A DNA stretch of 64,000 nucleotides. Source: Alphaproteobacteria bacterium (lineage in GTDB: Bacteria > Pseudomonadota > Alphaproteobacteria > UBA2136 > UBA6156). The stretch covers positions 742,983 to 806,982 of the forward strand of contig JAIXQG010000002.1 in the NCBI GenBank assembly GCA_027485835.1. The letters run 5' to 3'. This document shows, piece after piece, positions 1 through 64,000 of this stretch. The notes beneath the pieces were generated by a model. The model searched no databases. It was not told the origin of the DNA and saw nothing but the letters and a program-made list of their open reading frames with translations. Made by a program: the position numbers and the translations under genes. How positions within the stretch are numbered: position 1 is the stretch's first letter; the number at the start of each line of letters is the position of its first letter.

Positions 1-342
1 CCGGTCGCGGCAGCTTCTTCGGCGCCCGCGCGGTGGACGGTGCCGGTGTTAGAGCAAAATTTTCAGTTAGATAGCGCGATGGAGCTGGCTACTTTGCGGG
101 TGGCCGGACATTACCGTCAGGCCTTGGCGCCGCAGGGTGTTGAGGTCGGTTTGGAAAACATGAACGCGGCGGCGCCTGAAGGCACTGCGGCGGAGATGCC
201 ACAGGAGGCACCTTATTTGCAGGCCAGTTTGCGCGAACAGGTCTCCGGTCGGTTGATAAAGGCGTATACTACGCCTGCCTTGCTGACCATGTTTGCCGCC
301 CAACAACAAGCCACCGGTATTGTGGTGGATGGGCAGGTGTAA
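1..342 (+). CDS. 3' end of an unrecognised protein upstream of fliD (partial)
   Basis: The reading frame is open from the first base and stops at TAA 340-342, so the 5' part lies outside the window. The visible 113 residues are Ala/Gln-rich and end in VVDGQV; there is no signal peptide, membrane segment or motif that I recognise in this part. It lies 170 bp upstream of fliD and points the same way, so a flagellar role is possible from context only. A weak sigma-54-like site lies directly after it, suggesting that fliD is transcribed separately. Confidence 0.6.
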   Translation, partial: PVAAASSAPARWTVPVLEQNFQLDSAMELATLRVAGHYRQALAPQGVEVGLENMNAAAPEGTAAEMPQEAPYLQASLREQVSGRLIKAYTTPALLTMFAAQQQATGIVVDGQV

Positions 343-347
343 GATGG

Positions 348-363
348 TGGTGTGCCGGTTGCT
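348..363 (+). promoter_or_regulatory. weak sigma-54-like promoter candidate before fliD
   Basis: TGGTGTGCCGGTTGCT keeps the GG-N10-GC spacing and the TTGC half of the sigma-54 -24/-12 element, but the -24 half departs from TGGCAC. It lies 150 bp before the fliD start. Sigma-54 control of hook and filament genes is known in alphaproteobacteria such as Caulobacter; its use here is inferred from pattern and position. Confidence 0.3.
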
Positions 364-512
364 GGAAACGTCAGGAAACCATGGTGCGGCCAGCCATAAA
401 CCAAAGGTGCGCCTGCGTGCGCTTGGCAACCCTGGGAGCAGCATGCTCCCGATCCCGCCGTTTACGTGCCTTGGGACGGATGGATTAACGAAGTAGGAAA
501 CTGGAGACCACA

Positions 513-2234
513 ATGGCAACGACTAGCTCAGTTTTAAATACCGGCAATTTTACCGTTGATGCGAACGGTAAGCTGCAGGTTGGTGGTATTTCTTCGGGTC
601 TTGATACCGAGGCGATCATCAATGGTTTGATGACTGCGCGCCGTTTGCCCGCGGTGAACATTGAAACCAAGATTACGACCAACACGACCAAAATTTCGTC
701 GCTGACCGACTTCAATACCAAAGCTGCCAATGTGACTACCGCCCTGAATGCGCTGCGTGGCAACCCCGGCAACAGCACCAACGTGTTTAACAGCAAAACG
801 GTAAGTGGTACCACCAGTGCCGTGAGTGGCACCCCTTCTGACGTGGATAGCCTGATTGTGGCGACGGTGGACAGTACGGCCCAAAACATGAGCCATACCA
901 TTACCATCAATACTCTTGCGGCCGCGCATCAGATCCGGAGTGATGCGTTTACCAGCACCACCACCGCCCTTTCGACTCTCGGTGTCACCGCCGGTACGTT
1001 TACCGTCGGTGGCAAGACGGTTACGGTCTCGTCGACCGATACGTTGCTTGATTTGCGAAGCAAAATTAACAATGCGGGTGCGGGGGTGACGGCGAGTATC
1101 GTTTCCGCCAACGCCACCACCAATTACCTTGTTTTGACCAGTAATGAGACCGGTACCGCAAACGCCATCAGTTTTACGGCGGGTGGTAGCCTGACCGACG
1201 AGCTGGGGCTTACGAGCAGCACGGGCGCGAGTATTAAGAACCCTTTGACGGCGGCGGCAAATGCCTCGATTACCGTGGACGGGATTTCCGGTATTGTACG
1301 CAGTACCAATGATATTGATGACGTGATACCGGGTGTGACGTTGAGTTTGTTGAAGGCGGAACCCGGTACCACCATCACGTTGGAAGTGGAGCCGGACCTT
1401 TCGGCCATTAAGACCGCGATTAACAACCTTGTGACCGCGTATAATGACATCCGTGCCTTCCAGAACGAGCAGCGTACCGCAGCGGATTGGAATGATGACG
1501 ATACCGTGGGAGATAACGAGTTTGGGCCGTTGGCGTATGACCAAACCCTACGGGATATTATTGCGCAATTGAGTGAGCTTGCCGCCACCAGTGTGGATGG
1601 TGCCACCGATGGCTATGCCAGTTTGAGCCAGATTGGTGTGGTGATGAAGTCGGACTACACCTTGGCGATTGACGATACGATTCTGGACTCCAAGCTGTTG
1701 ACGAATGTCGATGCAATTGAGGAGCTGTTTAGCTTCCAAAGCTCGGTAAGCGACAGCCGTATTACGGTATTGGCCAATGGCACGAATAGCAATGGCAGCA
1801 ATGCTTTGGTGATTACCGGTACGGATGCCAGCGGTAACGTAACGGGTGCGACCTGGAACGGTGTGGCCATGACTGTGAGCGGTAAGACGCTGACGGCGGC
1901 CGATGGCACCAAGCTCTTCTTCAATGGTGGTGCGAGCCTTGGCACCGTGAGCGGCTTAACGGTGGAGTTATCGAGCGGTTTGGCGGACAGTTTTTACGGT
2001 TATTTTGAGGAAGTGAGCCGCAGCAACACCGGGATTATCGCAACCCAGATTACGGATTTGCAGCTCCAGAACACGGATTTTCAGGACCGTGTGGACGTGA
2101 TTGATGCGCGGTTGGAAGTGTACCGTACGTCGTTAGAAGTCAAATACACCGCGATGGAAGTGGCTCTCTCCAAACTGGAAACGTTGAGACAGACGATTGA
2201 GAGTTATACCGATTCCTTAAACAGCGGTAGCTAA
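513..2234 (+). CDS. fliD: flagellar filament capping protein FliD (HAP2)
   Basis: This 573-residue protein is the filament cap, which sits at the growing tip outside the cell and folds exported flagellin into place. The N-terminal FliD_N region (about residues 20-130) carries the typical GGISSGLDTEAIINGLM-type start, a central Thr/Ser/Gly/Asn-rich region follows, and FliD_C (about 250-565) ends in a long helical stretch rich in Gln, Leu and Glu as expected for the coiled-coil tail. There is no signal peptide, as expected for a type III substrate. The start is preceded by a purine-rich CTGGAG about 9 bases upstream. fliS follows after 19 bp, the usual pair in many flagellar operons. Confidence 0.93.
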   Translation: MATTSSVLNTGNFTVDANGKLQVGGISSGLDTEAIINGLMTARRLPAVNIETKITTNTTKISSLTDFNTKAANVTTALNALRGNPGNSTNVFNSKTVSGTTSAVSGTPSDVDSLIVATVDSTAQNMSHTITINTLAAAHQIRSDAFTSTTTALSTLGVTAGTFTVGGKTVTVSSTDTLLDLRSKINNAGAGVTASIVSANATTNYLVLTSNETGTANAISFTAGGSLTDELGLTSSTGASIKNPLTAAANASITVDGISGIVRSTNDIDDVIPGVTLSLLKAEPGTTITLEVEPDLSAIKTAINNLVTAYNDIRAFQNEQRTAADWNDDDTVGDNEFGPLAYDQTLRDIIAQLSELAATSVDGATDGYASLSQIGVVMKSDYTLAIDDTILDSKLLTNVDAIEELFSFQSSVSDSRITVLANGTNSNGSNALVITGTDASGNVTGATWNGVAMTVSGKTLTAADGTKLFFNGGASLGTVSGLTVELSSGLADSFYGYFEEVSRSNTGIIATQITDLQLQNTDFQDRVDVIDARLEVYRTSLEVKYTAMEVALSKLETLRQTIESYTDSLNSGS

Positions 2235-2253
2235 TTAAGAGGCCAAAAGACGT

Positions 2254-2736
2254 ATGAGTTACGGAAACCACCAGCGCGATACCCAGCAGTATTTGCGCCA
2301 GCAGATTGAACAGGCCAGTTCGATTGAGCAGGTGCTGATGCTGTACGATGGCGCGATGCGCTTTTTGCTGCAGGCCAAAACCGCGATTGAAGCCGGTGAT
2401 ATTCAGGCCCGTTGCAACGCCAATGGCCGTGCCATGCAGATTGTGGCTTACCTGATTGATTTAGTGAACCCGGAAACCGGCGGCGAGGTGGCGAAGCGCT
2501 TGTTCGGGATTTACTCCGGCCTATTAAAGCGGATGCTGGAAATTGACCTGCGGAATGATCCTGCCGTGTGTGAGGAATTGATTCAGGCCTTCCGCAGCCT
2601 GCGGACCGCGACGGCACAGACGTTGGCGGACCAGCAAGGGAGCAGGGCCTCTGCGCCGGCAACCGGCAGTGTGATTGCCGCGCCCAAGCCTAGTGAGGAA
2701 GAGTTGGAAAAGCTGCGTCGCAACGCGGTGGCTTAG
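2254..2736 (+). CDS. fliS: flagellin export chaperone FliS
   Basis: FliS is the cytosolic chaperone that binds the C-terminus of flagellin and keeps it unpolymerised until export. The 160-residue product has the family core at about residues 10-125: an N-terminal YLRQQIEQAS-type helix, the IEQVLMLYDGAMRFL segment, and a four-helix bundle. Family members are usually about 130 residues; the extra C-terminal 35 residues are Ala/Pro/Glu-rich and probably disordered. It lies 19 bp downstream of fliD in the same direction and is followed by a terminator hairpin, so fliD-fliS is probably one transcription unit. No flagellin gene is in the window. Confidence 0.9.
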   Translation: MSYGNHQRDTQQYLRQQIEQASSIEQVLMLYDGAMRFLLQAKTAIEAGDIQARCNANGRAMQIVAYLIDLVNPETGGEVAKRLFGIYSGLLKRMLEIDLRNDPAVCEELIQAFRSLRTATAQTLADQQGSRASAPATGSVIAAPKPSEEELEKLRRNAVA

Positions 2737-2756
2737 TAGGTCTCTGAGACATTGAG

Positions 2757-2778
2757 GGGGCGTAAGCCTCCTTTTTTG
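2757..2778 (+). terminator. Rho-independent terminator after fliS
   Basis: A six-base-pair stem GGGGGC / GCCTCC with a GTAA loop is followed by a run of six T. It lies 20 bp after the fliS stop and ends the fliD-fliS unit. Confidence 0.7.
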
Positions 2779-2800
2779 TGCGCGGAGCGAGAGCATAGCG

Positions 2801-3394
2801 GTGGCGTTTGCCGAAAAGCTGCGGCAGACTGTACAGAGTATTGACCAAGACAGGATGGCTAGTGTTATGGCGGATGAACCCGAAAACACCTCTGGCACCG
2901 AAGGTGGCGAGGTTGCTGCCGACGGTGCAGTAGATGCTGCGAAGGCGAAAAAGAAGAAGATGATGCTTATCATCAGCTCGGCCGTGGCCGTGCTGGGGAT
3001 TTGTGTGGCTGTGGGGGTTGTGTTCTTCATGGGGGGTGAGGACAAGCCGCATGAGGATACCGCTGAAGAGGGTGAGCCGGGTGTGCATTTAGTGATTTAC
3101 AACGTGCCGGAATTTAACCTCAGCTTGTTGAGTGAGGACCCCGGCGTGCCGCACTTTATTAAGATCAAAGTAGCCTTGGAATTGGCCAAGCCGACCGATG
3201 TGGAAGCCGTCAACCAAATGTTGCCACGCCTGCAAGACGACTGGGGCGGATTGCTGCGCCAGATGCGGGTAGGCGATTTACAGGGCAGTGCGAACCTGCA
3301 CCGTTTGAAGGAAAACCTGTTGCGGCGCGCGTTGCAGAGTTTGGCTCCGGTAGAGTTGAAGGCGGTGTATATTCGCGAGCTGCTGGTTCAGTAG
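2801..3394 (+). CDS. fliL: flagellar basal body-associated protein FliL
   Basis: FliL is a single-pass inner-membrane protein that sits around the stator units and supports motor torque. A charged N-terminus with Lys-rich AKKKK is followed by one membrane segment (about residues 51-73 from the GTG start) and a periplasmic domain ending in LLRRALQSL and the typical VYIRELLVQ tail. The annotated GTG start (2801) is uncertain: in-frame ATG codons at 2855 and 2867 would give a product beginning MASVMADEPE or MADEPENTSG, which looks more like other FliL proteins. fliM follows after a 300-bp gap that holds a palindromic repeat and a sigma-54-like site. Confidence 0.85.
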   Translation: MAFAEKLRQTVQSIDQDRMASVMADEPENTSGTEGGEVAADGAVDAAKAKKKKMMLIISSAVAVLGICVAVGVVFFMGGEDKPHEDTAEEGEPGVHLVIYNVPEFNLSLLSEDPGVPHFIKIKVALELAKPTDVEAVNQMLPRLQDDWGGLLRQMRVGDLQGSANLHRLKENLLRRALQSLAPVELKAVYIRELLVQ

Positions 3395-3411
3395 ATTCGG
3401 GCCTGATTCAC

Positions 3412-3522
3412 GGCGCGGGCTAAAACCGCCCCCAAGCACGCTTTGGCGTGGCTTATGTACCCTTGCTTCCGTACACCGCGCCACGCCAAATCACACTTGG
3501 ATGACGGTTTTAGCCTCGCGCG
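3412..3522. repeat. palindromic intergenic element, family 1, copy 1 (short form)
   Basis: About 111 bp form one long imperfect hairpin. The outer arms are GCGCGGGCTAAAACCG and its complement near 3506-3522. The inner arms are TTTGGCGTGG and CCACGCCAAA, and GTAC / GTAC closes the top. It is nearly identical (about five differences) to 15598-15710 and a diverged match to 31101-31212. This copy lacks the second module seen in the other two. It lies between fliL and fliM. Confidence 0.85.
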
Positions 3523-3633
3523 CTAGGGTTTGTTCAGGAATGGTGTGGTTGAGTCTGAATTGTGCCGAATTGTGACGCACGGGGTGGCAGTTTGCCGGTG
3601 CGGGCTTTTGTTGGGGCGTGTTTATTGCTAAAG

Positions 3634-3649
3634 TGGCTTAAGGGTTGCG
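3634..3649 (+). promoter_or_regulatory. sigma-54 promoter candidate for fliM
   Basis: TGGCTTAAGGGTTGCG matches the -24/-12 consensus TGGC-N7-TTGC with exact GG-N10-GC spacing. It lies 45 bp before the fliM ATG, so a transcript would start near 3660. Assignment is by pattern and context. Confidence 0.5.
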
Positions 3650-3694
3650 CGCCTATGCGTGGCCATGCCAACTAGAATGACGTGAAAAACAACC

Positions 3695-4795
3695 ATGGCT
3701 GATACTCCGGAAGCACCTGCCAAGAGCGAAGAAGATCTGCTGAAAGAATGGCAGAACATGGCGGCCGACGATGGCTCCGGCGGCGGTGGCGACGACATGG
3801 CGGCTGCCATGGCGGAAGGTGGCCAGCCGCAGAAGATTCTCGACCAAGGTGAAATTGACGCGCTGCTGGGGATTGATGCCGGTTCTCAGGCCGATGGCAA
3901 CCGCGGTGTGCGCGCGTTGCTCGACCAAAGCGTGGTTAACTATGAAAAGCTTCCGATGCTGGAAGTGGTGTACGATAAGTTCGAGCGTTTGCTTTCGACC
4001 AGTTTGCGTCAGTACACCGCTGACAACGTGGATGTGACGATTATGAACATGACCTCGGTGCGGTTTGGGGATTACCTGAACCAGATTCCGCTACCGGCCG
4101 GGATTGTGGTGGTGAATGCCGTAGGGTTGGAAGATTACGTGCTGCTGGTTTACGAAAGCAACCTGATTTACGCCGTGGTGGACGTGATGCTGGGCGGCCG
4201 CAAGAGTCGTCAGGTAAGTGTTGCCGGGCGCCAGTTTACCGCGATTGAGCGGAAGATTTTGGATACGCTGACGGATATTGTGTTGAGCAATTTGGGCGAA
4301 GCGTTCGGGCCGATTGCGCCGATTCAGTTCAAGCCCGAGCGTATGGAAGTGAACCCGCGCTTTACCGTGATTTCTCAGGAAGCCAACGTCGCGATTCTGG
4401 TGACCGTGAAAGTGGATTTGGAAGGTCGTGAAGGACGCATGCAGTTCTGTTTGCCGTATGCGACGCTGGAGCCTATCCGTGAACAGCTGTTGCAGCAGTT
4501 CATGGGGGAAAAGTTTGGTCAGGACAACATTTGGGAAAACCACCTGAGCCAAGAGCTGTACCACACCACCATGGAACTGGATGCCGTGCTGGACCAGATG
4601 TCGTTTTCTCTTAGCGAGGTATTGGAATGGCGTGTGGGCGATACGTTCATGTTGAATGCGCGCCCGAACAGCCCGATCCGTTTGGAATGCGGTGGTGTGA
4701 CCAAAATGGTGGGGCAGATGGGGAAAGCCCTAGATTTTAAAGCGGTGCGCATTACGCACAACGTGACCGATTTAAACAATTTGAAGCAATCGTAA
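3695..4795 (+). CDS. fliM: flagellar motor switch protein FliM
   Basis: FliM is the middle component of the cytoplasmic C-ring; it binds phosphorylated CheY and sets the direction of rotation. The 366 residues show the canonical CheY-binding/EIDALLG motif (ILDQGEIDALLG, about 48-59), preceded by an unusually long Gly/Ala/Asp-rich N-terminus of about 45 residues. The FliM middle domain follows (about 80-265, with VRFGDYLNQIPLP), then a C-terminal SpoA domain (about 285-360, LEWRVGDTFMLNA...). The downstream gene starts four bases after its stop, indicating an operon with the DUF6468 and MotE-like genes. Confidence 0.94.
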   Translation: MADTPEAPAKSEEDLLKEWQNMAADDGSGGGGDDMAAAMAEGGQPQKILDQGEIDALLGIDAGSQADGNRGVRALLDQSVVNYEKLPMLEVVYDKFERLLSTSLRQYTADNVDVTIMNMTSVRFGDYLNQIPLPAGIVVVNAVGLEDYVLLVYESNLIYAVVDVMLGGRKSRQVSVAGRQFTAIERKILDTLTDIVLSNLGEAFGPIAPIQFKPERMEVNPRFTVISQEANVAILVTVKVDLEGREGRMQFCLPYATLEPIREQLLQQFMGEKFGQDNIWENHLSQELYHTTMELDAVLDQMSFSLSEVLEWRVGDTFMLNARPNSPIRLECGGVTKMVGQMGKALDFKAVRITHNVTDLNNLKQS

Positions 4796-4798
4796 CCC

Positions 4799-5392
4799 AT
4801 GGCGATGTACATCAGCATTCTGACGGTTTTACTGCTGGCGCTGGTGGCCGGTTTGCTGTTGGTTTTGCATTTTCAGCTCAAGGAATGGCGGGTGGCTGCG
4901 CGTGAAGCGCCGCTGCTGGCCGAGAAGCTGACCGAAGCGATTATGAGTGCGCGTAAAGGTTTGGCGGACATTAAGCACGAGTTAACCAGCTCTGGCCCCG
5001 AGTTGAACCGCTTGATTGATGCGGCCGGGCAAAGTCGTGTGGAGTTGCAGTTCCTGCTCAAGCGTGCGGAAACCGTGGCGGAGAAGCTTGATAGTGGCAC
5101 CAGCCGCAAGGGAGCGGATGACGACGACTTGCCACATGTGCGTTTGGCGCCGGAGGTTCAGGCCGTGGTGGAGCGTGTGGCCGGTGCCAACGGTTTGGCA
5201 GCCCGACCCTTGCCGCAGCAAGCCTCGGCAGGGAGTGCCCGAGACGGTGACCCGCTGGAAGAGTTGCTTGCGAATTTGCAAACCGTCGCAGGAGCGGAGA
5301 CACCGGTGACGAAATCTCCCAAACGTAAACGCAGTGGACCTGTGACACAGGCGGAGCTGGACCTTCAGCAGAGTTTGAAGGGGAGCTTGTAA
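4799..5392 (+). CDS. DUF6468-type flagellar-locus membrane protein
   Basis: The 197-residue product has one N-terminal membrane segment (about residues 3-25), a following helical region with coiled-coil character (about 28-100), and a charged, probably disordered C-terminus ending in QAELDLQQSLKGSL. It matches the alphaproteobacterial DUF6468 family by position (directly after fliM, before the motE-like gene) and by architecture; its molecular role is not established. A second in-frame ATG at 4805 is an alternative start. Its stop overlaps the next start (TAATG), so the two products are probably made in proportion. Confidence 0.8.
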   Translation: MAMYISILTVLLLALVAGLLLVLHFQLKEWRVAAREAPLLAEKLTEAIMSARKGLADIKHELTSSGPELNRLIDAAGQSRVELQFLLKRAETVAEKLDSGTSRKGADDDDLPHVRLAPEVQAVVERVAGANGLAARPLPQQASAGSARDGDPLEELLANLQTVAGAETPVTKSPKRKRSGPVTQAELDLQQSLKGSL

Positions 5393-5985
5393 TGCGTGTC
5401 TGGCTGATGGTTTTGCTGTTGATAGGCCTGGCTGCACCGGTTTTAGCGGAAGGCGGCGGTGGTGGGCATGGCGGTGGTGGAGGAGAAGGCGCTGAAGGCG
5501 GTGGAGAGGTGTCTACAACCTTACCGGTGGAAGACCCTCAATTGCGTCAAGGCCGTGTGTACAGCGAAACCGAGGTGGATGTGTTGTTGGATCTTGACCA
5601 GCAGCGTATTGAAATGGAGCGCCGGACGCAGGCGTTGGAGCTTCGTGAAAAGTTGGTGGACCTGATGGAGCAACGCCTGAATGCGCGTGTTGCCGAGTTG
5701 AAAACCCTGCAAGGCGAATTGGAAAAGCTGCTGGGTAACGTGAGTGGCAAGGATGACAAGGAACTTGACCAGCTGGCCCTGATTTACGGCAATATGAAGC
5801 CACCGGTGGCGGCAGGTGTGCTGAACCGTTTGGACAACGCCATTGTGCTGGATGTGATTACGCGGATGCCCGCCAAGAAGAGCGGCAAAATTATGGAAGC
5901 GATTGACCCTGCCAAAGCGCGGGTACTGAGTGAAATGATGGCGGCGCGGACGCCGCCGCCGAGTGTTTCGGCGACGGCACCTTAA
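5392..5985 (+). CDS. motE: MotE-like periplasmic chaperone (MgtE_N domain)
   Basis: MotE-family proteins are periplasmic chaperones for stator accessory proteins in alphaproteobacteria. The 197-residue product starts with a signal peptide (about 1-19, ending VLA), followed by a Gly/His/Glu-rich linker, a coiled-coil region (about 60-115), and a C-terminal helical domain of the MgtE N-terminal type (about 120-185, ALIYGNMKPPVAAGVL and ITRMPAKKSGKIMEA). It overlaps the DUF6468 gene by one base. The motC gene that MotE serves elsewhere is not in this window, so the symbol rests on domain order and locus. Confidence 0.8.
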   Translation: MRVWLMVLLLIGLAAPVLAEGGGGGHGGGGGEGAEGGGEVSTTLPVEDPQLRQGRVYSETEVDVLLDLDQQRIEMERRTQALELREKLVDLMEQRLNARVAELKTLQGELEKLLGNVSGKDDKELDQLALIYGNMKPPVAAGVLNRLDNAIVLDVITRMPAKKSGKIMEAIDPAKARVLSEMMAARTPPPSVSATAP

Positions 5986-6323
5986 TACTATCTGCCGAGT
6001 ATTCTCTGTCTTCTATTAGCTGTGGTGACGGCTCGGTTCTGGGTCCTGTGCGCTGTAACGGTTTTGAAAAAAACGGGTGTTTTACGGATGTGCGGGCAAC
6101 GGCGTTTCGCTGATTCTGGCGGCAGGATAGGTTTTAACATCGTACATTCTGGTGGCAGGGGTGCCACGGTGGGCGCGGGCTGTTGGGAAAATTATGTGAA
6201 TGGGACTAGCGGGGCGATTGATTTTAAAGGTAGGGTAGGGCCATGTCAGGTGCGATTTGTGAACCGCACCAGAAGGGCAAGTCTCCGCTAAGAGGGACAG
6301 ACAAAAATAAGGAATGCTGGCCG
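5986..6323. other. 338-bp gap between motE-like gene and cheY
   Basis: I find no convincing gene here; open frames lack a ribosome site and coding character. A small perfect hairpin (GTGGCA-GGGG-TGCCAC, 6152-6167) is present. The cheY promoter should lie in this gap, but I cannot identify a clear sigma-54 or sigma-70 element. Confidence 0.5.
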
Positions 6324-6710
6324 ATGAGCGTCGACCGTAACATGAGAATTCTGGTGGTAGATGATGCGCAGACGATGCGCCGTATCATTGTTAATCTGCT
6401 GCGCCAGTTGGGCTTTACCAATATGACCGAGGCGGATGACGGTACGACCGCCTGGGAAAAGCTGAATGCCGAGCATATTGATATGGTTATTTCCGACTGG
6501 AATATGCCGAAAATGACGGGTATCGACCTGTTGAAAAAGGTGCGTGAAAGCGAGAAGTACAAGCTGACGCCATTTATTATGGTAACCGCCGAAGGTAAGC
6601 GTGAAAACGTGATTGCCGCCGTACAGGCCGGTGTTTCCAACTACATCGTGAAGCCTTTCAACGCCGCGACGTTGAAGGAAAAGATGACCAAGGTCATCGG
6701 GATGTTCTAA
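6324..6710 (+). CDS. cheY: chemotaxis response regulator CheY
   Basis: A single receiver domain of 128 residues. The acidic pocket is Asp13/Asp14, the phosphorylation site is Asp58 (VISDWNMP), the switch residues are Thr88 and Tyr107, and the conserved Lys is Lys110 (VKPF). CheY carries the signal from CheA to FliM. I chose ATG 6324 because it has an AAGGA site about ten bases upstream and gives a standard CheY N-terminus; an in-frame start at 6243 would add 27 residues with no family counterpart. cheZ follows 34 bp downstream. Confidence 0.95.
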   Translation: MSVDRNMRILVVDDAQTMRRIIVNLLRQLGFTNMTEADDGTTAWEKLNAEHIDMVISDWNMPKMTGIDLLKKVRESEKYKLTPFIMVTAEGKRENVIAAVQAGVSNYIVKPFNAATLKEKMTKVIGMF

Positions 6711-6744
6711 CCCCATTCGTTCATTCTAAGAGAGATATATCCCC

Positions 6745-7452
6745 ATGAGCACCTTTGAACACTTAAGCCTGAGCCAGCGGATTGCCGCCCTTGAAGCGGC
6801 CGAACACGGCGACATGATCCCCGCCGAGCAGGTGCGTGAATTAGTGGCGGCTGTGAAGACCATGTTTGGTCACCAAGCCGACAAGCCCAATACCACGGAA
6901 AAACTGTACTCGGAATTGGGTGAGCTGGCGAAGTTCATTAACAACGCCAAGAAAGAACTGCAGGAAGTAAAAGGCAGCACGATTGCCGAAGAGCACCTGC
7001 CGAATGCCACCAACCAGCTCGACGCGATTGTGCAGATGACCGAGCAGGCCACCGGCCGCATTATGGATGAATGCGACCGCCTGACGATGTTCCATACCGA
7101 TTTGCGTGAGCGTTTGATTGCCATGGACCCGCCGCTGGACCCCGATGCCCTTGCTGGTGTGGATGATGCCATTAACCAAGCTGCGGTCAGCATTACGCAC
7201 ATTTTTGAAGCCTGTAACTTCCAGGACATTACCGGCCAGCGTGTGCAAAAAGTAGTGCGTGCGTTGCAGGAAATTGAACGCCAAGTGCTGCGCATGGTCG
7301 TTGTGTTCGGTTTGATGGAAAACAAGGACCGTTTGGACGCCGAAACCGCCGCCGAGTTGCAGGAAGATGCGGCCCTGCTGAACGGCCCGCAACTGAATGG
7401 CCAGGGTTTGGATCAGGACGAAATCGATTCGATTCTTTCCAAACTGCTTTAA
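6745..7452 (+). CDS. cheZ: CheY-P phosphatase CheZ
   Basis: CheZ speeds dephosphorylation of CheY-P. The 235-residue, mostly helical product carries the catalytic helix motif with the key Gln (NFQDITGQRVQKVV, about residues 155-168) and ends in the CheY-binding peptide DEIDSILSKLL, joined by a flexible acidic linker. This is the usual CheZ layout. CheZ is common in gammaproteobacteria and scattered in alphaproteobacteria. It lies between cheY and cheB in what looks like one unit. Confidence 0.92.
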   Translation: MSTFEHLSLSQRIAALEAAEHGDMIPAEQVRELVAAVKTMFGHQADKPNTTEKLYSELGELAKFINNAKKELQEVKGSTIAEEHLPNATNQLDAIVQMTEQATGRIMDECDRLTMFHTDLRERLIAMDPPLDPDALAGVDDAINQAAVSITHIFEACNFQDITGQRVQKVVRALQEIERQVLRMVVVFGLMENKDRLDAETAAELQEDAALLNGPQLNGQGLDQDEIDSILSKLL

Positions 7453-7470
7453 TCAGCCTACAATCATCCT

Positions 7471-8616
7471 ATGATTGGACAACCTACGACACCTGCAAAA
7501 CCTATACGGGTTCTTGTAGTCGATGACAGTTCGTTCATGCGCGGTGCGCTTGTACGAATGATTTCTAAAAACCCGCGCTTTACCGTTGTTGACACAGCGT
7601 CTGACGGTAAAGAGGGGGTTGAAAAAGCTAAAGCCCTCAAGCCCGACGTGATGACGATGGACGTGGAAATGCCCGTGATGAACGGGCTGGAAGCGTTGGC
7701 GGAAATTATGAAAACCACCAAGACACCGGTGATCATGATTTCTACCCTGACCGAACAAGGCGCCCAGACCACCATTAAGGCTTTGGAATTAGGGGCCGTT
7801 GATTTTGTGCCCAAAGCGTTTGGCGATAAGGAGCGGAATATTTTCCGTGGTGCCGACGAGCTTTATGAAAAGCTGTTTGCCGCTGCCGGGGTGGATGCCG
7901 GTGGGGCGGGTCCTTCGGCGCCGCTTCCAAGCTCTCCGATGGGTGCGCCGAAATTAAGCCCTGCGGCGTTGTCTCTGGGTTTGCCTGCCAAGCCGGCGTC
8001 TCCGGCACCGTTGCCAGCCCCGTTGGCCAGCAATTTGCGTGTGAACAATGCACGTCTGGTGGTTATTGGCAGCTCGACTGGTGGCCCGAAAGCGCTGCAA
8101 GTGTTGTTGGAGCGTTTGCCTGCTAATTTCCCGCTGCCGGTGGTGGTGGCCCAGCATATGCCGCCGCAATTTACGTTGGCATTGGCGAACCGTTTGAATG
8201 AAACCTGCCCGATCAAAGTGGTGGAGATGAAGAATAATGACGTACTGCAGCCGGGTACGGTTTACATCAGCCCGGGTGGTTTGCATGCGCGTGTCAATGC
8301 CAGCTCCTGCAAGGTTTCTGAAGACAAGGGTGAAAGCCTGTACAAGCCGAGTGTGGATGTGTTGGCGGAAAGCGTGAGTGAGGCCTATGGCCGCAACGTG
8401 ATTGCCGTGATGCTAACCGGTATGGGCAGCGACGGTATGCGCGAGTTTGTCAAATTGAAGGGCCTGGGTGCCCACGTGATTGCCCAGAACCAAGAGAGCT
8501 GCGTGGTGTATGGTATGCCCAAAGCCGTGGTGGAAGGTGGTGGTGCGAGTGAAGTTTTGCCGCTGGAAGGCATTGGCGAGCGCTTGTGTCAGTTGTTGGG
8601 AGTGCGTCCGGCGTAG
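7471..8616 (+). CDS. cheB: chemotaxis protein-glutamate methylesterase CheB
   Basis: CheB removes methyl groups from chemoreceptors and deamidates receptor Gln when phosphorylated by CheA. The 381-residue product has a receiver domain (about 12-130; acidic Asp18/Asp19, phosphoacceptor Asp64, Lys at PKAF), a Pro/Ala-rich linker (about 145-190), and the C-terminal esterase domain with the Ser of IGSSTGGP, the His of AQHMPPQ and the Asp of TGMGSDGM forming the catalytic triad. No cheR lies nearby, so the methyltransferase must be encoded elsewhere. Confidence 0.95.
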   Translation: MIGQPTTPAKPIRVLVVDDSSFMRGALVRMISKNPRFTVVDTASDGKEGVEKAKALKPDVMTMDVEMPVMNGLEALAEIMKTTKTPVIMISTLTEQGAQTTIKALELGAVDFVPKAFGDKERNIFRGADELYEKLFAAAGVDAGGAGPSAPLPSSPMGAPKLSPAALSLGLPAKPASPAPLPAPLASNLRVNNARLVVIGSSTGGPKALQVLLERLPANFPLPVVVAQHMPPQFTLALANRLNETCPIKVVEMKNNDVLQPGTVYISPGGLHARVNASSCKVSEDKGESLYKPSVDVLAESVSEAYGRNVIAVMLTGMGSDGMREFVKLKGLGAHVIAQNQESCVVYGMPKAVVEGGGASEVLPLEGIGERLCQLLGVRPA

Positions 8617-8642
8617 TTGTGGCGCGTGTGCTCTGCAGAATG

Positions 8643-8664
8643 CGGCCTTTGGGGCCGTTTTTTG
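8643..8664 (+). terminator. Rho-independent terminator after cheB
   Basis: CGGCC / GGCCG stem with a short T/G loop followed by six T, 27 bp after the cheB stop. It separates the cheY-cheZ-cheB unit from cheA. Confidence 0.75.
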
Positions 8665-8845
8665 TACGAAAGGGAGAGGGGTTTATGCAGCTTTGCCCGC
8701 GCGCTGAGGGAGGTATGACAAATGGTTGCGAAAGCCGCGCAGAGGTATGCGCGAATGTTGGGCAGAGGCTTGATGTTGCATTGAGTTAGCGCGCGGACTC
8801 GGCTAGAGTGAGGGCAATAAGAACAATGCACCGCAGGAAATTGCC

Positions 8846-11059
8846 ATGACCATGGACGATATGGGCGATGAGCTGAATGAAATCCTTGAGGAATTCTTCA
8901 CCGAGGCCGATGAAAACCTCGATACGCTCGAACAAGATCTCATCAAGCTAGAAGCGCTGGCCGACGGCGCCAGCAGCGGTACCGACCAAGAGACGGTCGA
9001 CCGGATCTTCCGGATGTTGCACACCCTGAAGGGTGGCGCAGGCTTTTTGGGCTTGGAGAAGATTGCGAAACTGGCTCACTCCGGCGAAAACCTGCTCGAT
9101 GAAGTGCGTCAGGGCCGTGTGAAAGTGACCAAGCCGGTAATGGATGCGTTGCTGCAAACGACCGATATGCTTAAGCAACTGGTGCTGATTCAGAAGCGTC
9201 GGGACGATGATGCCGATTTTGATACCCTGCCGTTGCGCGAGGCTTTGGATGCCTTGGCGAGTGGTAAGGAAGTGGCTGCAATTCCGACAGCGCCCGTGGC
9301 GTCGTCTGAGCCTGAGGATGAAGATGATCAGACTGATGATGAGGATGATGCAGAAGAGAAACCCTTTAACCTGCTGGATGAAGTGTTGGGCGACCCGACG
9401 CTGGACCCGAGCCGCGACAAGGAGCCGGATGAAGGTGCTGCGCCCGTTGCCAAGGCGCCTGCAGCTGCAGGTGGTGTGAATGCCGATTTGCTGGCGTCTG
9501 TGTTGAACGACCCGACGCTGGACCCGAGCCGTGACAAGGAGCCGGAGGAAGGTGCTGCGGCGCCTGTGGTAACCGCAGGTGCGGGCGTGAATGCCGACCT
9601 GCTGGCCTCTGTGTTAAACGACCCGACGCTGGACCCGAGCCGTGATAAGGAAGGTGAAGAAGACTTGAAATTCTCTGCTCCCGCTGATGTGGCGCCTACC
9701 CCGGTTAAGGCGGCTGTTGGGCCTGCCGTACCTAAGGCGGCGCCGGATGAACAGCGCAAGGGCGATGACCGTCGTCAGGCGCCGCGTCGCAATGAAGAAG
9801 CCGGAAACGATACCATCCGTGTCGAAACCTCGCGTCTGGACAAGGTGATGAACCTTGTGGGTGAGCTTGTGCTTGCCCGTAACACCATGTTGCGTCAATT
9901 GAACGGTGCCGAGACCCGCAAGGTGATTGAAGAGCTGGATAACGCGACGATGATTTACTCCACCATGGAGCAACTGAGCCGCGTCACCCAAGACCTGCAA
10001 ATGAGCGTGCTGAGCACCCGCATGCAGCCGATCAAGAAGGTGTTTGACAAGATTCCGCGCCAAGTGCGCGAGCTGAAAACCCAGCTCAAAAAAGAGGTTA
10101 ACCTGATTGTCGAAGGGGAAATGACCGAAGTCGACAAGAGTCTTGTGGAGGATCTGGCCGACCCGATGGTGCACATGATCCGTAACGCGCTCGACCACGG
10201 AATTGAATTGCCTGCTGACCGTGAGGCGATGGGTAAACACCCTGAGGGTACGCTGGTTGTGCGTGCGTTTTATGAGGGTAATAACGTGGTGATTCAGGTG
10301 CAAGAAGATGGCGCTGGAATTGACCCTGCCAAGATTCGTAAGGTTGCTGTCAAGAAGGGGATCATCAGTGAAGCTGCTGCCGCCGCGTTGAGCGACGCTG
10401 AAGCAATCCGACTCATCATGGCGCCGGGCTTCTCGACTGCTGAAGCCATTACCGACGTGAGTGGACGTGGTGTGGGGATGGATGTGGTGAACACGAAAAT
10501 CCTTAATCTGCAGGGAAGCGTGGACATTACCAGCGAGCTTGGCATGGGTACCTGCTTCAGCATTTACATGCCATTGACTCTGGCGATTGTGAATGCGCTG
10601 ATTGTAGGCGCACGGACCGAAGGCTTTGCGATTCCGATCGGCGACATTGCCGAGGTTATCAAGTTCACGACTGAAGGTATTCACCGTGTGAATGACCAAG
10701 ACGTGATTGAGCTGCGTGGTGAACCGTTGCCGCTGTACTACCTCTCTAAACTGACCCGTGCGCTTGTGCCGCAGCCGGATGGTGCGCTGGTGCGTCTGGA
10801 AGACGTGGAGAAGCCGGGTGCCGCGCCGAATGACAAGATCCGTGGCTTTGTGGTGGTAGTGCGTGAAGGCAGTACCTCGATGGGCTTGGTTGTGGATTGC
10901 CTGTTGGGTCAAGAAGAAGTGGTTGTGAAGCCTGTAACCGGTATGTTTGAGTACAACAAGGCGGTTTCGGGTGCCACCATCACCGGTGACGGTAAGGTGC
11001 ACATGATTCTGGACGTGCCGTACATGATGAAGCAGATGAGCAAGACGGTGGCGCGCTAA
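8846..11059 (+). CDS. cheA: chemotaxis histidine kinase CheA (with repeat linker)
   Basis: CheA phosphorylates CheY and CheB in response to receptor arrays. The 737-residue product has an Hpt/P1 domain (about 7-115) with the phosphorylated His59 (MLHTLKGGAGF). Residues 150-300 form a very acidic linker with three copies of DPTLDPSRDKE spaced about 38 residues apart. The dimerisation domain (about 325-385), the HATPase domain with N box (IRNALDHGIE), DGAGID and GRGVGMD, and the C-terminal CheW-like regulatory domain (about 590-730) follow. I cannot recognise a folded P2 (CheY-binding) domain; the repeats take its place. A terminator separates it from cheB. Confidence 0.95.
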   Translation: MTMDDMGDELNEILEEFFTEADENLDTLEQDLIKLEALADGASSGTDQETVDRIFRMLHTLKGGAGFLGLEKIAKLAHSGENLLDEVRQGRVKVTKPVMDALLQTTDMLKQLVLIQKRRDDDADFDTLPLREALDALASGKEVAAIPTAPVASSEPEDEDDQTDDEDDAEEKPFNLLDEVLGDPTLDPSRDKEPDEGAAPVAKAPAAAGGVNADLLASVLNDPTLDPSRDKEPEEGAAAPVVTAGAGVNADLLASVLNDPTLDPSRDKEGEEDLKFSAPADVAPTPVKAAVGPAVPKAAPDEQRKGDDRRQAPRRNEEAGNDTIRVETSRLDKVMNLVGELVLARNTMLRQLNGAETRKVIEELDNATMIYSTMEQLSRVTQDLQMSVLSTRMQPIKKVFDKIPRQVRELKTQLKKEVNLIVEGEMTEVDKSLVEDLADPMVHMIRNALDHGIELPADREAMGKHPEGTLVVRAFYEGNNVVIQVQEDGAGIDPAKIRKVAVKKGIISEAAAAALSDAEAIRLIMAPGFSTAEAITDVSGRGVGMDVVNTKILNLQGSVDITSELGMGTCFSIYMPLTLAIVNALIVGARTEGFAIPIGDIAEVIKFTTEGIHRVNDQDVIELRGEPLPLYYLSKLTRALVPQPDGALVRLEDVEKPGAAPNDKIRGFVVVVREGSTSMGLVVDCLLGQEEVVVKPVTGMFEYNKAVSGATITGDGKVHMILDVPYMMKQMSKTVAR
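9391..9651 (+). repeat. three in-frame repeats in the cheA linker
   Basis: Copies of about 34 bp begin near 9391, 9508 and 9618 and encode DPTLDPSRDKE each time, preceded by a short helical LLDEVLG / LLASVLN segment. DNA identity between copies is high (GACCCGACGCTGGACCCGAG is shared), indicating recent internal duplication. Confidence 0.9.
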
Positions 11060-11137
11060 GGTGTGAGACGGCTGTTGGGCGGGAAGGCTTATATTTCCGC
11101 CACAGCCTTATGCAAATGCCGCACGCGAAGCCTCTGT

Positions 11138-11171
11138 AAAGCCGCCGTTGGACTGGTGCCACGGCGGCTTT
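11138..11171. terminator. perfect hairpin after cheA
   Basis: AAAGCCGCCGT and ACGGCGGCTTT form an 11-bp perfect stem with a 12-base loop. There is only a short T run, so it may act as a terminator or a processing or stability element between cheA and the MotB-like operon. Confidence 0.55.
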
Positions 11172-11208
11172 GTGCTAAACTTGTGCGACCAAGAAAGAGA
11201 GTCTCCGT

Positions 11209-11874
11209 TTGACGGCCCTTGTATCCCGCTCGCTCAAAGCCGTTTCCAACGGCGATTCGGCGTTGATCATGTGGCTCTCGCTTAACCTGATTTTGCTGGT
11301 GTTTTTCATGCTGCTGAATAGCATGGCGCAGCCGGGTGAGCCGCAACCGCAGGCGGAGATGGCCTCTCCCAACGATGTGAACAGCGATGTGCGTGTGGAC
11401 CGTGTGGAGGGGCAGGATGTGCCGACCATGCCGGACCTTGGATGGCGTGATACCGTGATTACCCGCTTGCGGGGGACGGTGATGAACCGTGTGGATTTGA
11501 AGGTGTTGCCGCAGGGCTCGAATGCCAGCGAATTGCGGGTGGAAGTTCCGCTGAACCAGGTGTTCCGCGAGGATGGTGCGTTGCTGCGTCCGGAGTTTGT
11601 TGCCAACCTGCGCCGTGCCGCCGGTGCCGACAGCACTTTGGCGTGGGGCATTTTGGCGCCTTTCGATGCCAAGGGTGTGAATGCCGGCTACATGGCGACG
11701 TTGAGCCGTATGACCCAGACTGCTGTGGCGTGGGAAGACAGCGAAGCCGGTGTGTTGCTGGTGCAGATCCGGCCCGGGGTGCGCGCGGAGCCGGAGCTGG
11801 GAACCTCGGTCCAGACCCTGACCGATGAGGTGGGTGGTGAGACGATCGGTGTGGATACGGGAGGTGCCCAATGA
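11209..11874 (+). CDS. MotB-like membrane protein 1, lacking the channel Asp
   Basis: The 221-residue product begins with a short cytoplasmic segment, one membrane helix resembling the MotB helix (about 22-42, LSLNLILLVFFMLL), and a periplasmic region whose VEVPLNQVF...LLRPEFVANL stretch resembles the first half of an OmpA-type peptidoglycan-binding fold. The Asp that carries protons in MotB is Asn or hydrophobic here, so a stator channel role is unlikely. The start is TTG 11209, with a purine-rich site upstream. Its stop overlaps the next start by four bases (ATGA). The MotB relation is my inference from the helix and the context. Confidence 0.65.
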   Translation: MTALVSRSLKAVSNGDSALIMWLSLNLILLVFFMLLNSMAQPGEPQPQAEMASPNDVNSDVRVDRVEGQDVPTMPDLGWRDTVITRLRGTVMNRVDLKVLPQGSNASELRVEVPLNQVFREDGALLRPEFVANLRRAAGADSTLAWGILAPFDAKGVNAGYMATLSRMTQTAVAWEDSEAGVLLVQIRPGVRAEPELGTSVQTLTDEVGGETIGVDTGGAQ

Positions 11875-12551
11875 CGCAGGTGACGCCTCCGCCCGTTGCG
11901 CCGGCTCCGGTAGCAGTTACTGCGCCTGTGGTGGCCGCGGCACCGCTGTGGACGGATGTTAAGACCGCGCGGTACCAGCCTTCCCGCACTGCGTGGCTGA
12001 TTTCGTTTATTGACCTGACAAGTTTGATGGTGGCGTTTTTTGTGCTGATGTTTTCTATGCAGACATTGGAACGCGAAACGTGGGACGCGATGGCGGGAAG
12101 TTTTAAATCGAAATTTGCCTCCCGTGAGTTGGTGGTGGAGCAGGTTGCGACGGATGTGAACAATGCGCAGATCCGTCAGAATACGGTGCGTTCTGGGTTA
12201 GGGTACTTGAATGTACTGTTGCAGCAGCATTTGGAAAAAAGCCCCGGCTGGAGCGGTTTGCGTGGTGAAGAGCAGTACGGTGTGCGGGGCAGCGAAATGG
12301 TTTACAGTATAGCGGCGGACAAACAGAGCCCGCAGGACGCGAAAGCCGCATGGGAAGCCTTAGGTGCGGCGTTGCGGGGGTGGAAAAACCCGGTGGGTGT
12401 ACGTGTTATGGCGCCGCAGGCAGACTTGGCCAAAGCGGCCTTGCAGGCCCAGCAGCTTGCCTTGATTTTGAATGCCACTGGTGTGGAAAGTGCCTTTGCT
12501 GAAGTGGTGGAAGGTAGTGCCGGTGTGCAACTTGTTGTGAGGGCGAAATAA
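11871..12551 (+). CDS. MotB-like membrane protein 2
   Basis: The 226-residue product has a Pro/Ala-rich cytoplasmic N-terminus and a MotB-style membrane helix (about 44-66) reading WLISFIDLTSLMVAFFVL, which keeps the Asp of the MotB proton path (IDL). The periplasmic part is short and helical, with a C-terminal stretch resembling the second half of an OmpA-like domain but without its peptidoglycan-binding signature. It is translationally coupled to the genes on both sides. A MotA partner is not in the window. It could be a stator subunit variant or an accessory protein that pairs with the preceding protein. Confidence 0.65.
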   Translation: MTQVTPPPVAPAPVAVTAPVVAAAPLWTDVKTARYQPSRTAWLISFIDLTSLMVAFFVLMFSMQTLERETWDAMAGSFKSKFASRELVVEQVATDVNNAQIRQNTVRSGLGYLNVLLQQHLEKSPGWSGLRGEEQYGVRGSEMVYSIAADKQSPQDAKAAWEALGAALRGWKNPVGVRVMAPQADLAKAALQAQQLALILNATGVESAFAEVVEGSAGVQLVVRAK

Positions 12552-15500
12552 TGCGGAAGATGTGGCTACCGGTGGCTGCGGTACTGATGGTACCGGCTGC
12601 GGCGTGGGCCGCGCCGAGCCTTCAGGTGACCTCTGTGGATGGCAAGGTGATGATTAGTGCCGAAGCGGCCCGCCTTGCGGCATGGCGGCCTACTGTAGAC
12701 GGTTTGATGGTGGTGGTGCCGGTGGGGGCCGAGGTTAAGATCGGCACCATGCCCGACACCATTAGCGTGCAGCAGGCTACCGATAACGGTTTGCAGGCGG
12801 TGTTGGTGCGCGGTGTGGAAAGCAGCTGGAACGTGGTTCAGGATGGTCAGAAGTGGCTGATACGCCCCGGTAAAGCGCTGAAGAGCGAAAGCGCAGTGAT
12901 GCTGAATGACAGCTGGTTGGCGGGTAATGAAACCTTGAAGCCGCAACTGGTGCGTGCGTTTGGGAAGGACTGGCAGGTGGCGTTGGCCGAGAGCCCTGTC
13001 AGCATGCTGGGCAGTGTGGTTGGCGGTGTGCGTTTGGCGGCGGCCGGAGCGGCTGGACCCGCTACTACCGAGCCTGCTGCCGGTGCGCCGGAAGCTGCGG
13101 TTACGGCGGCGCGGGAGGTTACGCCGACGGCCATTGTTGCGGAAAAAGCTCCGCTGAAAGCGGTTACCGTGAGCGAGGTTATGGCGCGTGGTGCCGCGGT
13201 GGATGAGGTAGCGGTGAAGGTGCCGCCGAGCTTGCCGAGCAAGCCTTCAGCCACTACTCAGGAAGCGGCTGTGGCGCAGACCGGTTTGGCGAAGGTGAGT
13301 GTGCATCCGGCGCCTTCCATGCAGCCGATGGCGGTGGAAGAAGTGGAAACGGAATTGCTGCCGCGCGTGCTGGGCAAGGTGTATGTGCCCGGTACATTGG
13401 TGAGCCTGACCCTGCCGGAAGGGTTAAGCGGGTTAGGTACCCCGCTGCGGGATGATCAAAAAAAAAGTGAAGTAACCGAGGGGCATGACGCGCCGCATGC
13501 GGAGGCGGCTGACCATGCTGCCGAGGCCAAGCCTGCGGCGGAAGAAACCCCTGCGGAGAGCCATGGCGAAGCGCATGGTGCCGCTGCCGACGGACATGGT
13601 AGCGAGACGGTGACGGCGAGCCATCTGGCAACGCCGACGCATGTTTCTGGCACGTGGAATCAGGTGACGTTGGAGCCGGTGAAGGAGTCGATGGAGGCGG
13701 AAAAGCAACGTTTGGCGGATGAGGCGAAAGCGCGGGAAGGCCTGTTGGATGCAAAGATACCGGATATGGCCGCCGAGCAAGCTGTTGAAGATGTGCCGGC
13801 GCGGTTGGTGGATGGGTTGTTTCCGGTACGCGGAGATTCGTATGTGAGTGATTCTCTCGCGGCGCTGAAGGCGATTGCCGAACGGCCTGCCGACAGTGCG
13901 CAGGAACGTGCTGCGCAGATGCAGATGGCGGCGGTGTATTTGAACTGGAACCGCCCCGAAGAAGCCCTTGCGGTGTTGCGCGAGTTGCCGGTACGTGAGG
14001 ATAAGCTGCCTGCCAACCCTGCCACCCGTTTGCTGATGGGTACGGCATTGCTTGCGCGAGGTGAAGTGCCTGATGCCAAGCTGTTTGACCAAGGTGGCCC
14101 GCTGGGGCCTGATGCGAAGCTGTGGCGTGCCGTAGCGGCCAGCCGTTTGGGTGACTATGCCACCGCGTTGAAGCTTTGGCCGGAAGAGCGCGGGATTTTG
14201 CCGAAGTATCCCGCTTACATGCGCGAGATGGCGCAAGAGGCGCAAGCCGCCGCACTGGTGATGAGTGGTAACCGTAAAGATGGCAAGGCGGTGTTGGAAG
14301 AGCTGGTGAAGGGCTATAATGACCCGAAAGATGTGCCTGCGGCCCTCAACCGTTTGCGGGGATTGGTGCGTTTGGGTACGGCCGATGAAGCCGAGGGGTT
14401 AGAATTTTTAGCCTCGGCCGCCGAAGACATGCGTGACCCCAAGACGGCGTACCGAGCCAAATTTGAATTTGTGCGGGCGTTGCACCAGCGCCGTGATTTG
14501 AGCGATGAACAGGTGATCACCTACCTGCGCGACCTGTGGTTTGACTGGCGGGGCGATGATTTGGAACAGGATGTGTTGAACATGCTGGGCGATATGTACG
14601 CCAAAAGCGGAGACTCGCGCATGGCGCTGCAGTATTGGCAGACGTTGGTGAAGAGTTTCCCGAAGTCTGGCAACTTGCGCACGATTACCGAGAAAATGGG
14701 CGATGCGTTTGTGCGCGTGTTCGACCCCGAAAACCCGCACACGTATGACCCCTTGGAATACGTGGGGCTGTACTATGACTTTAGCGAGCTGGTGCCGAAT
14801 GATGCGCGGGGGGATTTGATCCATGAGCATGTTTCTCGGTTGCTGATAGATGCCAACCTGTGGCCGCGTGCGGTGCCGATTCTGGAATCGCAATTGAAAT
14901 TCCGACCCTTAGATAAGCCCACGCAGGCGCGGCTTTCTCTCATGCTGGCCGAGGCCTACGGCACTATGGGGAAGGCGGCTGAGGGGATTAAGATTATCGA
15001 CAAATGGCAACATGCTGCGAATACCCAAGTGTTGGCGCGTGAGTGGAAGCTGGTGGAAGCGGACTTGTTGTTGCGCTTGAAGCGTCCGCAAGCTGTGCTC
15101 AAAGCCTTAGAGAAATTGCCGAACGATGATACGACGATACGTGACCTGCGGATTGAAGCGGCATGGATGGCAAAAGACTGGGCCACGATTGTGCCCTTGC
15201 TTGAAGCGAAGTTAGAAGGTGTGACACCTGCTGCGATGGCGACCGACCGTGGTGCGCAAGTGGCGGCCTTCCGGCTAGGCTATGTGTATGGTGAGCAGCG
15301 CAATGCGCAAAAGCTCGATGAATTGACCGAACGTTATACTGACGTGATGAACCGTGTGCCCGTGTTGGGTGATGGTTTGGGGGCGGTAGCCGCCAGCACC
15401 GGCATTAGTGCGAGCATTGCCAGCAGTGGCCCGCTGGCACCGGTGACAACCGCGCTGAGCGGGGTGAACCGGTTGACCGACCGCGTGCAGCTACGGCGTG

Positions 15501-15586
15501 ATGAGTTGGCGCAGCAGCGCAAAGAGCAAAACGAATATAATGATAAAATGCGTTATATGGAGCTATTACCCCCGCCTGCCCTTTAG
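12551..15586 (+). CDS. large exported TPR-like protein coupled to MotB-like genes
   Basis: A 1011-residue protein with a signal peptide (about 1-20, AAAWAAP). A beta-rich N-terminal domain (about 25-115) follows. Residues 150-400 are a low-complexity Ala/Pro/Glu/His linker. From about 430 to 960 runs a long helical repeat region of the TPR type (for example YLNWNRPEEALAVLREL and LGDYATALKLW). The start overlaps the stop of the MotB-like gene (TAATG), so it is almost certainly co-translated. The place in a flagellar cluster suggests a periplasmic scaffold for the motor; the biochemical role is unknown. Confidence 0.8.
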   Translation: MRKMWLPVAAVLMVPAAAWAAPSLQVTSVDGKVMISAEAARLAAWRPTVDGLMVVVPVGAEVKIGTMPDTISVQQATDNGLQAVLVRGVESSWNVVQDGQKWLIRPGKALKSESAVMLNDSWLAGNETLKPQLVRAFGKDWQVALAESPVSMLGSVVGGVRLAAAGAAGPATTEPAAGAPEAAVTAAREVTPTAIVAEKAPLKAVTVSEVMARGAAVDEVAVKVPPSLPSKPSATTQEAAVAQTGLAKVSVHPAPSMQPMAVEEVETELLPRVLGKVYVPGTLVSLTLPEGLSGLGTPLRDDQKKSEVTEGHDAPHAEAADHAAEAKPAAEETPAESHGEAHGAAADGHGSETVTASHLATPTHVSGTWNQVTLEPVKESMEAEKQRLADEAKAREGLLDAKIPDMAAEQAVEDVPARLVDGLFPVRGDSYVSDSLAALKAIAERPADSAQERAAQMQMAAVYLNWNRPEEALAVLRELPVREDKLPANPATRLLMGTALLARGEVPDAKLFDQGGPLGPDAKLWRAVAASRLGDYATALKLWPEERGILPKYPAYMREMAQEAQAAALVMSGNRKDGKAVLEELVKGYNDPKDVPAALNRLRGLVRLGTADEAEGLEFLASAAEDMRDPKTAYRAKFEFVRALHQRRDLSDEQVITYLRDLWFDWRGDDLEQDVLNMLGDMYAKSGDSRMALQYWQTLVKSFPKSGNLRTITEKMGDAFVRVFDPENPHTYDPLEYVGLYYDFSELVPNDARGDLIHEHVSRLLIDANLWPRAVPILESQLKFRPLDKPTQARLSLMLAEAYGTMGKAAEGIKIIDKWQHAANTQVLAREWKLVEADLLLRLKRPQAVLKALEKLPNDDTTIRDLRIEAAWMAKDWATIVPLLEAKLEGVTPAAMATDRGAQVAAFRLGYVYGEQRNAQKLDELTERYTDVMNRVPVLGDGLGAVAASTGISASIASSGPLAPVTTALSGVNRLTDRVQLRRDELAQQRKEQNEYNDKMRYMELLPPPAL

Positions 15587-15597
15587 GGTGTGACAGA

Positions 15598-15806
15598 GGC
15601 GCGGGCTAAAACCGCCCCTAAGCACGCTTTGGCGTGGCTTATGTACCCTTGCTTCCGTACACCGCGCTATGCCAAATCGCACTTGGATGACGGTTTGTAG
15701 CCTCGCGCGCGGGGGCGACGTCGCTGCGCGCCGGGCTCTTATTTCGCATCTGCGATGCGGTTGGTGTGTGGGAAGTTATGCGCTTTGCGTATGTGTCGCG
15801 CCAAAA
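15598..15806. repeat. palindromic intergenic element, family 1, copy 2 (long form)
   Basis: Module A (15598-15710) is almost identical to 3412-3522. Base changes in the inner arm (CTATGCC for CCACGCC) turn G-C into G-U pairs, so the hairpin survives. Module B (about 15735-15806) is shared with 31213-31286 and ends in TCGCGCCAAAA. The ends GGCGCG and CGCGCC are inverted. It fills the gap between the convergent TPR-like gene and fliP. Confidence 0.85.
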
Positions 15807-15841
15807 AGAACCGGCCTTTTGGGCTGGTGTATTTTTGGGTT

Positions 15842-16624
15842 TTAGAGGGGTGGTTGGAAGCTTTGGATAAGGCTACCGGTGAGGAGGTTCCAGCCGTCGA
15901 CCAGCACGAAGAAAATGATTTTGAATGGCAGCGAGATGGTGACCGGTGGCAGCATCATCATCCCCATGGACATTAAGATACTGGCGACGGTGAGGTCGAT
16001 GACGAGGAATGGTAGGAAGACCAAGAAGCCGATTTCGAAGGCGCGGCGGAGTTCGGAGATCATAAACGCGGGGACGAGCGCTTGCAGCGGCACGCGGATA
16101 TCTTGCGGCTTCACGTTCGGGGCGGGGAGCACCATGGCTTTCTGGTCTTCTTCCGGCAGGAAACCGGTGAAGAGGGCGAGGTCGTTCTCCCTTACATTCG
16201 CCAGCATAAAGCGGGCGAAGGGTTGGGTGACGCGCTCGAAGGCCTGTTCTTCGGTGATCTGCTGGTTGATGTAGGGTGAGAGGCCTTCCTCCCACGACAG
16301 TTTGAAGGTAGGGGCCATGATGAAGCTGGTGAGAAAGAGTGAGAGACCGACCAGCACCATGTTGGGCGGGCTGCTTTGCAGACCGAGGGCGGAACGTAAA
16401 AAGCCGAAGACGATGATCAGGCGCGTGAAGCTGGTGACCATTAGTAACAGGCTGGGGGCGACCGACAGAATAGTGACGAGGCCGATGACCTGAAACAGGC
16501 GTTGCGAGGAGAGAAGGTCATTCCCCACATTGATGTTCAGCGGGCCTGCGGCGGCTTGCGCGAAAGCAGCGGCCGGTGCCAGCAGCACGGCCAGAAGAAC
16601 GAGGGGCAGAAGGCGCTTGATCAT
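15842..16624 (-). CDS. fliP: flagellar export gate protein FliP
   Basis: FliP forms the core of the type III export gate in the inner membrane. The 260-residue product starts with a cleavable signal peptide (about 1-22), unusual among membrane export proteins but typical of FliP. Four membrane helices follow, with the family blocks FTRLIIVFGFLRSALG and the C-terminal MSMGMMMLPPVTISLPFK. It overlaps fliO by four bases (ATGA), giving an operon of fhlB-like, 86-residue gene, fliO, fliP on the minus strand. Confidence 0.95.
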   Translation of the reverse strand: MIKRLLPLVLLAVLLAPAAAFAQAAAGPLNINVGNDLLSSQRLFQVIGLVTILSVAPSLLLMVTSFTRLIIVFGFLRSALGLQSSPPNMVLVGLSLFLTSFIMAPTFKLSWEEGLSPYINQQITEEQAFERVTQPFARFMLANVRENDLALFTGFLPEEDQKAMVLPAPNVKPQDIRVPLQALVPAFMISELRRAFEIGFLVFLPFLVIDLTVASILMSMGMMMLPPVTISLPFKIIFFVLVDGWNLLTGSLIQSFQPPL

Positions 16625-16920
16625 GCCTTTACCTTAGCGGCTTTCGGTTTGCTTTGGGAGGCCGGTGTGGTGCTGATGACCGTGGTTTGACCATTTGTGA
16701 CCGCGAGGAGGTGCTCGGTGGTGTCTTGCTGGATGAGGTAAAGTGTGGTGGTGGGGTTGAGGCGCTTGGTTTCCAGTACCGTCAGGCGCGGCTCGGTACG
16801 TTTGGCCTGCGGTGTGGCAAAGGGTGTGCCGTAACGTTTGTAGGCGAGGGCGAGCAGGAGCATTAAGCCGAGGGTGACGGCGAGGCTGGCGAGCATGCGG
16901 AGGAGGGGGAGAGTTTCCAT
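16621..16920 (-). CDS. fliO: FliO-like flagellar biosynthesis protein
   Basis: The 99-residue product has one N-terminal membrane helix (about 7-27) and a small beta-rich cytoplasmic domain (about 45-85, RLTVLETKRLNPTTTLYLI...), the usual FliO pattern of a short membrane protein that helps FliP assemble. Sequence conservation of FliO is low, so the call rests on architecture and on the four-base overlap with fliP. The C-terminus is short and Lys/Ala-rich. Confidence 0.8.
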   Translation of the reverse strand: METLPLLRMLASLAVTLGLMLLLALAYKRYGTPFATPQAKRTEPRLTVLETKRLNPTTTLYLIQQDTTEHLLAVTNGQTTVISTTPASQSKPKAAKVKA

Positions 16921-16926
16921 AAGGCG

Positions 16927-17187
16927 TTACTTGAGGCGTCCGTACGATTGCAGGGCTTGGGCGCGTTTTTGGGTGGTGCCGAGCTCTTGCGCGGTGAGGG
17001 TTTGGGCGGCGCTGATGATGCTGAGTGCTTGGGCAAGTTTGGCTTGGAGGGCGATGCGCTCGGACTCCGTGAGTGTGGATGGGTCGAAGCTTTCGAGCAG
17101 CGTGCCGAGGCGTTGGGCGGCCGCGCTGAAACCGGGGTTGTCGGGATTCGAGAGAATGTCGAGCAGGGGGAGGAGCGGGGTCGTCAT
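16927..17187 (-). CDS. 86-residue unknown protein in the fliOP operon
   Basis: A small, soluble, mostly helical protein without membrane segment or Cys residues; the C-terminus reads LQSYGRLK. It sits between the FlhB-tail gene and fliO with gaps of 8 and 6 bp, so it belongs to this operon. I do not recognise the family. Length and helical make-up would suit a chaperone or an assembly factor, but this is only inference from context. Confidence 0.7.
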   Translation of the reverse strand: MTTPLLPLLDILSNPDNPGFSAAAQRLGTLLESFDPSTLTESERIALQAKLAQALSIISAAQTLTAQELGTTQKRAQALQSYGRLK

Positions 17188-17195
17188 GGGTGTAC

Positions 17196-17486
17196 CTAGA
17201 GTTTGAGTTTTTTCTGCTGATTGACCTTATACACGTAGGCGAAGATTTCGGCCACAATCGCGTAGACCTCGAGCGGGATTTCGGTATCGAGCTCGGTTTT
17301 GTCGAGGATCTCGATCAGGTCGGGGTCGCGGTAGAGGGGTATGCCTTCGGCTTCGGCCAGCGCGATGATTTTTTCCGCCACCATGCCGCGGCCTTTGGCG
17401 GTGAGCTTTGGCGCTGCAGCGTTTTCTTTATCGTATTTGAGGGCCGCGGCTTTGGGGAGGCCGGGTGTGTGAGGTGGGTTTGGCAT
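17196..17486 (-). CDS. stand-alone FlhB C-terminal-like protein (FhlB/EscU-YscU family)
   Basis: The 96-residue product matches the cytoplasmic C-terminal domain of FlhB: AALKYDKENAAAPKLTAKG, then IPLYRDPDLIEILDKTELDTEIPLEVYAIVAEIFAYVY. The autocleavage NPTH motif of true FlhB is replaced by ENAA. There are no membrane helices. Such FlhB-tail paralogues can partly replace the FlhB tail in substrate switching in other bacteria. Its start codon overlaps the sigma-54-like site of the divergent fliK unit. Full flhB is not in the window. Confidence 0.88.
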   Translation of the reverse strand: MPNPPHTPGLPKAAALKYDKENAAAPKLTAKGRGMVAEKIIALAEAEGIPLYRDPDLIEILDKTELDTEIPLEVYAIVAEIFAYVYKVNQQKKLKL

Positions 17487-17496
17487 AGCTCTTGCA
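17481..17496 (+). promoter_or_regulatory. strong sigma-54 promoter candidate for fliK-flgD-flgE
   Basis: TGGCATAGCTCTTGCA agrees with the -24/-12 consensus TGGCAYR-N4-TTGCA at every conserved base and spacing. It lies 98 bp before fliK and covers the first codons of the divergent fhlB-like gene, so binding may also affect that gene. This is the best promoter match in the window. Confidence 0.7.
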
Positions 17497-17594
17497 TTCC
17501 TGTTGGCAACAGTGCGGCTGGCTCTCTCTCCCTTTCCACCCGGCCGCCCTGTTATGAATTTGAATGACTCTAAACCAGATAGGACGATGACACC

Positions 17595-19295
17595 ATGTCT
17601 TCTTTGCCCGTAATGGCTCCCGGTGTTCTTACCGGAATGGGAAGCGGCCTGACGGCCGCGTCGGGCGTTCCGGACCTGACCGGCCTTGGTGGCCTGTTTG
17701 GCGCGCTGATGAATGGTAACACGGGCGTGCAGGCGTTAGGCGAGGGCATGAGCACGATGATGTTAGGTTCTGCCGGTAGTGATGTAGTGGTGGATGCGGC
17801 GTTTGATACCAATGCTTTTTTTGCGACGCAGGGTGTGGTGGAGCAGACGATTCAGCTGACCGACGATGCGCCGGCGATTACCGTGAAGGGTGATGCCGAG
17901 ACCGTGAAAGCTTTTATGGCGCAGGTGAAGGAGATTTACCAAAAGGTTATTCTAGAAGGTGGGCTGGACCTGAGTGGAGCTGGCGATAGTGCGGCGCTGG
18001 CCGGAGCCCTGCAAGAATTGGGTATGGATGCTGAAGCGGCCCAAGGTGTGGCGGCGCGGATTGAAACCATGATGAAGCTGGTCGAAGAGTATCATGGTAA
18101 GGCACAGGAACTGGACGCTGAAACCGCCGGTACGCTGGCGGCGATGATGCTGACGGTGATGGGGCAAGCCCAGCAGCCGACCGTGGATGGCAAGGTTGAG
18201 GAATTCAGCCTTCAGATTAGCACCACCGAACAGACGCTGACGGTGAGCAACCGTGCCATGCCGCAACTGCCCACCGATGCCAATGGCGATATTCTGTTGC
18301 GGATGCGCGATGGTGACGGTGTGCGCGAAGTGAAGGCTAAACCGCTCGCTGTGCAGGTACTGCAGGTGGAAGTGGTGCAGAATGGCGAGACCGCCAAGGT
18401 GGCAATGTTCCTGCCCGAGCCTGCGGTGGCGCAAAGTGCTGCCGTGGGGGCTGTTGAACAAACGGCGTTACCGCTGGCGAATCCGGCGGTGGATGCCAAA
18501 GAGATTACGCTGGCCGCGCGGGCGCCTGTAACCGTGCAGCCGGTAAGCCGTGACGAGGTTGTGACGCTACCGGAAGGCGAGACCTATTACAGTTTGAAAG
18601 CCGATGCGAATGGCACTGAAACGGTAGAGGCCGTAAAACCTTTGCCGACCGCCCGTGAGCAGGGCGATGTGGTGGCCGACCTGCCGGTGAAGACGGCTGA
18701 GACACCTGCGACGACACAGGGCCAATGGATGCAGCAGCAGCGTGCGGACGCTTTGGCGAACCCGGCTATGTCGGCGCAAGCAGCGGCCTCTGGCACCGGT
18801 TATGCGGAGCAGTATGAGGCGATTCAAAGCATGTTGGAAAAAGCCCAGGTGGGGCGTCAGGTGAACATGCAGATCCAGCCGTTACTGGAGCAGGGTGGTG
18901 GAACCGTCCGCTTGCAGCTGACTCCGGTTGAGTTGGGCCAAGTAACCGTGGAGCTGACGATTGCCGAAGGCAAGGTGCATGGCGCTATTGCGGCAAGTGA
19001 ACCGCGGGTTGTGGAGCAATTGGCACGCGAGTTGCATACTCTGAGACAAGGACTGGCGGATGCCGGTTTGAAGGTAGGCGAACAAGGAATTAACCTGATG
19101 TTGAGTAACAATAGCGGTAACGGACAGTTTGGCCAGCAAAGCCAAAATGCCCAAGCCCAAAGCAGCCAGAGTGGCCGCCGTAGTAGCGGTGGTGGTGTGG
19201 GTGCGACGGGTGATGTTGCTGCGGATGTGGCTCCGCTTGCGAGTAACCTTGCGGCATGGGTAAGCCCCGACCGCATGCTTGATGTGAATGTATAA
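17595..19295 (+). CDS. fliK: flagellar hook-length control protein FliK
   Basis: FliK is the exported ruler that measures hook length and triggers the export switch through FlhB. The 566-residue product has a long, poorly conserved Ala/Thr/Val-rich N-terminal part (1-390) and a C-terminal Flg_hook domain (about 415-500) with the recognisable VRLQLTPVELGQVTVELTI core, followed by a Gln/Asn/Ser/Gly-rich tail. This is the normal FliK layout. flgD follows after 17 bp and then flgE, the usual hook operon order. Confidence 0.9.
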   Translation: MSSLPVMAPGVLTGMGSGLTAASGVPDLTGLGGLFGALMNGNTGVQALGEGMSTMMLGSAGSDVVVDAAFDTNAFFATQGVVEQTIQLTDDAPAITVKGDAETVKAFMAQVKEIYQKVILEGGLDLSGAGDSAALAGALQELGMDAEAAQGVAARIETMMKLVEEYHGKAQELDAETAGTLAAMMLTVMGQAQQPTVDGKVEEFSLQISTTEQTLTVSNRAMPQLPTDANGDILLRMRDGDGVREVKAKPLAVQVLQVEVVQNGETAKVAMFLPEPAVAQSAAVGAVEQTALPLANPAVDAKEITLAARAPVTVQPVSRDEVVTLPEGETYYSLKADANGTETVEAVKPLPTAREQGDVVADLPVKTAETPATTQGQWMQQQRADALANPAMSAQAAASGTGYAEQYEAIQSMLEKAQVGRQVNMQIQPLLEQGGGTVRLQLTPVELGQVTVELTIAEGKVHGAIAASEPRVVEQLARELHTLRQGLADAGLKVGEQGINLMLSNNSGNGQFGQQSQNAQAQSSQSGRRSSGGGVGATGDVAADVAPLASNLAAWVSPDRMLDVNV

Positions 19296-19312
19296 CGGTT
19301 AGGATCACGATT

Positions 19313-19987
19313 ATGGCGACAGTTACAGGAACCAGCACGACCTCCAATGCGACCGGTGCGTTGACGTCGGCTGCTGGCGGTGGTTTGAACACAGTTGACT
19401 TCAATACCTTCTTGAAGCTGCTGGTGGCCCAGTTGAAAAACCAAGACCCGCTGAACCCGCTGGAAGGTACCGAATTTACCGGTCAGATCGCCCAGTTTAG
19501 CGCCCTTGAACAACAGATTAACAGCAACAATTACTTGTCTCAATTGCTGGAGCAGCGCGATTACGGCCAGACCAGTTTAGCGGTGAGCTACATAGGTAAA
19601 GTAGCTTTGGCGCCGGGTGACACGATGGCCATTGGCAAGAGCGGTGGCAGCGAATTTGCCTACAGCCTTGAGAAGACCGCCAGCAGCGTGGAAATTACGA
19701 TCCGTGACAAGGACGGCAAGGTTGTGAAGACCCAGACAGGCGACGGTACTACCGGTAACCACATTGTGACGTGGGATGGCAAAAACGATGCCGGAACCCA
19801 AGTGGCGGAAGGTAACTACACCGTGAGTGTGCGGGCGATCGATTCGGCCGGTGCCGTACTACCCAATACCGTGATGACCTATGGTGTTGTCTCTAGCGTG
19901 ATTACCGAAGATGGCAATGCGAGCCTTGTGATGACGGACGGGCGCACCGTCGGTATCAAGGATGTACTTGCTGTTACGGCGATGTAA
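19313..19987 (+). CDS. flgD: flagellar hook assembly (cap) protein FlgD
   Basis: FlgD caps the growing hook and is left out of the finished structure. The 224-residue product has the conserved N-terminal block FLKLLVAQLKNQDPLNPLE...EFTGQIAQFSALEQ (about 28-65), then a beta-rich FlgD Ig/tudor-like region (about 85-215) containing WDGKNDAGTQVAEGNYTVSV. It sits between fliK and flgE. There is no cleavable signal peptide, as expected for a type III substrate. Confidence 0.95.
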   Translation: MATVTGTSTTSNATGALTSAAGGGLNTVDFNTFLKLLVAQLKNQDPLNPLEGTEFTGQIAQFSALEQQINSNNYLSQLLEQRDYGQTSLAVSYIGKVALAPGDTMAIGKSGGSEFAYSLEKTASSVEITIRDKDGKVVKTQTGDGTTGNHIVTWDGKNDAGTQVAEGNYTVSVRAIDSAGAVLPNTVMTYGVVSSVITEDGNASLVMTDGRTVGIKDVLAVTAM

Positions 19988-20048
19988 CACGACATAACAC
20001 CCCTAATTTTGATTTATTAACTAATTACCCAACCGAAAGGATACTGAA

Positions 20049-21710
20049 ATGAGTCTGTTTGGAGCAATGACCGCAAGTGTGGCCGGGATTGGCGCACAGG
20101 GCCAAGCCATCAGTGTGATTTCTGACAATTTGGCCAACACCAACACCATTGGTTATAAGGCCAGCCGTACGCTGTTTTCGCAAATGGTGACCAACAGCGG
20201 TGCGTCAGGCACAGCGTATAACTCGGGTGGTGTCGGTACCTCTGTGTTGCGTTCCCAGAATACGCAAGGGAGCTTTATCACCAGCACCAGCAAGACCGAT
20301 TTGGCGATTTCCGGTACTGGTTTCTTTGTTGTATCCGACAGCCGTGTGAACAGCACCCAGAGCACCACTTACTATACCCGTTCCGGTAGCTTTGCCGAAA
20401 ACAAGGAAGGTTACCTTGTGAACCCGGATGGTTTTTATCTGCAGGGTTGGCGCACCGAGAGCGACGGTACGATTATCAACGTGCAGGAGCCGGAAGCGAT
20501 TGAGTTGCAGAGTGTGGGTGTGTCTGCCAAAGAAACCGAGAATTTCGCGATCAAGGCCAACCTGAATAATACCGAAACCATCAATACCATTTACTCGACG
20601 TTGGGTGCCGATACACTCTCGCAAGTATTGCAAGATACGTTGGATGACCCGACCCTTGCCGATTACGTAGCGGACGTGCGTGTGTATGATGCACAGGGTG
20701 GTGCACGTGACATGACCATTCACTTCACCAAGCGTGCGGCGAACACATGGGACTGGCAGCTTGTGGCGGACTCCTCTGACATTCAGGTGGGTACCGGACA
20801 GGCTACCAGTGCCGATGGTACCCGTGTACGTGTGGGTGGCGGTGTGCTGGAGTTTAACACCAACGGCGGTACTTTAAAGTATGCCAGCGGTACCAATACC
20901 AACATCCAGTGGGCGAATGGTGTGGACGCGAGCCAGATTACCTTTAACTTTGGTCAGTACACCGGTGGGCAGATTTCGACCATCACCAACACCAACACCA
21001 GTGGTGTGATGGCTGTGGCTGCGGAATCCGGTAGCTTGAGCACCGGTGTGACCTACCAGCTGAACATTAATGCCGGTGGTGATATTGAACTGACCGACCC
21101 GACGGGTCCGACCATTTTGGGCACCATTCTGGCCGCCAACGTGGCTTCGACCGGTACCCGTGAACTGTACTTTGCGGCCGCCGGTGTGCGTATTACCGTC
21201 AGCGATGACTTTAACGAAGCGGCTGTGAGCACGACAGCGGATACCTTCACGATTGCCAACCAAGCACGCTTGCTGGATGGGATTGGTACCGATGGGATGA
21301 CCCAGTTGGCCTCGGCCTACAACACCGGTGGTGTGAACCAAGATGGTTTTGGTGCGGGTTCGCTGGCATCGATCTCTGTCGATGAAGAAGGCTTTGTAAG
21401 TGGTACCTTTACCAATGGTGAAGTGAAGAGACTGTATAAGGTTGCGCTGGCCGCCTTCCAAAACCCAGCTGGTTTGGAAGTGGTGTCCGGTAGCTTGCTG
21501 CAGTCGACCGATGCCAGTGGCCAAGCCTTGCTGAAGCAAGCGGGTATTGGTGGTACCGGCCGTATTGTGAGTGGTAGCCTCGAAGGTTCGACAACCGACA
21601 TCGCGGGTGAGTTCTCCAACATGATCGTTGCCCAGCGTGCGTTCCAGGCGAGTTCGAAGGTGATTACGACTGTGGACCAGATGCTCAACGAGCTGCTGCA
21701 GCTCCGCTAG
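20049..21710 (+). CDS. flgE: flagellar hook protein FlgE
   Basis: FlgE polymerises into the hook. The 553-residue product has the rod/hook N-terminal signature (ISVISDNLANTNTIGYK, about 23-39), hook-specific central domains rich in Thr, Gly and Asn, and the C-terminal amphipathic helix (FSNMIVAQRAFQASSKVI) common to axial proteins. An AAAGGA site lies upstream. A terminator hairpin follows, ending the fliK-flgD-flgE unit. It is longer than FlgE of enteric bacteria (about 400), because of extra material in the central exposed domain. Confidence 0.94.
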   Translation: MSLFGAMTASVAGIGAQGQAISVISDNLANTNTIGYKASRTLFSQMVTNSGASGTAYNSGGVGTSVLRSQNTQGSFITSTSKTDLAISGTGFFVVSDSRVNSTQSTTYYTRSGSFAENKEGYLVNPDGFYLQGWRTESDGTIINVQEPEAIELQSVGVSAKETENFAIKANLNNTETINTIYSTLGADTLSQVLQDTLDDPTLADYVADVRVYDAQGGARDMTIHFTKRAANTWDWQLVADSSDIQVGTGQATSADGTRVRVGGGVLEFNTNGGTLKYASGTNTNIQWANGVDASQITFNFGQYTGGQISTITNTNTSGVMAVAAESGSLSTGVTYQLNINAGGDIELTDPTGPTILGTILAANVASTGTRELYFAAAGVRITVSDDFNEAAVSTTADTFTIANQARLLDGIGTDGMTQLASAYNTGGVNQDGFGAGSLASISVDEEGFVSGTFTNGEVKRLYKVALAAFQNPAGLEVVSGSLLQSTDASGQALLKQAGIGGTGRIVSGSLEGSTTDIAGEFSNMIVAQRAFQASSKVITTVDQMLNELLQLR

Positions 21711-21723
21711 TCCGTAACGGGTT

Positions 21724-21758
21724 AAAGCACCGAACTCTACTGAGCGCGGTGCTTTTTT
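21724..21758 (+). terminator. Rho-independent terminator after flgE
   Basis: AAAGCACCG and CGGTGCTTT pair with a 14-base loop and are followed by a T-rich stretch. It lies 14 bp past the flgE stop. Confidence 0.8.
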
Positions 21759-21837
21759 GTTTTTCCTTATTCCTGCGCTCCGCATGTACTTTTTGTACAC
21801 TTACGGTGCTCGGACTTGCGGATAAAACAAAAAATCC
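21752..21837. repeat. palindromic element, family 2, intergenic copy before fumC
   Basis: A long hairpin of about 85 bp. The apex CGCTCCGCATGTAC / GTACACTTACGGTGCTCGG matches the element inside rnpB (25292-25330) almost base for base. The lower stems (TTTTTTGTTTTT and AAAACAAAAAAT) differ from the rnpB copy but still pair with each other. It lies between two terminators. Confidence 0.8.
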
Positions 21838-21892
21838 CTCGCGCTCAACGAGTTCCGGAGCCGAATCATCTGTTTCCAAATGATGAAAAAGT

Positions 21893-21920
21893 GGCGGCAC
21901 CTCTGGTGTCGCCTTTTTTT
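21893..21920 (+). terminator. terminator or attenuator just upstream of fumC
   Basis: GGCGGCACC / GGTGTCGCC stem with a TCT loop followed by eight T, only 40 bp before the fumC start. Because fumC reads in the same direction, it either stops leftover transcription from the flgE side or acts as an attenuator. Confidence 0.7.
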
Positions 21921-21959
21921 TGTGCGTATGGTGGTGCCCAGATAAGAAGGATACGACCC

Positions 21960-23426
21960 ATGGCGACTGCCGCTAAGAAAAACTCTCCCACATCCACCAC
22001 TGCTAAAATGTCTGCGGCGAAGGCCGACGTGCGCATGGAGTCGGACAGTATGGGTAACGTGCCGGTACCGGCGGAGCGTTATTGGGCCGCGCAAACGCAG
22101 CGTAGTAGCGAAAACTTCCGGATTGGTGGCGAACAGCGTTTTAGCTTTACGCCGCGGTTTGTGAAGGCCTATGCGGTGTTGAAGAAGAGTGCTGCGTTGG
22201 CCAATGGAGACCTGAAGCGCTTGGATGCCAAGTTGGTAAAAGCGATTTCGGCCGCGGCGGATGAAGTGATTGCGGGCAAGCTGGATGGGAACTTTCCTCT
22301 GGTGGTTTGGCAGACCGGCAGCGGTACGCAAACGAACATGAACCTGAATGAGGTGATTGCCGGACGTGCCAACGAGATGCTGACCGGTACCCGTGGCGGC
22401 AAAACGCCGGTGCACCCGAACGACCATGTGAATAAGGGGCAGAGCAGTAATGATACCTTCCCCGCCGCGATGCACCTTGCCGCGTGCGACGCCGTGGCGC
22501 AGGAGCTGTTGCCGGTGCTGGCGACGGTGCAGAAAGAGCTGAACAAAAAGGTTAAGGCGTGGCAGAAGATTATCAAGATTGGCCGCACCCACCTGCAAGA
22601 TGCCACCCCGCTGACGCTGGGGCAGGAGTTTAGTGCCTTTGCCGCGCAGATGGCGTTTGCCGAGAGTTGTGTGAAGGATGCCTTGAACGGGGCCTTGGCC
22701 TTGCCGATTGGTGGAACCGCCGTAGGTACGGGGTTGAACACCCATGTGAAGTTCCCCGCCCTTGTGACCAAATATTGCGCCAAGGAGTTGGGGCTGAAAT
22801 TCCGTGAGATGGACAATAAGTTCTTTGGTTTGGCAGCGCACGATCCGCTGGTGCAACTGAGTGCCAGCCTGAAAACGACCGCCGTGGCGGCCATGAAGAT
22901 GGCGAATGATGTGCGTTTGCTGGGGTCGGGTCCGCGCTGCGGCCTGAACGAGCTGAACCTGCCGGCGAATGAGCCCGGCAGCAGCATCATGCCCGGCAAG
23001 GTGAACCCGACCCAGTGTGAGGCGCTGAGCATGGTGTGCTGCCAAGTGATTGGCAATGACGCCGCCGTGACCGCCGGTGGCTTGCAAGGGCACTTGCAGC
23101 TGAATGTTTTCAAGCCGCTGATCATTCATAATATCTTGCAAAGCGTGACTTTGTTGGCGGATGCGCTACAGAGCTTTACCGATAACTGCCTTGTCGGGCT
23201 TGAACCGAACAAGCCGCAGATCGAGCGTCACCTTGCCAACAGCCTGATGCTGGTGACCGCGCTGAACAATGTGATTGGCTATGACAAGGCCGCGCAAGTA
23301 GCCAAGAAGGCCTTGCATGAAGATATGAGCCTGAAGGACGCAGCGCTGAAGCTTGGCTTTTTGGATGCCAAGGCGTTTGATGCGGCGGTGCGGCCGGAGC
23401 AGATGATTTCTCCGGATGCGAAATAG
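21960..23426 (+). CDS. fumC: class II fumarate hydratase FumC
   Basis: Catalyses reversible hydration of fumarate to malate in the citric acid cycle, cytoplasmic, iron-free homotetramer. The 488-residue product has a roughly 24-residue Lys/Ala/Ser/Thr-rich extension, then the FumC N-terminus ([19 protein letters not shown]), the [16 protein letters not shown] block, and the fumarase/aspartase signature with catalytic Ser ([11 protein letters not shown], about 340-350). The start ATG 21960 has an AAGGA site eight bases upstream; a longer in-frame start at 21816 would read through the terminator and repeat. Confidence 0.95.
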
Positions 23427-23448
23427 CTAAGAAGGAACTGGCACGGGC

Positions 23449-24462
23449 ATGAGAACGATTGCGGCACTGTTTCTTTCGGCACTGTTAGCAGTGCTGGGCT
23501 ATGGGGTGTTCTGGATGATAAGCCTGGACTACACCACCGCCCAGATGAAAGGGACGCTGGAGCAGGGCTTGCAGGCGCGCGTGAGCTACGGCCAGCCGCA
23601 ATGGGTACCGGACGTGATGCACGTGACCATGGACTTACCCGCGCCGCGGATGGAGTTTACCGGTGGGCCGGTACAGAGTATCTCTGCGCCCACGCTGCGC
23701 TTGAGTACAGACTTCTTCCGGCGTGACCGCTGGGTCATTGAATTGCCCGAACGTGTGGAAGTGACCTTGGCACAAGGCCGCAAGCTGATACTGGAAACAA
23801 GTGCCGGCCGCGTGATGTGGATTGAAAAAGACAATGGTTTGACCTTGAAAGCTGAGAAAGTACGCGTGCTGGATCTTGCCGGTAACGAGCTGGTGAGCCT
23901 AGGCGACGTGGTGCTGGAACGTGGGATTAACGGCGGTGCGGTTGACTTGAACCTTGCCAGCCGCCCGCATTGGCAAGGTGGTGAAGCGGTGGTGAGCGGC
24001 AAGATGCAGATACCGGCGGCGTCGTTTGCGGCGATGGTCAACCTGTTTGGTGAAGGCCGCGTGCCGAATGCCGGTGGCTTGGTGACGGCGGCGACAGCGG
24101 CGTTGCGCCCCGGCGATGTGGTGGACGTGAAGACGCTGTCGGTCAAGATCACGACCGGTGGCCAGAGCACGACGGCGGCGGTGTTTGGCCGTGCCGCGCT
24201 GACGCGTGAATATCAGTTGCTCGGCGAAATGACCTTTACCAGCGACCGCAGCGAAAATCTGGCGCGCTGGGTTCGTACCGCCGGTGTGCTGGCACCGCGT
24301 AACGATGCTGAGACCTTAGGTGCCAACCGCTTTATGCGCGGGTTGTCGTCGGTGGGGACCATCCGGATGGGTAATATGCAGATGACGCTGACGCTGAATG
24401 GCCAGCCGGTAGGGCCGTTACCGAAAGTGCGGGATGTGGTGAGCCGTTTGTGGGCGATGTAG
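23449..24462 (+). CDS. DUF2125-like exported or anchored protein
   Basis: A 337-residue protein with an N-terminal hydrophobic segment (about 5-27) that may be an uncleaved anchor, followed by a beta-rich body. The length and the pattern of an N-terminal anchor and a beta-strand-rich body fit the alphaproteobacterial DUF2125 family, which has no known function; I am not certain of this match. It starts 22 bp after fumC and its end overlaps the amidase gene, so the three may be co-transcribed. Confidence 0.6.
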   Translation: MRTIAALFLSALLAVLGYGVFWMISLDYTTAQMKGTLEQGLQARVSYGQPQWVPDVMHVTMDLPAPRMEFTGGPVQSISAPTLRLSTDFFRRDRWVIELPERVEVTLAQGRKLILETSAGRVMWIEKDNGLTLKAEKVRVLDLAGNELVSLGDVVLERGINGGAVDLNLASRPHWQGGEAVVSGKMQIPAASFAAMVNLFGEGRVPNAGGLVTAATAALRPGDVVDVKTLSVKITTGGQSTTAAVFGRAALTREYQLLGEMTFTSDRSENLARWVRTAGVLAPRNDAETLGANRFMRGLSSVGTIRMGNMQMTLTLNGQPVGPLPKVRDVVSRLWAM

Positions 24463-25025
24463 TGTTGGTGCCGATGTTTGCCGCTGATACGCCATTGGTA
24501 AGCCGTGTGCTGCCCAGCCCCAATACCCGCGAGCGCAAGGCGGGGGAACGGCTGGAGTTTCTGATTATCCATGGCACGTGGATGGCCGGTGATGACGGCG
24601 CGTTGCAGCGCCTGTGCGACCCTGTGGCCGAGGTGAGCTGCCATTATTATATTACCCGTGAAGGACAGATTTTGCAGTTGGTGCCGGAGCGGCTTGTGGC
24701 CTTCCATGCCGGTGTAAGCAAGGCGGTGAACAGTGAAGGCGTGGAGATTCACGGCCTGAATAACTGGAGTCTTGGGATTGAAGTGGCTAACTGTGGCCCG
24801 TTTTTGGATGGTCCGCCCAGTTTGGAGCAAGAGACGCTGGTGGGCTGGACACGGGCCGAGCCCTATACGGAGGCGCAATATGTGGCGCTGAAGGCGTTGG
24901 TGGCGGATATTCTGGCGCGGAACCCGCATATTTGTGTGGAGCGGGTGTTGGGGCATAATGAGGTGGCGCCTGACCGAAAGAGTGATCCGGGGATGCATTT
25001 TGACTGGTCGTGGTTACGCTCATAA
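24450..25025 (+). CDS. AmpD-like N-acetylmuramoyl-L-alanine amidase
   Basis: An Amidase_2-fold zinc enzyme of 191 residues that would cut the bond between MurNAc (or anhydro-MurNAc) and the stem peptide in peptidoglycan recycling. The visible zinc ligands are His in FLIIHGTW, and His in GHNEVAPDRKSDPG, the latter being the AmpD signature with the Lys and Asp. There is no signal peptide, which favours a cytoplasmic, AmpD-type role. The GTG start at 24450 overlaps the previous gene by 13 bp; GTG 24462 (TAGTG) is an equally good start. Confidence 0.88.
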   Translation: MGDVVLVPMFAADTPLVSRVLPSPNTRERKAGERLEFLIIHGTWMAGDDGALQRLCDPVAEVSCHYYITREGQILQLVPERLVAFHAGVSKAVNSEGVEIHGLNNWSLGIEVANCGPFLDGPPSLEQETLVGWTRAEPYTEAQYVALKALVADILARNPHICVERVLGHNEVAPDRKSDPGMHFDWSWLRS

Positions 25026-25027
25026 AG

Positions 25028-25047
25028 ATGGGGGCTTGCGCCCCCAT
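25028..25047. terminator. bidirectional hairpin between amidase gene and rnpB
   Basis: ATGGGGGC-TTGC-GCCCCCAT, a perfect eight-bp stem, sits between the convergent amidase gene and rnpB 3' end. T runs are short on both sides, so the terminator assignment is moderate. Confidence 0.55.
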
Positions 25048-25054
25048 AGTCTCC

Positions 25055-25576
25055 TGCTGCACGTATAAGCCGGGTTCTGTGCCTTATCTTGCGATAAGGT
25101 GATCACCATTCATCTGCGCACTGACTTGCGTCAGGCGTCGAGCTGCCAACCCGGACTCTCCTCCGCTTGCGCTTCGGACGCGGACCGCGTCGCTGGGAGT
25201 CCCTATTTAGCATTGCACCCTCCGGCAGGTTACCTCCGAGTAGGCTCCAGAATCTACTATGCAGGGCGCTTTTTGAGCTTTGCTTGCCTTCCGCTCCGCA
25301 TGTACTGGCGTGTACATTTGCGGTGCTCAGTCTTCACAAATCTCAAAAATCACCTCTGCCTAGCGATTCTGGAACCTACTCTCGCCCGTTCTATTGCTAG
25401 ACACGGCGGTGGGCTTTTACCCCACCTTTTCACCCGTTCCTGATTGCTCAGGTGGTTCTTTTCTGTGGCCCTGTTGGTCTGGCGGGAGTCGCCAGCCCGG
25501 ATATTCTCCGGCCGGTGGCCCGTGGGTGCCCGGACTTTCCTCGGAAGTTGCCCTCCGCGGTGACCCCGTGCAGGGG
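25055..25576 (-). ncRNA. rnpB: RNase P RNA (type A) with an inserted palindrome
   Basis: The catalytic RNA of RNase P, which matures tRNA 5' ends. On the minus strand the 5' side has GAGGAAAGTCCGGGC (CR I), then GGTGAAAAGGTGGGGTAA, and the 3' end has ACAGAACCCGGCTTAT (CR V). P1 is CTGCACG (5') with CGTGCAG (3'), which fixes the ends near 25573 and 25057. The molecule is about 520 nt, more than a typical alphaproteobacterial rnpB. The excess is due to an insert of about 110 nt (25255-25364) at the tip of P12, flanked by a 17-bp stem (25238-25254 with 25365-25381). Confidence 0.95.
25255..25364. repeat. palindromic element, family 2, inserted in P12 of rnpB
   Basis: A hairpin of about 98-110 nt. 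Arms TTTTTGAG and CTCAAAAA, outer GCAGGG and CCTCTGC, and apex CGCTCCGCATGTAC / GTACATTTGCGGTGCTCAG. The apex is shared with 21775-21812. The element extends P12 without breaking other conserved parts of the RNA. Confidence 0.85.
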
Positions 25577-25715
25577 GGTTATAAGAGTTGCTGAGCGATT
25601 GGGCAAGGGGAGGGGCGCAATGCGGTTTGTTCCGATGGGATTTTATGGGCGAATCTTTTTCTTTTGGCGTGTGTCCGCCATGTTGAGGGGGGTGGTGGGA
25701 GGTTCATCCCCAGAC

Positions 25716-25724
25716 TTATCCACA
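25716..25724 (+). promoter_or_regulatory. single DnaA-box match upstream of mraZ
   Basis: TTATCCACA is an exact consensus DnaA box. It is alone; a second match lies at 61759-61767. Roughly one chance match is expected in 64 kb on both strands, so no function is claimed. Confidence 0.2.
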
Positions 25725-25774
25725 GCTGTATGTCAGAAAAACTGCGGGGTATGTCACTTTTCCTCTTGCGTTGT

Positions 25775-25809
25775 CCCATAACATCCCATAGATTCCCAGT
25801 GTCGCCCAA
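25775..25809 (-). promoter_or_regulatory. array of four MraZ-type boxes upstream of mraZ
   Basis: CCCA recurs at 25775, 25785, 25795 and 25805, exactly every ten bases, which on the minus strand reads TGGG boxes separated by fixed spacers. MraZ of E. coli binds three TGGGN repeats with the same 10-bp step upstream of mraZ and represses its own cluster. The array lies about 170 bp before the mraZ start. The match to the known operator design is seen directly; binding is inferred. Confidence 0.7.
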
Positions 25810-25834
25810 ATACAACCATGGGTGATCCAAAAGG

Positions 25835-25977
25835 TTCCAAGGGAGCGGGCGGTTCATGGGGGACCGCCTACGAGGGACCAACGGCCGGAGAGTCTTGCAA
25901 AAGACTGGGCGACCCCGGCCACGAAACTTAAACCGGCAACGCACGATGCGACGCCACAACGGAAGGAGACTGCCCCG
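25835..25977 (+). promoter_or_regulatory. structured 5' leader of mraZ
   Basis: Between the MraZ boxes and the start codon lies a leader of about 140-170 nt with at least two hairpins: GGCGGT...ACCGCC (about 25849-25870) and AGTCTT-GCAA-AAGACT, enclosed by GGCCGG/CCCGGCC (about 25883-25921). No riboswitch class is recognised. It could affect expression or stability of the dcw message. Confidence 0.4.
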
Positions 25978-26442
25978 ATGACCGTCTTCTTGTCCTCGTA
26001 CCTGAACAACGTGGACAAAAAAGGCCGGGTTTCGGTGCCTGCCTCCTTCCGTCATGAAATGGCCGCGCATACCCGACAGCAAGTTGTGGTCTACGCGGCG
26101 CCGGATGCAGGAAGCAATGGAGGATACTTATATGGCTGGGCTTACGACGATTTTCTCAAACTTGCTGAAAAAATTCAGCAGCTTCCGGCACTCAGCCCGG
26201 TACGCCAACGACTGGCGCGGGCCATTCTTGCAGCTGCTCGGCCACTAAACTTTGATGATGCCGGCCGCGTGATTCTGCCCGCCGACCTTGCCGAGAAGGC
26301 GGGGCTTGGCGAGGAGATTCTGTTTGCCGGTCAGGGCGAGTACTTCACCATTTGGAATCCGAAGCGTTATGAAGCGCAAATGCAGGATGACGGCCAGTTA
26401 ACGGCGGAGGATTTTGCAGTTATGGATGGGTTGTGGAAATAA
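25978..26442 (+). CDS. mraZ: division and cell wall cluster regulator MraZ
   Basis: MraZ is an AbrB-like DNA-binding ring that regulates the dcw cluster. The 154-residue product has two MraZ half-domains: the first with NNVDKKGRVSVPASFRHEM (about 9-27) and the second with LNFDDAGRVILPADLAEKAGL (about 88-108), each containing the DXXGR signature. ATG 25978 has a strong GGAAGGAG site; the longer frame upstream would cross the leader hairpins. A terminator lies between it and rsmH, so mraZ may be partly uncoupled from the rest of the cluster. Confidence 0.95.
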   Translation: MTVFLSSYLNNVDKKGRVSVPASFRHEMAAHTRQQVVVYAAPDAGSNGGYLYGWAYDDFLKLAEKIQQLPALSPVRQRLARAILAAARPLNFDDAGRVILPADLAEKAGLGEEILFAGQGEYFTIWNPKRYEAQMQDDGQLTAEDFAVMDGLWK

Positions 26443-26486
26443 AACGCCGAGGGGAACTTTCTGGTTTTTGCAGAATTATCTTTTTG

Positions 26487-26517
26487 AAACGGGCTTCGGG
26501 GGAGGCTCGTTTTTTTA
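26487..26517 (+). terminator. terminator between mraZ and rsmH
   Basis: ACGGGC ... GCTCGT stem followed by seven T, 45 bp past mraZ. A terminator inside the mraZ-rsmH pair is unusual. An AT-rich stretch follows that could hold an rsmH promoter. Confidence 0.6.
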
Positions 26518-26617
26518 GGTTGGTAGTGGATTAAAATACGAAAAAAATTGAGAAAATTACTACCTGTGGTGCGTTTTTTACTTGGGTTCGTCGGCAATTT
26601 GGAGTAGGAAGACGGCC

Positions 26618-27613
26618 ATGAGTGGGGACATGGATTTACTGCAGACGAGAGGCACCGCCGAAACGGTACACGTGCCGGTGCTGTTTACGGAAGTGATGGA
26701 GGCGTTAGAACCCGCCGCTGGTAAATTGCTGGTGGATGGGACCCTTGGCGGCGGAGGCCACACCCGCGGCCTGCTGGAGCGTGGTGCGCAGGTGGTGGGC
26801 TTGGATTGGGACAGCCGCGCCTTGGTGCGTTGTGCGCCGCTGGTGGAAGAATTTGGCGACCGCGTGCATTTGGTGCGTGCGGCCTATGATACCATTGCGG
26901 AAGTGCTGGCCGGGCCGGTGCTGGAAAATGAGGTAAGTTGCGGCAAGCGCAAGGTGGGGGAGCTGCCGCCGCTGGTGGATGGGATTTTGCTGGATCTTGG
27001 GTTTAGCAGTGATCAGCTCGATGACCCCCAGCGCGGGCTTAGTTATCATTTTGACGGGCCGTTGGATATGCGTCTTGATAGCTCGGTAAAAAAGACCGCA
27101 GCGGACGTTTTGAACACGGTGCGCGAGGAAGAGCTGGCGGATATCTTTTATGTGTACGGCGAAGAGCCGAAGAGCCGCGTGTTGGCGCGCGCGATTGTGA
27201 AGCAGCGCAAGGAGCGTCCGTTGGAAACTACCAAGGATTTGCTGGCGATTGTCGAGCAGGTGTATCCGCCCAAACTTGGGTTGAAGCGGGCGCATCCCGC
27301 GGCGCGGATTTTCCAAGCCCTGCGCGTGGCGGTGAATGATGAGATGGATACGCTGGAGCGGGCGTTGCCGGATGCGGCGTGGTGCTTGAAGAAGGGTGGT
27401 GTGCTGGCGGTGATCAGCTTCCAACCGTTGGAGGAGCGCGCGGTGAAGGCGGCGTTCCGGCGTTTGTGCGTGGATGAGCTGGACGAGATTGGCCGCGTGA
27501 AGACCCCTGCCAAGTTTAAAATGGGCAAGAAGGTGATGGCCAGCGACGCTGAGCTTGAGGCAAACCCGCGCTCTAGGAGTGCCATATTGCGGACTTTGGT
27601 GCGGGTTGGTTGA
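26618..27613 (+). CDS. rsmH: 16S rRNA m4C1402 methyltransferase RsmH (MraW)
   Basis: Transfers a methyl group from S-adenosylmethionine to N4 of C1402 in 16S rRNA. The 331-residue product shows HVPVLFTEVMEAL at the N-terminus, the SAM-binding VDGTLGGGGHTRGLL block, and the ILLDLGFSSDQLDDPQRGLSY motif typical of the family. It ends SRSAILRTLVR, as RsmH normally does. ATG 26618 has a TAGGAAG site upstream. In most bacteria ftsL follows directly; here a terminator and about 9.5 kb of other genes intervene. Confidence 0.95.
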   Translation: MSGDMDLLQTRGTAETVHVPVLFTEVMEALEPAAGKLLVDGTLGGGGHTRGLLERGAQVVGLDWDSRALVRCAPLVEEFGDRVHLVRAAYDTIAEVLAGPVLENEVSCGKRKVGELPPLVDGILLDLGFSSDQLDDPQRGLSYHFDGPLDMRLDSSVKKTAADVLNTVREEELADIFYVYGEEPKSRVLARAIVKQRKERPLETTKDLLAIVEQVYPPKLGLKRAHPAARIFQALRVAVNDEMDTLERALPDAAWCLKKGGVLAVISFQPLEERAVKAAFRRLCVDELDEIGRVKTPAKFKMGKKVMASDAELEANPRSRSAILRTLVRVG

Positions 27614-27617
27614 TACG

Positions 27618-27645
27618 AAAAAGGCTCCTCAAGGGAGCCTTTTTC
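27618..27645. terminator. bidirectional terminator between rsmH and ppa
   Basis: AAAAAGGCTCC-TCAA-GGGAGCCTTTTT serves both the rsmH (+) and ppa (-) transcripts. Confidence 0.85.
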
Positions 27646-27660
27646 GGTTTAAGCTTTAGC

Positions 27661-28185
27661 TTACTTGGTGTCGACAATGCCCTTCAGCACGATGGCGGCG
27701 GCTTCTTCGGCGTTGCCCCAGCCGGCGATCTTGACCCACTTGCCGGGTTCGAGATTTTTGTAGTGGCTGTAGAACTGCTCGAGCTGGTCGCGGAACATCT
27801 GCGGCAGGTCGGTGTAGTCCTTGATGTTCTCAAAGCGTGGGTCGAGCTTTTTGTGCGGTACGCAGACTAGTTTGGCGTCTTCGCCGGATTCGTCGGTGGT
27901 CATCAGCACACCGACCGGACGGGCGCGGATGACGGCACCGGGAACAACTGCGATGTCGGTGTAAACGAAGGCGTCGACGGGGTCGCCATCGCCACCCAGC
28001 GTGTTGTTGATGAAGCCGTAGTGGGCGGGGAAGACCATCGGCATCGGGGCAAAGCGGTCGACGAACAGCAGGCCGGTGTCCTTATCGACTTCGTACTTGA
28101 TGTGCGGGGTGTGCTTGGGGTTTTCCACCACCACGTAAATGTCGTGTGGCGGCTCTTTGCCGGCGGGCAGGTCTTTGAGGCTCAT
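27661..28185 (-). CDS. ppa: inorganic pyrophosphatase, family I
   Basis: Hydrolyses pyrophosphate made in biosynthetic reactions, Mg-dependent, cytoplasmic hexamer in bacteria. The 174-residue product carries the family signature GDGDPVDAFVYT (about 65-76) and the YEVDKDTGLLFVDR and VFPAHYGFINNT blocks that line the active site. It has a good AAAGGGAG site. It lies convergent to rsmH, breaking the usual dcw order. Confidence 0.95.
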   Translation of the reverse strand: MSLKDLPAGKEPPHDIYVVVENPKHTPHIKYEVDKDTGLLFVDRFAPMPMVFPAHYGFINNTLGGDGDPVDAFVYTDIAVVPGAVIRARPVGVLMTTDESGEDAKLVCVPHKKLDPRFENIKDYTDLPQMFRDQLEQFYSHYKNLEPGKWVKIAGWGNAEEAAAIVLKGIVDTK

Positions 28186-28255
28186 GGGTGTTCTCCCTTT
28201 GTTAACGGGGGGAACTTAGCGAAAAGGGGTCGTAAAGACAAGGTGTTCACGAAAA

Positions 28256-28289
28256 AAGAGCCATCTCATAGGTTTGAGATGGCTTTTAA
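28256..28289. terminator. terminator after the PD-(D/E)XK-like gene
   Basis: AGCCATCTCA and TGAGATGGCT form a ten-bp stem; on the minus strand it is followed by a T run. The stop codon of the minus-strand gene lies in the stem. Confidence 0.75.
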
Positions 28290-28816
28290 GTGGGGAAATG
28301 CCTGAATGTGGCTGTAAAGGGTTTTGTTGGGTCGCTTTTGATAGTTATTACCGTCCATTTGAGCCGAGTTTCGGGATAGTTACGCAGAATAAATCTGCGT
28401 GCATTCCCTAATTGTTCTAAAGCCTCTCTAACCTTTTTGTTCGCGCCGCTATAGGTTTTTATTTCTACCAACTCAATTGTACCATCGGGATGCTCCAGAA
28501 TGATATCAACCTGGCGATTTCCTAAAAAGTCGACCTCTGTACTGAAGAAAGTTGAACTTTGAAGGACGTAATTTCCGATTTGCTGCCATGCCAGTGTTAC
28601 ATATTCGATGTTCTTCCTTTTGTAGAAGCTTCTTGGAAAGTTGTGAAACTGCTTTCTGAGGATGCTTACTACGTCTTCTGGTGTCAGGTATTGAGGGTCT
28701 CCGACATTGGTTAAATATTCGAGGACATAATGTACGGCCCTACCAAATGCAGAGGCGCGAGGGATGTTACGATATTGACGCAGAGGATCGTCGCTATCAT
28801 TCGTATAAAGTGACAT
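28286..28816 (-). CDS. putative PD-(D/E)XK nuclease-fold protein
   Basis: A 176-residue protein that I do not recognise by name. The segment RQVDIILEHPDGTIELVEIKTY has the Asp-X(n)-Glu-X-Lys arrangement and beta-strand pattern of the PD-(D/E)XK nuclease fold, but no conserved family around it is recognised. I chose ATG 28816 (MSLYTNDSDD) over a longer frame, because a GGAG site lies before it and the upstream part overlaps another gene. Base composition is AT-richer than the neighbours and codon choice differs, suggesting transfer. Confidence 0.6.
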   Translation of the reverse strand: MSLYTNDSDDPLRQYRNIPRASAFGRAVHYVLEYLTNVGDPQYLTPEDVVSILRKQFHNFPRSFYKRKNIEYVTLAWQQIGNYVLQSSTFFSTEVDFLGNRQVDIILEHPDGTIELVEIKTYSGANKKVREALEQLGNARRFILRNYPETRLKWTVITIKSDPTKPFTATFRHFPT

Positions 28817-28878
28817 GATGATGCTCCGAGAAGGACACGCTTTCTTTTTATGTATACTTAAAGCGAAGAGGTCGCAAT

Positions 28879-28904
28879 AAAAAACCCTGCTGATGCAAGG
28901 TTTA
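28879..28904 (-). terminator. terminator after the secreted orphan gene
   Basis: On the minus strand, AAACCTTGC-ATCA-GCAGGGTTTTTT forms a stem followed by T. It lies just past the stop of the gene at 28923. Confidence 0.75.
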
Positions 28905-28922
28905 TATAGAAATACTGTTAGT

Positions 28923-29447
28923 TTATTTGGGAACGCAAAAGGCATAGGCCACGGGGGTGGCGGCGCGTTCGTAAGTTCTCGAACCGCCATCATTGGTGGT
29001 GCGCATGAGACAGCCGTTGGCGCCGTAGGGAATGGCTCCCATCACACCACAGGATTCCTCGCGGCAACCGTCGCTTAAGTTCACATCGCGTGCGCCGGCA
29101 CAGCCGATACGTGTTGATGTGTTCGGGCACGTGGCAATAGCCTGACTGTTGCTGCCACCCGTTGTAACAACAAATGGAGTGATAGTTGCACCGGGCGTTT
29201 TGCAGCCCGCGATGGCGCCACCGGTTGCCCCAGGAGCATAAACGAGGCCTGCATTGCCACATTCGGCAATCTTATCGATTTGCGCTTGCATCATATCGGC
29301 TTTTTTACTGGCGGCATCGACGAGGTTTGCCAGAGAGGACCAGTTCGCTTCCTGCATCAGGTTGCCAGAGGCCGTGCGTTCCTGAGCGGAAACGTTGAAG
29401 CTTGAAAGCATGAGTGTGCAGACAAGATAGAGGATCGTTTTTTTCAT
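28923..29447 (-). CDS. secreted orphan protein with Cys pairs
   Basis: A 174-residue product with a clear signal peptide (about 1-21, FNVSAQE), then a helical region (about 30-60) and a Gly/Ala/Thr-rich body with about eight cysteines, including GCREESCGVMG and FCVPK at the C-terminus. The Cys pairs suggest disulfide bonds in the periplasm or outside. I do not recognise the family. It belongs to the AT-richer block between ppa and accD. Confidence 0.65.
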   Translation of the reverse strand: MKKTILYLVCTLMLSSFNVSAQERTASGNLMQEANWSSLANLVDAASKKADMMQAQIDKIAECGNAGLVYAPGATGGAIAGCKTPGATITPFVVTTGGSNSQAIATCPNTSTRIGCAGARDVNLSDGCREESCGVMGAIPYGANGCLMRTTNDGGSRTYERAATPVAYAFCVPK

Positions 29448-29542
29448 GTCCTAACCTTATCATGTTTTGGTTAAGCTGAAACTGACGCCGGAATTGTCAA
29501 CCAACAAAATGTGTTAATTTTATCGGATAGGGCCCTTTTAAA

Positions 29543-29564
29543 CCCCGGCACGGATGTGCCGGGG
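29543..29564 (-). terminator. terminator after the 185-residue orphan
   Basis: CCCCGGCAC-GGAT-GTGCCGGGG is a perfect nine-bp stem. On the minus strand it is followed by TTTAAAA, 12 bp past the stop at 29576. Confidence 0.65.
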
Positions 29565-29575
29565 TGGAGGAATCG

Positions 29576-30133
29576 CTAAGCACGTTCGAAAACGTGCAGG
29601 ATTTGGTGATGCCCACTGACCAAACGCTGCTTTTTTCCGCCGATGACACAGACCAGTGTTGTGGCGGCCACTTTTTCAAGGTGTGGCATGCGTTCTATCA
29701 CTTTCTGGGCTGCTGCCGCCAGTTTAAGGGGCGGCCTTCTTCGGGGGGAAAGAGTCGTGTAGGCTTTGTAATCGGCCCACGTATCAGGGTCTATGAACGT
29801 GTCGTGGGCCATGGTCATGATTGTGACAACGGTTGCTTCGGTGGAAGAGATGGTAAGCACGTCGGGCGACCATTTCGTGCCGAGATCCGGCCGGATGACC
29901 AGATGGTGGCTTGGATCCTTATAGAGCGTGCCAATGATTTGACACATCTCGTAGAGAATATCGAGGCACTTTGGCGTGAGAGAGAGTTGTGGAAAGTAGC
30001 GATGCACCATGCTTTGTATCGCCGTACGCGGAACCGCAGCGGGGTTACAGTTATGGGGCGACGATTCGCTTTTCATATATTTCAGGACGGCGCGAAGGGC
30101 GTTGTCGTTGATGCGTTTTTGCGGGGTGGACAT
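29576..30133 (-). CDS. unknown 185-residue protein
   Basis: A basic protein (many Arg and Lys) with no membrane segment or signal peptide. The ATG at 30133 (MSTPQKRIND) has a GAGGAA site; the frame stays open upstream across accD, which I read as chance. A helical N-terminus (ALRAVLKYMKSE) and a possible small domain at 90-140 are all I can see. No family is recognised. It ends the orphan block before accD and is divergent from it. Confidence 0.6.
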   Translation of the reverse strand: MSTPQKRINDNALRAVLKYMKSESSPHNCNPAAVPRTAIQSMVHRYFPQLSLTPKCLDILYEMCQIIGTLYKDPSHHLVIRPDLGTKWSPDVLTISSTEATVVTIMTMAHDTFIDPDTWADYKAYTTLSPRRRPPLKLAAAAQKVIERMPHLEKVAATTLVCVIGGKKQRLVSGHHQILHVFERA

Positions 30134-30223
30134 GATTGTTCCTCGTGTAGAAAATGCGAAAAGTGGTGACTTGTATACTCTAAAAAACGTGCGGGCAAGG
30201 GGATTTTGAGGTATAGAGGGGGC

Positions 30224-31087
30224 ATGTCGTTCCTTACCGATTTGATCCGCCCGAGCATTAAAACCACCAAAAAGCGGGATGTGCCCGCCGATGTATGGGA
30301 AAAATGCCCCGGCTGCGGCCAACTGATTTACGCCACCGAACTGCCGCAGAACCTGTTCTGCTGCACGCATTGTAACCACCATTTGCGCTGGGACATTGAT
30401 GCGCGTTTGGAGCACCTGCTGGACCAAGGTGAAGGTTTTGCGCCTGTGGTGATTGAGGTGCCGGTACCTGCCGACGACCCGCTGCATTTTAAGGATAAGA
30501 AGGCTTACAAGGCGCGGTTGAAGGATGCCCGTGCCAGCAGTGGCCATACGGATGCCTTCCGTGCCGTGCATGGCCATATTGAGGGCCAGCCGGTAGCGGT
30601 GTGTGCGCTGGATTTTGGCTTTATGGCGGGTAGCATGAGCCGTGGGGTGGGTGAAGCCCTGGTGGCGACCGCCCAGTATGCGCTGGCGAAGAAGATACCC
30701 ATGCTGGCGATTACCGCCAGTGGCGGCGCGCGCATGCAGGAAAGCACCTTAAGCCTGATGCAGATGGCCCGCAGCACCGCCGCGATTGCGATGCTGAAAG
30801 AAGCCGGATTACCTTATATTGTGCTGCTGACCGACCCGACCACGGGTGGGGTTTCGGCTAGTTTTGCGATGACCGGCGACGTGCATATGGCCGAGCCCGG
30901 TGCGTTGATTGGTTTTGCCGGTGCGCGCGTGATTGAGCAGACTATCCGCCAGACCTTGCCGGAGGGCTTCCAGCGTGCGGAATACCTGTTGGAGCATGGG
31001 ATGGTGGATATGGTGACGGCTAGGGCTGAGCAGAAAGCGGTGTTGGCCCGTTTGTTAGGAATGATGACTTCGGGTCGTGCTGGTTAA
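30224..31087 (+). CDS. accD: acetyl-CoA carboxylase carboxyltransferase beta subunit AccD
   Basis: With AccA, moves the carboxyl group from biotin to acetyl-CoA, giving malonyl-CoA for fatty acids. The 287-residue product has the N-terminal four-Cys zinc ribbon (CPGCGQLIY...CCTHC, about 27-50), the LDFGFMAGSMSRGVGE motif and the crotonase-type ASGGARMQE and DPTTGGVSASFA blocks. ATG 30224 has a GAGGGGG site. folC, which often follows accD, is not here; a family 1 repeat follows instead. Confidence 0.95.
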   Translation: MSFLTDLIRPSIKTTKKRDVPADVWEKCPGCGQLIYATELPQNLFCCTHCNHHLRWDIDARLEHLLDQGEGFAPVVIEVPVPADDPLHFKDKKAYKARLKDARASSGHTDAFRAVHGHIEGQPVAVCALDFGFMAGSMSRGVGEALVATAQYALAKKIPMLAITASGGARMQESTLSLMQMARSTAAIAMLKEAGLPYIVLLTDPTTGGVSASFAMTGDVHMAEPGALIGFAGARVIEQTIRQTLPEGFQRAEYLLEHGMVDMVTARAEQKAVLARLLGMMTSGRAG

Positions 31088-31100
31088 CCGCTTTCTTCTA

Positions 31101-31286
31101 GGCGCGGACTAAAATGGCCCCCTGAAACTTTTTGGCGTGGCTTAAGTACTCCATGCCTGTACACGGCGCCCCGCCAAAAACTTCCAGGATGACCGTTTAT
31201 AGCCTCGCGTGTGGTGCCTCATCATTCCGCCTGCAGCGGTTGGCGCTAGGAGAGCGATGCGCTGGTGCGCATGTCTCGCGCCAAAA
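31101..31286. repeat. palindromic intergenic element, family 1, copy 3 (long form)
   Basis: Module A (31101-31212) begins GGCGCGGACTAAAA and ends TAGCCTCGCG like copies 1 and 2, with many changes in between that mostly keep the arms paired (TTTTTGGCGTGG with CCCCGCCAAAAA). Module B (31213-31286) matches the second half of copy 2 and ends TCTCGCGCCAAAA. It lies between convergent accD and lptB. Confidence 0.8.
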
Positions 31287-31298
31287 GGAGCTTTATTT

Positions 31299-32057
31299 TT
31301 ATGCGGCGTTGGAGAGTTCGAAGTCGTCGCCCAGATAGACGCGACGGACGTCGGGGTTGGCGACGATTTCCTTCGGGGTTCCTGAGGCGAGAACTTGGCC
31401 TTCCGCCATGATGTAGGCGTGGTCGACGAGGCTGAGGGTATCGCGGACGTTGTGGTCGGTAATGAGCACGCCCATGCCGCGTGTTTTGAGGTGCAGCACC
31501 AGATTCTTCACATCGCGGATGGCGAGAGGGTCAACGCCCGCGAACGGTTCGTCGAGCATCATGAACTGCGGGTTGGCGGCGAGGGCGCGCGCGATTTCGA
31601 CACGGCGGCGTTCGCCTCCCGACAGGGCCGGAGCCGGGCTGTGACGGACTTTGGTGAGGCCGAATTCGTTGAGGAGTTCTTCGAGGCGGGTGGTTTGTTC
31701 GGCGTGGGTGCGGCAGACCATTTCCAGCACCGCGAGCAGGTTTTTCTCCACCGTGAGGCCACGGAAAATGCTGCTTTCCTGCGGCAGGTAGCCGAGGCCT
31801 AGGCGGGCGCGGCGGTACATCGGCAGGTGGGTGAGGTCTTCGCCATCCAGCGTGATGATGCCGCTATCCACATGAGTGAGGCCGATGACGGCTTGGAAGC
31901 TGCTGGTTTTACCGGCGCCGTTGGGGCCGAGCAGGGCCACCACCTGACCGCGCTGGACGGAGAGCGAGACGTTGCGGAGAATCTGGCGGGCGCCAACGCG
32001 TTTTTGCAGACCTTCGACATACAGGCCTTTGGTCGGGGTGGGTTTGGCAGGGCTCAT
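31299..32057 (-). CDS. lptB: LPS export ABC transporter ATPase LptB
   Basis: LptB powers extraction of LPS from the inner membrane with LptF and LptG. The 252-residue product has Walker A (GPNGAGKTSS), the ABC signature (ALSGGERRRVEIARAL), Walker B (FMMLDEPFAGVDP) and the switch His (ITDHNVRDTL), all typical of LptB. I chose ATG 32057 (MSPAKPTPTK); the frame extends upstream into lptA territory without a better site. It follows lptA by about 35 bp; lptF and lptG are not in the window. Confidence 0.95.
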   Translation of the reverse strand: MSPAKPTPTKGLYVEGLQKRVGARQILRNVSLSVQRGQVVALLGPNGAGKTSSFQAVIGLTHVDSGIITLDGEDLTHLPMYRRARLGLGYLPQESSIFRGLTVEKNLLAVLEMVCRTHAEQTTRLEELLNEFGLTKVRHSPAPALSGGERRRVEIARALAANPQFMMLDEPFAGVDPLAIRDVKNLVLHLKTRGMGVLITDHNVRDTLSLVDHAYIMAEGQVLASGTPKEIVANPDVRRVYLGDDFELSNAA

Positions 32058-32091
32058 GGGTACCGTTTGTAGCATGGACGGGTTGGGCTGG

Positions 32092-32580
32092 CTACTTGTT
32101 GGGAACAAAGCGGGCTTTAACAGGACCGCTGCTGTTGGTGACCACCGCATTGCCGGTTTGCAGGTTGTAGACCAGTTTGTCTCCCGACAGTTGACTGGGG
32201 CCGCGGGTGAGGGTGACATCGCCGGTGAGGACCAGAGTGCCGGCGTCGAGATTGTAGGTGGCGGTGGTGCCGGTGGCTTTTTCTGACACGCCGTTGCTGC
32301 CCGCGCGGGTGATGGTGACGCCGCCGGAGGCGGTGACGGTTTGGATGCCGGAGGTGCTGTTCTGGTTTTTGTAGTCGGCGGTGACGAGGGGGGCGGTGAG
32401 AGTCATGCCTTCTTGCGTGACCACCACGTTGCCGCTGAAGGTGGCTTTGCTGGCGGTTTGGTTGACTTCCAGTTTCTCGGCGGAGATATCGATCTGGCTG
32501 TTGGGGGCTGCGTGGGCGGTAAGGCCTGTAGACAGGGCCATGACCAGTGTGAGCAGGGCGGAGCGAAGAGAGATGTTCAT
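32092..32580 (-). CDS. lptA: LPS transport periplasmic protein LptA
   Basis: LptA forms the periplasmic bridge that carries LPS. The 162-residue product has a signal peptide (about 1-24, AHAAP) and an OstA-like beta-jellyroll (about 28-150) with ISAEKLEVNQTASKATFSGNVVVTQ, the usual start of the domain. ATG 32580 (MNISLRS) gives the clean signal peptide. lptC lies 19 bp upstream and lptB downstream, the conserved order. Confidence 0.93.
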   Translation of the reverse strand: MNISLRSALLTLVMALSTGLTAHAAPNSQIDISAEKLEVNQTASKATFSGNVVVTQEGMTLTAPLVTADYKNQNSTSGIQTVTASGGVTITRAGSNGVSEKATGTTATYNLDAGTLVLTGDVTLTRGPSQLSGDKLVYNLQTGNAVVTNSSGPVKARFVPNK

Positions 32581-32599
32581 ACGATGACCTACCAATGGA

Positions 32600-33244
32600 T
32601 TACTTAACAGGAGTGAGTTTAGCACGAACGCCGCCGGTGAACAGCAGGATACTGCTGGAGGGGTCGGCCGTGAGGGTGGGGGATTTGAGGTCGATGTGCC
32701 AGCCGGAGGTGTCCTTCCCCACACGGCCGGTGACGTGGCTGCCGCCGGTGGCGGTAATGCGGCGGGTGGTGAGGTCGGCATTCATTTGCGGGGCGGCGAG
32801 CGTGAGGCCCATGCCGGTGGCTTGAACGTTGCCGGTCAGCTGGAGGGCGGAGGCGGTTTGATCGTAGTCGCCTTGGTCGGCACTGAGGAGAAGCGGGGTT
32901 TGCTGTTTGGGGTCCTGCCATTCGGCGGTGACTTGCTGGAGAATGTAGGTACCGCTGGTGGCGGAACCGCCTTGCAGGGCGTTTTCGGCTTGGACGGTCC
33001 AGTTGCGGCCGAGGGCGTCTTGGCCGGTGTAGCGGGGTTTTTCCAATAGTGTGGTACCCGAGACGTTTTTCAGTGGGCCGCTAAGGGTGGAAGAAATGCC
33101 TTGGGGTAACTGCTTGACCGGCTTGGGGGCGGGCGCCGCGATGCTGAACATGGTGCTGGGGCGCACGCTGGAAAACAGAATAAAGCCCAGCACAGCCACC
33201 ATGCCGAGCAGCAGAAGCATGAGGATACGGCGGCGTTGGAGCAT
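32600..33244 (-). CDS. lptC: LPS export inner-membrane protein LptC
   Basis: LptC is anchored in the inner membrane and passes LPS from LptB2FG to LptA. The 214-residue product has one N-terminal membrane helix (about 7-28) and a periplasmic LptC beta domain (about 55-205), with repeated TGNVQATGMGLTLAAPQM-like strand pairs. It lies between kdsD and lptA in the usual alphaproteobacterial order. Confidence 0.9.
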   Translation of the reverse strand: MLQRRRILMLLLLGMVAVLGFILFSSVRPSTMFSIAAPAPKPVKQLPQGISSTLSGPLKNVSGTTLLEKPRYTGQDALGRNWTVQAENALQGGSATSGTYILQQVTAEWQDPKQQTPLLLSADQGDYDQTASALQLTGNVQATGMGLTLAAPQMNADLTTRRITATGGSHVTGRVGKDTSGWHIDLKSPTLTADPSSSILLFTGGVRAKLTPVK

Positions 33245-33269
33245 GGGTGCGGCTTTCCGGTTTAGGCGG

Positions 33270-34229
33270 TTAGATGACGTTTGCGTGCAGGCATTCTTGA
33301 ATGCGCAGCAGGCCGACGGGTTTGTTAGCGTCTATTACCCAAAGGGTTGTGACGTTGGTTTGTTCCATATGGGCGACGGCGGCGGTGGCGAGCGCATCGG
33401 ACGGGATGGTTTTGGGAGTGCGGGTCATGACATCCGATGCCGTGCGGGAGAGGAGGTCCGGCGTGAGGCGGCGTTTGAGGTCGCCGTCGGTAAAGATGCC
33501 GGTGAGGTTGCCGTGCGCGTCGGTAAGGCCGACACAGCCCAAGTTGCGGGCGGTGAGAGTGACGAGGACATCGGCCATGGAGGCGGTTTCAGGGTGCAGG
33601 GGCAGGTCGTTATCGACCATGATCTCCTTCACGCGCAGCAGTTGCGCGCCAAGTTTACCGCCGGGGTGGAAGACGGCGAAGTCTTCCTTTTGAAAACCAC
33701 GAGCGGTCATGAGCGCTACGGCGAGCGCGTCGCACAGCGCCAGCGCCACGGTGGTGCTGGTGGTGGGGGCGAGGTTGAGCGGGCAGGCTTCTTTCTCGAC
33801 CCGGGTGTTGAGCGTGACTTTGGCGGCCTTGGCCAAGGTGCTGGCCGGTTTGCCGGTAACGGCGATAAGCGGGATGGAAAAACGGCTCGCGTAGGTGACG
33901 ACAGCGGCGAGTTCCTTGCTTTCTCCGCTATGGGAGAGGGCGATGATAACGTCGGACTTGGTGATCATGCCCAAGTCGCCGTGCAGCGCCTCGGTTGGGT
34001 GCACAAAGAACGCCGGTGTTCCGGTGCTGGCAAGGGTGGCAGCGATTTTACCGCCGATGTGGCCGGATTTGCCCACGCCTGTGACAATCACGCGGCCGGT
34101 ACAACTTTGGAGAAGGCTAAGAGCAGCGGGCAGGGCGGGGTCGGCTTCCAGCGCCTTGGTAAGGTTCTGGAGTGCGGCGGTTTCGGCACGGAGGGTTTCC
34201 AGTGCGGCGGCGAGAGCTTGGTTTGGCAT
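33270..34229 (-). CDS. kdsD: arabinose-5-phosphate isomerase KdsD (KpsF/GutQ family)
   Basis: Converts ribulose 5-phosphate to arabinose 5-phosphate, the first step to Kdo for LPS. The 319-residue product has an SIS domain (about 40-175; GVGKSGHIGGKIAATLASTGT and SHSGESKEL) and two CBS repeats in the C-terminal part (about 205-315, KEIMVDNDLPL, FTDGDLKRR, DVMTRTPKTI). Its place next to lptCAB and rnd is typical for alphaproteobacteria. Confidence 0.94.
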   Translation of the reverse strand: MPNQALAAALETLRAETAALQNLTKALEADPALPAALSLLQSCTGRVIVTGVGKSGHIGGKIAATLASTGTPAFFVHPTEALHGDLGMITKSDVIIALSHSGESKELAAVVTYASRFSIPLIAVTGKPASTLAKAAKVTLNTRVEKEACPLNLAPTTSTTVALALCDALAVALMTARGFQKEDFAVFHPGGKLGAQLLRVKEIMVDNDLPLHPETASMADVLVTLTARNLGCVGLTDAHGNLTGIFTDGDLKRRLTPDLLSRTASDVMTRTPKTIPSDALATAAVAHMEQTNVTTLWVIDANKPVGLLRIQECLHANVI

Positions 34230-34280
34230 GGTTTGGAACTACTTGTGTTGGAGATTTTGAGCAATGCGCCTGAGGGGGAA

Positions 34281-34925
34281 TTACCAGCCGGTGTGCGAGA
34301 AGAGGTCGGTTTCCGGATACCCCTTGAGGTCGAGCTCGACACGGGTGGCGAGGAAGGTGAGGGCGGTGTGCATGGCGGAATTGAGGCCCATTTCGGTCAG
34401 TTTGTCGGTGAGGATTTGATAGAGTTCGTGCAGATAGAGAACGTCCGACGCGGCGTAGTTCATCTGGCTTTCGGTCAGTTCTTCCGCTGCCCAATTGGAC
34501 ATTTGCTCGGTTTTGTCTAGTTCGACCCCAAGGAAGGTTTGGCAGAGGTTGCGCAGGTTGTGCTTACCCGGGCCCGGTTGGGTGAGCTTGCTAGCGATTT
34601 TGGTGCAGAAGCAAGGGTGGATATCCGGCAGGCCTAACCACTTTTGCAGCATGGCGAGGTCGAACCGTGCAAAGTGGAAGAGTTTGATAATGCGCGGGTC
34701 TTCCAGCAGTTTGCGCAGGTTGGGGGCGGAATAGTCGGAGCCGTCGAACTTGACCAGCCAGACGTTGCCGTTGCCGTCTCCCACCTGCGCGAGGCACAGG
34801 CGGTCGGTCACCAGCGAGAGGCCGGTGGTCTCGGTATCGATTGCTACCATACCGTTCGGGAAGGTGAGACCGGCGGGGAGGTCGTTGTGCACGAGGGTGA
34901 TGGTGGGGGTGGGGCGGGCTGTCAT
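34281..34925 (-). CDS. rnd: RNase D-type 3'-5' exoribonuclease (short form)
   Basis: A DEDDy exonuclease of 214 residues. Exo I is VAIDTETTGLSL, Exo II lies at FHFARFDLAML, and Exo III is NYAASDVLYLHELY with the Tyr. There are no HRDC domains, as in the short RNase D proteins of alphaproteobacteria. ATG 34925 was chosen; a longer frame runs upstream. It heads the rnd-kdsD-lptC-lptA-lptB operon. Confidence 0.92.
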   Translation of the reverse strand: MTARPTPTITLVHNDLPAGLTFPNGMVAIDTETTGLSLVTDRLCLAQVGDGNGNVWLVKFDGSDYSAPNLRKLLEDPRIIKLFHFARFDLAMLQKWLGLPDIHPCFCTKIASKLTQPGPGKHNLRNLCQTFLGVELDKTEQMSNWAAEELTESQMNYAASDVLYLHELYQILTDKLTEMGLNSAMHTALTFLATRVELDLKGYPETDLFSHTGW

Positions 34926-34969
34926 GGCCGCTAACCTAGGGGATTTGCGCCGATTTGGCAAGAAAGGCA

Positions 34970-34996
34970 AAAACGGCAGCTGTGGGGCTGCCGTTG
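34970..34996 (-). terminator. terminator after the secreted orphan at 35015
   Basis: AACGGCAGC and GCTGCCGTT form a nine-bp stem; on the minus strand a TTTTTG run follows. It separates this gene from rnd downstream on the same strand. Confidence 0.75.
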
Positions 34997-35014
34997 ATGC
35001 GGGGTTGGGGTGGC

Positions 35015-35485
35015 TTATTGTATCCGTTCGAGGCGGACGATGCCTTCCGGTTCGAAGCCGTTTTTTCGCGACTCGTAGTCCTCGAGGTCAACGATCAGGG
35101 CGTAGATATTGGTGCCCGGGCACATGGCGACGGCAGCGAAGATGCCGGTATCAACATGGTTGCGGCCAAACAACGCTGCGAGGTCGGCAAACTCGAGTGT
35201 TTTGAGTTTCTTGGCCACTTCGATGGCGTCGTCATCGTAGTTGCGTTGCAGAAAGCCATCTACGTGCTGTTGGAAGGCATGGTCGCTGCAGGCGTTGGTG
35301 CGAGCCGGTGCAAATGTGGCGCAGAGGGGGTCGCCATTGGTTTCCCAACAGATGCGGGCCGAATTTTGACCTATGTGCCAACTTCTCAGGTCGCTGTCAT
35401 TTGGTCGAGTTCCGAGGGGGAGCTCGTCGGCGAGGGCTGCGGATGCGATAAGTGTGAGGAAGGCGAAGGCGATGGGACGTTTCAT
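35015..35485 (-). CDS. secreted orphan protein
   Basis: A 156-residue product with a signal peptide (about 1-19, ASAALADE) and a soluble acidic body with four cysteines, which could form disulfides. The ATG at 35485 has a strong AAGGAG site. A frame extending upstream crosses the terminator at 35583 and is rejected. I recognise no family. A terminator on each side makes it a single-gene unit. Confidence 0.7.
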   Translation of the reverse strand: MKRPIAFAFLTLIASAALADELPLGTRPNDSDLRSWHIGQNSARICWETNGDPLCATFAPARTNACSDHAFQQHVDGFLQRNYDDDAIEVAKKLKTLEFADLAALFGRNHVDTGIFAAVAMCPGTNIYALIVDLEDYESRKNGFEPEGIVRLERIQ

Positions 35486-35582
35486 GGCGATTCTCCTTAT
35501 TTGAAACGTTTCGTATGCATGTAGTGTATGCGCTTTTGTGAGAATATCAAGGTGTGGCGGGATGATGTGATTGTTGGCTCGC

Positions 35583-35614
35583 AAAAAACCTCTCCCATGG
35601 GAGAGGTTTTTTTT
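35583..35614. terminator. bidirectional perfect-palindrome terminator
   Basis: AAAAAACCTCTCCC / GGGAGAGGTTTTTT is a perfect palindrome with T runs on both strands. It ends the PfpI-type gene on the minus strand and lies upstream of the secreted orphan. Confidence 0.85.
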
Positions 35615-35627
35615 GAAGTGGTGCGGT

Positions 35628-36197
35628 TTAGGCTGCGCGGCTGTGCTGGCCTTCTTCCACTTCCTCGATAATTTTGGCGATGAAAGCCTTAAGATCGGAC
35701 GGTTTGCGGGAGGTGATAAGGCCGTTGTCGGTGACGACTTCGGCGTCTTGCCAATCGGCTCCGGCATTGATCATGTCGGTTTTGATCGACGAGTAGGACG
35801 TGAGCTTGCGGCCTTGGACCACATCGGCCTCGGCCAGTAGCCATGGGCCATGGCAGATTGCGGCGACCGGTTTGCCCTGTTTGACAAATGATTGCACTAA
35901 TTGCACCGCTTGCGGGTTGGTGCGGAGTGTATCGGGATTAATGACACCGCCGGGCAGTACTAGTGCGTGGTAGGGCCAGTCGGTGCTGGATTCCAGAATC
36001 ACGTCGACCGGTACGGTATTGCCCCAGTCGCCGCCATCCCAGCCGCGAATCAGGCCTTCTTCTTTGGTATGGGAGGGGGCGCAGACGTGGACGGTGGCGC
36101 CCGCCTTACGGAGCTCGTTTAAAGGTGTTTCCAGTTCGGATTGTTCATAGCCATCGGTGGCGAGAATGAGAATGCGGCTTTCAGAGATGTTCGGCAT
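35628..36197 (-). CDS. DJ-1/PfpI family protein (protease/deglycase type)
   Basis: A 189-residue class I glutamine amidotransferase-like fold of the PfpI/YhbO type. The nucleophile elbow is AAICHGPWLLAEAD with the Cys and the following His; a Glu near SELETPL supplies the acid. VVTDNGLITSRKPSDL is the family C-terminal motif. YhbO-type members are described as protein or nucleotide deglycases and as stress proteins; which reaction this one does cannot be read from sequence. It is divergent from the 36399 gene. Confidence 0.9.
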   Translation of the reverse strand: MPNISESRILILATDGYEQSELETPLNELRKAGATVHVCAPSHTKEEGLIRGWDGGDWGNTVPVDVILESSTDWPYHALVLPGGVINPDTLRTNPQAVQLVQSFVKQGKPVAAICHGPWLLAEADVVQGRKLTSYSSIKTDMINAGADWQDAEVVTDNGLITSRKPSDLKAFIAKIIEEVEEGQHSRAA

Positions 36198-36398
36198 GGT
36201 TAGGTCTTTCTTCTGTTACAGGTTGGGTGACGCGGCGCGGGAGGAAAGGTTCCGTGTGAGGAAAAAACATCGCGGGTAAGTGTCTTTCCAAAAAAATATG
36301 CCGGAACGTACCGAAACGATGAACAAACAGTTGGATTGTGCATTATACTGGTGACGAGCCTTCATTAGGAAGGTATCCAACACAGGAGAAACCCCAGA

Positions 36399-37061
36399 AT
36401 GAACAAGATGTTGTATGTTGCCGCTGCGGCTGCTTTGGTGGCTGGCCAAGCCCACGCCCAAGTTATGGTGCAGCAGGTGGAAGAAACCACCACCGTGACC
36501 CACGAAGTACCGGCCAACCCGTATGCCGTGGTGCCGACCATGCCGACCACCACTACGACCACGTACTCCACCGTGGAAACCACGGCTGTAGGCAGTGCGC
36601 CGACCGTTGACCCGGCCCATATGGCGACCGTAAAGCTGGAAGATGGCACGACCACGCAATTCCCCGACAGTGCCGACAAGAGCTGGCAGGAATATGCCCG
36701 TGAAAAAGGCTATGACCGCTTTACCTTTGACCCCACCAGCGGCCTGTTTGTGGTGGGTAAGGGCGAAGCCGCGTTTGCCGGTAACTGGGACGAAAACGGC
36801 AACCGTATTGCTAAACCCGCGCCCAAGCCGGTGAAGAAGGCTAAGAAGGTTGTGACGGAAGAAACGGCGACCGAAGAGGCGCTTCCGGCAGAAGCGGCCC
36901 CTGCGGAGGCTGCTCCGGCTGAGGAGGCTCCGGCGGAAGAAACGCCTGCGGTGCAGCCTGCCAAGGAGCTAACTAAGGAACCGGTTGCGGATGCGATGCC
37001 TGCCACGCCTGCGAGCGAGGTGCCACCGGCTGATGCTGACAAGCATGGTAGCGGGCATTAA
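36399..37061 (+). CDS. secreted Thr/Ala/Glu/Pro-rich orphan protein
   Basis: A 220-residue product with a signal peptide (about 1-20, AHAQ). A Thr-rich segment (about 29-65) precedes a short folded-looking region (about 75-130; WQEYAREKGYDRFTFDPTSG). A long tail is rich in Ala, Glu, Pro and Lys with several copies of EAAPAE. Low-complexity tails of this kind often span the envelope, but I recognise no family. AGGAG lies before the start. Confidence 0.65.
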   Translation: MNKMLYVAAAAALVAGQAHAQVMVQQVEETTTVTHEVPANPYAVVPTMPTTTTTTYSTVETTAVGSAPTVDPAHMATVKLEDGTTTQFPDSADKSWQEYAREKGYDRFTFDPTSGLFVVGKGEAAFAGNWDENGNRIAKPAPKPVKKAKKVVTEETATEEALPAEAAPAEAAPAEEAPAEETPAVQPAKELTKEPVADAMPATPASEVPPADADKHGSGH

Positions 37062-37086
37062 GCGCCACAGGGCTGCTTGCGAAACA

Positions 37087-37112
37087 GACCGGCCTTAAGG
37101 GGTCGGTCTTGT
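37087..37112 (+). terminator. weak terminator-like hairpin before ftsL
   Basis: GACCGGCC-TTAA-GGGGTCGGTC stem followed by TTGTTTT. It would end the 36399 transcript just before ftsL. Confidence 0.45.
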
Positions 37113-37143
37113 TTTGGAGACTAGGCGCTGCTAGGTTGGGGGC

Positions 37144-37626
37144 ATGAGAAATAGTCTGGTGTTGTTGGCGGTATTGCTGAGTGTGGCGGCGTTTGCCGGC
37201 ATGATGCGTATCAAGACCGACGTACAGACCATGGACCGCAAGCGTTTGCAACTGGTGCGCGAGCGTGCCGATTTACGCGAAACCAAGCGGGTGCTTGAAG
37301 CGGAGTGGGCGTTGCTCGCCAGCCCCAGCCGCATGGAGCGTGTGGTGCAAACCATGGGGTATGTGCCTGCCACCGCGCTGGATGTGATTGCGCCGATGGA
37401 GGTTGTAAGTGCGACGGCACCGGTGGTGCGCGGGGTTTCTGGTAGTGCGGTGGCGGCGGTGTTGGCAGCCGGGTTTGTGAGTAACAGTGAAGTGGAGGGG
37501 AGTGGCCCTGCAATGGTGGCGGAGGGGACTTCTGGCACCACGACCGTACCTGTAGAGACCGCTTTACCGAGCGAGCCGGTTGAGGAGGTTTCCGGTACCG
37601 CCGAGCCGTTTGGAGTTGACCAATAA
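37144..37626 (+). CDS. ftsL: cell division protein FtsL-like
   Basis: FtsL joins FtsB and FtsQ in the divisome and helps activate FtsWI. The 160-residue product has a short cytoplasmic start, one membrane helix (about 3-21), a coiled coil (about 25-60, QTMDRKRLQLVRERADL) and the conserved SPSRMERVVQTMGYVP block (about 61-76). An Ala/Val/Ser/Thr-rich tail of about 80 residues follows, which most FtsL proteins lack. It lies just before ftsI, as expected, though far from rsmH. Confidence 0.85.
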   Translation: MRNSLVLLAVLLSVAAFAGMMRIKTDVQTMDRKRLQLVRERADLRETKRVLEAEWALLASPSRMERVVQTMGYVPATALDVIAPMEVVSATAPVVRGVSGSAVAAVLAAGFVSNSEVEGSGPAMVAEGTSGTTTVPVETALPSEPVEEVSGTAEPFGVDQ

Positions 37627-37643
37627 ACGCGCGGAGACGTGGC

Positions 37644-37672
37644 GGCCACCCTTGTGGGGTGGCTTCTTTTTA
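37644..37672 (+). terminator. terminator between ftsL and ftsI
   Basis: GCCACCC-TTGT-GGGGTGGC followed by TTCTTTTT. It would lower read-through from ftsL into ftsI, which is unusual for this pair. Confidence 0.7.
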
Positions 37673-37709
37673 CGCATGATGTAGCTTAATCATTATGTGA
37701 TTTGCCCAC

Positions 37710-37818
37710 TTTATAAAGGCTAGAAAGGCGGCCTGAAATGTTTTGTCCTCAGTTGCGTAGCCCGCTACGCGCCCTCGGCCAAAACATTCCATCCCATCCT
37801 TTCTATCTCTTTATAAAA
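37710..37818. repeat. palindromic intergenic element, family 3, between ftsL and ftsI
   Basis: A nearly continuous hairpin of 109 bp: TTTATAAAG / CTTTATAAA, TAGAAAGG / CCTTTCTA, AATGTTTTG / CAAAACATT, and GCGTAGC-CC-GCTACGC at the tip. No other copy is seen in the window. It ends 30 bp before the ftsI start. Confidence 0.8.
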
Positions 37819-37848
37819 TGATACAAACCAAACAATAATTAAGCTGGA

Positions 37849-39711
37849 ATGAGCCAATTTAAGAAGCCTTGGGAAAGTGCGCGTATTGGGAGAGGGGGGC
37901 GTGATGCCACGCCAGCCTTTACCCCGAAGCGGAGCACGATACAGCAGCGTCGGGTAAAGACCCACGCCGCGCGTGGCTTTATGCCGACCCGGGCGGAAAT
38001 GGTGGAAAGCGGTGTTGCCGCGCACTTCCGCGCCATGATTGTGATGGGCGTGCTGACGCTGGCGTTTGCCGGTGTGGGCGCCAAGCTGGCGTATGTCGGG
38101 TTGATGCCCCCGGCCGAACCGCGGGCGAGCATCCGTGAAATGCCGAAGGAAACCTTGCGGCGTGGCAATATTTACGACCGCAATAACGTGCTGCTGGCGG
38201 CGACGTTGAAGGTGTACAGCCTGTATGCCGACCCGAAGCGGATTTTGGACCCGCAGGAGGTGGTGCGCCGCTTGCCGTTGGCGTTACCGGAGCTGGATAT
38301 GACACGGTTGAAGGCGCAGTTGGAGGACCCGAGCCGTCGGTTTATCTGGATCAAGCGGCGGTTGTCTCCGGATGAAGCGCAGAAAGTGAATGCGTTGGGT
38401 TTGCCGGGGTTGGAGTTCCGTGAAGAGTTTGTGCGCGTGTACCCGCACAAGAACCTGGCCAGCCACGTGCTGGGTGCGGTGGATGTGGACAACAATGGCT
38501 TGGCCGGAGTGGAGCGCGGCTTCAACACGCAATTGGCGGCGGGTGAGGATATCCACTTAGGGCTTGATGTACGTTTGCAGGAAATGCTGCGTCGGCGGTT
38601 GATTGAGATGAAGGACAAGAGCGAAAGCAAGGCTGCCTGGGCCTTGGTGATGAAGGCGCCGACCCGTGAGATTGTGGCGTTGGTGAGCTTGCCCGACTAT
38701 GACCCCAACCACCTTGGCAAGGCCACACCTGCCGAGATGTTTAACCACGTGACGTTGGGTAGCTATGAAATGGGGAGTACCTTCAAGCTGTTTACCTTGG
38801 CGCAGGGGTTGGTGGAGAAGAAGATTACGCCGGATACGCTGATTGACGCGCGGACGCCGATTTCGATTGGTCGGTACACGATTAAGGACTTCCATGCCAA
38901 GAAGGCGATTTTGACGGCGAATGAAGTGCTGCGGTATTCGTCTAACATCGGGGCGGCCAAGATTGCCGACATGAGCGGGCCTGCGGCGCAGAAGGAATTT
39001 ATGGCTAAATTGGGTATGTTGGAGCCTATTCAGACCGGCATACCGGAAGTGGGGAACGTGCGTTACCCGAATAACTGGGGGCGGATTCAGACGTTTACCA
39101 TTTCGTTTGGGCACGGCATGAGCGTGACACCCGTGCACCTTGTGAATGCGGTGGCGACGCTGGCTGACGGCTATGTGAAGCACCCCAGCGTGTTGCTGGG
39201 CGGTGTGAGCACGACCCAGCCGCGGCGGATGATTGATGACGCCACGCTGGAGCAGATTCACGTACTGATGCGCGACGTGGTGTTGAACGGTAGCGGCCGC
39301 AGCAGCCAAGTGATTGGCTATGATATTGGCGGTAAGACAGGTACGGCAGAAAAGATTGTGGGCCGCGGGTATGCCAAGGATAAAAACCGCGTGAGCTACG
39401 TGGGCGTGCTGCCAATGAAGAACCCGGAATACATCACGCTGGTGATGCTGGATGAGCCGAAGAAGGGCTATGAAACCGGCGGTAAAAGTGCGGCACCGGT
39501 AGTGGGTGACTTTTACCGCGATCTGACCCAGCTTGCCGCGTTGAAACCGGATATGGACGAGGTGACCGCCTACCGCGCGCTGCTGGATAAGACCAAGCGC
39601 AAGTATGACGACCCGTGGCAGACCTATGTGTTAAGTGACTTCCGGACCAAGCGCGGCAGTGCGGGAGGGGTGCAGTTGAGGCCCGACGCCGCTGGAGCAG
39701 CTGTTGATTAA
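37849..39711 (+). CDS. ftsI: peptidoglycan transpeptidase FtsI (PBP3)
   Basis: The class B penicillin-binding protein that cross-links septal peptidoglycan with FtsW. The 620-residue product has a cytoplasmic N-terminus of about 60 residues, a membrane helix (about 62-82), the PBP dimer domain (about 97-235, RRGNIYDRNN), and the transpeptidase domain with Ser310 in SxxK (GSTFK), SxN at 364-366 (SSN) and KTGT at 496-499. The C-terminal tail after about 555 is longer than in E. coli. ATG 37849 has no strong SD site. murE follows after 82 bp. Confidence 0.95.
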   Translation: MSQFKKPWESARIGRGGRDATPAFTPKRSTIQQRRVKTHAARGFMPTRAEMVESGVAAHFRAMIVMGVLTLAFAGVGAKLAYVGLMPPAEPRASIREMPKETLRRGNIYDRNNVLLAATLKVYSLYADPKRILDPQEVVRRLPLALPELDMTRLKAQLEDPSRRFIWIKRRLSPDEAQKVNALGLPGLEFREEFVRVYPHKNLASHVLGAVDVDNNGLAGVERGFNTQLAAGEDIHLGLDVRLQEMLRRRLIEMKDKSESKAAWALVMKAPTREIVALVSLPDYDPNHLGKATPAEMFNHVTLGSYEMGSTFKLFTLAQGLVEKKITPDTLIDARTPISIGRYTIKDFHAKKAILTANEVLRYSSNIGAAKIADMSGPAAQKEFMAKLGMLEPIQTGIPEVGNVRYPNNWGRIQTFTISFGHGMSVTPVHLVNAVATLADGYVKHPSVLLGGVSTTQPRRMIDDATLEQIHVLMRDVVLNGSGRSSQVIGYDIGGKTGTAEKIVGRGYAKDKNRVSYVGVLPMKNPEYITLVMLDEPKKGYETGGKSAAPVVGDFYRDLTQLAALKPDMDEVTAYRALLDKTKRKYDDPWQTYVLSDFRTKRGSAGGVQLRPDAAGAAVD

Positions 39712-39793
39712 GTGTGTGGTTAATCGTTTCAACCTCATACCGGAGCCGAATGAGACGGTGTTGGCACACCGGAGAACAAGTTAGGAGAGAGAG

Positions 39794-41239
39794 ATGAAAT
39801 TTTCGGATATTTTGGGACAGCCGGTAGAGGCGGATTTTGACGTTGCCAACATGTGCGACGATACACGTAAGCTGGCGGCAGGTGATGTGTTTGTGTGGGA
39901 TAGCCGTGTGGCGCCGAAGCAGGATGTGGTGGCGTTGGTGGCCGATGCTAAGGCCCGTGGGGCTGCGGCGGTTGTGACCGATGTGGCGGTGGAAGGGGCG
40001 ATTCAGGTTGCGAATGCGGGTGAGGTGCTCTCGCGTTATGCCGCGCTGCGGTGGCCCGAACAGCCGCCGGTGATGCTGGGTGTGACTGGCACCAGCGGCA
40101 AGACCAGTGTGGTGTGGTTTGGCCGCCAGCTAGCCCAGTTGAGTGGTGTGAATGCTGCGAGCGTGGGGACGCTGGGTGTGATGCGCAAGGACGAGGATGT
40201 GGAGACCGAATACACCGGATTTACCAGCCCGACGGCGTTGAAAACCGGACCGATTTTGCAGGCGTTGGCGCGTGAGAAGGTGCAGACCTGTTTGTTGGAA
40301 GTGAGTAGCCACGCGCTGGTGTTGAACCGTGTGGACGCGGTAAAATTTAAAGCCGCGGGGCTGACGAATATTACGCAGGACCATTTGGATTTCCATGGTG
40401 ATTTGGCGGAGTATCATGCCGCGAAACTGCGCCTGTTTGCCGAGGTGTTGCCGGAGGATGGTACGGCGGTGTTGAATATCGGCCGGATGGAAACCCTGCC
40501 TGCCGCCAGTGTGGCCAAACAGCGTGGCTGCCGCGTACTGAGCGTCGGCACGGCCAATGCCGAACTTGTAGCCGAAGTGGTGGAAGCCAACGGGCGCGGG
40601 CTGCAACTGAATTTGAAATATGATGCGGTGCCGGTACCGGTGCATGTGCCGCTGATCGGGACGTTCCAAGCCGAAAATCTGGCTGTGGCGTTGGGTTTAT
40701 TGGTGGGGAGCGGACATGATTGGAAGAAGGTATCCGGTGCCGTAAGCCGCATGACGGCGGTGCCGGGGCGGATGGAAGTGGTGAAGAGCGCGCCGACGCA
40801 GCCGAGTGTGGTGGTGGATTACGCCCACAAGCCGGATGCGTTGCAGCGGGCGTTGGAGAGTTTGCGTCCGGTAGTAAAGGGCAATGGCAAGCTGCGTGTG
40901 GTGTTTGGCTGCGGTGGTAACCGTGATGCGACCAAGCGGCCGATGATGGGTAAAATTGCGGCGCAGTTGGCGGACGTGGTGTATGTGACGGATGATAACC
41001 CACGGAAGGAGAATGCGGCGGAGATACGGGCGCAGGTGTTGGCCGGTGTAACGGCGGGCGGTGCCAAGGGCTTGGAGTTTGACGACCGCAAGGCCGCGAT
41101 TGCGGCGGCGATTGCCGATGGCGGGCCGGAAGACGTGGTGCTGATTGCCGGTAAGGGCCATGAGAGCGGCCAGATTGTGGGGGATGAGGTGCACCCGTTT
41201 GACGACCGCGTTGTGGCGCGTGAGGTGTTGGGTGGTTAG
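39794..41239 (+). CDS. murE: UDP-MurNAc-tripeptide ligase MurE (meso-DAP type)
   Basis: Adds meso-diaminopimelate to UDP-MurNAc-dipeptide using ATP. The 481-residue product has the Mur ligase P-loop (GVTGTSGKTSVVWF), the DHLDFHG block, and DNPRKE near the C-terminus, the motif for binding DAP instead of Lys. A strong GAGAGAG site lies before the start. MurF, which usually follows, is missing; the next gene is a secreted protein on the other strand. Confidence 0.95.
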   Translation: MKFSDILGQPVEADFDVANMCDDTRKLAAGDVFVWDSRVAPKQDVVALVADAKARGAAAVVTDVAVEGAIQVANAGEVLSRYAALRWPEQPPVMLGVTGTSGKTSVVWFGRQLAQLSGVNAASVGTLGVMRKDEDVETEYTGFTSPTALKTGPILQALAREKVQTCLLEVSSHALVLNRVDAVKFKAAGLTNITQDHLDFHGDLAEYHAAKLRLFAEVLPEDGTAVLNIGRMETLPAASVAKQRGCRVLSVGTANAELVAEVVEANGRGLQLNLKYDAVPVPVHVPLIGTFQAENLAVALGLLVGSGHDWKKVSGAVSRMTAVPGRMEVVKSAPTQPSVVVDYAHKPDALQRALESLRPVVKGNGKLRVVFGCGGNRDATKRPMMGKIAAQLADVVYVTDDNPRKENAAEIRAQVLAGVTAGGAKGLEFDDRKAAIAAAIADGGPEDVVLIAGKGHESGQIVGDEVHPFDDRVVAREVLGG

Positions 41240-41250
41240 GCCTAGCTAGC

Positions 41251-41281
41251 AAAAGACCCTCGTTGGAGCGGGGGTCTTTTG
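41251..41281. terminator. bidirectional terminator after murE
   Basis: AAAAGACCCTCG and CGGGGGTCTTTT form a long stem with T runs on both strands, so it serves murE and the convergent gene at 41299. Confidence 0.85.
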
Positions 41282-41298
41282 CTTAACCCGCGGGCGGG

Positions 41299-41745
41299 TT
41301 AACGGCGGGTGATCATCTCCTGTACCAGTGGAGGGAAGGAGGTGGCGCCTGTGATTTTCTGGGCGGGGGTGATTGCCTTGCAGGCTTTTCCGTCGAAGGC
41401 GTGGAAGGTGATGCTGGCGGCATCGGGATGGGCTTTGACGGGTTGGAAGACTACGAAAAGCTGTTTGGCTTCGCGGAGTGCGGTGACGTTGGCAAGCTTT
41501 GCCTTCAGCTGGTTTGGCAAAACGGTGCCGTGCCATTTCGGCTGGAAGGTGAGGGTGCCTGTGGCGAAGTGGCTGTTGGTAACGCTGTAGCCGATGCTGT
41601 CTTCCGGCAGGGCTTTTATGTAGTTGTTACTGCAGGTCGCGGTCATTTCATAGTCCGTTTCCGAACTGAAGGGGATGTCTGCTTCTTGAGCCATAACGCT
41701 CAGAGGAACGAATAGGGAGATAAGCAAGAGGGGGATGCGGCGCAT
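41299..41745 (-). CDS. secreted orphan in the murF slot
   Basis: A 148-residue product with a signal peptide (about 1-19, SVMAQEAD) and a soluble, beta-rich body with two Cys (MTATCSNN and GKACKAI). ATG 41745 has a strong AAGGAG site. It points against the dcw genes and lies where murF is found in most bacteria, between murE and mraY. No family is recognised and there is no resemblance to MurF. Confidence 0.7.
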   Translation of the reverse strand: MRRIPLLLISLFVPLSVMAQEADIPFSSETDYEMTATCSNNYIKALPEDSIGYSVTNSHFATGTLTFQPKWHGTVLPNQLKAKLANVTALREAKQLFVVFQPVKAHPDAASITFHAFDGKACKAITPAQKITGATSFPPLVQEMITRR

Positions 41746-41897
41746 TGTTATTCTCCTTGAGAGGGATTCCTGAGGGGATTGTAAGATGTGGGGCTCAAAA
41801 TACAAGGGGGGCGGGCGGTGCTGGATTTTGAGGCATTTTGAGGCGCTGGCGTGGGGCGGGGGCTGGTGTTCGGCCGGAAATGGCGTGATACTGGGGC

Positions 41898-42980
41898 ATG
41901 ATTCCTGCCCTTCTGTTGCCCCTTGTGGATTATGTGAACTGGTTCAACGTGTTCCAGTACTTAACGGTACGAGGCGGTGCCGCCATGTTTACCGCGTTTT
42001 TGCTGTGGCTGGTGTTTGGCAGCCGCTTGGTTGTGGCTTTCCGTGTGTGGCAAAAGGGCGGGGAGACGGTAAAGGCGATTTTGCCGCACCAAGGCAAGGC
42101 CGGTACGCCCAGCATGGGCGGTATTGGTGTGGTGGGGGCGGTGGTGATTGCGACCCTGCTGTGGGCCAACCTGACCAATGGTTATGTGTGGCTGTTGCTG
42201 TTTTTGCTGGTGGGGTTTGGCGCGATTGGTTTTATGGACGACTACCTGAACCTGACGCGGCGCTGGAAAAAGGGTTTGCCCGGTAAGTTGCGTTTGGTGC
42301 TGGGGGCGTTTATTTCGACCGTGTTTTTGCTGGGGTATGTGTACGTGAACGGTACCGCGGTTTCGACCGAGATTTACTTCCCGTTTTTGAAAGAACTGGT
42401 GGTGGGGATTGGTATTTGGGGGTTTGTAACCTTTGGCGTGTTGGTGATGGTGGGCACGGCGAATGCGGTCAACCTCACTGACGGTTTGGATGGTTTGGTG
42501 AGCATGCCGGTGGTGTTGGTGGCGACCACTATGGCGATTTTGGCGTATGTGATGGGGCGTGTGGACTTTACCGCGTATTTGCACCTGCCGCACATCGCCG
42601 GAAGTGGTGAGATTGCGGTGATGTGTGCGGCGCTGGCGGGCGCGATGCTGGGCTTTTTGTGGTACAATGCGCCGCCGGCACGCATCTTTTTAGGCGACAG
42701 CGGCAGCCTGCCGGTGGGCGCGTTTTTGGGTGGTGTAGCGGTGATGATCAAGCAGGAGTTTGCGCTGCTGATTATCGGTGGGTTGTTTGTGGTGGAGACG
42801 CTGAGTGTGATGATTCAGGTGGCCGGTTACAAGCTGACGCGTAAGCGCATATTTAGAATGGCGCCGTTACACCACCACTTTGAGCAGTTGGGTTGGCCGG
42901 AAAGCACGATCGTGATCCGGTTTTGGATCTGCAGCGTGATTTTGGCGCTGATTGGCCTTGCCACGTTGAAGTTACGCTAG
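41898..42980 (+). CDS. mraY: phospho-MurNAc-pentapeptide translocase MraY
   Basis: Moves phospho-MurNAc-pentapeptide onto undecaprenyl phosphate, giving lipid I. The 360-residue product has about ten membrane helices and the family motifs: FMDDYLNL (catalytic Asp pair), NAVNLTDGLDGL, APPARIFLGDSGSL and the His triad MAPLHHHFEQLGW. Length is as expected. Since the upstream neighbour is on the other strand, mraY must start a new transcript. Confidence 0.96.
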   Translation: MIPALLLPLVDYVNWFNVFQYLTVRGGAAMFTAFLLWLVFGSRLVVAFRVWQKGGETVKAILPHQGKAGTPSMGGIGVVGAVVIATLLWANLTNGYVWLLLFLLVGFGAIGFMDDYLNLTRRWKKGLPGKLRLVLGAFISTVFLLGYVYVNGTAVSTEIYFPFLKELVVGIGIWGFVTFGVLVMVGTANAVNLTDGLDGLVSMPVVLVATTMAILAYVMGRVDFTAYLHLPHIAGSGEIAVMCAALAGAMLGFLWYNAPPARIFLGDSGSLPVGAFLGGVAVMIKQEFALLIIGGLFVVETLSVMIQVAGYKLTRKRIFRMAPLHHHFEQLGWPESTIVIRFWICSVILALIGLATLKLR

Positions 42981-42993
42981 GAAAGGATTCGCC

Positions 42994-44367
42994 ATGCGTC
43001 GGGATGTTTACGGATTTGGCCACAAAGCGGTGATGGTGTACGGCATGGGTGCTAGTGGCCGTGCCACCGCGCTGGCGCTGCAGGATGCCGGTGTGGAAGT
43101 GTTTGTGTGGGATGATGGCGATGATTATGCCAGCGGCCCCGACAACAACCTGTTTACGATACGTGCGCCGGATGCGGTGGACTGGACGCGGATTGGCGCG
43201 TTGGTGAAAAGCCCGGGGATTCCGGTAGAGACGTTTTTGGTACGGGCGGCTTTGGCGCACAAGGTGCCGGTGATGACGGATATTGATTTGCTGTACCGGC
43301 GCGACGGCGGCAACGGTGCGGCGTTTATTGGGATTACCGGAACCAATGGCAAGAGCACAACGACGGCGCTGATTGGCCATATTTTGCGGGTGTGTGGCTA
43401 CAAGGTGGCGGTGGGCGGGAATATTGGCACGCCTGCGCTGGCGTTACCGGAGCTGCCGAAGAACGGTGTGTATGTGCTGGAGCTTTCCAGTTACCAGCTA
43501 GAAACCCTGACCGATTTGCAGGCCGATGGCGCGCTGTTGCTGAACCTGACGCCCGACCACTTGGCGCGGCATGGCACGATGGAGGCATATCTGGCCGCCA
43601 AACTGCGGTTGTTTGACACCGCTAAGGCCGGTGCGGTGCAGGTGATGGGTGTGGACCAGCCGCTGTTGCGCGGTGTGGCGGAAACCCGCGGTGTGACTAC
43701 TGTGAGTGTGAACGGCGTGGGCGATTACATTGTGGCCAACGGGCGCCTGACCCATGGGTTGGATACGCTGATGCCGGTGGATGATTTGGAGCACCTGCCC
43801 GGGCCGCACAACGCCCAGAACGTGGCGTGTGCCTACGCGCTGCTGGTGCCGCGCTGGTGCACGGCGGCGGAATTTAGGGATGCCTGCAAAAGCTTCAAGG
43901 GTTTGCCGCACCGTTTGGAAAAGGTGGGTAAGGTTGGCGACGTGCTGTTTGTGAATGACAGCAAGGCTACCAACGGCGACAGCACCGTGTATGCCTTGCA
44001 GAGCTTTAAGAACATTTACTGGATTTGCGGCGGCTTGCCGAAAACCGATGGGTTGGGCGCGTGTGTCAAGCATTTGGGCTCGGTACGGGCGGCGTTTACG
44101 ATTGGGCAGGCGACCGAGGATTTTGCCGAGACACTGGTGAAATATAATGTTCCCAGCTTTAAGTGCCACACCATGGATGTAGCGGTGCGTGAGGCGTTTG
44201 CCGCGGCGCGGAGTGAGGGCTTGGAAGATGCGGTGGTGTTGCTGAGCCCATCTGCTGCCAGCATGGACCAGTTTCGGAATTTTGAGCATCGGGGCGATAC
44301 GTTTGTGAACCTTGTTCAAGGCTTGGTCACCATCGAGCAAGTGGAACGGAGGGTTACGGGCCGATGA
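42994..44367 (+). CDS. murD: UDP-MurNAc-L-alanine:D-glutamate ligase MurD
   Basis: Adds D-glutamate to UDP-MurNAc-L-Ala. The 457-residue product has an N-terminal Rossmann-like UDP-binding domain (YGMGASGRATALAL), the Mur ligase P-loop (GITGTNGKSTTTAL), the LNLTPDHLARHG block and VNDSKATNGDST. A GAAAGGA site lies before the start and the end overlaps ftsW by four bases (ATGA). Confidence 0.96.
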   Translation: MRRDVYGFGHKAVMVYGMGASGRATALALQDAGVEVFVWDDGDDYASGPDNNLFTIRAPDAVDWTRIGALVKSPGIPVETFLVRAALAHKVPVMTDIDLLYRRDGGNGAAFIGITGTNGKSTTTALIGHILRVCGYKVAVGGNIGTPALALPELPKNGVYVLELSSYQLETLTDLQADGALLLNLTPDHLARHGTMEAYLAAKLRLFDTAKAGAVQVMGVDQPLLRGVAETRGVTTVSVNGVGDYIVANGRLTHGLDTLMPVDDLEHLPGPHNAQNVACAYALLVPRWCTAAEFRDACKSFKGLPHRLEKVGKVGDVLFVNDSKATNGDSTVYALQSFKNIYWICGGLPKTDGLGACVKHLGSVRAAFTIGQATEDFAETLVKYNVPSFKCHTMDVAVREAFAAARSEGLEDAVVLLSPSAASMDQFRNFEHRGDTFVNLVQGLVTIEQVERRVTGR

Positions 44368-45476
44368 GCATTTATCGTCAGAGCCGGCACCCGTTGGTGC
44401 GTTGGTGGTGGGAAATGGACCGCGTGGCGGTGTTTATCATTGTCGTCATCATGCTGTGTGGTGCGGTGGCGGTGACCACCGCAAGTGTGGCAGTGGCCAA
44501 GAGCTATAACGTGGGGCCTTACCACTTTGCCGTACGGCACTATCTGTTTTTGTTACTGGCGTTGGGTGTGACCTTGGGCATGACGACGCTGAAGCCGGAA
44601 GGTGTGAAGCGCGTGGGGATGTTCCTGTTCGCGGGGGCCTTTGTGGGGATTTTGCTGACATTCGTGATTGGGACCGAAGTAAAAGGTGCGCGGCGCTGGA
44701 TTGATATTGCCGGGCAGAGTATCCAGCCGACTGAGTTTATGAAGCCTGCGTTGATTTTGGTGACGGCGGCTTTGCTTTCGAGCCATGACAAGCGTAAGCA
44801 GTTGCATGGCTATTTCGCGAGTATCATCATGATGGGTGCGGTGGGCTTGCCGGTATTGATGCAGCCGAACTTCGGGATGGCGCTGGCGATGGGGCTGGTG
44901 TGGTTTTTGCAGGTGTTTATGGCCGGTTTGCCTTTGCTGTGGCTGGCGCCGGTGGTGGCGGGTGGCTTGTGCGTGGTGGTGGGGGCCTATACCATGCTGC
45001 CGCACGTGCGGGACCGTTTGGAGCGGTTTATCAACCCCGAAAGCTCGGATACCTATCAGGTCGACCAGGCCAATGAGGCGATTATGATGGGGCACCTGTG
45101 GGGCCGTGGCGCGGGCGAAGGTGTGGTGAAGCACCAGCTGCCGGACGCCCACACCGACTTTATTTTTGCGGTGGTGGCCGAGGAGTTCGGGATTGTGGTC
45201 GGGCTGTTGCTGATGGGTCTGTTTTTGACCCTTGTGCTGCGGGGGTTCAGCCGCGTGCTGGCGCAGGAGGACCGTTTTGTGTTGCTGGGTGTGGGCGGTT
45301 TGCTGACGCTGATTTCCATTCACGTTTGTGTAAACATTGGCGTGGCGCTGCACCTTGTACCGACGACAGGGATGACCTTGCCGTTTATCAGTTACGGTGG
45401 TAGCTCTACCTTCGCGATGGCGCTGGTATTGGGCTTTTTGCTGGCCCTGCTGCGCAAACAAGGAAAGCGGATTTAA
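44364..45476 (+). CDS. ftsW: septal peptidoglycan polymerase FtsW
   Basis: A SEDS-family glycosyltransferase that builds septal glycan strands with FtsI. The 370-residue product has about ten membrane helices; the extracytoplasmic loop holds the catalytic Asp region, and the C-terminal motif PTTGMTLPFISYGGSS is the SEDS signature. It overlaps murD by four bases and precedes murG by three. Confidence 0.95.
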   Translation: MSIYRQSRHPLVRWWWEMDRVAVFIIVVIMLCGAVAVTTASVAVAKSYNVGPYHFAVRHYLFLLLALGVTLGMTTLKPEGVKRVGMFLFAGAFVGILLTFVIGTEVKGARRWIDIAGQSIQPTEFMKPALILVTAALLSSHDKRKQLHGYFASIIMMGAVGLPVLMQPNFGMALAMGLVWFLQVFMAGLPLLWLAPVVAGGLCVVVGAYTMLPHVRDRLERFINPESSDTYQVDQANEAIMMGHLWGRGAGEGVVKHQLPDAHTDFIFAVVAEEFGIVVGLLLMGLFLTLVLRGFSRVLAQEDRFVLLGVGGLLTLISIHVCVNIGVALHLVPTTGMTLPFISYGGSSTFAMALVLGFLLALLRKQGKRI

Positions 45477-45479
45477 GCG

Positions 45480-46595
45480 ATGGTACAGACGGAGAAACGC
45501 ACTATTTTGGTAGCAAGCGGCGCGAGTGGGGGGCATTTGTTTCCGGCGCTTTCGGTGGCGCAGGCGTTGTGTGAGGCGGACGGGACGCGTCCGGCCTTTC
45601 ACGTGAAGGTCATTTTGGGCGGCAGCAAGTTTTTAGATGTGGTGGAGCGTACCGGTTTGCCGCACGTGCGCTTGCCCGCGGCGGCGTTTAACGACCGTGG
45701 TCCGCTAGGGATTTTGTGGGCGTTTGGCAAGCTGGCGCGCGGGTTTTTAAAAGCTTTGAAACTGGTGATGCGCGAGAAGCCGGTGGCGGTATTCGGCACT
45801 GGCGGTTATGCCACCGTGGCGCTGATGCTGGCGGCGAAGTTGCGTGGTGTGCCGACGATTATCCATGAACAGAATGTGCTGCCGGGGCGGGCTAACCGGT
45901 TTCTCTCCCGCTTTGCCGATGTGGTGGTGCTGACGTTTGAAGAGAGTTTGGGGTACCTGACCAGTGTAAAAGGCCGTGTGGTGGTGGCGGGCACGCCGCT
46001 GCGGGAAGAGATTTTGGAGGCTGCGCGGGGGAAGAAGGTTAAGGATTCCGATGTGTTTAACCTATTGGTACTGGGCGGAAGCCAAGGCGCGCGGATTTTG
46101 AGTGAAGTGGTGCCGGAAATGGTGGGCATGCTGCCTGCGGCCGACCGTGCGCGTTTGCATGTGGTGCAGCAGGTGCGCGGCGATGACTTTGAGCGTGTGA
46201 CCAGTACCTATGCCAAGCAGGGTTTGGCGGGGATTACGGTTGAGACCTTCTTTACCGATATGCCCAAGCGCTATGCCGAGGCGGACATTGTGATTGGCCG
46301 TAGTGGCGTGGGTACCGTGCTGGAGTGCGCGACGATGGGAGTACCGGCGATTTATGTACCGCTGGAGTTGGCGGATGGTCACCAAAAATTGAATGCCAGC
46401 GTGGCCGAGAAGGTTGGTGCTGCGGTGGTGGTGGAGCAGGCGTATTTTACCCCTGCGAACCTGCTGGTGCATGTGCGGGCGCTGATGCAGGACAAGGTTC
46501 GGCTTGACTCTATGGGCAAAGCCGCGTTAGGGCTGGCCCGCCCCGATGCCACGCGTGTGGTGGCGCAGGTGGTGGCCGAGGCGGTGAAGAATTAA
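45480..46595 (+). CDS. murG: lipid II synthase MurG
   Basis: Transfers GlcNAc from UDP-GlcNAc to lipid I at the inner face of the membrane. The 371-residue product has two Rossmann-type halves: the first with ASGASGGHLFPALSVAQ (G loop 1), the second with VLGGSQGARILSE (G loop) and ATMGVPAIYVPLE...HQKLNA near the UDP site. It is a normal length for MurG. Confidence 0.96.
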   Translation: MVQTEKRTILVASGASGGHLFPALSVAQALCEADGTRPAFHVKVILGGSKFLDVVERTGLPHVRLPAAAFNDRGPLGILWAFGKLARGFLKALKLVMREKPVAVFGTGGYATVALMLAAKLRGVPTIIHEQNVLPGRANRFLSRFADVVVLTFEESLGYLTSVKGRVVVAGTPLREEILEAARGKKVKDSDVFNLLVLGGSQGARILSEVVPEMVGMLPAADRARLHVVQQVRGDDFERVTSTYAKQGLAGITVETFFTDMPKRYAEADIVIGRSGVGTVLECATMGVPAIYVPLELADGHQKLNASVAEKVGAAVVVEQAYFTPANLLVHVRALMQDKVRLDSMGKAALGLARPDATRVVAQVVAEAVKN

Positions 46596-46625
46596 GTATC
46601 GGCCGGTGAGTGAGAGGGAGAGACT

Positions 46626-48044
46626 ATGAAGATTTTTGGTAAAGACGTTAAAGGGTTAAGCCTTCACTTTGTGGGTGTGGGTGGTATTGGTATGAGCGGC
46701 TTGGCCGAAGTGCTGGCCGGGCTGGGGGCGAAGGTTTCGGGCAGCGATGGCGGCACCAAGGGCGATTTTGCGCGGTTGGAAAAGGCTGGGGTTACGGTGT
46801 TCCGTGGCCATAAGGCCGAGCAGGTACCTGCCGATGCGATTGTGGTGTTGAGTACCGCGATACCGGCCGATAACCCCGAGCGTGTGGCTGCCAAGAGCCA
46901 AAAACTGCAGATTGTGCACCGCGCGGATGTGCTGGCCGAGATTATGACGAACTATCAGACCGTGGCGGTAAGTGGCACCCACGGCAAAACCAGCACCACG
47001 GCGCTGATTTACACCGTGCTGAAAGCCGCCGACATGGATGTGGGCGTGATTAACGGCGGTGTGTTGCAGGCGCTGGGGACGAATGCGGTGTTGCCGAAAA
47101 CGACCTCTGGCTGGTTGGTGGTAGAAGCCGATGAGAGCGATGCGAGCTTTTTGAAGCTGAAGCCGACCATTGCGGTGATTACCAATATTGAGCCCGAGCA
47201 TATGGATACCTATGGCACCGAGGAAAAGCTGGTGCAGGCGTTTGTGGACTTTGCCAACAGCGCCGAAGTGGCGGTGATTTGCGGCGATGATGCCAATGCG
47301 ATGATTGTGGAGGCCCAGACCGAGAGCGATGTGATGACCTACGGCATGGAAGAGGGTGCCGATGTTTACACCGAGAGCTACAGTGCAACGCGCGCCGGTG
47401 GCACTTTGCCGAACGGTGGCATGGGCATGGCGTTTGACGTGAGCGTGCGTGGGGGAATTATTGAAGACGTGGTGGTGGCGCTGCCCGGTGCGCACTACGT
47501 ACTGAACAGCCTTGCGGCGTTGGCTGTAGCCAGCATTGCCAAGGCCGATGTGGTGAAGGCCGCCGAAGGCTTGGCACAGTTTGAAGGTGTGGGGCGCCGC
47601 TTTACCAAAGTAGGTGAGTGGCATGGTGCGGATGTGATTGATGATTACGGCCACCACCCGACCGAAATTATGGCGACGCTGGGGGCGGCCAAGCAGGCCT
47701 ATGCCGGTAAGATTGTGGCGGTGATCCAGCCGCACCGCTACACCCGCCTGCGCGACCTGATGGACGAGTTTGCCGGTTGTGCCAAGATTGCCGATGTGGC
47801 CGTGCTGATGCCGGTTTACAGTGCCGGTGAGCAAGCAATTGAGGGTGTGGACCACGAAGTATTGGCCTACAAGATGGAAGAGGCCGGCTTGCCGGAAGAG
47901 GTGCATGTGGTGGCGGATGAATCCGGCTTGCAAAAAGTATTGCACCACCTGCACGTGGGCAAGGGCGACGTGATTGTGTGCCTTGGTGCCGGTACTATTA
48001 CGGATTATGCCAAGCACTTGGCGCATCACCATCATCATCACTAG
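46626..48044 (+). CDS. murC: UDP-MurNAc:L-alanine ligase MurC with a natural His6 tail
   Basis: Adds L-alanine to UDP-MurNAc, first step of the stem peptide. The 472-residue product has GVGGIGMSGLAEVLAGLG at the N-terminus, the P-loop GTHGKTSTTAL, and DDYGHHPTEI in the C-terminal domain. The last residues are KHLAHHHHHH, encoded by six consecutive CAT/CAC codons just before TAG. The TAG is part of the AGGAGG ribosome site of murB (TAGGAGG), so end and next start are closely linked. Confidence 0.96.
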   Translation: MKIFGKDVKGLSLHFVGVGGIGMSGLAEVLAGLGAKVSGSDGGTKGDFARLEKAGVTVFRGHKAEQVPADAIVVLSTAIPADNPERVAAKSQKLQIVHRADVLAEIMTNYQTVAVSGTHGKTSTTALIYTVLKAADMDVGVINGGVLQALGTNAVLPKTTSGWLVVEADESDASFLKLKPTIAVITNIEPEHMDTYGTEEKLVQAFVDFANSAEVAVICGDDANAMIVEAQTESDVMTYGMEEGADVYTESYSATRAGGTLPNGGMGMAFDVSVRGGIIEDVVVALPGAHYVLNSLAALAVASIAKADVVKAAEGLAQFEGVGRRFTKVGEWHGADVIDDYGHHPTEIMATLGAAKQAYAGKIVAVIQPHRYTRLRDLMDEFAGCAKIADVAVLMPVYSAGEQAIEGVDHEVLAYKMEEAGLPEEVHVVADESGLQKVLHHLHVGKGDVIVCLGAGTITDYAKHLAHHHHHH

Positions 48045-48052
48045 GAGGCTTT

Positions 48053-48991
48053 ATGAAGGAGTGGCCCCTACCTAACTGGTTTGAGGAATTGCCCGAGGGG
48101 CCTGTTTATACACGTAATGTGCCGCTAGCCGATTACACTACGATTAAAGTGGGCGGCCCTGCCGAGGCGATGGCCGAGGTGACGGACTGGGCGCAGATGG
48201 CGGCGCTGGTGAAATGGTGCAATGCCCATGCTGTGGCGCTGACGCCGATGGGCAAGGGCAGCAACATGGTGATACGCGATGGCGGGATTGCCGGTGTGGT
48301 GGTGAATCTGGCTAAGGGTTTGGATGCGGTACGGGTGGACGGTAACGTGTTGTACGCCGAAGCCGGTGCGGCGAATGGTACGGCGGCGCGGGCGGCTCGG
48401 GAAGCCGGGCTTGAAGGGATTGCGTTTTTTGGGGGAATCCCCGGGGCTATAGGTGGTGCCTTGCGTATGAATGCCGGTGCCTATGGATTTGAAACCTTTG
48501 ACCGCATTACACGCGTGTGGGTGCTGGATGCCGATGGTGAGGAGCGCGAGGTTGCGCCGGAGTTTTTGGCGCCGCGTTACCGTGGTACGGCGTTGCCGAT
48601 GGGGTGGCTGTACAAGGCTGCCGAATGGCAATTGCAGGCGGGTGACAAGGAAGAGATTCGGAAGCAGATGCAGGAAATTAACCGCGCGCGGAGTACGTCT
48701 CAGCCCTTGCACATGCCGAGTTCGGGCAGCTGGTTTAAGAACGTGGTGCGCGATGGCGAGCGTGTGAACGCGTGGCGGATTGTCGATGAAGCCGGTTGCC
48801 GCGGCATGCGCGTGGGCGGGGCGCAGGTGAGTGAGCAGCACGCCAACTTTTTTGTGAATGCGGGTGCGAAAGAAGGCACGCCCGGTACGGCGGCGGACTT
48901 TGAGGCGCTGAGCCAGATGGTTGAGGCGCAGATTTCTGAAAAATTGGGAATCGTGATCGAACGCGAAGTGCGGTTTACGGGGGTGGAGTAG
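48053..48991 (+). CDS. murB: UDP-N-acetylenolpyruvoylglucosamine reductase MurB
   Basis: An FAD enzyme that reduces UDP-GlcNAc-enolpyruvate to UDP-MurNAc. The 312-residue product has the FAD-binding blocks YTTIKVGGPAEAM and MGKGSNMVIRDGG, the FFGGIPGAIGGALRMNAGAYG motif, the proton donor Ser in SSGSWFKN, and EREVRFTG at the end. AGGAGG lies seven bases before ATG 48053. ddl, often next in proteobacteria, is missing. Confidence 0.95.
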   Translation: MKEWPLPNWFEELPEGPVYTRNVPLADYTTIKVGGPAEAMAEVTDWAQMAALVKWCNAHAVALTPMGKGSNMVIRDGGIAGVVVNLAKGLDAVRVDGNVLYAEAGAANGTAARAAREAGLEGIAFFGGIPGAIGGALRMNAGAYGFETFDRITRVWVLDADGEEREVAPEFLAPRYRGTALPMGWLYKAAEWQLQAGDKEEIRKQMQEINRARSTSQPLHMPSSGSWFKNVVRDGERVNAWRIVDEAGCRGMRVGGAQVSEQHANFFVNAGAKEGTPGTAADFEALSQMVEAQISEKLGIVIEREVRFTGVE

Positions 48992-48995
48992 TACT

Positions 48996-49526
48996 GTGAA
49001 GAAGACTTTGCCGGTTGCCGAAAAGCAGGCCGATGTGGGTGGGCGGAGCCGGTTGCGTCAGGTTGTTTACGAGTTTGAGGACGGAGCGCGGCAGGGGTAT
49101 GACCTGTATGATGTGCGGGCGAGCATGTAGGGCAGTGCGGGGGTTTTGCCGCTTGATGATGAGGGATATGTGTATCTGGTAGAGGAGTTTTTACCGGCTC
49201 TGGGCACATGGGGCTTGAGCCTGCCACGGGGTGGAATTGATGTGCGTGAGGAACCGGAAGCGGCTGCGCGGCGTGAGCTGAAGGAGGAAGCTGGACTGGC
49301 GTGTGAGGTACTTGAGCCCTTGTGGCAGGGGGTGGTGATGCCGAATGCGAGCAGTTGGCATGTGCACTTGTTTGTGGGCAGTGGTGTGAGCGAAGTTATG
49401 CGTGAGGGCGGTGATGAAGTGGGCGGCGTGCGTACGGTCAAGTTGCCTTTGGAAGAGGTAAAAGCGATGGTGCGTGCGGGTAAAGTGGATGGTGCTTTGC
49501 TAGCGTTGGCGGTGATGATGGTGTGA
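48996..49526 (+). pseudogene. Nudix hydrolase gene with an in-frame TAG
   Basis: From GTG 48996 one frame reads through to 49526 except for a TAG at 49128-49130 (codon 45). Residues before and after together look like one ADP-ribose-pyrophosphatase-type Nudix protein: YDVRAS(M)*GSAGVLPLD, then the complete Nudix box from GGIDVRE to KEEAGL with every consensus residue. TAG ends many other genes here, so it is a normal stop. A TTG at 49146 could restart and give 126 residues that still hold the box. Either a recent nonsense mutation or a shortened gene. Confidence 0.75.
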
Positions 49527-49529
49527 TAT

Positions 49530-49547
49530 TATTCCTTATAGGGAATA
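49530..49547. promoter_or_regulatory. 18-bp dyad upstream of ftsQ
   Basis: TATTCCTTATAGGGAATA is a near-perfect dyad in an AT-rich patch, 210 bp before ftsQ. It could be an operator; nothing else supports this. Confidence 0.3.
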
Positions 49548-49756
49548 AATGATTTTTACCATTACATAAATGGAATGTCGTGTCGGTGGGGTTTGGGGGA
49601 CACACCCCCTGAGGGGAATGTCGGATGAGGGGCTAAGTTGTTGATTTGTTCCTTCGAAAAGGGTGGCTGGGAGCTTTGGTTTCTGATAGGGTATGCACAT
49701 TCTGATTGATTTCAGGTTCGTCCCGCAAAAGTGCAACAGTAAGAGGAGGTTGGTCC

Positions 49757-50683
49757 ATGGTTCCGCGTAAGCCCGTTGACGTGCCTCCGGTTGAGCTGAT
49801 GGACGAGTTTGGCGGGAGTTTGTTTGGTGGCACGCGGCCGAAGAAAGTTGAGGCTCCGAAGGGATTTAGAGGCTGGCTTGCCAAAACCGAGCAGCGCGTG
49901 ATTTCATGGCCTTGGACGCGCATTGGTCAAGGTGCGGCGATGGTGGTGTTGCTGGCAGGCGGCTATGCCTTGTGGACCAACCGTGCGGGTGTAAGTGATT
50001 TTACCGCGGCCTACGTAGCGGAGGCGACCGGTGCGGTAGTTGAAAAAATCGTGGTGAGTGGCGCGGTGTATACGGGGCGGGAAGACCTGCAAAGTGCGCT
50101 GGGTTTGCAGCGGGGTGATAGTTTGGTCGGTTTTGATGCCGGTAGTGCCCGTGCCCGCATTGAGCAATTGCCGTGGGTGCGTTTGGCGAGTGTGGACCGC
50201 ATGTTGCCCGACCGTGTGAACGTGACGATTTATGAACACGTGCCGCTGGCGCGTTTGGTGGCCGATGGTCAGATTTGGGTGATTAACAAGGACGGCAAGC
50301 GGATTGTGGCTGATGCCAGTAACGCCTTTGCCGGATTGCCGTTGTTGAAGGGTGATGGGGCGGCTGCGCAAGCTGGGCCGCTGTTTATGCACCTTGCCAA
50401 CTGGCCGCAGCTTTTGACCCAGTTGCGCGAAGCCGAATGGGTGGGCGACCGCCGCTGGAACTTGCGTTTTGTGAGCGGTGTGATGGTGCAATTGCCGGAA
50501 GATAGCCGCACCTTTGGTACCGAGCAGGCGTTGCCGCTGCTGGCCAAATTGGAAGAGGCCCGTCATGTATTGACGCTGAACGCCGGTGAAGTGGACTTGC
50601 GTTTGCCGGACCGTGTGGTATTGCGCCTGCCGGAGACCGTGGGCACGACACCGGTGACCCAAAAGCCGGCGGTAGCAGGTTAA
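49757..50683 (+). CDS. ftsQ: cell division protein FtsQ
   Basis: FtsQ scaffolds FtsB and FtsL in the divisome. The 308-residue product has a cytoplasmic tail of about 50 residues, one membrane helix (about 53-71), a POTRA domain (about 90-160; VVEKIVVSGAVYTGREDLQSAL, with QLPWVRLASVDRMLPDRVNV) and the FtsQ beta domain (about 165-295). AGGAGG lies just before ATG 49757. It is preceded by a gap of 230 bp that should carry a promoter. Confidence 0.93.
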   Translation: MVPRKPVDVPPVELMDEFGGSLFGGTRPKKVEAPKGFRGWLAKTEQRVISWPWTRIGQGAAMVVLLAGGYALWTNRAGVSDFTAAYVAEATGAVVEKIVVSGAVYTGREDLQSALGLQRGDSLVGFDAGSARARIEQLPWVRLASVDRMLPDRVNVTIYEHVPLARLVADGQIWVINKDGKRIVADASNAFAGLPLLKGDGAAAQAGPLFMHLANWPQLLTQLREAEWVGDRRWNLRFVSGVMVQLPEDSRTFGTEQALPLLAKLEEARHVLTLNAGEVDLRLPDRVVLRLPETVGTTPVTQKPAVAG

Positions 50684-50723
50684 TGAGATTTGAGAATTAG
50701 GAATCAGGACGAAGACGAGCATT

Positions 50724-51974
50724 ATGGTTAAGACGCGCAACAGAATCGTAGCAGGGCTGGATATTGGAAGCAGCAAGGTCGCGTGCTTTATCGCCGAGCT
50801 GGATGAGTTTTATAACCCGCATGTTCTGGGCTACGGTCAGCATATTTCCACCGGTTTGAAGCGTGGGATGATTGTGGATATGGACCGCACCGAAACGGCG
50901 ATTCGGGAAGCTGTACACGCCGCCGAGGACATGGCCGGTGTGGAAATTCAGGGTGTGATTGTGAGCTTAGGTGGTGTGCACCTGCGCAGCCATATGACCG
51001 ACGGTTTGGTGGTGCTGAACAAGCAGGACATTACTGACGCGGATATCTTCAAGGTCATTGACGTGGCACGTGCCCGCCAGATTGGCGATGATCGTCAGAT
51101 TATCCATGCCCAAGCCACTAAGTACGTGTTGGATAATCAGAGCGATATCCGTGACCCGCGCGGCATGACTGGCAGCCGTTTGGAAGCCGATGTGCATATT
51201 ATTACGGCGGCGACTAGTGCCATACGTAACGTGGTGCGCTGTGTGGAGCGAGCCAATTTGGAAGTGCTGGACATTGTGGTGCAGCCTTACGCCAGCGCGC
51301 TGGCGACCGTGGTGCCGGACGAGCGTGAGCTTGGCGTGGCACTGGTGGATATTGGCGGCGGCACGATTGATTTGGCGATTTATGCCGAAGGGGCGTTGGT
51401 TTACACGGCGGTGATTCCGCTGGGTGGCCAGCACATTACCGCCGATATTGCGCGCGGGCTTTCGACTCCGCTGACCGCCGCTGAGCGCATTAAAGTGCTG
51501 CACGGCCATGCCATGGCAAGCACGATTGTGACCGATGACGAATTTGAAGTGCCGAGCGTGGGCGATGATACCCAGACCGTGAAGGTGGAGGCGACACACA
51601 TGACCAAGAGTGCGCTGGCGGGGATTATTCAGCCGCGTTGCGAGGAAATGCTTGAGCTGGTGCGCGACAAGATTGAACAGAGTGGGTTTGAAGCAGCGAT
51701 TGGCCGCCGCGTGGTGCTGACCGGTGGCGCGAGCCAGTTGAATGGCTTGCGTAACCTGGCCGAAGTGGTGCTGGACAAGAGCGTGCGTTTGGCGCGTCCG
51801 GTAGGTGTGCAGGGCTTGACCGATTTAAGCGGTACGCCCGGGTTTGCCACGCCGGTGGGCTTGCTGATTTACGGGGCCCGTCAGGCCGCCCAGCAGAGCC
51901 GTGTGCGTGTGACCGACAGCAAGATTGCACAGTTGGCCGGACAGATGGCGAAGTTGTTGCGGTTTGCGAATTAA
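50724..51974 (+). CDS. ftsA: cell division protein FtsA
   Basis: An actin-like ATPase that tethers FtsZ to the membrane. The 416-residue product has phosphate loops VAGLDIGSSKVACFIAEL and VDIGGGTIDLAIYAEG, and adenosine-binding VVLTGGASQLNGL. The C-terminal KIAQLAGQMAKLLRFAN resembles the amphipathic membrane-targeting helix of the family. It follows ftsQ by 40 bp, and a large hairpin follows its stop. Confidence 0.96.
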   Translation: MVKTRNRIVAGLDIGSSKVACFIAELDEFYNPHVLGYGQHISTGLKRGMIVDMDRTETAIREAVHAAEDMAGVEIQGVIVSLGGVHLRSHMTDGLVVLNKQDITDADIFKVIDVARARQIGDDRQIIHAQATKYVLDNQSDIRDPRGMTGSRLEADVHIITAATSAIRNVVRCVERANLEVLDIVVQPYASALATVVPDERELGVALVDIGGGTIDLAIYAEGALVYTAVIPLGGQHITADIARGLSTPLTAAERIKVLHGHAMASTIVTDDEFEVPSVGDDTQTVKVEATHMTKSALAGIIQPRCEEMLELVRDKIEQSGFEAAIGRRVVLTGGASQLNGLRNLAEVVLDKSVRLARPVGVQGLTDLSGTPGFATPVGLLIYGARQAAQQSRVRVTDSKIAQLAGQMAKLLRFAN

Positions 51975-51978
51975 GCTG

Positions 51979-52019
51979 AAATGCATGAAGGCCGCCTGTG
52001 GGGCGGCCTTCGTGCATTT
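51979..52019. terminator. large hairpin after ftsA
   Basis: AAATGCA(T)GAAGGCCGCC pairs with GGCGGCCTTC(G)TGCATTT, about 17 bp with one mismatch and a four-base loop. It separates ftsA from the convergent gene at 52031 and is probably a bidirectional terminator, though T runs are short. Confidence 0.65.
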
Positions 52020-52030
52020 CGAGGGGGAGA

Positions 52031-52567
52031 TTAACGGTATTTCCCTGATGCCGCTTCGGCGCAGGCCCAAGCCACAAACATGGTAACGGCGAGAAGCAAT
52101 TGCAGTGCGAACGTTTCGAACATGACCTCAGGCCAGTCGATACGGTAGCTGAAGAGCTCCTTAATGATGCTATGACCGAGGAGGCCGACACCGTAGAGGG
52201 TTGCGAGCGTCAGTGCCGCGAGCGCTATGACAGCGATCCAGCGGATCATGTTGCCCCACAGAGTTTCGATATCCCAGTGGCGGGCGTTGATGCGGGAACG
52301 TTTCATGCTTGCGGTCAGCAAGGCCATGATGCCGATATACGCCGCCCCGAGTGTCAGTAGCAGTGGTATCATGGCGTCGAGCGCGGGGTTGTAGGACTCG
52401 GTGAAAACGTAAGCGGTCATTCCAATAGCTCCAGCGAGGAGTATGACTGCCGTTGTGAGCAGCACCGAGAATATGCCCCAACGGAGCATGTTGCCGCGTC
52501 GGGTTGAGATCGATTCAGAGAAGATTTTATACTTATCTGAATTGGTATTCATGATGAAGAGGAGCAT
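52031..52567 (-). CDS. four-helix membrane protein, unknown (ftsA-ftsZ gap, gene 1)
   Basis: A 178-residue product with about four membrane helices (about 28-50, 60-82, 105-125, 140-165) and a charged N-terminus. The ATG at 52567 has an AAAAGG site nine bases upstream; a later ATG at 52552 is possible. No family is recognised. It lies on the opposite strand between ftsA and ftsZ, which are adjacent in most bacteria. Confidence 0.65.
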   Translation of the reverse strand: MLLFIMNTNSDKYKIFSESISTRRGNMLRWGIFSVLLTTAVILLAGAIGMTAYVFTESYNPALDAMIPLLLTLGAAYIGIMALLTASMKRSRINARHWDIETLWGNMIRWIAVIALAALTLATLYGVGLLGHSIIKELFSYRIDWPEVMFETFALQLLLAVTMFVAWACAEAASGKYR

Positions 52568-52643
52568 GTGTTTCAACCTTTTATTTTTGAGGGGATTTAT
52601 TTAAAAATGGGGTGGATTTGAGATATTTCAAGTGATTGGAATT

Positions 52644-52679
52644 AAAACAAAGGCCACCTGTGAGGCGGCCTTTGTTTTC
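52644..52679. terminator. bidirectional terminator between the two membrane genes
   Basis: AAAACAAAGGCC and GGCCTTTGTTTT, each with A or T runs, form a 12-bp stem. It ends the minus-strand gene at 52696. Confidence 0.8.
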
Positions 52680-52695
52680 GATAGACCTGCAGGGT

Positions 52696-53115
52696 TCAGG
52701 GTTGCAGGTTGTTGATGGCGATGCCGAAGGGAACGGCGACGATCAGGGCTCCGAGTCCGTAAAAGAAATGCTCGAAGGCAGGTCTTGGGGCGTCTATCAT
52801 GCTGATAAAGAATGCGAAGAATTGCCCCATGGCGATAAGGCAAAGGCCGCCGCAGATCAGGATCGCGAGGTCGTAGAAAACGGCGCGCAGGGCGTCGGTT
52901 TCGTCGGGTAGCGGTTTGACCTGCTTAAGGTGCTTCCAACCGCGGATGGCGAGAAAGAGGCCGACGGCCGCACCGACGAAGGCGAGACCAGGCTGGTAAT
53001 TGATATACCACGTTACAGCAGCGATGATGCAGATCGTGATCACTGCGAGTCGCAGAAGCACGTGTCGGGGCGGGAGATTGAGAGCGGTAAGAAGAGAAAA
53101 GCCTTGCTTGAGCAT
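52696..53115 (-). CDS. four-helix membrane protein, unknown (ftsA-ftsZ gap, gene 2)
   Basis: A 139-residue product with four membrane helices (about 20-37, 42-60, 79-101, 113-135) and few charged residues outside the Lys-rich loop near 60-70. The start ATG 53115 has a GAGGA site. It shares size and topology type with the neighbouring gene but I do not see clear sequence similarity. No family is recognised. Divergent from ftsZ. Confidence 0.65.
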   Translation of the reverse strand: MLKQGFSLLTALNLPPRHVLLRLAVITICIIAAVTWYINYQPGLAFVGAAVGLFLAIRGWKHLKQVKPLPDETDALRAVFYDLAILICGGLCLIAMGQFFAFFISMIDAPRPAFEHFFYGLGALIVAVPFGIAINNLQP

Positions 53116-53431
53116 GGTCGTTGTCCTCGTAAAACAAACGGCATAAGGGAAGGGTGAGATAGGGGTATGAGGCCGTGACAGCGAGTTGGCAAGAGAATTT
53201 GTGTGTCGCTCCGTTTTTCAGTGGTTTGGAGATGCTGCTTGAGGTGAGGTTGGAGGTTGTTGCGGTAACAACGCAGGGGGTTTGGAAAAGCCAGCAAGCG
53301 TGCGGATTTTGCGGGCAGAGGGGTTGGAAGGTAGGATGGCTGCGCGTAGAGTAAATTTTAAGAAAACGCACCGCAGGAATTGCAAGCTCTGGCCGTCCCG
53401 ACGGTGCACATACAACGAGAGGGAAGTCGGG
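53116..53431 (+). promoter_or_regulatory. ftsZ upstream region with a sigma-70-like promoter candidate
   Basis: This gap holds no gene that I can support; a frame continuous with ftsZ starts at 53282 but lacks a ribosome site. TTGGAA (53324-53329) and TAGAGT (53347-53352) are 17 bp apart, a reasonable -35/-10 pair about 80 bp before ftsZ. The split from ftsA makes an own promoter necessary. Confidence 0.4.
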
Positions 53432-54598
53432 ATGTCGCTCAACATTGCAATGGTTAAAGAGGCGGTTCACCAGCCGCGTATTATGGTTATCGGCGTTGGT
53501 GGCGGCGGCGGTAATGCGGTTTCCAACATGATCCGTGCCAACCTGACCGGCGCAACCTTCGCGATTGCCAATACCGACCTGCAGGTTTTGCAGAGCCACG
53601 AAGCCGAAGTGAAAATTCAGCTGGGCCGCACCCTGACCGAGGGCTTGGGTGCCGGTGCCAACCCCGACGTTGGTGCTGCCGCTGCCGAAGAGAGCTATGA
53701 TGAAATTTGTGAAGCCATCCGTGGTAGCCACATGGTGTTCATTACCGCCGGTATGGGCGGTGGTACCGGTACCGGTGCCGTGCCGGTTGTGGCCCGTGCC
53801 GCCCGCGAAATGGGTATTCTGACCGTTGCCGTGGTAACCAAGCCGTTCAGCTTTGAAGGCGTGCGCCGCATGAAGCAGGCCGAAGCCGGCATTATGGAAC
53901 TGCAAAACGTGGCCGATACCGTGATTGTGATTCCGAACCAGAACCTGTTCCGTATTGCGACCGAGCGTACCACCCTGCAAGACGCCTTTAAGATGGCCGA
54001 CGACGTGCTGTACAGCGGCGTACGCGGCGTGACCGACCTGATGCTGGTGCCGGGTATCATCAACCTCGACTTTAACGACGTGAAGACCGTGATGTCCGAA
54101 ATGGGTCAGGCCATGATGGGTAGCGGTCAGGCCGAAGGCGATCGTCGTGCGATTCTGGCTGCTGAAATGGCGATTTCGTCGCCGTTGCTGGATGGTGTGT
54201 CCATGCACGGTGCCAAGGGCGTGCTGATCAACATCACTGGTGGTGACGACCTGACCCTGTACGAAGTGGATGAAGCGGCCAACCGTATCCGTGAAGAAGT
54301 TGATCCGGATGCCAACATCATCTTCGGTACTGCTTACGATGCGTCTGTGACCGGTCGTATCCGTGTGAGCGTTGTGGCCACCGGCCTTGGCGAGACGGTT
54401 AAGCGCCAGAAGCCGACCATGGTAGACCTTTCTTCCATTAAGAAGGCCGAAGCCCCGACCGAAGCCAAGGTTGTGGAAACCAAAGCCAGTGTTGCCGACT
54501 TTGCCCAAGCTGCCGCTGCCAAGCGTGAGCGCGAGGAAGAGCATGACGAGTACGCCAATTTGGAGATCCCCGCTTTTTTGCGCCGTCAGATCAACTGA
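53432..54598 (+). CDS. ftsZ: cell division GTPase FtsZ
   Basis: The tubulin homologue that forms the Z ring. The 388-residue product has [14 protein letters not shown], the tubulin signature [15 protein letters not shown], and the T7 region [11 protein letters not shown]. The C-terminal linker (about 320-370) is short and Lys/Ala/Glu-rich, and the conserved end peptide is [11 protein letters not shown], which binds FtsA in the family. ATG 53432 ([10 protein letters not shown]) gives the standard N-terminus. Codon choice is more C-ending than in neighbours (for example GCC, ACC), fitting high expression. Confidence 0.97.
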
Positions 54599-54716
54599 AA
54601 GAACAGGTTGAAACACCACCTGCGCGGGACGACGGAGGCGCAGGACCCCGACACGACGCCGAAGTAAGTTTTTGGCAGCGGTTGTGGGGTGGGGGAACAA
54701 ACCCCAAAGCTTAACG

Positions 54717-54740
54717 TAGGCCCTCAGGGGCCTTTCGTTT
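54717..54740 (+). terminator. terminator-like hairpin between ftsZ and lpxC
   Basis: AGGCCC-TCAG-GGGCCT followed by TTCGTTT, 55 bp before lpxC. The T run is broken, so it may be a partial terminator. Confidence 0.55.
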
Positions 54741-54794
54741 GCGCTGAGGATGATGGTGTATTCCGCTGCGGTGGGTTTGATGATAGGAAGAACT

Positions 54795-55652
54795 ATGGAA
54801 TTTGATTTGAACAAACGTGTCACGCTGGCCAAAGAGGCAAGTATTCGGGGAATTGGTTTGCACAGTGGTGTGGGTGCCGAAGTGGTGTTGCGGCCTGCCA
54901 CCGGTGCGCAGGCCGGTGTGGTGCTACGGCGTGGTGATGTCAGCATGGGGGAATTTAGACTGCACCCCGACATGGTGAAGCGTAGCCCGTTGTGCACGTT
55001 GTTGGAGAATGAGCATGGCGTGAATGTCAGCACGGTGGAGCACTTGCTAAGTGCCTTGCATGGGTTGCGTGTGGACAGTTTGATTATTGAAATTAACGGG
55101 CCGGAAGTGCCGATTTTAGATGGCAGCGCGTTGCCGTGGGTGGAGCTGATTGACTCGGTGGGGCGTGTGGAGCTGGAGTATGAGCGGAACTGGCTGGAGG
55201 TGGCATCTCCGCAGGTGGAAGACAGTGAAGGCCGCGTGTTACTGGCCAACCCCGAGCCGCGCAAAGGCTTGCGCGTGGAATGCGTGGTGGATTTTCCGCA
55301 TCCCGCAATCGGGCGGCAGGAGTGGAAAGGGGTTGTGGATGAGGCGACCTTCCGCCGTGAGATTGCACCGGCGCGGACGTTTGTGTTGGAGCGCGATATT
55401 GCTGCGGCCCAGGCCGCAGGGCTGGCCAAAGGAGGCAGTTTGGAGAACGCGGTGGTGTTTGGCGACGATGGCAGTGTGAAAAACCCCGCTGGGCTCCGCT
55501 TTGCCGACGAGCCGGTACGGCACAAGGTGCTGGACGTGGTGGGTGACCTGTATATGGCCGGGCGGCCGGTGAGCGGGGTTTTCCATATGACCGCGCCGGG
55601 GCATGTGGCGAACAACCTGCTTTTGCGTAAAGTTATTGCGGCGGCTGTGTAA
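54795..55652 (+). CDS. lpxC: UDP-3-O-acyl-GlcNAc deacetylase LpxC
   Basis: Zinc enzyme, the committed step of lipid A synthesis. The 285-residue product has IRGIGLHSG at the start, STVEHLLSALHGL with the first zinc His, EVPILDGSALPW, and HKVLDVVGDLYMAG with the second His and Asp. ATG 54795 has an AGGAAG site; an earlier frame start at 54750 is rejected. It follows ftsZ as in many proteobacteria. Confidence 0.96.
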   Translation: MEFDLNKRVTLAKEASIRGIGLHSGVGAEVVLRPATGAQAGVVLRRGDVSMGEFRLHPDMVKRSPLCTLLENEHGVNVSTVEHLLSALHGLRVDSLIIEINGPEVPILDGSALPWVELIDSVGRVELEYERNWLEVASPQVEDSEGRVLLANPEPRKGLRVECVVDFPHPAIGRQEWKGVVDEATFRREIAPARTFVLERDIAAAQAAGLAKGGSLENAVVFGDDGSVKNPAGLRFADEPVRHKVLDVVGDLYMAGRPVSGVFHMTAPGHVANNLLLRKVIAAAV

Positions 55653-55738
55653 CCGCAACTTCTGGCAGGCGGAGGCAACGCTGGCCTCTTGTGCATTTTG
55701 ATGATAATCAGTTAGCGAAACGAACGAAAGATTACCCC

Positions 55739-56356
55739 ATGACCATGACGCTGGGCGATTTGCTGGAGATGATCCGGCAGGATTATATTGACCACCTGAC
55801 CGCCTCGGCTGAAGACCTTGAGGCCGAAGGTGCCGAGGTGATGTTTGAACCGGCGTTCCGGGACGACAAGGGCGAAGTGGCGCTGGAAGGTATTATGAAG
55901 CTGCCAGCCCGTGTGGACCTGCTGGCCAAGCGCGTGGAAGACGGTAAGGAAGAGGTGGAGCCGGTTCAGGTTTCGGCCGAAGGTGTGTTCAAGTTTGACG
56001 GCGGCATTGACGTGACGTGGGAAAACGGCATGAAGGTGAAAGTGTACCCGTTTGGTTGGGACATGATGCCGGTACGCATGGAAGGTGTGGCGGAAGGCAA
56101 TTATGAAGCCCTGCAGCAATGGTTTTGGCGTTGGTTTGCCGAGCCGGAAGAGCTGGAAGGCCCGGTACAGGAAGTGGTGCACTACCTGGGTGACCCTGAA
56201 ACCAAGGATGGTGTAACGCTGATTGTGGCCGACATGGGGACGGCGCCGTTGGAAGCGTGGCAGGACCTGCTGGACGCCTGTGCCGCCTTGGGTGCCAAGA
56301 GCGTCACGATTGGTGAGGAAGCCAAACCGGAAGATGAGGATGGTGCTGACGCGTAA
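55739..56356 (+). CDS. acidic cytoplasmic protein of unknown function
   Basis: A 205-residue soluble protein, rich in Asp and Glu throughout and in the C-terminal tail (PEDEDGADA), with a WFWRWF-type aromatic patch at about 127-132. No signal peptide. I chose ATG 55739 (MTMTLGDLLEM) over 55691 because a weak purine-rich site is only there and the upstream part reads like non-coding DNA. Strong GTG/GAA/GCC codon use suggests a real gene. No family is recognised. Confidence 0.65.
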   Translation: MTMTLGDLLEMIRQDYIDHLTASAEDLEAEGAEVMFEPAFRDDKGEVALEGIMKLPARVDLLAKRVEDGKEEVEPVQVSAEGVFKFDGGIDVTWENGMKVKVYPFGWDMMPVRMEGVAEGNYEALQQWFWRWFAEPEELEGPVQEVVHYLGDPETKDGVTLIVADMGTAPLEAWQDLLDACAALGAKSVTIGEEAKPEDEDGADA

Positions 56357-56372
56357 TGGCGTTCAAAACCCT

Positions 56373-56401
56373 AAAAAACCGCCGATGAGGCGGTTTTTTA
56401 G
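56373..56401. terminator. bidirectional terminator
   Basis: AAAAAACCGCC-GATGA-GGCGGTTTTTT serves the acidic protein gene (+) and the EF-hand gene (-). Confidence 0.85.
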
Positions 56402-56410
56402 TGGGGATGG

Positions 56411-56905
56411 TTAGACGGTGGTGGCTTTGGTGGTGGTTTCGGTTTCGGCGGCTGTAGCGGCGTCCTCCGTCGCTTGGTATTGGGCGGTGATGGTTTCCAT
56501 CAGGCTGGCGAGGTAGCTGTCGGTAGAAGATGTGTCGGTGGACGTGTCTCCGAACAGGCTGGAGGTGCTGCTGGAGCTGGAGCCACCGCCGATAATGTTC
56601 ATGAGCATGCTGCCGGACATGATCTCTTGCGCTACAACGAGGGCTTGCTGGACCTGGTCGGCGAGTTCGATACCTTCCGACAGTTCGGTTTCGGTCAGTT
56701 CGCCGTTACCATCGGTGTCCATTTGCTTAAAGGCGGTGGCGATGTCCGCCGCTTTGAGGGAATTATCGACGCCTTGGGCGGCTGTGGTGAGCTCGGTTTG
56801 CGAGAGGGTGCCGTTAGCGGACGTGTCGGACGTTTTAAACGTTTGTTGAAGCTCTTGCAGGACTTTGCTGAGCGAGGAGTTGGCGTAGCTGGAAATACTG
56901 GACAT
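56411..56905 (-). CDS. EF-hand protein 1
   Basis: A 164-residue product with two EF-hand loops: DTSANGTLSQTEL (about 27-39, lacking some ligands) and the canonical DTDGNGELTETEL (about 62-74). A helix and a Ser/Thr-rich tail follow. There is no signal peptide by my reading. It is a paralogue of the gene at 58079 by layout (YxxSxGxSxxL-type start, two EF loops, a VQQALVVAQEIMSG-like helix, Ser-rich tail). A Ca-binding regulatory or structural role is inferred. Confidence 0.8.
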   Translation of the reverse strand: MSSISSYANSSLSKVLQELQQTFKTSDTSANGTLSQTELTTAAQGVDNSLKAADIATAFKQMDTDGNGELTETELSEGIELADQVQQALVVAQEIMSGSMLMNIIGGGSSSSSTSSLFGDTSTDTSSTDSYLASLMETITAQYQATEDAATAAETETTTKATTV

Positions 56906-56998
56906 GAGGAGGGGCTACCCTATTGTTGCAGTGGTCGGGTTACTCCTTTGAATATGCAAGAAACATGCCGGAAATGCCGGGTGAGCCGGAGTGGATTC

Positions 56999-57028
56999 TA
57001 AAAAACCGCCATTCAGGCGGTTTTTTAG
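56999..57028. terminator. bidirectional terminator after the Thr-rich protein gene
   Basis: AAAAAACCGCC-ATTCA-GGCGGTTTTTT, nearly the same hairpin as at 56373. It lies just past the stop of the minus-strand gene at 57031. Confidence 0.85.
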
Positions 57029-57030
57029 AG

Positions 57031-57966
57031 TTATTGTGGTCCTGCGGGGAGGCTGCTGTCGGCCGCGCCGAGGCTTTTGGTAACCGTTGCCCCGGGAGAT
57101 GCCGTGGTTTTAGCCGTCGATTTGCTACCAGCCTTGGAGCCGGGCGAGGGCGTGCTGTAGTCGGCAATCTCGCACTTCTGGCCGGTTTTGGGGTCGCAGA
57201 CCTTGCCGAGCAGCGTGTCGCCGTTGGTGGCTGAGCCAGCGCCGCCAAGCAGCCCGGACAGGCTGCCCAGACCGCCGTCGAGCAGTTTTTGCAGCAGGCC
57301 GGTGATCATGCCTTGCACCATCGGGTTTTGCAGCATTTGCTGGAGGAAGTCGCTGCCGCCGCCACCGCCGCCGCTGGAGCTGGTGCTTTCGCCGGTGGTA
57401 TCGTCGTAGCCGTCGCCGTCACTGTCGTTGGAGGCGGTGTCGGTTTCCACCGTTTCGGTGTAGCTGCCGTCGGAATAGGTGGTGCGGGTGACCTTATTGC
57501 CGGTGGCGGAGTCGGTGTACGTTTCGGTTTTCTTTACGGTTTTAGCGCCACTGTCTTCGTAGCCCTCGATGATCGCCTTGAAGGCGCTGGCAAGGTTTTG
57601 CATGTTGGTAAGCTGGGTGGTCGCGACTTTAATGTCGTCTGCATCGGTCAGGAGAGTTATCTCGTACTTTTTCGCGGTAATCATGTTCTGAAGCTCGTTA
57701 TAGCGGGCTTGCAGCTGTGCGACATCGGTGGAGCTCAGCGATTTGATGATCTCGGCGAGATTGTCGGTGGTGACGGTCGTCGTTGTCGTGGTCGTGGAGC
57801 CATCTGCGGTGGTTTCCGTCGTGGTGGTAGTTGTTTCGGTCGTCGTGGTTTCGGCCGATGTGGTTTGCATATCGGCAAAGGCCAGCGGCGCCAAGGCGGG
57901 TGCGAGCGACATGTTGGTGGCGGCTAGCAAAGCCAGCGTGTGGGAGAGGGGGGTAAAGCGCTTCAT
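57031..57966 (-). CDS. Thr-rich secreted protein with DSDGDG loop
   Basis: A 311-residue product with a signal peptide (about 1-31, APLAFAD). A Thr/Glu/Asp tract (about 35-70) is followed by a helical segment (about 70-140, LSSTDVAQLQARYNEL), a second Thr/Ser-rich part with DSDGDGYDD (calcium-loop-like), a Gly-rich stretch, a hydrophobic helical region with GLLQKLLDGGLGSLSGLLGG, and a Lys/Ser tail. ATG 57966 has an AAGGAG site. Neighbours on both sides are EF-hand proteins. No family is recognised. Confidence 0.7.
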   Translation of the reverse strand: MKRFTPLSHTLALLAATNMSLAPALAPLAFADMQTTSAETTTTETTTTTTETTADGSTTTTTTTVTTDNLAEIIKSLSSTDVAQLQARYNELQNMITAKKYEITLLTDADDIKVATTQLTNMQNLASAFKAIIEGYEDSGAKTVKKTETYTDSATGNKVTRTTYSDGSYTETVETDTASNDSDGDGYDDTTGESTSSSGGGGGGSDFLQQMLQNPMVQGMITGLLQKLLDGGLGSLSGLLGGAGSATNGDTLLGKVCDPKTGQKCEIADYSTPSPGSKAGSKSTAKTTASPGATVTKSLGAADSSLPAGPQ

Positions 57967-58078
57967 CGGGGCTCCTTTTCGGGTAATGCATCTAGTATTG
58001 GTGGGAAAAGGCGTTATTTCAAGTGGAAACACGCATGATGCCCCCTGAGGGTGGGAATTGGCAGGGATGCCTGTGGCT

Positions 58079-58621
58079 TTAGGCTAGCGTATCGGTTTGT
58101 ACGTATCTGCCGAGGAGGGATTCGAGGCGGGACGCCGTGCTGCCGGAGCTATCGAACAGCGCGGAGAGTAAGGTGGTGTTGGCATTGGCGCCGCTGACCA
58201 AGCTGGTGAGGGAGGTGGAGGCGCTACCGCCGCCGAGCAGGCTGGAGGTGAGGCCGGAGAAGTTATTACTGCTGCCAAACAGCGAGTTAGAGCTTGAGGA
58301 GCTGGTGCTGCCGAGAAGTGTGAGGAAGGCGTTGCCGGAGAGGATTTCTTGCCCCTGTAATAAGGCACTGTAGACTTGCGAGGTGAGGTTGAGGCCTTGG
58401 GTGACCTCGTTGGCCGTGAGTTGTTTGTTGCCGTCGGCATCGAGTTTGGCAAACGTGGCTTGGGCGCTGGAGTTGGCGGTGAGGTTGGGGTTGAGTTTGG
58501 CGGCGGCCTCGAACTCGGCAAACGATAGGGTTTTGTCGCTGTTGGAGTCTGCCTTGGCAAAGCCCTGCTTGAGCTGCGAGAGCCCGAGGGAGGTGCGGTA
58601 AAGGCCGTCGATGGTTGTCAT
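58079..58621 (-). CDS. EF-hand protein 2
   Basis: A 180-residue product with two EF-hand loops: DSNSDKTLSFAEF (about 25-37) and DADGNKQLTANEV (about 61-73). Its layout, including the following SQVYSALLQGQEILSGNAFL segment and a long Ser/Gly/Leu tail, matches the gene at 56411, so the two are probably paralogues. There is no signal peptide. It lies upstream of the Thr-rich secreted protein gene on the same strand. Confidence 0.8.
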   Translation of the reverse strand: MTTIDGLYRTSLGLSQLKQGFAKADSNSDKTLSFAEFEAAAKLNPNLTANSSAQATFAKLDADGNKQLTANEVTQGLNLTSQVYSALLQGQEILSGNAFLTLLGSTSSSSSNSLFGSSNNFSGLTSSLLGGGSASTSLTSLVSGANANTTLLSALFDSSGSTASRLESLLGRYVQTDTLA

Positions 58622-58686
58622 GGTTCTTACATTATCACGTTCTTATGGGGTTCGGGGGAAAAGTATACTGACGTAAGAGGGTAAGC

Positions 58687-58712
58687 AAAAAGGACCCCGA
58701 AAGGTCCTTAAA
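58687..58712 (-). terminator. terminator after phaC
   Basis: On the minus strand, AAGGACC-TTTCGG-GGTCCTTTTTG, just past the phaC stop. Confidence 0.8.
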
Positions 58713-58727
58713 CACCGCGGAATACTT

Positions 58728-60512
58728 CTATTCCAGCACGTAGGTGCCAGGGGCGCTGCCCAGCGGCTTGTATTTGGTGGTACCCGCTTTGGTGGGGGCG
58801 GCTACCTTGCTGCCGGATTGGGTGCTGAGCCAGTTGCTGTAGTCGGGCCACCAGCTGTCTTGGTTTTCGGTGGCGCCGCGCAGCCAGGTTTCGGCGGGGG
58901 TGCTGGTCGCCTCTGCCACCCAGTAGCTGCGTTTGACGGGTTTGCCGCCCGGTGTGGGCGGGTTGACGATACCGGCAACGTGACCGGCCTTGCTGAGCAC
59001 GAAGCGCTTGGACTTGGAGGCCATGCCGGAGAACGGCGCGTAGCAGCTGGCCCATGGGGTGATGTGGTCGTTGATGGCGCCGACCATGTACATCGGCAGG
59101 TTAATCTTGCGCAGGTCGATCTTCTTGCCGAGGACTTCCAGTTTGCCCGGTTGTGCCATTTCGTTTTTGAGGTACAGCTTACGCAGGTACCAGCTGTGCA
59201 TGGCGCAGGGCATGCGGGTGGAGTCGCTGTTCCAGTAGAGGATATCGAACGGGAAGGGCTGTTTGCCGAGCAGGTAGTTGTTGACCACGAACGACCAGAT
59301 CATGTCGTTGGCGCGCATCATGCTGAAGGTGGTGGCCATGCTCTTGCCGTCGAGCACACCGTCGCGCTGCATGCGTTTGTCGAGAGCATCGAGTTGGGCT
59401 TCGTCGGTAAAGAGGCTGAGTTCGCCGGCCTTGGAGAAGTCGGTCAATGTGGTGAAGAACGTGGCGCTGTTGATGCGTTTATCGTTATTTTGCTCCATGA
59501 CCGAAAGGGCTGCGCTGAGCATGGTGCCGCCGATGCAGTAGCCGATGGCGTTGACCGACTCTTCTCCGGTAATGGCGCAGGCAGCGTCGATGGCTTCGTA
59601 GAGGCCGTCGGTGATGTAGTTTTCAAAGCCGACATCGCGGTATTCGGCGGTCGGGTTCTTCCAGCTGACCATGAAGACGGTGAAGCCTTGGTCGACCATG
59701 TACTTCACGAAGCTGTTTTGCGGCTGGAGGTCGAGGATGTAGAAGCGGTTGATCCACGGCGGGCAGATGAGCAGCGGCTTGGCGTGTACCTGCTTGGTGG
59801 TGGGCGTGTACTGGATCAGTTCGATTAAATGGTTGCGGAAGACCACGTTACCGGGGGTGATGGCGATGTTTTCGCCAACCACGAACTTCTCAAGGTCGGT
59901 GGTGGTGATGCTGCCGCGGGTGGCATCCTGCAAGAAATTCTGGAAGCCCTGCATCAAGCTTTCGCCTTTGGTGGAGAGCGCGGTGCTCAGTGCTTCCGGA
60001 TTGGTCAGCAGGAAGTTGCTGGGCGAGAGGGCGTCGATAAACTGGCGGGTGTAGAAGTCGACGCGGGCACGGTCGGTGGTGTCGAGACCCTTGGCGTTGC
60101 TAACGGCTTCCGTCAGGTAGTTGCTGGTGAGCAGGTAGGATTGCTTCATCAGGTCGAAGAAGGCGGTGTTCCAGCTTTCGTGGGAGAAGCGGCCGTCGCC
60201 TTTTTCGGGTGTGGCGACCGGTGTGGTGCTGCGGCCGAGCATGGACTCGAGGAAATTCGCGCCCAAGGCCAAGTGCGCTTGGTGGAGTTGCAGCGTGCTT
60301 TGCACCAGTGCGTGCGGGTTGGCCGACAAGGCGGTGGCGGCTTTGCCGAAGGCTTCCATCACCGGTTGCATGGCTTGCAGTTGCTCAAGATCGGTTTGCG
60401 GGTTTTTGGTGGCCATGCGCTCAAGGCTCTTCTGCCACGCGTGTGTGGCTTGTTCGACAAGGTGCGTGGGGTTAATTGCACTGCCGGAGGGGGTGGAGGA
60501 GGTGTTTGTCAT
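58728..60512 (-). CDS. phaC: poly(3-hydroxyalkanoate) synthase PhaC (class I type)
   Basis: Polymerises (R)-3-hydroxyacyl-CoA into PHA granules. The 594-residue product has an N-terminal PhaC_N region and an alpha/beta-hydrolase core. The lipase-like box is GYCIGGT with nucleophile Cys326; the Asp (GAINDHITPW) and His (KAGHVAGIVNPP) complete the triad. Length and lack of a PhaE or PhaR partner nearby favour class I. I chose ATG 60512 (MTNTSSTPSG) over a start at 60551. phaA and phaB are not in the window. Confidence 0.94.
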   Translation of the reverse strand: MTNTSSTPSGSAINPTHLVEQATHAWQKSLERMATKNPQTDLEQLQAMQPVMEAFGKAATALSANPHALVQSTLQLHQAHLALGANFLESMLGRSTTPVATPEKGDGRFSHESWNTAFFDLMKQSYLLTSNYLTEAVSNAKGLDTTDRARVDFYTRQFIDALSPSNFLLTNPEALSTALSTKGESLMQGFQNFLQDATRGSITTTDLEKFVVGENIAITPGNVVFRNHLIELIQYTPTTKQVHAKPLLICPPWINRFYILDLQPQNSFVKYMVDQGFTVFMVSWKNPTAEYRDVGFENYITDGLYEAIDAACAITGEESVNAIGYCIGGTMLSAALSVMEQNNDKRINSATFFTTLTDFSKAGELSLFTDEAQLDALDKRMQRDGVLDGKSMATTFSMMRANDMIWSFVVNNYLLGKQPFPFDILYWNSDSTRMPCAMHSWYLRKLYLKNEMAQPGKLEVLGKKIDLRKINLPMYMVGAINDHITPWASCYAPFSGMASKSKRFVLSKAGHVAGIVNPPTPGGKPVKRSYWVAEATSTPAETWLRGATENQDSWWPDYSNWLSTQSGSKVAAPTKAGTTKYKPLGSAPGTYVLE

Positions 60513-60583
60513 GGACAGAACCTTGTTTGTTGTTTTTGATGGGGTGAACATAAATCACCGCAACGCGACTGGCAAGAACACGT

Positions 60584-61750
60584 ATGAGTTATACACCGCA
60601 ATTTCCGCAGAAACGCCGCAGCATTCTGGTTGTGGGCCGCAATGGCCAAGCCAGCGCTGTGGTGGACGCGTTGGCGCGTGTACCGGGGGTTGGGAATGTC
60701 CGACAACTGGGGAGTTTTGATCCGGTTTTGGATGCCGCCAAACTGACCGGTGTGGATACGGTGGTGGAGATGCTGGGTGGAATTGCGCCTGCGTTTACGC
60801 TGGCGCTGGCGGCGATGAGCAACGGGATTTCGTTTATCACTGCCAACCCGATGTTGATGATGGTGCATGGCCGTGTGCTGCGGAATGCGGCGCAGGGGCA
60901 GCAGGCGTATTTAGGCTTTCAGGCGGCCGGATTTGGCATGCCTGTGGCCGAGTTGATGGGCAGTGCGCGCCCCGAGCGGATGGTGGTGAGTTTTAGCACT
61001 TCTGCCAGTATGGCGTTGGCGCGAATGGTGTTCCGTGGGGAGAGCCTTGCGCATGTGAGCGCCCATTTGAAAATGCAGAATGCCGACTTCAGTGACTGGG
61101 GTGGCAAGGTTACCTTGGCGCGGGCGATGGCGCTACGCAGCATGGTGTTCGATACCGAGATTACCACCGAGGCCTTGCAACGCGCGAGTGTGGAGCAGGT
61201 GGAGATGGCGGATATCAAGCGCCTGCGTGCGTTTGGTTTAGCGCCGGTGTTTGGTGCCGAGATTAGTGAAAACGAGATTTATGCAGGCCCGATGGCGGTG
61301 GCGCAGGACAGTGCGCTTTTGCAAGCCGATAGCGGTGATGTGATGCTGGCGGAAACGCTGTATGGCGACGTGACGTTGCGCGCCGCGAGTGATGACATGC
61401 AGCGTGTGGTGGCCGGTGTGGTAGCGGATGTGCGGACCTTGATGCGTAGCCCCAAACCGGCGCTGCCGTTGGAACGGCAAATACCGCTGACCCGCCCGCA
61501 GGCGTTGGGTCAATTAGAAATGGCCTATGTGCGCGTACCGTTTGCCGAGCGTGATAAAGTACTGGCGATGAAACCGGAGATTTTGCAAGACAGCGTGGAA
61601 GGCGATGGCCTGTGGCAGGCCGTGATTGCCGTGCCGCGCGTGCGGGATATTCAGGTAAGTGCCTTAGGTGGCGTTGTGTACCCCATAGCGACGGCCTGGG
61701 CGCCGCAGGCGGCGGCACGTGCGACCGGTGGCTTGCGTTTGGTGGGGTAA
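60584..61750 (+). CDS. divergent homoserine dehydrogenase-like protein
   Basis: A 388-residue product with an N-terminal Rossmann-type start (ILVVGRNGQASAVVDAL), then VVEMLGGIAPAFTLALAAMSNG and ITANPMLMMVHGRVL, closely following homoserine dehydrogenase (VVELIGG and VTANKALLA..HG). The C-terminal half follows the family path (DIKRLRAFGL and a GDVMLAETLYGD stretch) and ends in an ACT-like domain. The catalytic regions are changed: the TANK Lys is Pro, the GILNGTTNYI block is absent and the later KL Lys is Arg or Ser. It may be a non-catalytic homologue. Divergent from phaC. Confidence 0.7.
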   Translation: MSYTPQFPQKRRSILVVGRNGQASAVVDALARVPGVGNVRQLGSFDPVLDAAKLTGVDTVVEMLGGIAPAFTLALAAMSNGISFITANPMLMMVHGRVLRNAAQGQQAYLGFQAAGFGMPVAELMGSARPERMVVSFSTSASMALARMVFRGESLAHVSAHLKMQNADFSDWGGKVTLARAMALRSMVFDTEITTEALQRASVEQVEMADIKRLRAFGLAPVFGAEISENEIYAGPMAVAQDSALLQADSGDVMLAETLYGDVTLRAASDDMQRVVAGVVADVRTLMRSPKPALPLERQIPLTRPQALGQLEMAYVRVPFAERDKVLAMKPEILQDSVEGDGLWQAVIAVPRVRDIQVSALGGVVYPIATAWAPQAAARATGGLRLVG

Positions 61751-61758
61751 TAGACAGG

Positions 61759-61767
61759 TGTGGATAA
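61759..61767 (-). promoter_or_regulatory. single DnaA-box match
   Basis: TGTGGATAA is the complement of the consensus DnaA box. Only two exact boxes occur in the window, far apart, so chance is likely. Confidence 0.15.
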
Positions 61768-61770
61768 ATT

Positions 61771-61801
61771 AAAAAACGGCCTAAGGGCCGTTTCGTTTTT
61801 T
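61771..61801 (+). terminator. terminator after the homoserine dehydrogenase-like gene
   Basis: AAACGGCC-TAA-GGGCCGTTT followed by CGTTTTTTC, 22 bp past the stop. Confidence 0.8.
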
Positions 61802-61817
61802 CTTCTTCAGAATGGAT

Positions 61818-62043
61818 AGAAGCCTAAAGATAGGCTTGGCGGGTGGTGAGGCCCTTGTAAGGTTTATAAGGAACATAGTGGTCCTGAATATGTTTAGACT
61901 AACGGTTCAGGTGGGCCCCACGGGTGCGTGGTGGCAGCAGATGGTGCCGGGCGCCCGTGTATGCTGTGGGCGACGCCTTAGAAATGCCTGACGTGTTGTG
62001 AGGTTCCTTCGCTAAACAAAAAAAGCGGCCGGAGCCGCTTTTT
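61818..62043 (+). ncRNA. candidate structured intergenic RNA
   Basis: The 304-bp gap between the homoserine dehydrogenase-like gene and mscL holds nested pairings: GTGG(TGA)GGCCC with GGGCC(C)CAC, CCTGAA with TTCAGG, ACGGG(T)GC with GC(G)CCCGT, and a small AGCCTA/TAGGCT hairpin at 61821-61836. A good terminator (AGCGGC-CGGA-GCCGC-TTTTT, 62024-62043) follows on the plus strand. I cannot assign it: no SRP GGAAGGAAGCAGCC, tmRNA tag or tRNA shape. A 6S-like rod is possible. Confidence 0.4.
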
Positions 62044-62044
62044 G
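62018..62044. terminator. bidirectional terminator after mscL
   Basis: AAAAAAAGCGGC-CGGA-GCCGCTTTTT; it lies just past the mscL stop on the minus strand and could also end a plus-strand RNA. Confidence 0.85.
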
Positions 62045-62054
62045 AAGAGGACCA

Positions 62055-62495
62055 TTACTTGCCTTTTTTGGCAGATGCTTTGGCGGGGGTTGCTTTGGCT
62101 TCGGCTTTGAGAAGGTCGCGGATTTGGACCAGCAGTTCTTCTTGCGTGGGGCCTTTGGGGGCGGCGGGTTTGGGTTCTTCCTTGTGCGACAGTTTGTTGA
62201 TGAGGCGTACTAGCATGAAGATGGCGAAGGCGATGATGGTGAAGTCGAGGCACGTTTGGATGAAAGCGCCGTAGCCGAAGGTGACTGCCGGTTTGTCGGC
62301 CGTGGCGGGGGCGAGGGTGAGGGCGAGGTCTTTGAAGTCGACATTGCTGATGAGCATGCCGAGGGGCGGCATGATGATGTTGTCGACCAGCGAGCTGACG
62401 ATTTTGCCGAAGGCGCTACCGATGACCACACCTACTGCTAGGTCTATCACATTACCGCGCATGGCGAATTGTTTGAATTCCGAGAGAATGGACAT
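62055..62495 (-). CDS. mscL: large-conductance mechanosensitive channel MscL
   Basis: A pentameric inner-membrane pressure valve that opens under osmotic downshock. The 146-residue product has the N-terminal S1 helix and TM1 ([20 protein letters not shown] with the GxxxG-like run), a short periplasmic loop, TM2 (about 80-103, [18 protein letters not shown]) and the cytoplasmic helix ([14 protein letters not shown]) with a Lys/Ala tail. Length is usual. It is alone on the minus strand. Confidence 0.96.
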
Positions 62496-62881
62496 GGGGA
62501 GTGCCTTTTGTTGTTGATCCGTTAGTTAGTATTTAACGGGAAGAATTTTGTTTTTCCAGTGAAAAAGTGATTATTGTTCTGGTGGGAATCGAATTGAGGG
62601 TGGGTGCTGATTTTGCATTTGCCTGTAAGGGTGAGTTATGGCACAAAGTGCGCGGTCGCCGGCTTAGCACAGTGATAGTGCAGCGGTTTTGTAAAAGCAA
62701 TTCAATGCTTTGTTATTATTACCCATTCTTTCCCATAGTAAGGTTTTTCGGAGGGTTTAATAAGGTTTTGCGTCTTATCGTTTTCGAGCGTTTCCTATGG
62801 TTTTCTTTTTGGACCTTCTTACGGCCTTCTTAGAGAATTAAGCTTGATAAAGAATCGGGTGAGGGGCTATGCTTATGTTTA
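62496..62881. other. AT-rich 386-bp gap, no gene supported
   Basis: The stretch 62650-62870 is T-rich and unlike the GTG/GCC-rich DNA on the left. I see no gene or known RNA. It marks the left edge of the accessory block that follows. A frame at 62567-62833 is hydrophobic low-complexity sequence without a ribosome site. Confidence 0.5.
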
Positions 62882-63208
62882 ATGAAGCGCCTCGGCACCC
62901 TTACCGCAGTACTGGTCATCCTGATGGCCGGTTTTATGTCGGTGTGCGCTGCCGATGAGAACTGTAACCTTGAGGCAACCCATACCTCAGCCCATGGTGC
63001 AACCGACCTTCAAGTATCCAAGGTTCCTGCAAACGAAACCACGCAAGACCACTGCGGTATGGTGTGCCATGTGGCATCCCATACGATTCTCCCGAATATG
63101 GCTAAAGCTTTTAGCTCTACCGATCTAGGTCAGGGCCGTATTCTCAGCACCGATGACACTATCCGTTTGGGCCTCTACACGGTTCTTGATCAGCCTCCTC
63201 GCGCCTAA
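62882..63208 (+). CDS. small secreted His/Cys protein
   Basis: A 108-residue product with a signal peptide (about 1-23, SVCAADE). The mature part has HCGMVCHVASH (about 57-67), a compact run of His and Cys that could bind a metal ion. Small proteins of this type precede metal-efflux genes in some proteobacteria. The link to the efflux gene at 63694 is contextual. The ribosome site is weak. Codon use (CCT, TCT, CTC) differs from the GTG/TTG-rich genes upstream. Confidence 0.6.
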   Translation: MKRLGTLTAVLVILMAGFMSVCAADENCNLEATHTSAHGATDLQVSKVPANETTQDHCGMVCHVASHTILPNMAKAFSSTDLGQGRILSTDDTIRLGLYTVLDQPPRA

Positions 63209-63352
63209 CTTCACATTTCCGAAAACGCAACCGTGCCGTAAGGCTGTTGTTTCGACGCAGCCATAGCCCGTCGTTTTCATCCACCTACCCTCTAAAATAG
63301 CCAGTTTCCGCCAAACGTATGCGAGCTGGCGCTCTAACTGAAAGTACACACC

Positions 63353-63634
63353 ATGAAAAACATCATGTTCGCAGCTGCGTTCCTTACCGTTGCAGGTATC
63401 GCCAACGCAGAGACCAACCACGAGAAGGCTGGACATCAGCATCGCTCGGAAGCCTATGAACAAAACTCCGGCAAGGTTACAGCCGATACGACTCCTGCCA
63501 ATGCGGCTAATACGGTGGATGGTAAGCGCCTGCCGGGCCGTGACTGTAAGTTCTATGAGGGTGGCACCCGCCAGCACACCTTCCCGCAGTACGAAATCGG
63601 TAATCCGAATCGTCCTGAATGCCCGTCTGCTTAA
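63353..63634 (+). CDS. small secreted protein upstream of czcC-like gene
   Basis: A 93-residue product with a signal peptide (about 1-19, GIANAE), then a His-containing stretch (NHEKAGHQHRSEAYE) and two Cys (GRDCKFYEGG and PECPSA). I recognise no family. The His-rich start of the mature protein and its place before a metal-type outer-membrane gene suggest metal binding, by inference. It lies 144 bp after the first small gene. Confidence 0.6.
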   Translation: MKNIMFAAAFLTVAGIANAETNHEKAGHQHRSEAYEQNSGKVTADTTPANAANTVDGKRLPGRDCKFYEGGTRQHTFPQYEIGNPNRPECPSA

Positions 63635-63693
63635 GCTGATTTTGGAAATGGGAGCCATGCCCGATATGGCTCCCTCTACATTAAGGATTTGAA

Positions 63694-64000
63694 ATGCACG
63701 TTTTACGTCTCACATCATGGCTAATAGCTCTCTGCGTTTGCCTACCCGTATGGGCGCAAACCAGTCCCACCCTTAGTCTCTCCATGGCCATCAACCAAGC
63801 CTTGCAAGATTCTCCGGCTTTGTCTTCCGCTCGAGCGGCGCTTTCGGCCGCAGAGGGAACAGAGCGCCAAGCCGGTGTCCTCTCTAATCCGGAGCTTGGC
63901 TTTGAAGCCGAGAATCTTGCGGGTAGCGGAGACTATCGCGGTACGGATGCCGCAGAATATACTTACAGTATCTCTCAGAAGGTTGAATTAGGCGGCAAGC
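63694..64000 (+). CDS. CzcC/TolC-type outer membrane efflux protein (5' part)
   Basis: The first 102 codons are in the window; the frame is open at the end. A signal peptide (about 1-21, VWAQTS) precedes the OEP start LSLSMAINQALQDSPALSSARAAL and the SNPELGFEAENLAG and SISQKVELGGK motifs that mark heavy-metal RND outer-membrane channels (CzcC/CusC type) rather than TolC itself. The RND pump and adaptor genes presumably follow outside the window. Confidence 0.8.
   Translation, partial: MHVLRLTSWLIALCVCLPVWAQTSPTLSLSMAINQALQDSPALSSARAALSAAEGTERQAGVLSNPELGFEAENLAGSGDYRGTDAAEYTYSISQKVELGGK

Follow-up and report, generated by a model that had tools for sequence, protein, structure and literature searches.

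The rnpB gene and the site of its insert

The window, i.e. the whole 64-kb stretch of DNA that was analysed, carries a minus-strand gene for the essential RNase P RNA in the order amidase-rnpB-mraZ-rsmH (Table 1). This gene order and the kinship assigned to the genome by the analysis software are the basis for calling the DNA alphaproteobacterial. A preliminary description of this DNA had put the length of rnpB at about 520 nt; the Rfam search of the window returned RF00010 over 527 nt with a score of 164.3 bits (gathering score 100) and with model positions 1-367 all aligned, while no other Rfam family reached its gathering score in the window. With a structure scoring above the Rfam cut-off, the product is predicted from sequence to be a class A RNase P RNA. 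The gene is single copy, this match being the only one to RF00010 in the genome (1.53 Mb in two contigs).

Table 1. Positions of rnpB, its helices and the palindromic elements in the window
Feature	Position	Strand	Basis
rnpB, bacterial class A RNase P RNA with inserted palindrome	25050-25576	minus	RF00010, 164.3 bits
Type I palindromic element (R1 model core) inside rnpB	25246-25375	+	R1, 121.8 bits, E 4e-30 (copy used in building R1); fold z -9.3
Insert including 17-nt outer arms, probable full extent	25238-25381	+	Arm complementarity, outer-arm matches, gap in G002
P14 hairpin of rnpB, GCAA loop, intact, directly 5' of the insert in the RNA	25386-25406	minus	Aligned with G002 and G004-G009
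P13 hairpin of rnpB, intact	25408-25426	minus	Rfam alignment and rnpB of relatives
P12 hairpin of rnpB, short, normal, without insert	25432-25456	minus	Rfam alignment
Second type I element, between the flgE stop codon and fumC	21729-21860	+	R1, 134 bits (R1 building sequence)
Type II element	3411-3520	+	R2, 95.8 bits, E 1.5e-22
Type II element	15597-15707	+	R2, 92.2 bits; same site occupied in G001 and G002
Type II element 3' of accD	31100-31209	+	R2, 91.3 bits; type II at the same site in G002

The inserted sequence is a palindrome of ~130-144 nt, the edges of which are approximate to a few nucleotides. Its outer arms (25238-25254 and 25365-25381, 17 nt each) are 94% complementary and enclose 110 nt, and the region folds with -81 kcal/mol compared with -44.9 kcal/mol for shuffled sequences (z = -9.3), which agrees with the hairpin of about 110 nt reported earlier. 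The insert had been assigned to P12, a placement that has to be abandoned since P12, P13 and P14 (helix names that we take to apply from the type A RNase P RNA structure) are all present. The order in the RNA is a short P12 with a GCAA loop, P13 with a GGUAAAAGC loop, P14 with a GCAA loop, the insert and then the sequence AGGUAACC; the Rfam alignment draws its last S-domain hairpin across the insert. P13 and P14 are tabulated for bacterial type A RNase P RNA only (PMC2858038).

The site was settled by comparison with the rnpB genes of relatives, which places the insert in the specificity domain, just 3' of P14. In G002, a member of the same genus (MAG UBA6156, DIUO01), rnpB lacks the 122 nt that correspond to 25241-25362 of the window, the sequence joining directly in the BLAST alignment; a 26-nt hairpin with a GCAA tetraloop follows P14 where the insert sits in the window, and it could be either a remnant or an older hairpin of the host. 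The complete rnpB genes of G004-G007 and G009 display P13, P14 and the directly following junction with no extra hairpin, and there is none in the part present of G008 rnpB (matched from model position 156 onward, where a contig ends). No rnpB was found in G001, so that the third congener is unreadable at this site. Because the insert is predicted to form a single separate helix next to P14 in the transcript, while P12-P14 and the catalytic core stay intact, the insertion is probably tolerated.

Extra helices are common in rnpB, and the 26-nt hairpin of G002 stands at the very place of the insert, as would be expected if the latter were no more than an ordinary length variant of an RNase P helix. 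We give this explanation next to no weight: the additional helix is absent or tiny in the other readable genomes of the family, and the homology of the insert to dispersed copies, described below, contradicts it.

Type I palindromes

The 14-mer at the apex of the insert has exact matches at 21776 and 25292 of the window and six exact copies in the genome (none for the reversed control), every one of them within a full palindrome of ~130 nt. The earlier proposal that the insert shares its apex with the hairpin ahead of fumC and is a dispersed element was therefore well founded. An apex match with one mismatch (L008) was discarded as probably due to chance, there being no palindrome of the type I kind around it. 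A covariance model, R1, was built from eight type I copies, including those in rnpB and at 21729, and detected 11 loci in this genome. As the rnpB copy contributed to the model, its R1 match arises by construction; the homology of the insert rests instead on the apex copies in the genome and on the palindromes surrounding them. R1 matches were found in 16 of the 21 genomes searched (this one and 15 others); the order members G003 (54% complete), G011 and G015 gave no R1 match, and all other order members did. When two type I copies were run against Rfam at a relaxed threshold, only chance matches and no known family were obtained. Type I is a dispersed family with a core of ~130 nt; including outer arms, its members span up to ~145 nt. 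One locus, L084, is a remnant that has undergone an internal deletion and kept both arms; a full-length copy lies at the orthologous gene pair in G002.

Longer outer arms are present in a subset of type I copies, as judged by eye and by gapped scoring of the flanks; this comparison overturned the limit of about 6 bp suggested by ungapped flank pairing. Over its outer 12 nt, the rnpB stem agrees with the outer arms of elements elsewhere at 11/12 (L159 of G004) and 10/12 positions (L193 of G009; p about 0.001 against random 12-mers), so that the 17-bp stem was at least partly carried in by the element. Consequently, the stem that had been noted around the insert is real, but its interpretation as a pre-existing stem of the host RNA is not upheld.

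In an alignment of 67 type I copies, 90.6% of cells were paired (71.7% after shuffling) and 468 double changes were counted (119 after shuffling), affecting 38 of 42 pairs; sliding the partners destroyed the pairing signal. These counts lean toward R1 because the alignment was fitted to that model, the effect being nevertheless far above both controls.

A second family with the same apex

A search with the apex pattern ATGTAC-N(3-10)-GTACACT brought up more palindromes, with stems unlike those of type I; the two types have the apex ATGTAC..GTACACT in common. The model R2, derived from eight of these type II palindromes, identified 28 loci in this genome once the opposite-strand shadows of the same palindromes had been removed. 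There are many type II loci in G001 and G002, and many more in G001 than here. Beyond these three genomes R2 gave only two weak matches, and type II is absent from the other genera of the family; type II is a second hairpin family, limited to the genus and new here. A weak type II match in the window (37712-37812, 27 bits, E 1.6e-4) is possibly a decayed copy. Some type I copies of G001 and G002 bear an apex resembling that of type II and give weak R2 matches as well, which suggests that cores may be exchanged between the two types.

Occupied, empty and swapped orthologous sites

The genomes compared are mostly fragmented assemblies, judged by contig number and completeness. The site between flgE and fumC holds a type I element here, nothing in G001 (TAG-GACGTG-GATGAAAAA) and a type II element in G002; a more distant relative (L092) has no element there. 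At 15.6 kb a type II element is found here and in G001, and a type I element in G002, while the accD site is occupied by type II both here and in G002. The sites that were compared define no target-site duplication. Comparison of orthologous sites thus establishes, at the level of sequence, that the elements are mobile, as had been supposed from the window alone: the insert is missing from rnpB of G002, and empty and swapped sites occur elsewhere. The mechanism is what we infer. The checks proposed in the preliminary description, namely an RNase P model, the rnpB of relatives and a genome search for the apex, returned a match over the full RF00010 model, genes without the insert and six exact copies; neither a long helix common to all relatives nor a lack of further apex copies, its stated grounds for rejection, was seen. 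Since the same sites in congeners can be occupied by type I, by type II or by nothing, mobility and the putative enzyme become directly testable.

Gene context

Most copies begin ~0-35 nt past a stop codon or abut the end of a tRNA gene, and they often precede the terminator of the upstream gene. The elements avoid intergenic regions between divergent genes, where 8 of the 106 copies with both neighbours called are found (our own gene calls). No element was seen inside a tRNA in the loci scanned; in G004, elements abut the 3' ends of tRNA-Ala (L149 and L154), and in G007 an element fills the gap between tRNA-Val and tRNA-Asp (L207). Three copies were flagged as lying within genes, where gene calls near contig starts are unreliable.

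Such positions, just past the stop codon and often ahead of the gene's own terminator, are those expected of 3'-UTR elements acting at the RNA level, as terminators or mRNA stabilizers of the upstream genes. We regard this possibility as improbable. The rnpB copy lies within a gene, its model strand being opposite to that of rnpB, 24 type I copies are antisense to both of their neighbours, mostly still on the G-rich strand, and the uniform orientation described next holds though genes occupy both strands.

Strand and position in the genome

All 39 copies in this genome (11 type I and 28 type II) are on the + strand (chance 2e-12), and the GC skew of that strand was positive in 19 of the 19 readable stretches among 20 sampled 8-kb stretches of contigs C1 and C2 (L105-L124; the 20th consists of N). 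As a rule, the leading strand is the G-rich one. Over all genomes, the locally G-rich strand carries 104 of 116 type I and 28 of 28 type II copies; for type I the figure is 68/68 when G009, G012 and G013 are excluded. G009 has 14 of 20 copies so oriented, and G013, from another family, displays a weak bias (16/20), with mixed orientations in four of its six multi-copy contigs. In the family outside this genome, a single orientation was found in 27 of 27 contigs with at least two copies (42 agreements, 2e-13), a count in which a few copies at G004 contig ends may be duplicates. Several G004 contigs start at an element (L151, L152, L160 and L161), which suggests that the repeats break the assembly and that some copies may be counted twice. 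Since most of the double-antisense copies remain on the G-rich strand, the bias does not simply follow from gene direction.

Element density tracks GC skew in this genome (rho 0.74), and 36 of the 39 copies are located within 43% of it, assuming the order C2 then C1 and with the arc picked after seeing the data. The skew showed no switch of sign along C1 or C2 in the 19 readable stretches; either the ends of the two contigs mark the origin and the terminus, or replication runs to an unusual degree in one direction. In G007, a very strong local skew (0.14-0.41) was seen on the element strand (L205-L213).

Strict orientation and the clustering of 36/39 copies in a high-skew arc are also what functional chromosome sites would display, for example sites that a protein of replication or segregation binds in one orientation only, spread and kept by selection, the rnpB copy then being an accident of turnover. 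The heavy compensatory change in the stem around a conserved apex points the same way, as do some sites common to different genera and those re-occupied by the other type. On the other hand, copy numbers and sites differ greatly among congeners, type II is absent from the family's other genera, one site in G001 is unoccupied and one copy has landed in rnpB. On balance we consider selected chromosome sites unlikely, while giving them more credence than any other alternative considered here.

Proposed mode of spread

The reading that we favour, with a probability of roughly 0.6, is that the rnpB insert is a REP-like miniature mobile hairpin that spreads via the lagging-strand template by means of a putative enzyme. 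This reading takes the repeat family, its paired stem and the empty and swapped orthologous sites as observed, and adds movement as a single strand, which the strict strand bias suggests by pointing to spread through single-stranded DNA at replication forks. The model strand of the element would always be on the G-rich strand, and so would have the leading-strand sequence, which is also that of the exposed lagging-strand template. There, the element would fold as a single strand, the putative enzyme would recognize it via the conserved apex and bulges, and single-stranded sites left exposed would take up the folded element, by copying or by joining. Insertions would survive mostly just past stop codons or at tRNA 3' ends because they do no damage there. 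The strength of the covariation counts against this reading, as it exceeds what is expected of purely selfish, simply decaying DNA. Further points against it are the weak strand bias in G013, the 14 of 20 copies in G009, the compared sites that define no target-site duplication and the negative enzyme searches given next.

The Y1 transposase domain (PF01797) was not found in any of 18 genomes of the order, this one included, and was found in five control genomes; no reverse transcriptase was found in the genus, on which ground that enzyme was rejected as the mobilizer. The Y2 transposase PF04986 (IS91/Helitron) gave no match in the genomes, and likewise none in the controls. Because Y1 is absent from the 18 genomes and reverse transcriptase from the genus, the mobilizing enzyme would be neither of these two. 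The fullest form of the proposal, i.e. two apex-sharing hairpin families that insert on one strand only of the replicating chromosome and swap sites, with an enzyme other than a Y1 HUH protein or a reverse transcriptase and with rnpB as one accepted site, we advance tentatively, at somewhat less than even odds.

If the favoured reading is true, a mobile palindrome has been tolerated inside a ribozyme gene and the orientation of a repeat family marks the direction of replication along draft contigs; the bias against the C-rich strand would serve as a test of hairpin-repeat spread through the lagging-strand template.

Relation to known repeats

Like REP/REPIN sequences, the present elements are short dispersed palindromes, mostly intergenic and at gene 3' ends. 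Of the two marks of a classical MITE, terminal inverted repeats and a target-site duplication, the arms of the elements are paired, and the sites compared yielded no duplication. The elements differ from REP/REPIN in their other motifs, in the very strict replication-strand orientation within this family and in their length, REP units being shorter than single hairpins of ~110-145 nt. Outright membership in REP/REPIN, with mobilization by TnpA-REP, would account for the palindromic, intergenic placement near stop codons, which REPs share (PMC12306157), and for movement on single strands, since REPs have been proposed to be mobilized on single strands by a Y1 HUH enzyme (PMC6006769), and REP/REPIN (BIME) palindromes to move as folded single strands (PMC6006769, PMC12306157). 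The absence of a Y1 HUH gene from all 18 genomes of the order and the excess length make such membership very improbable. IS200/IS605 elements (IS608, ISDra2) use the lagging-strand template and recognize hairpins (PMC6006769), and would have both in common with the present elements; the comparison concerns the mode of action alone, as there is neither a Y1 transposase nor an autonomous partner among the sequences found.

A likeness to the palindromic elements of Rickettsia (RPEs) had also been noted. These are palindromic repeats of ~150 nt in small alphaproteobacterial genomes, some of them inside genes (PMC10969869), and the likeness holds in size and palindromy alone. It does not extend to the targets: RPEs have been described chiefly as in-frame inserts of protein genes (PMC10969869) and conserve a reading frame, whereas the present copies lie at gene ends and in one RNA gene, and none of them was found to interrupt a protein gene in frame and to encode a conserved peptide.

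No palindromic element within a bacterial rnpB was found in the openly licensed literature, which need not cover all reports. Repetitive DNA in the RNase P RNA gene has a parallel in cyanobacteria, where rnpB carries STRR repeats; these are short tandem repeats, in contrast to the palindromic insert described here. The gene is also unusually long in G016 (L023, 545 nt) and G027 (L034, 522 nt), with no type I match. In G013, from another family, a type I element is located 32 nt beyond the end of rnpB (L020:1875-2006), and G037 has a weak type I match (E 0.017) at the same place after rnpB (L015:1879-2007).
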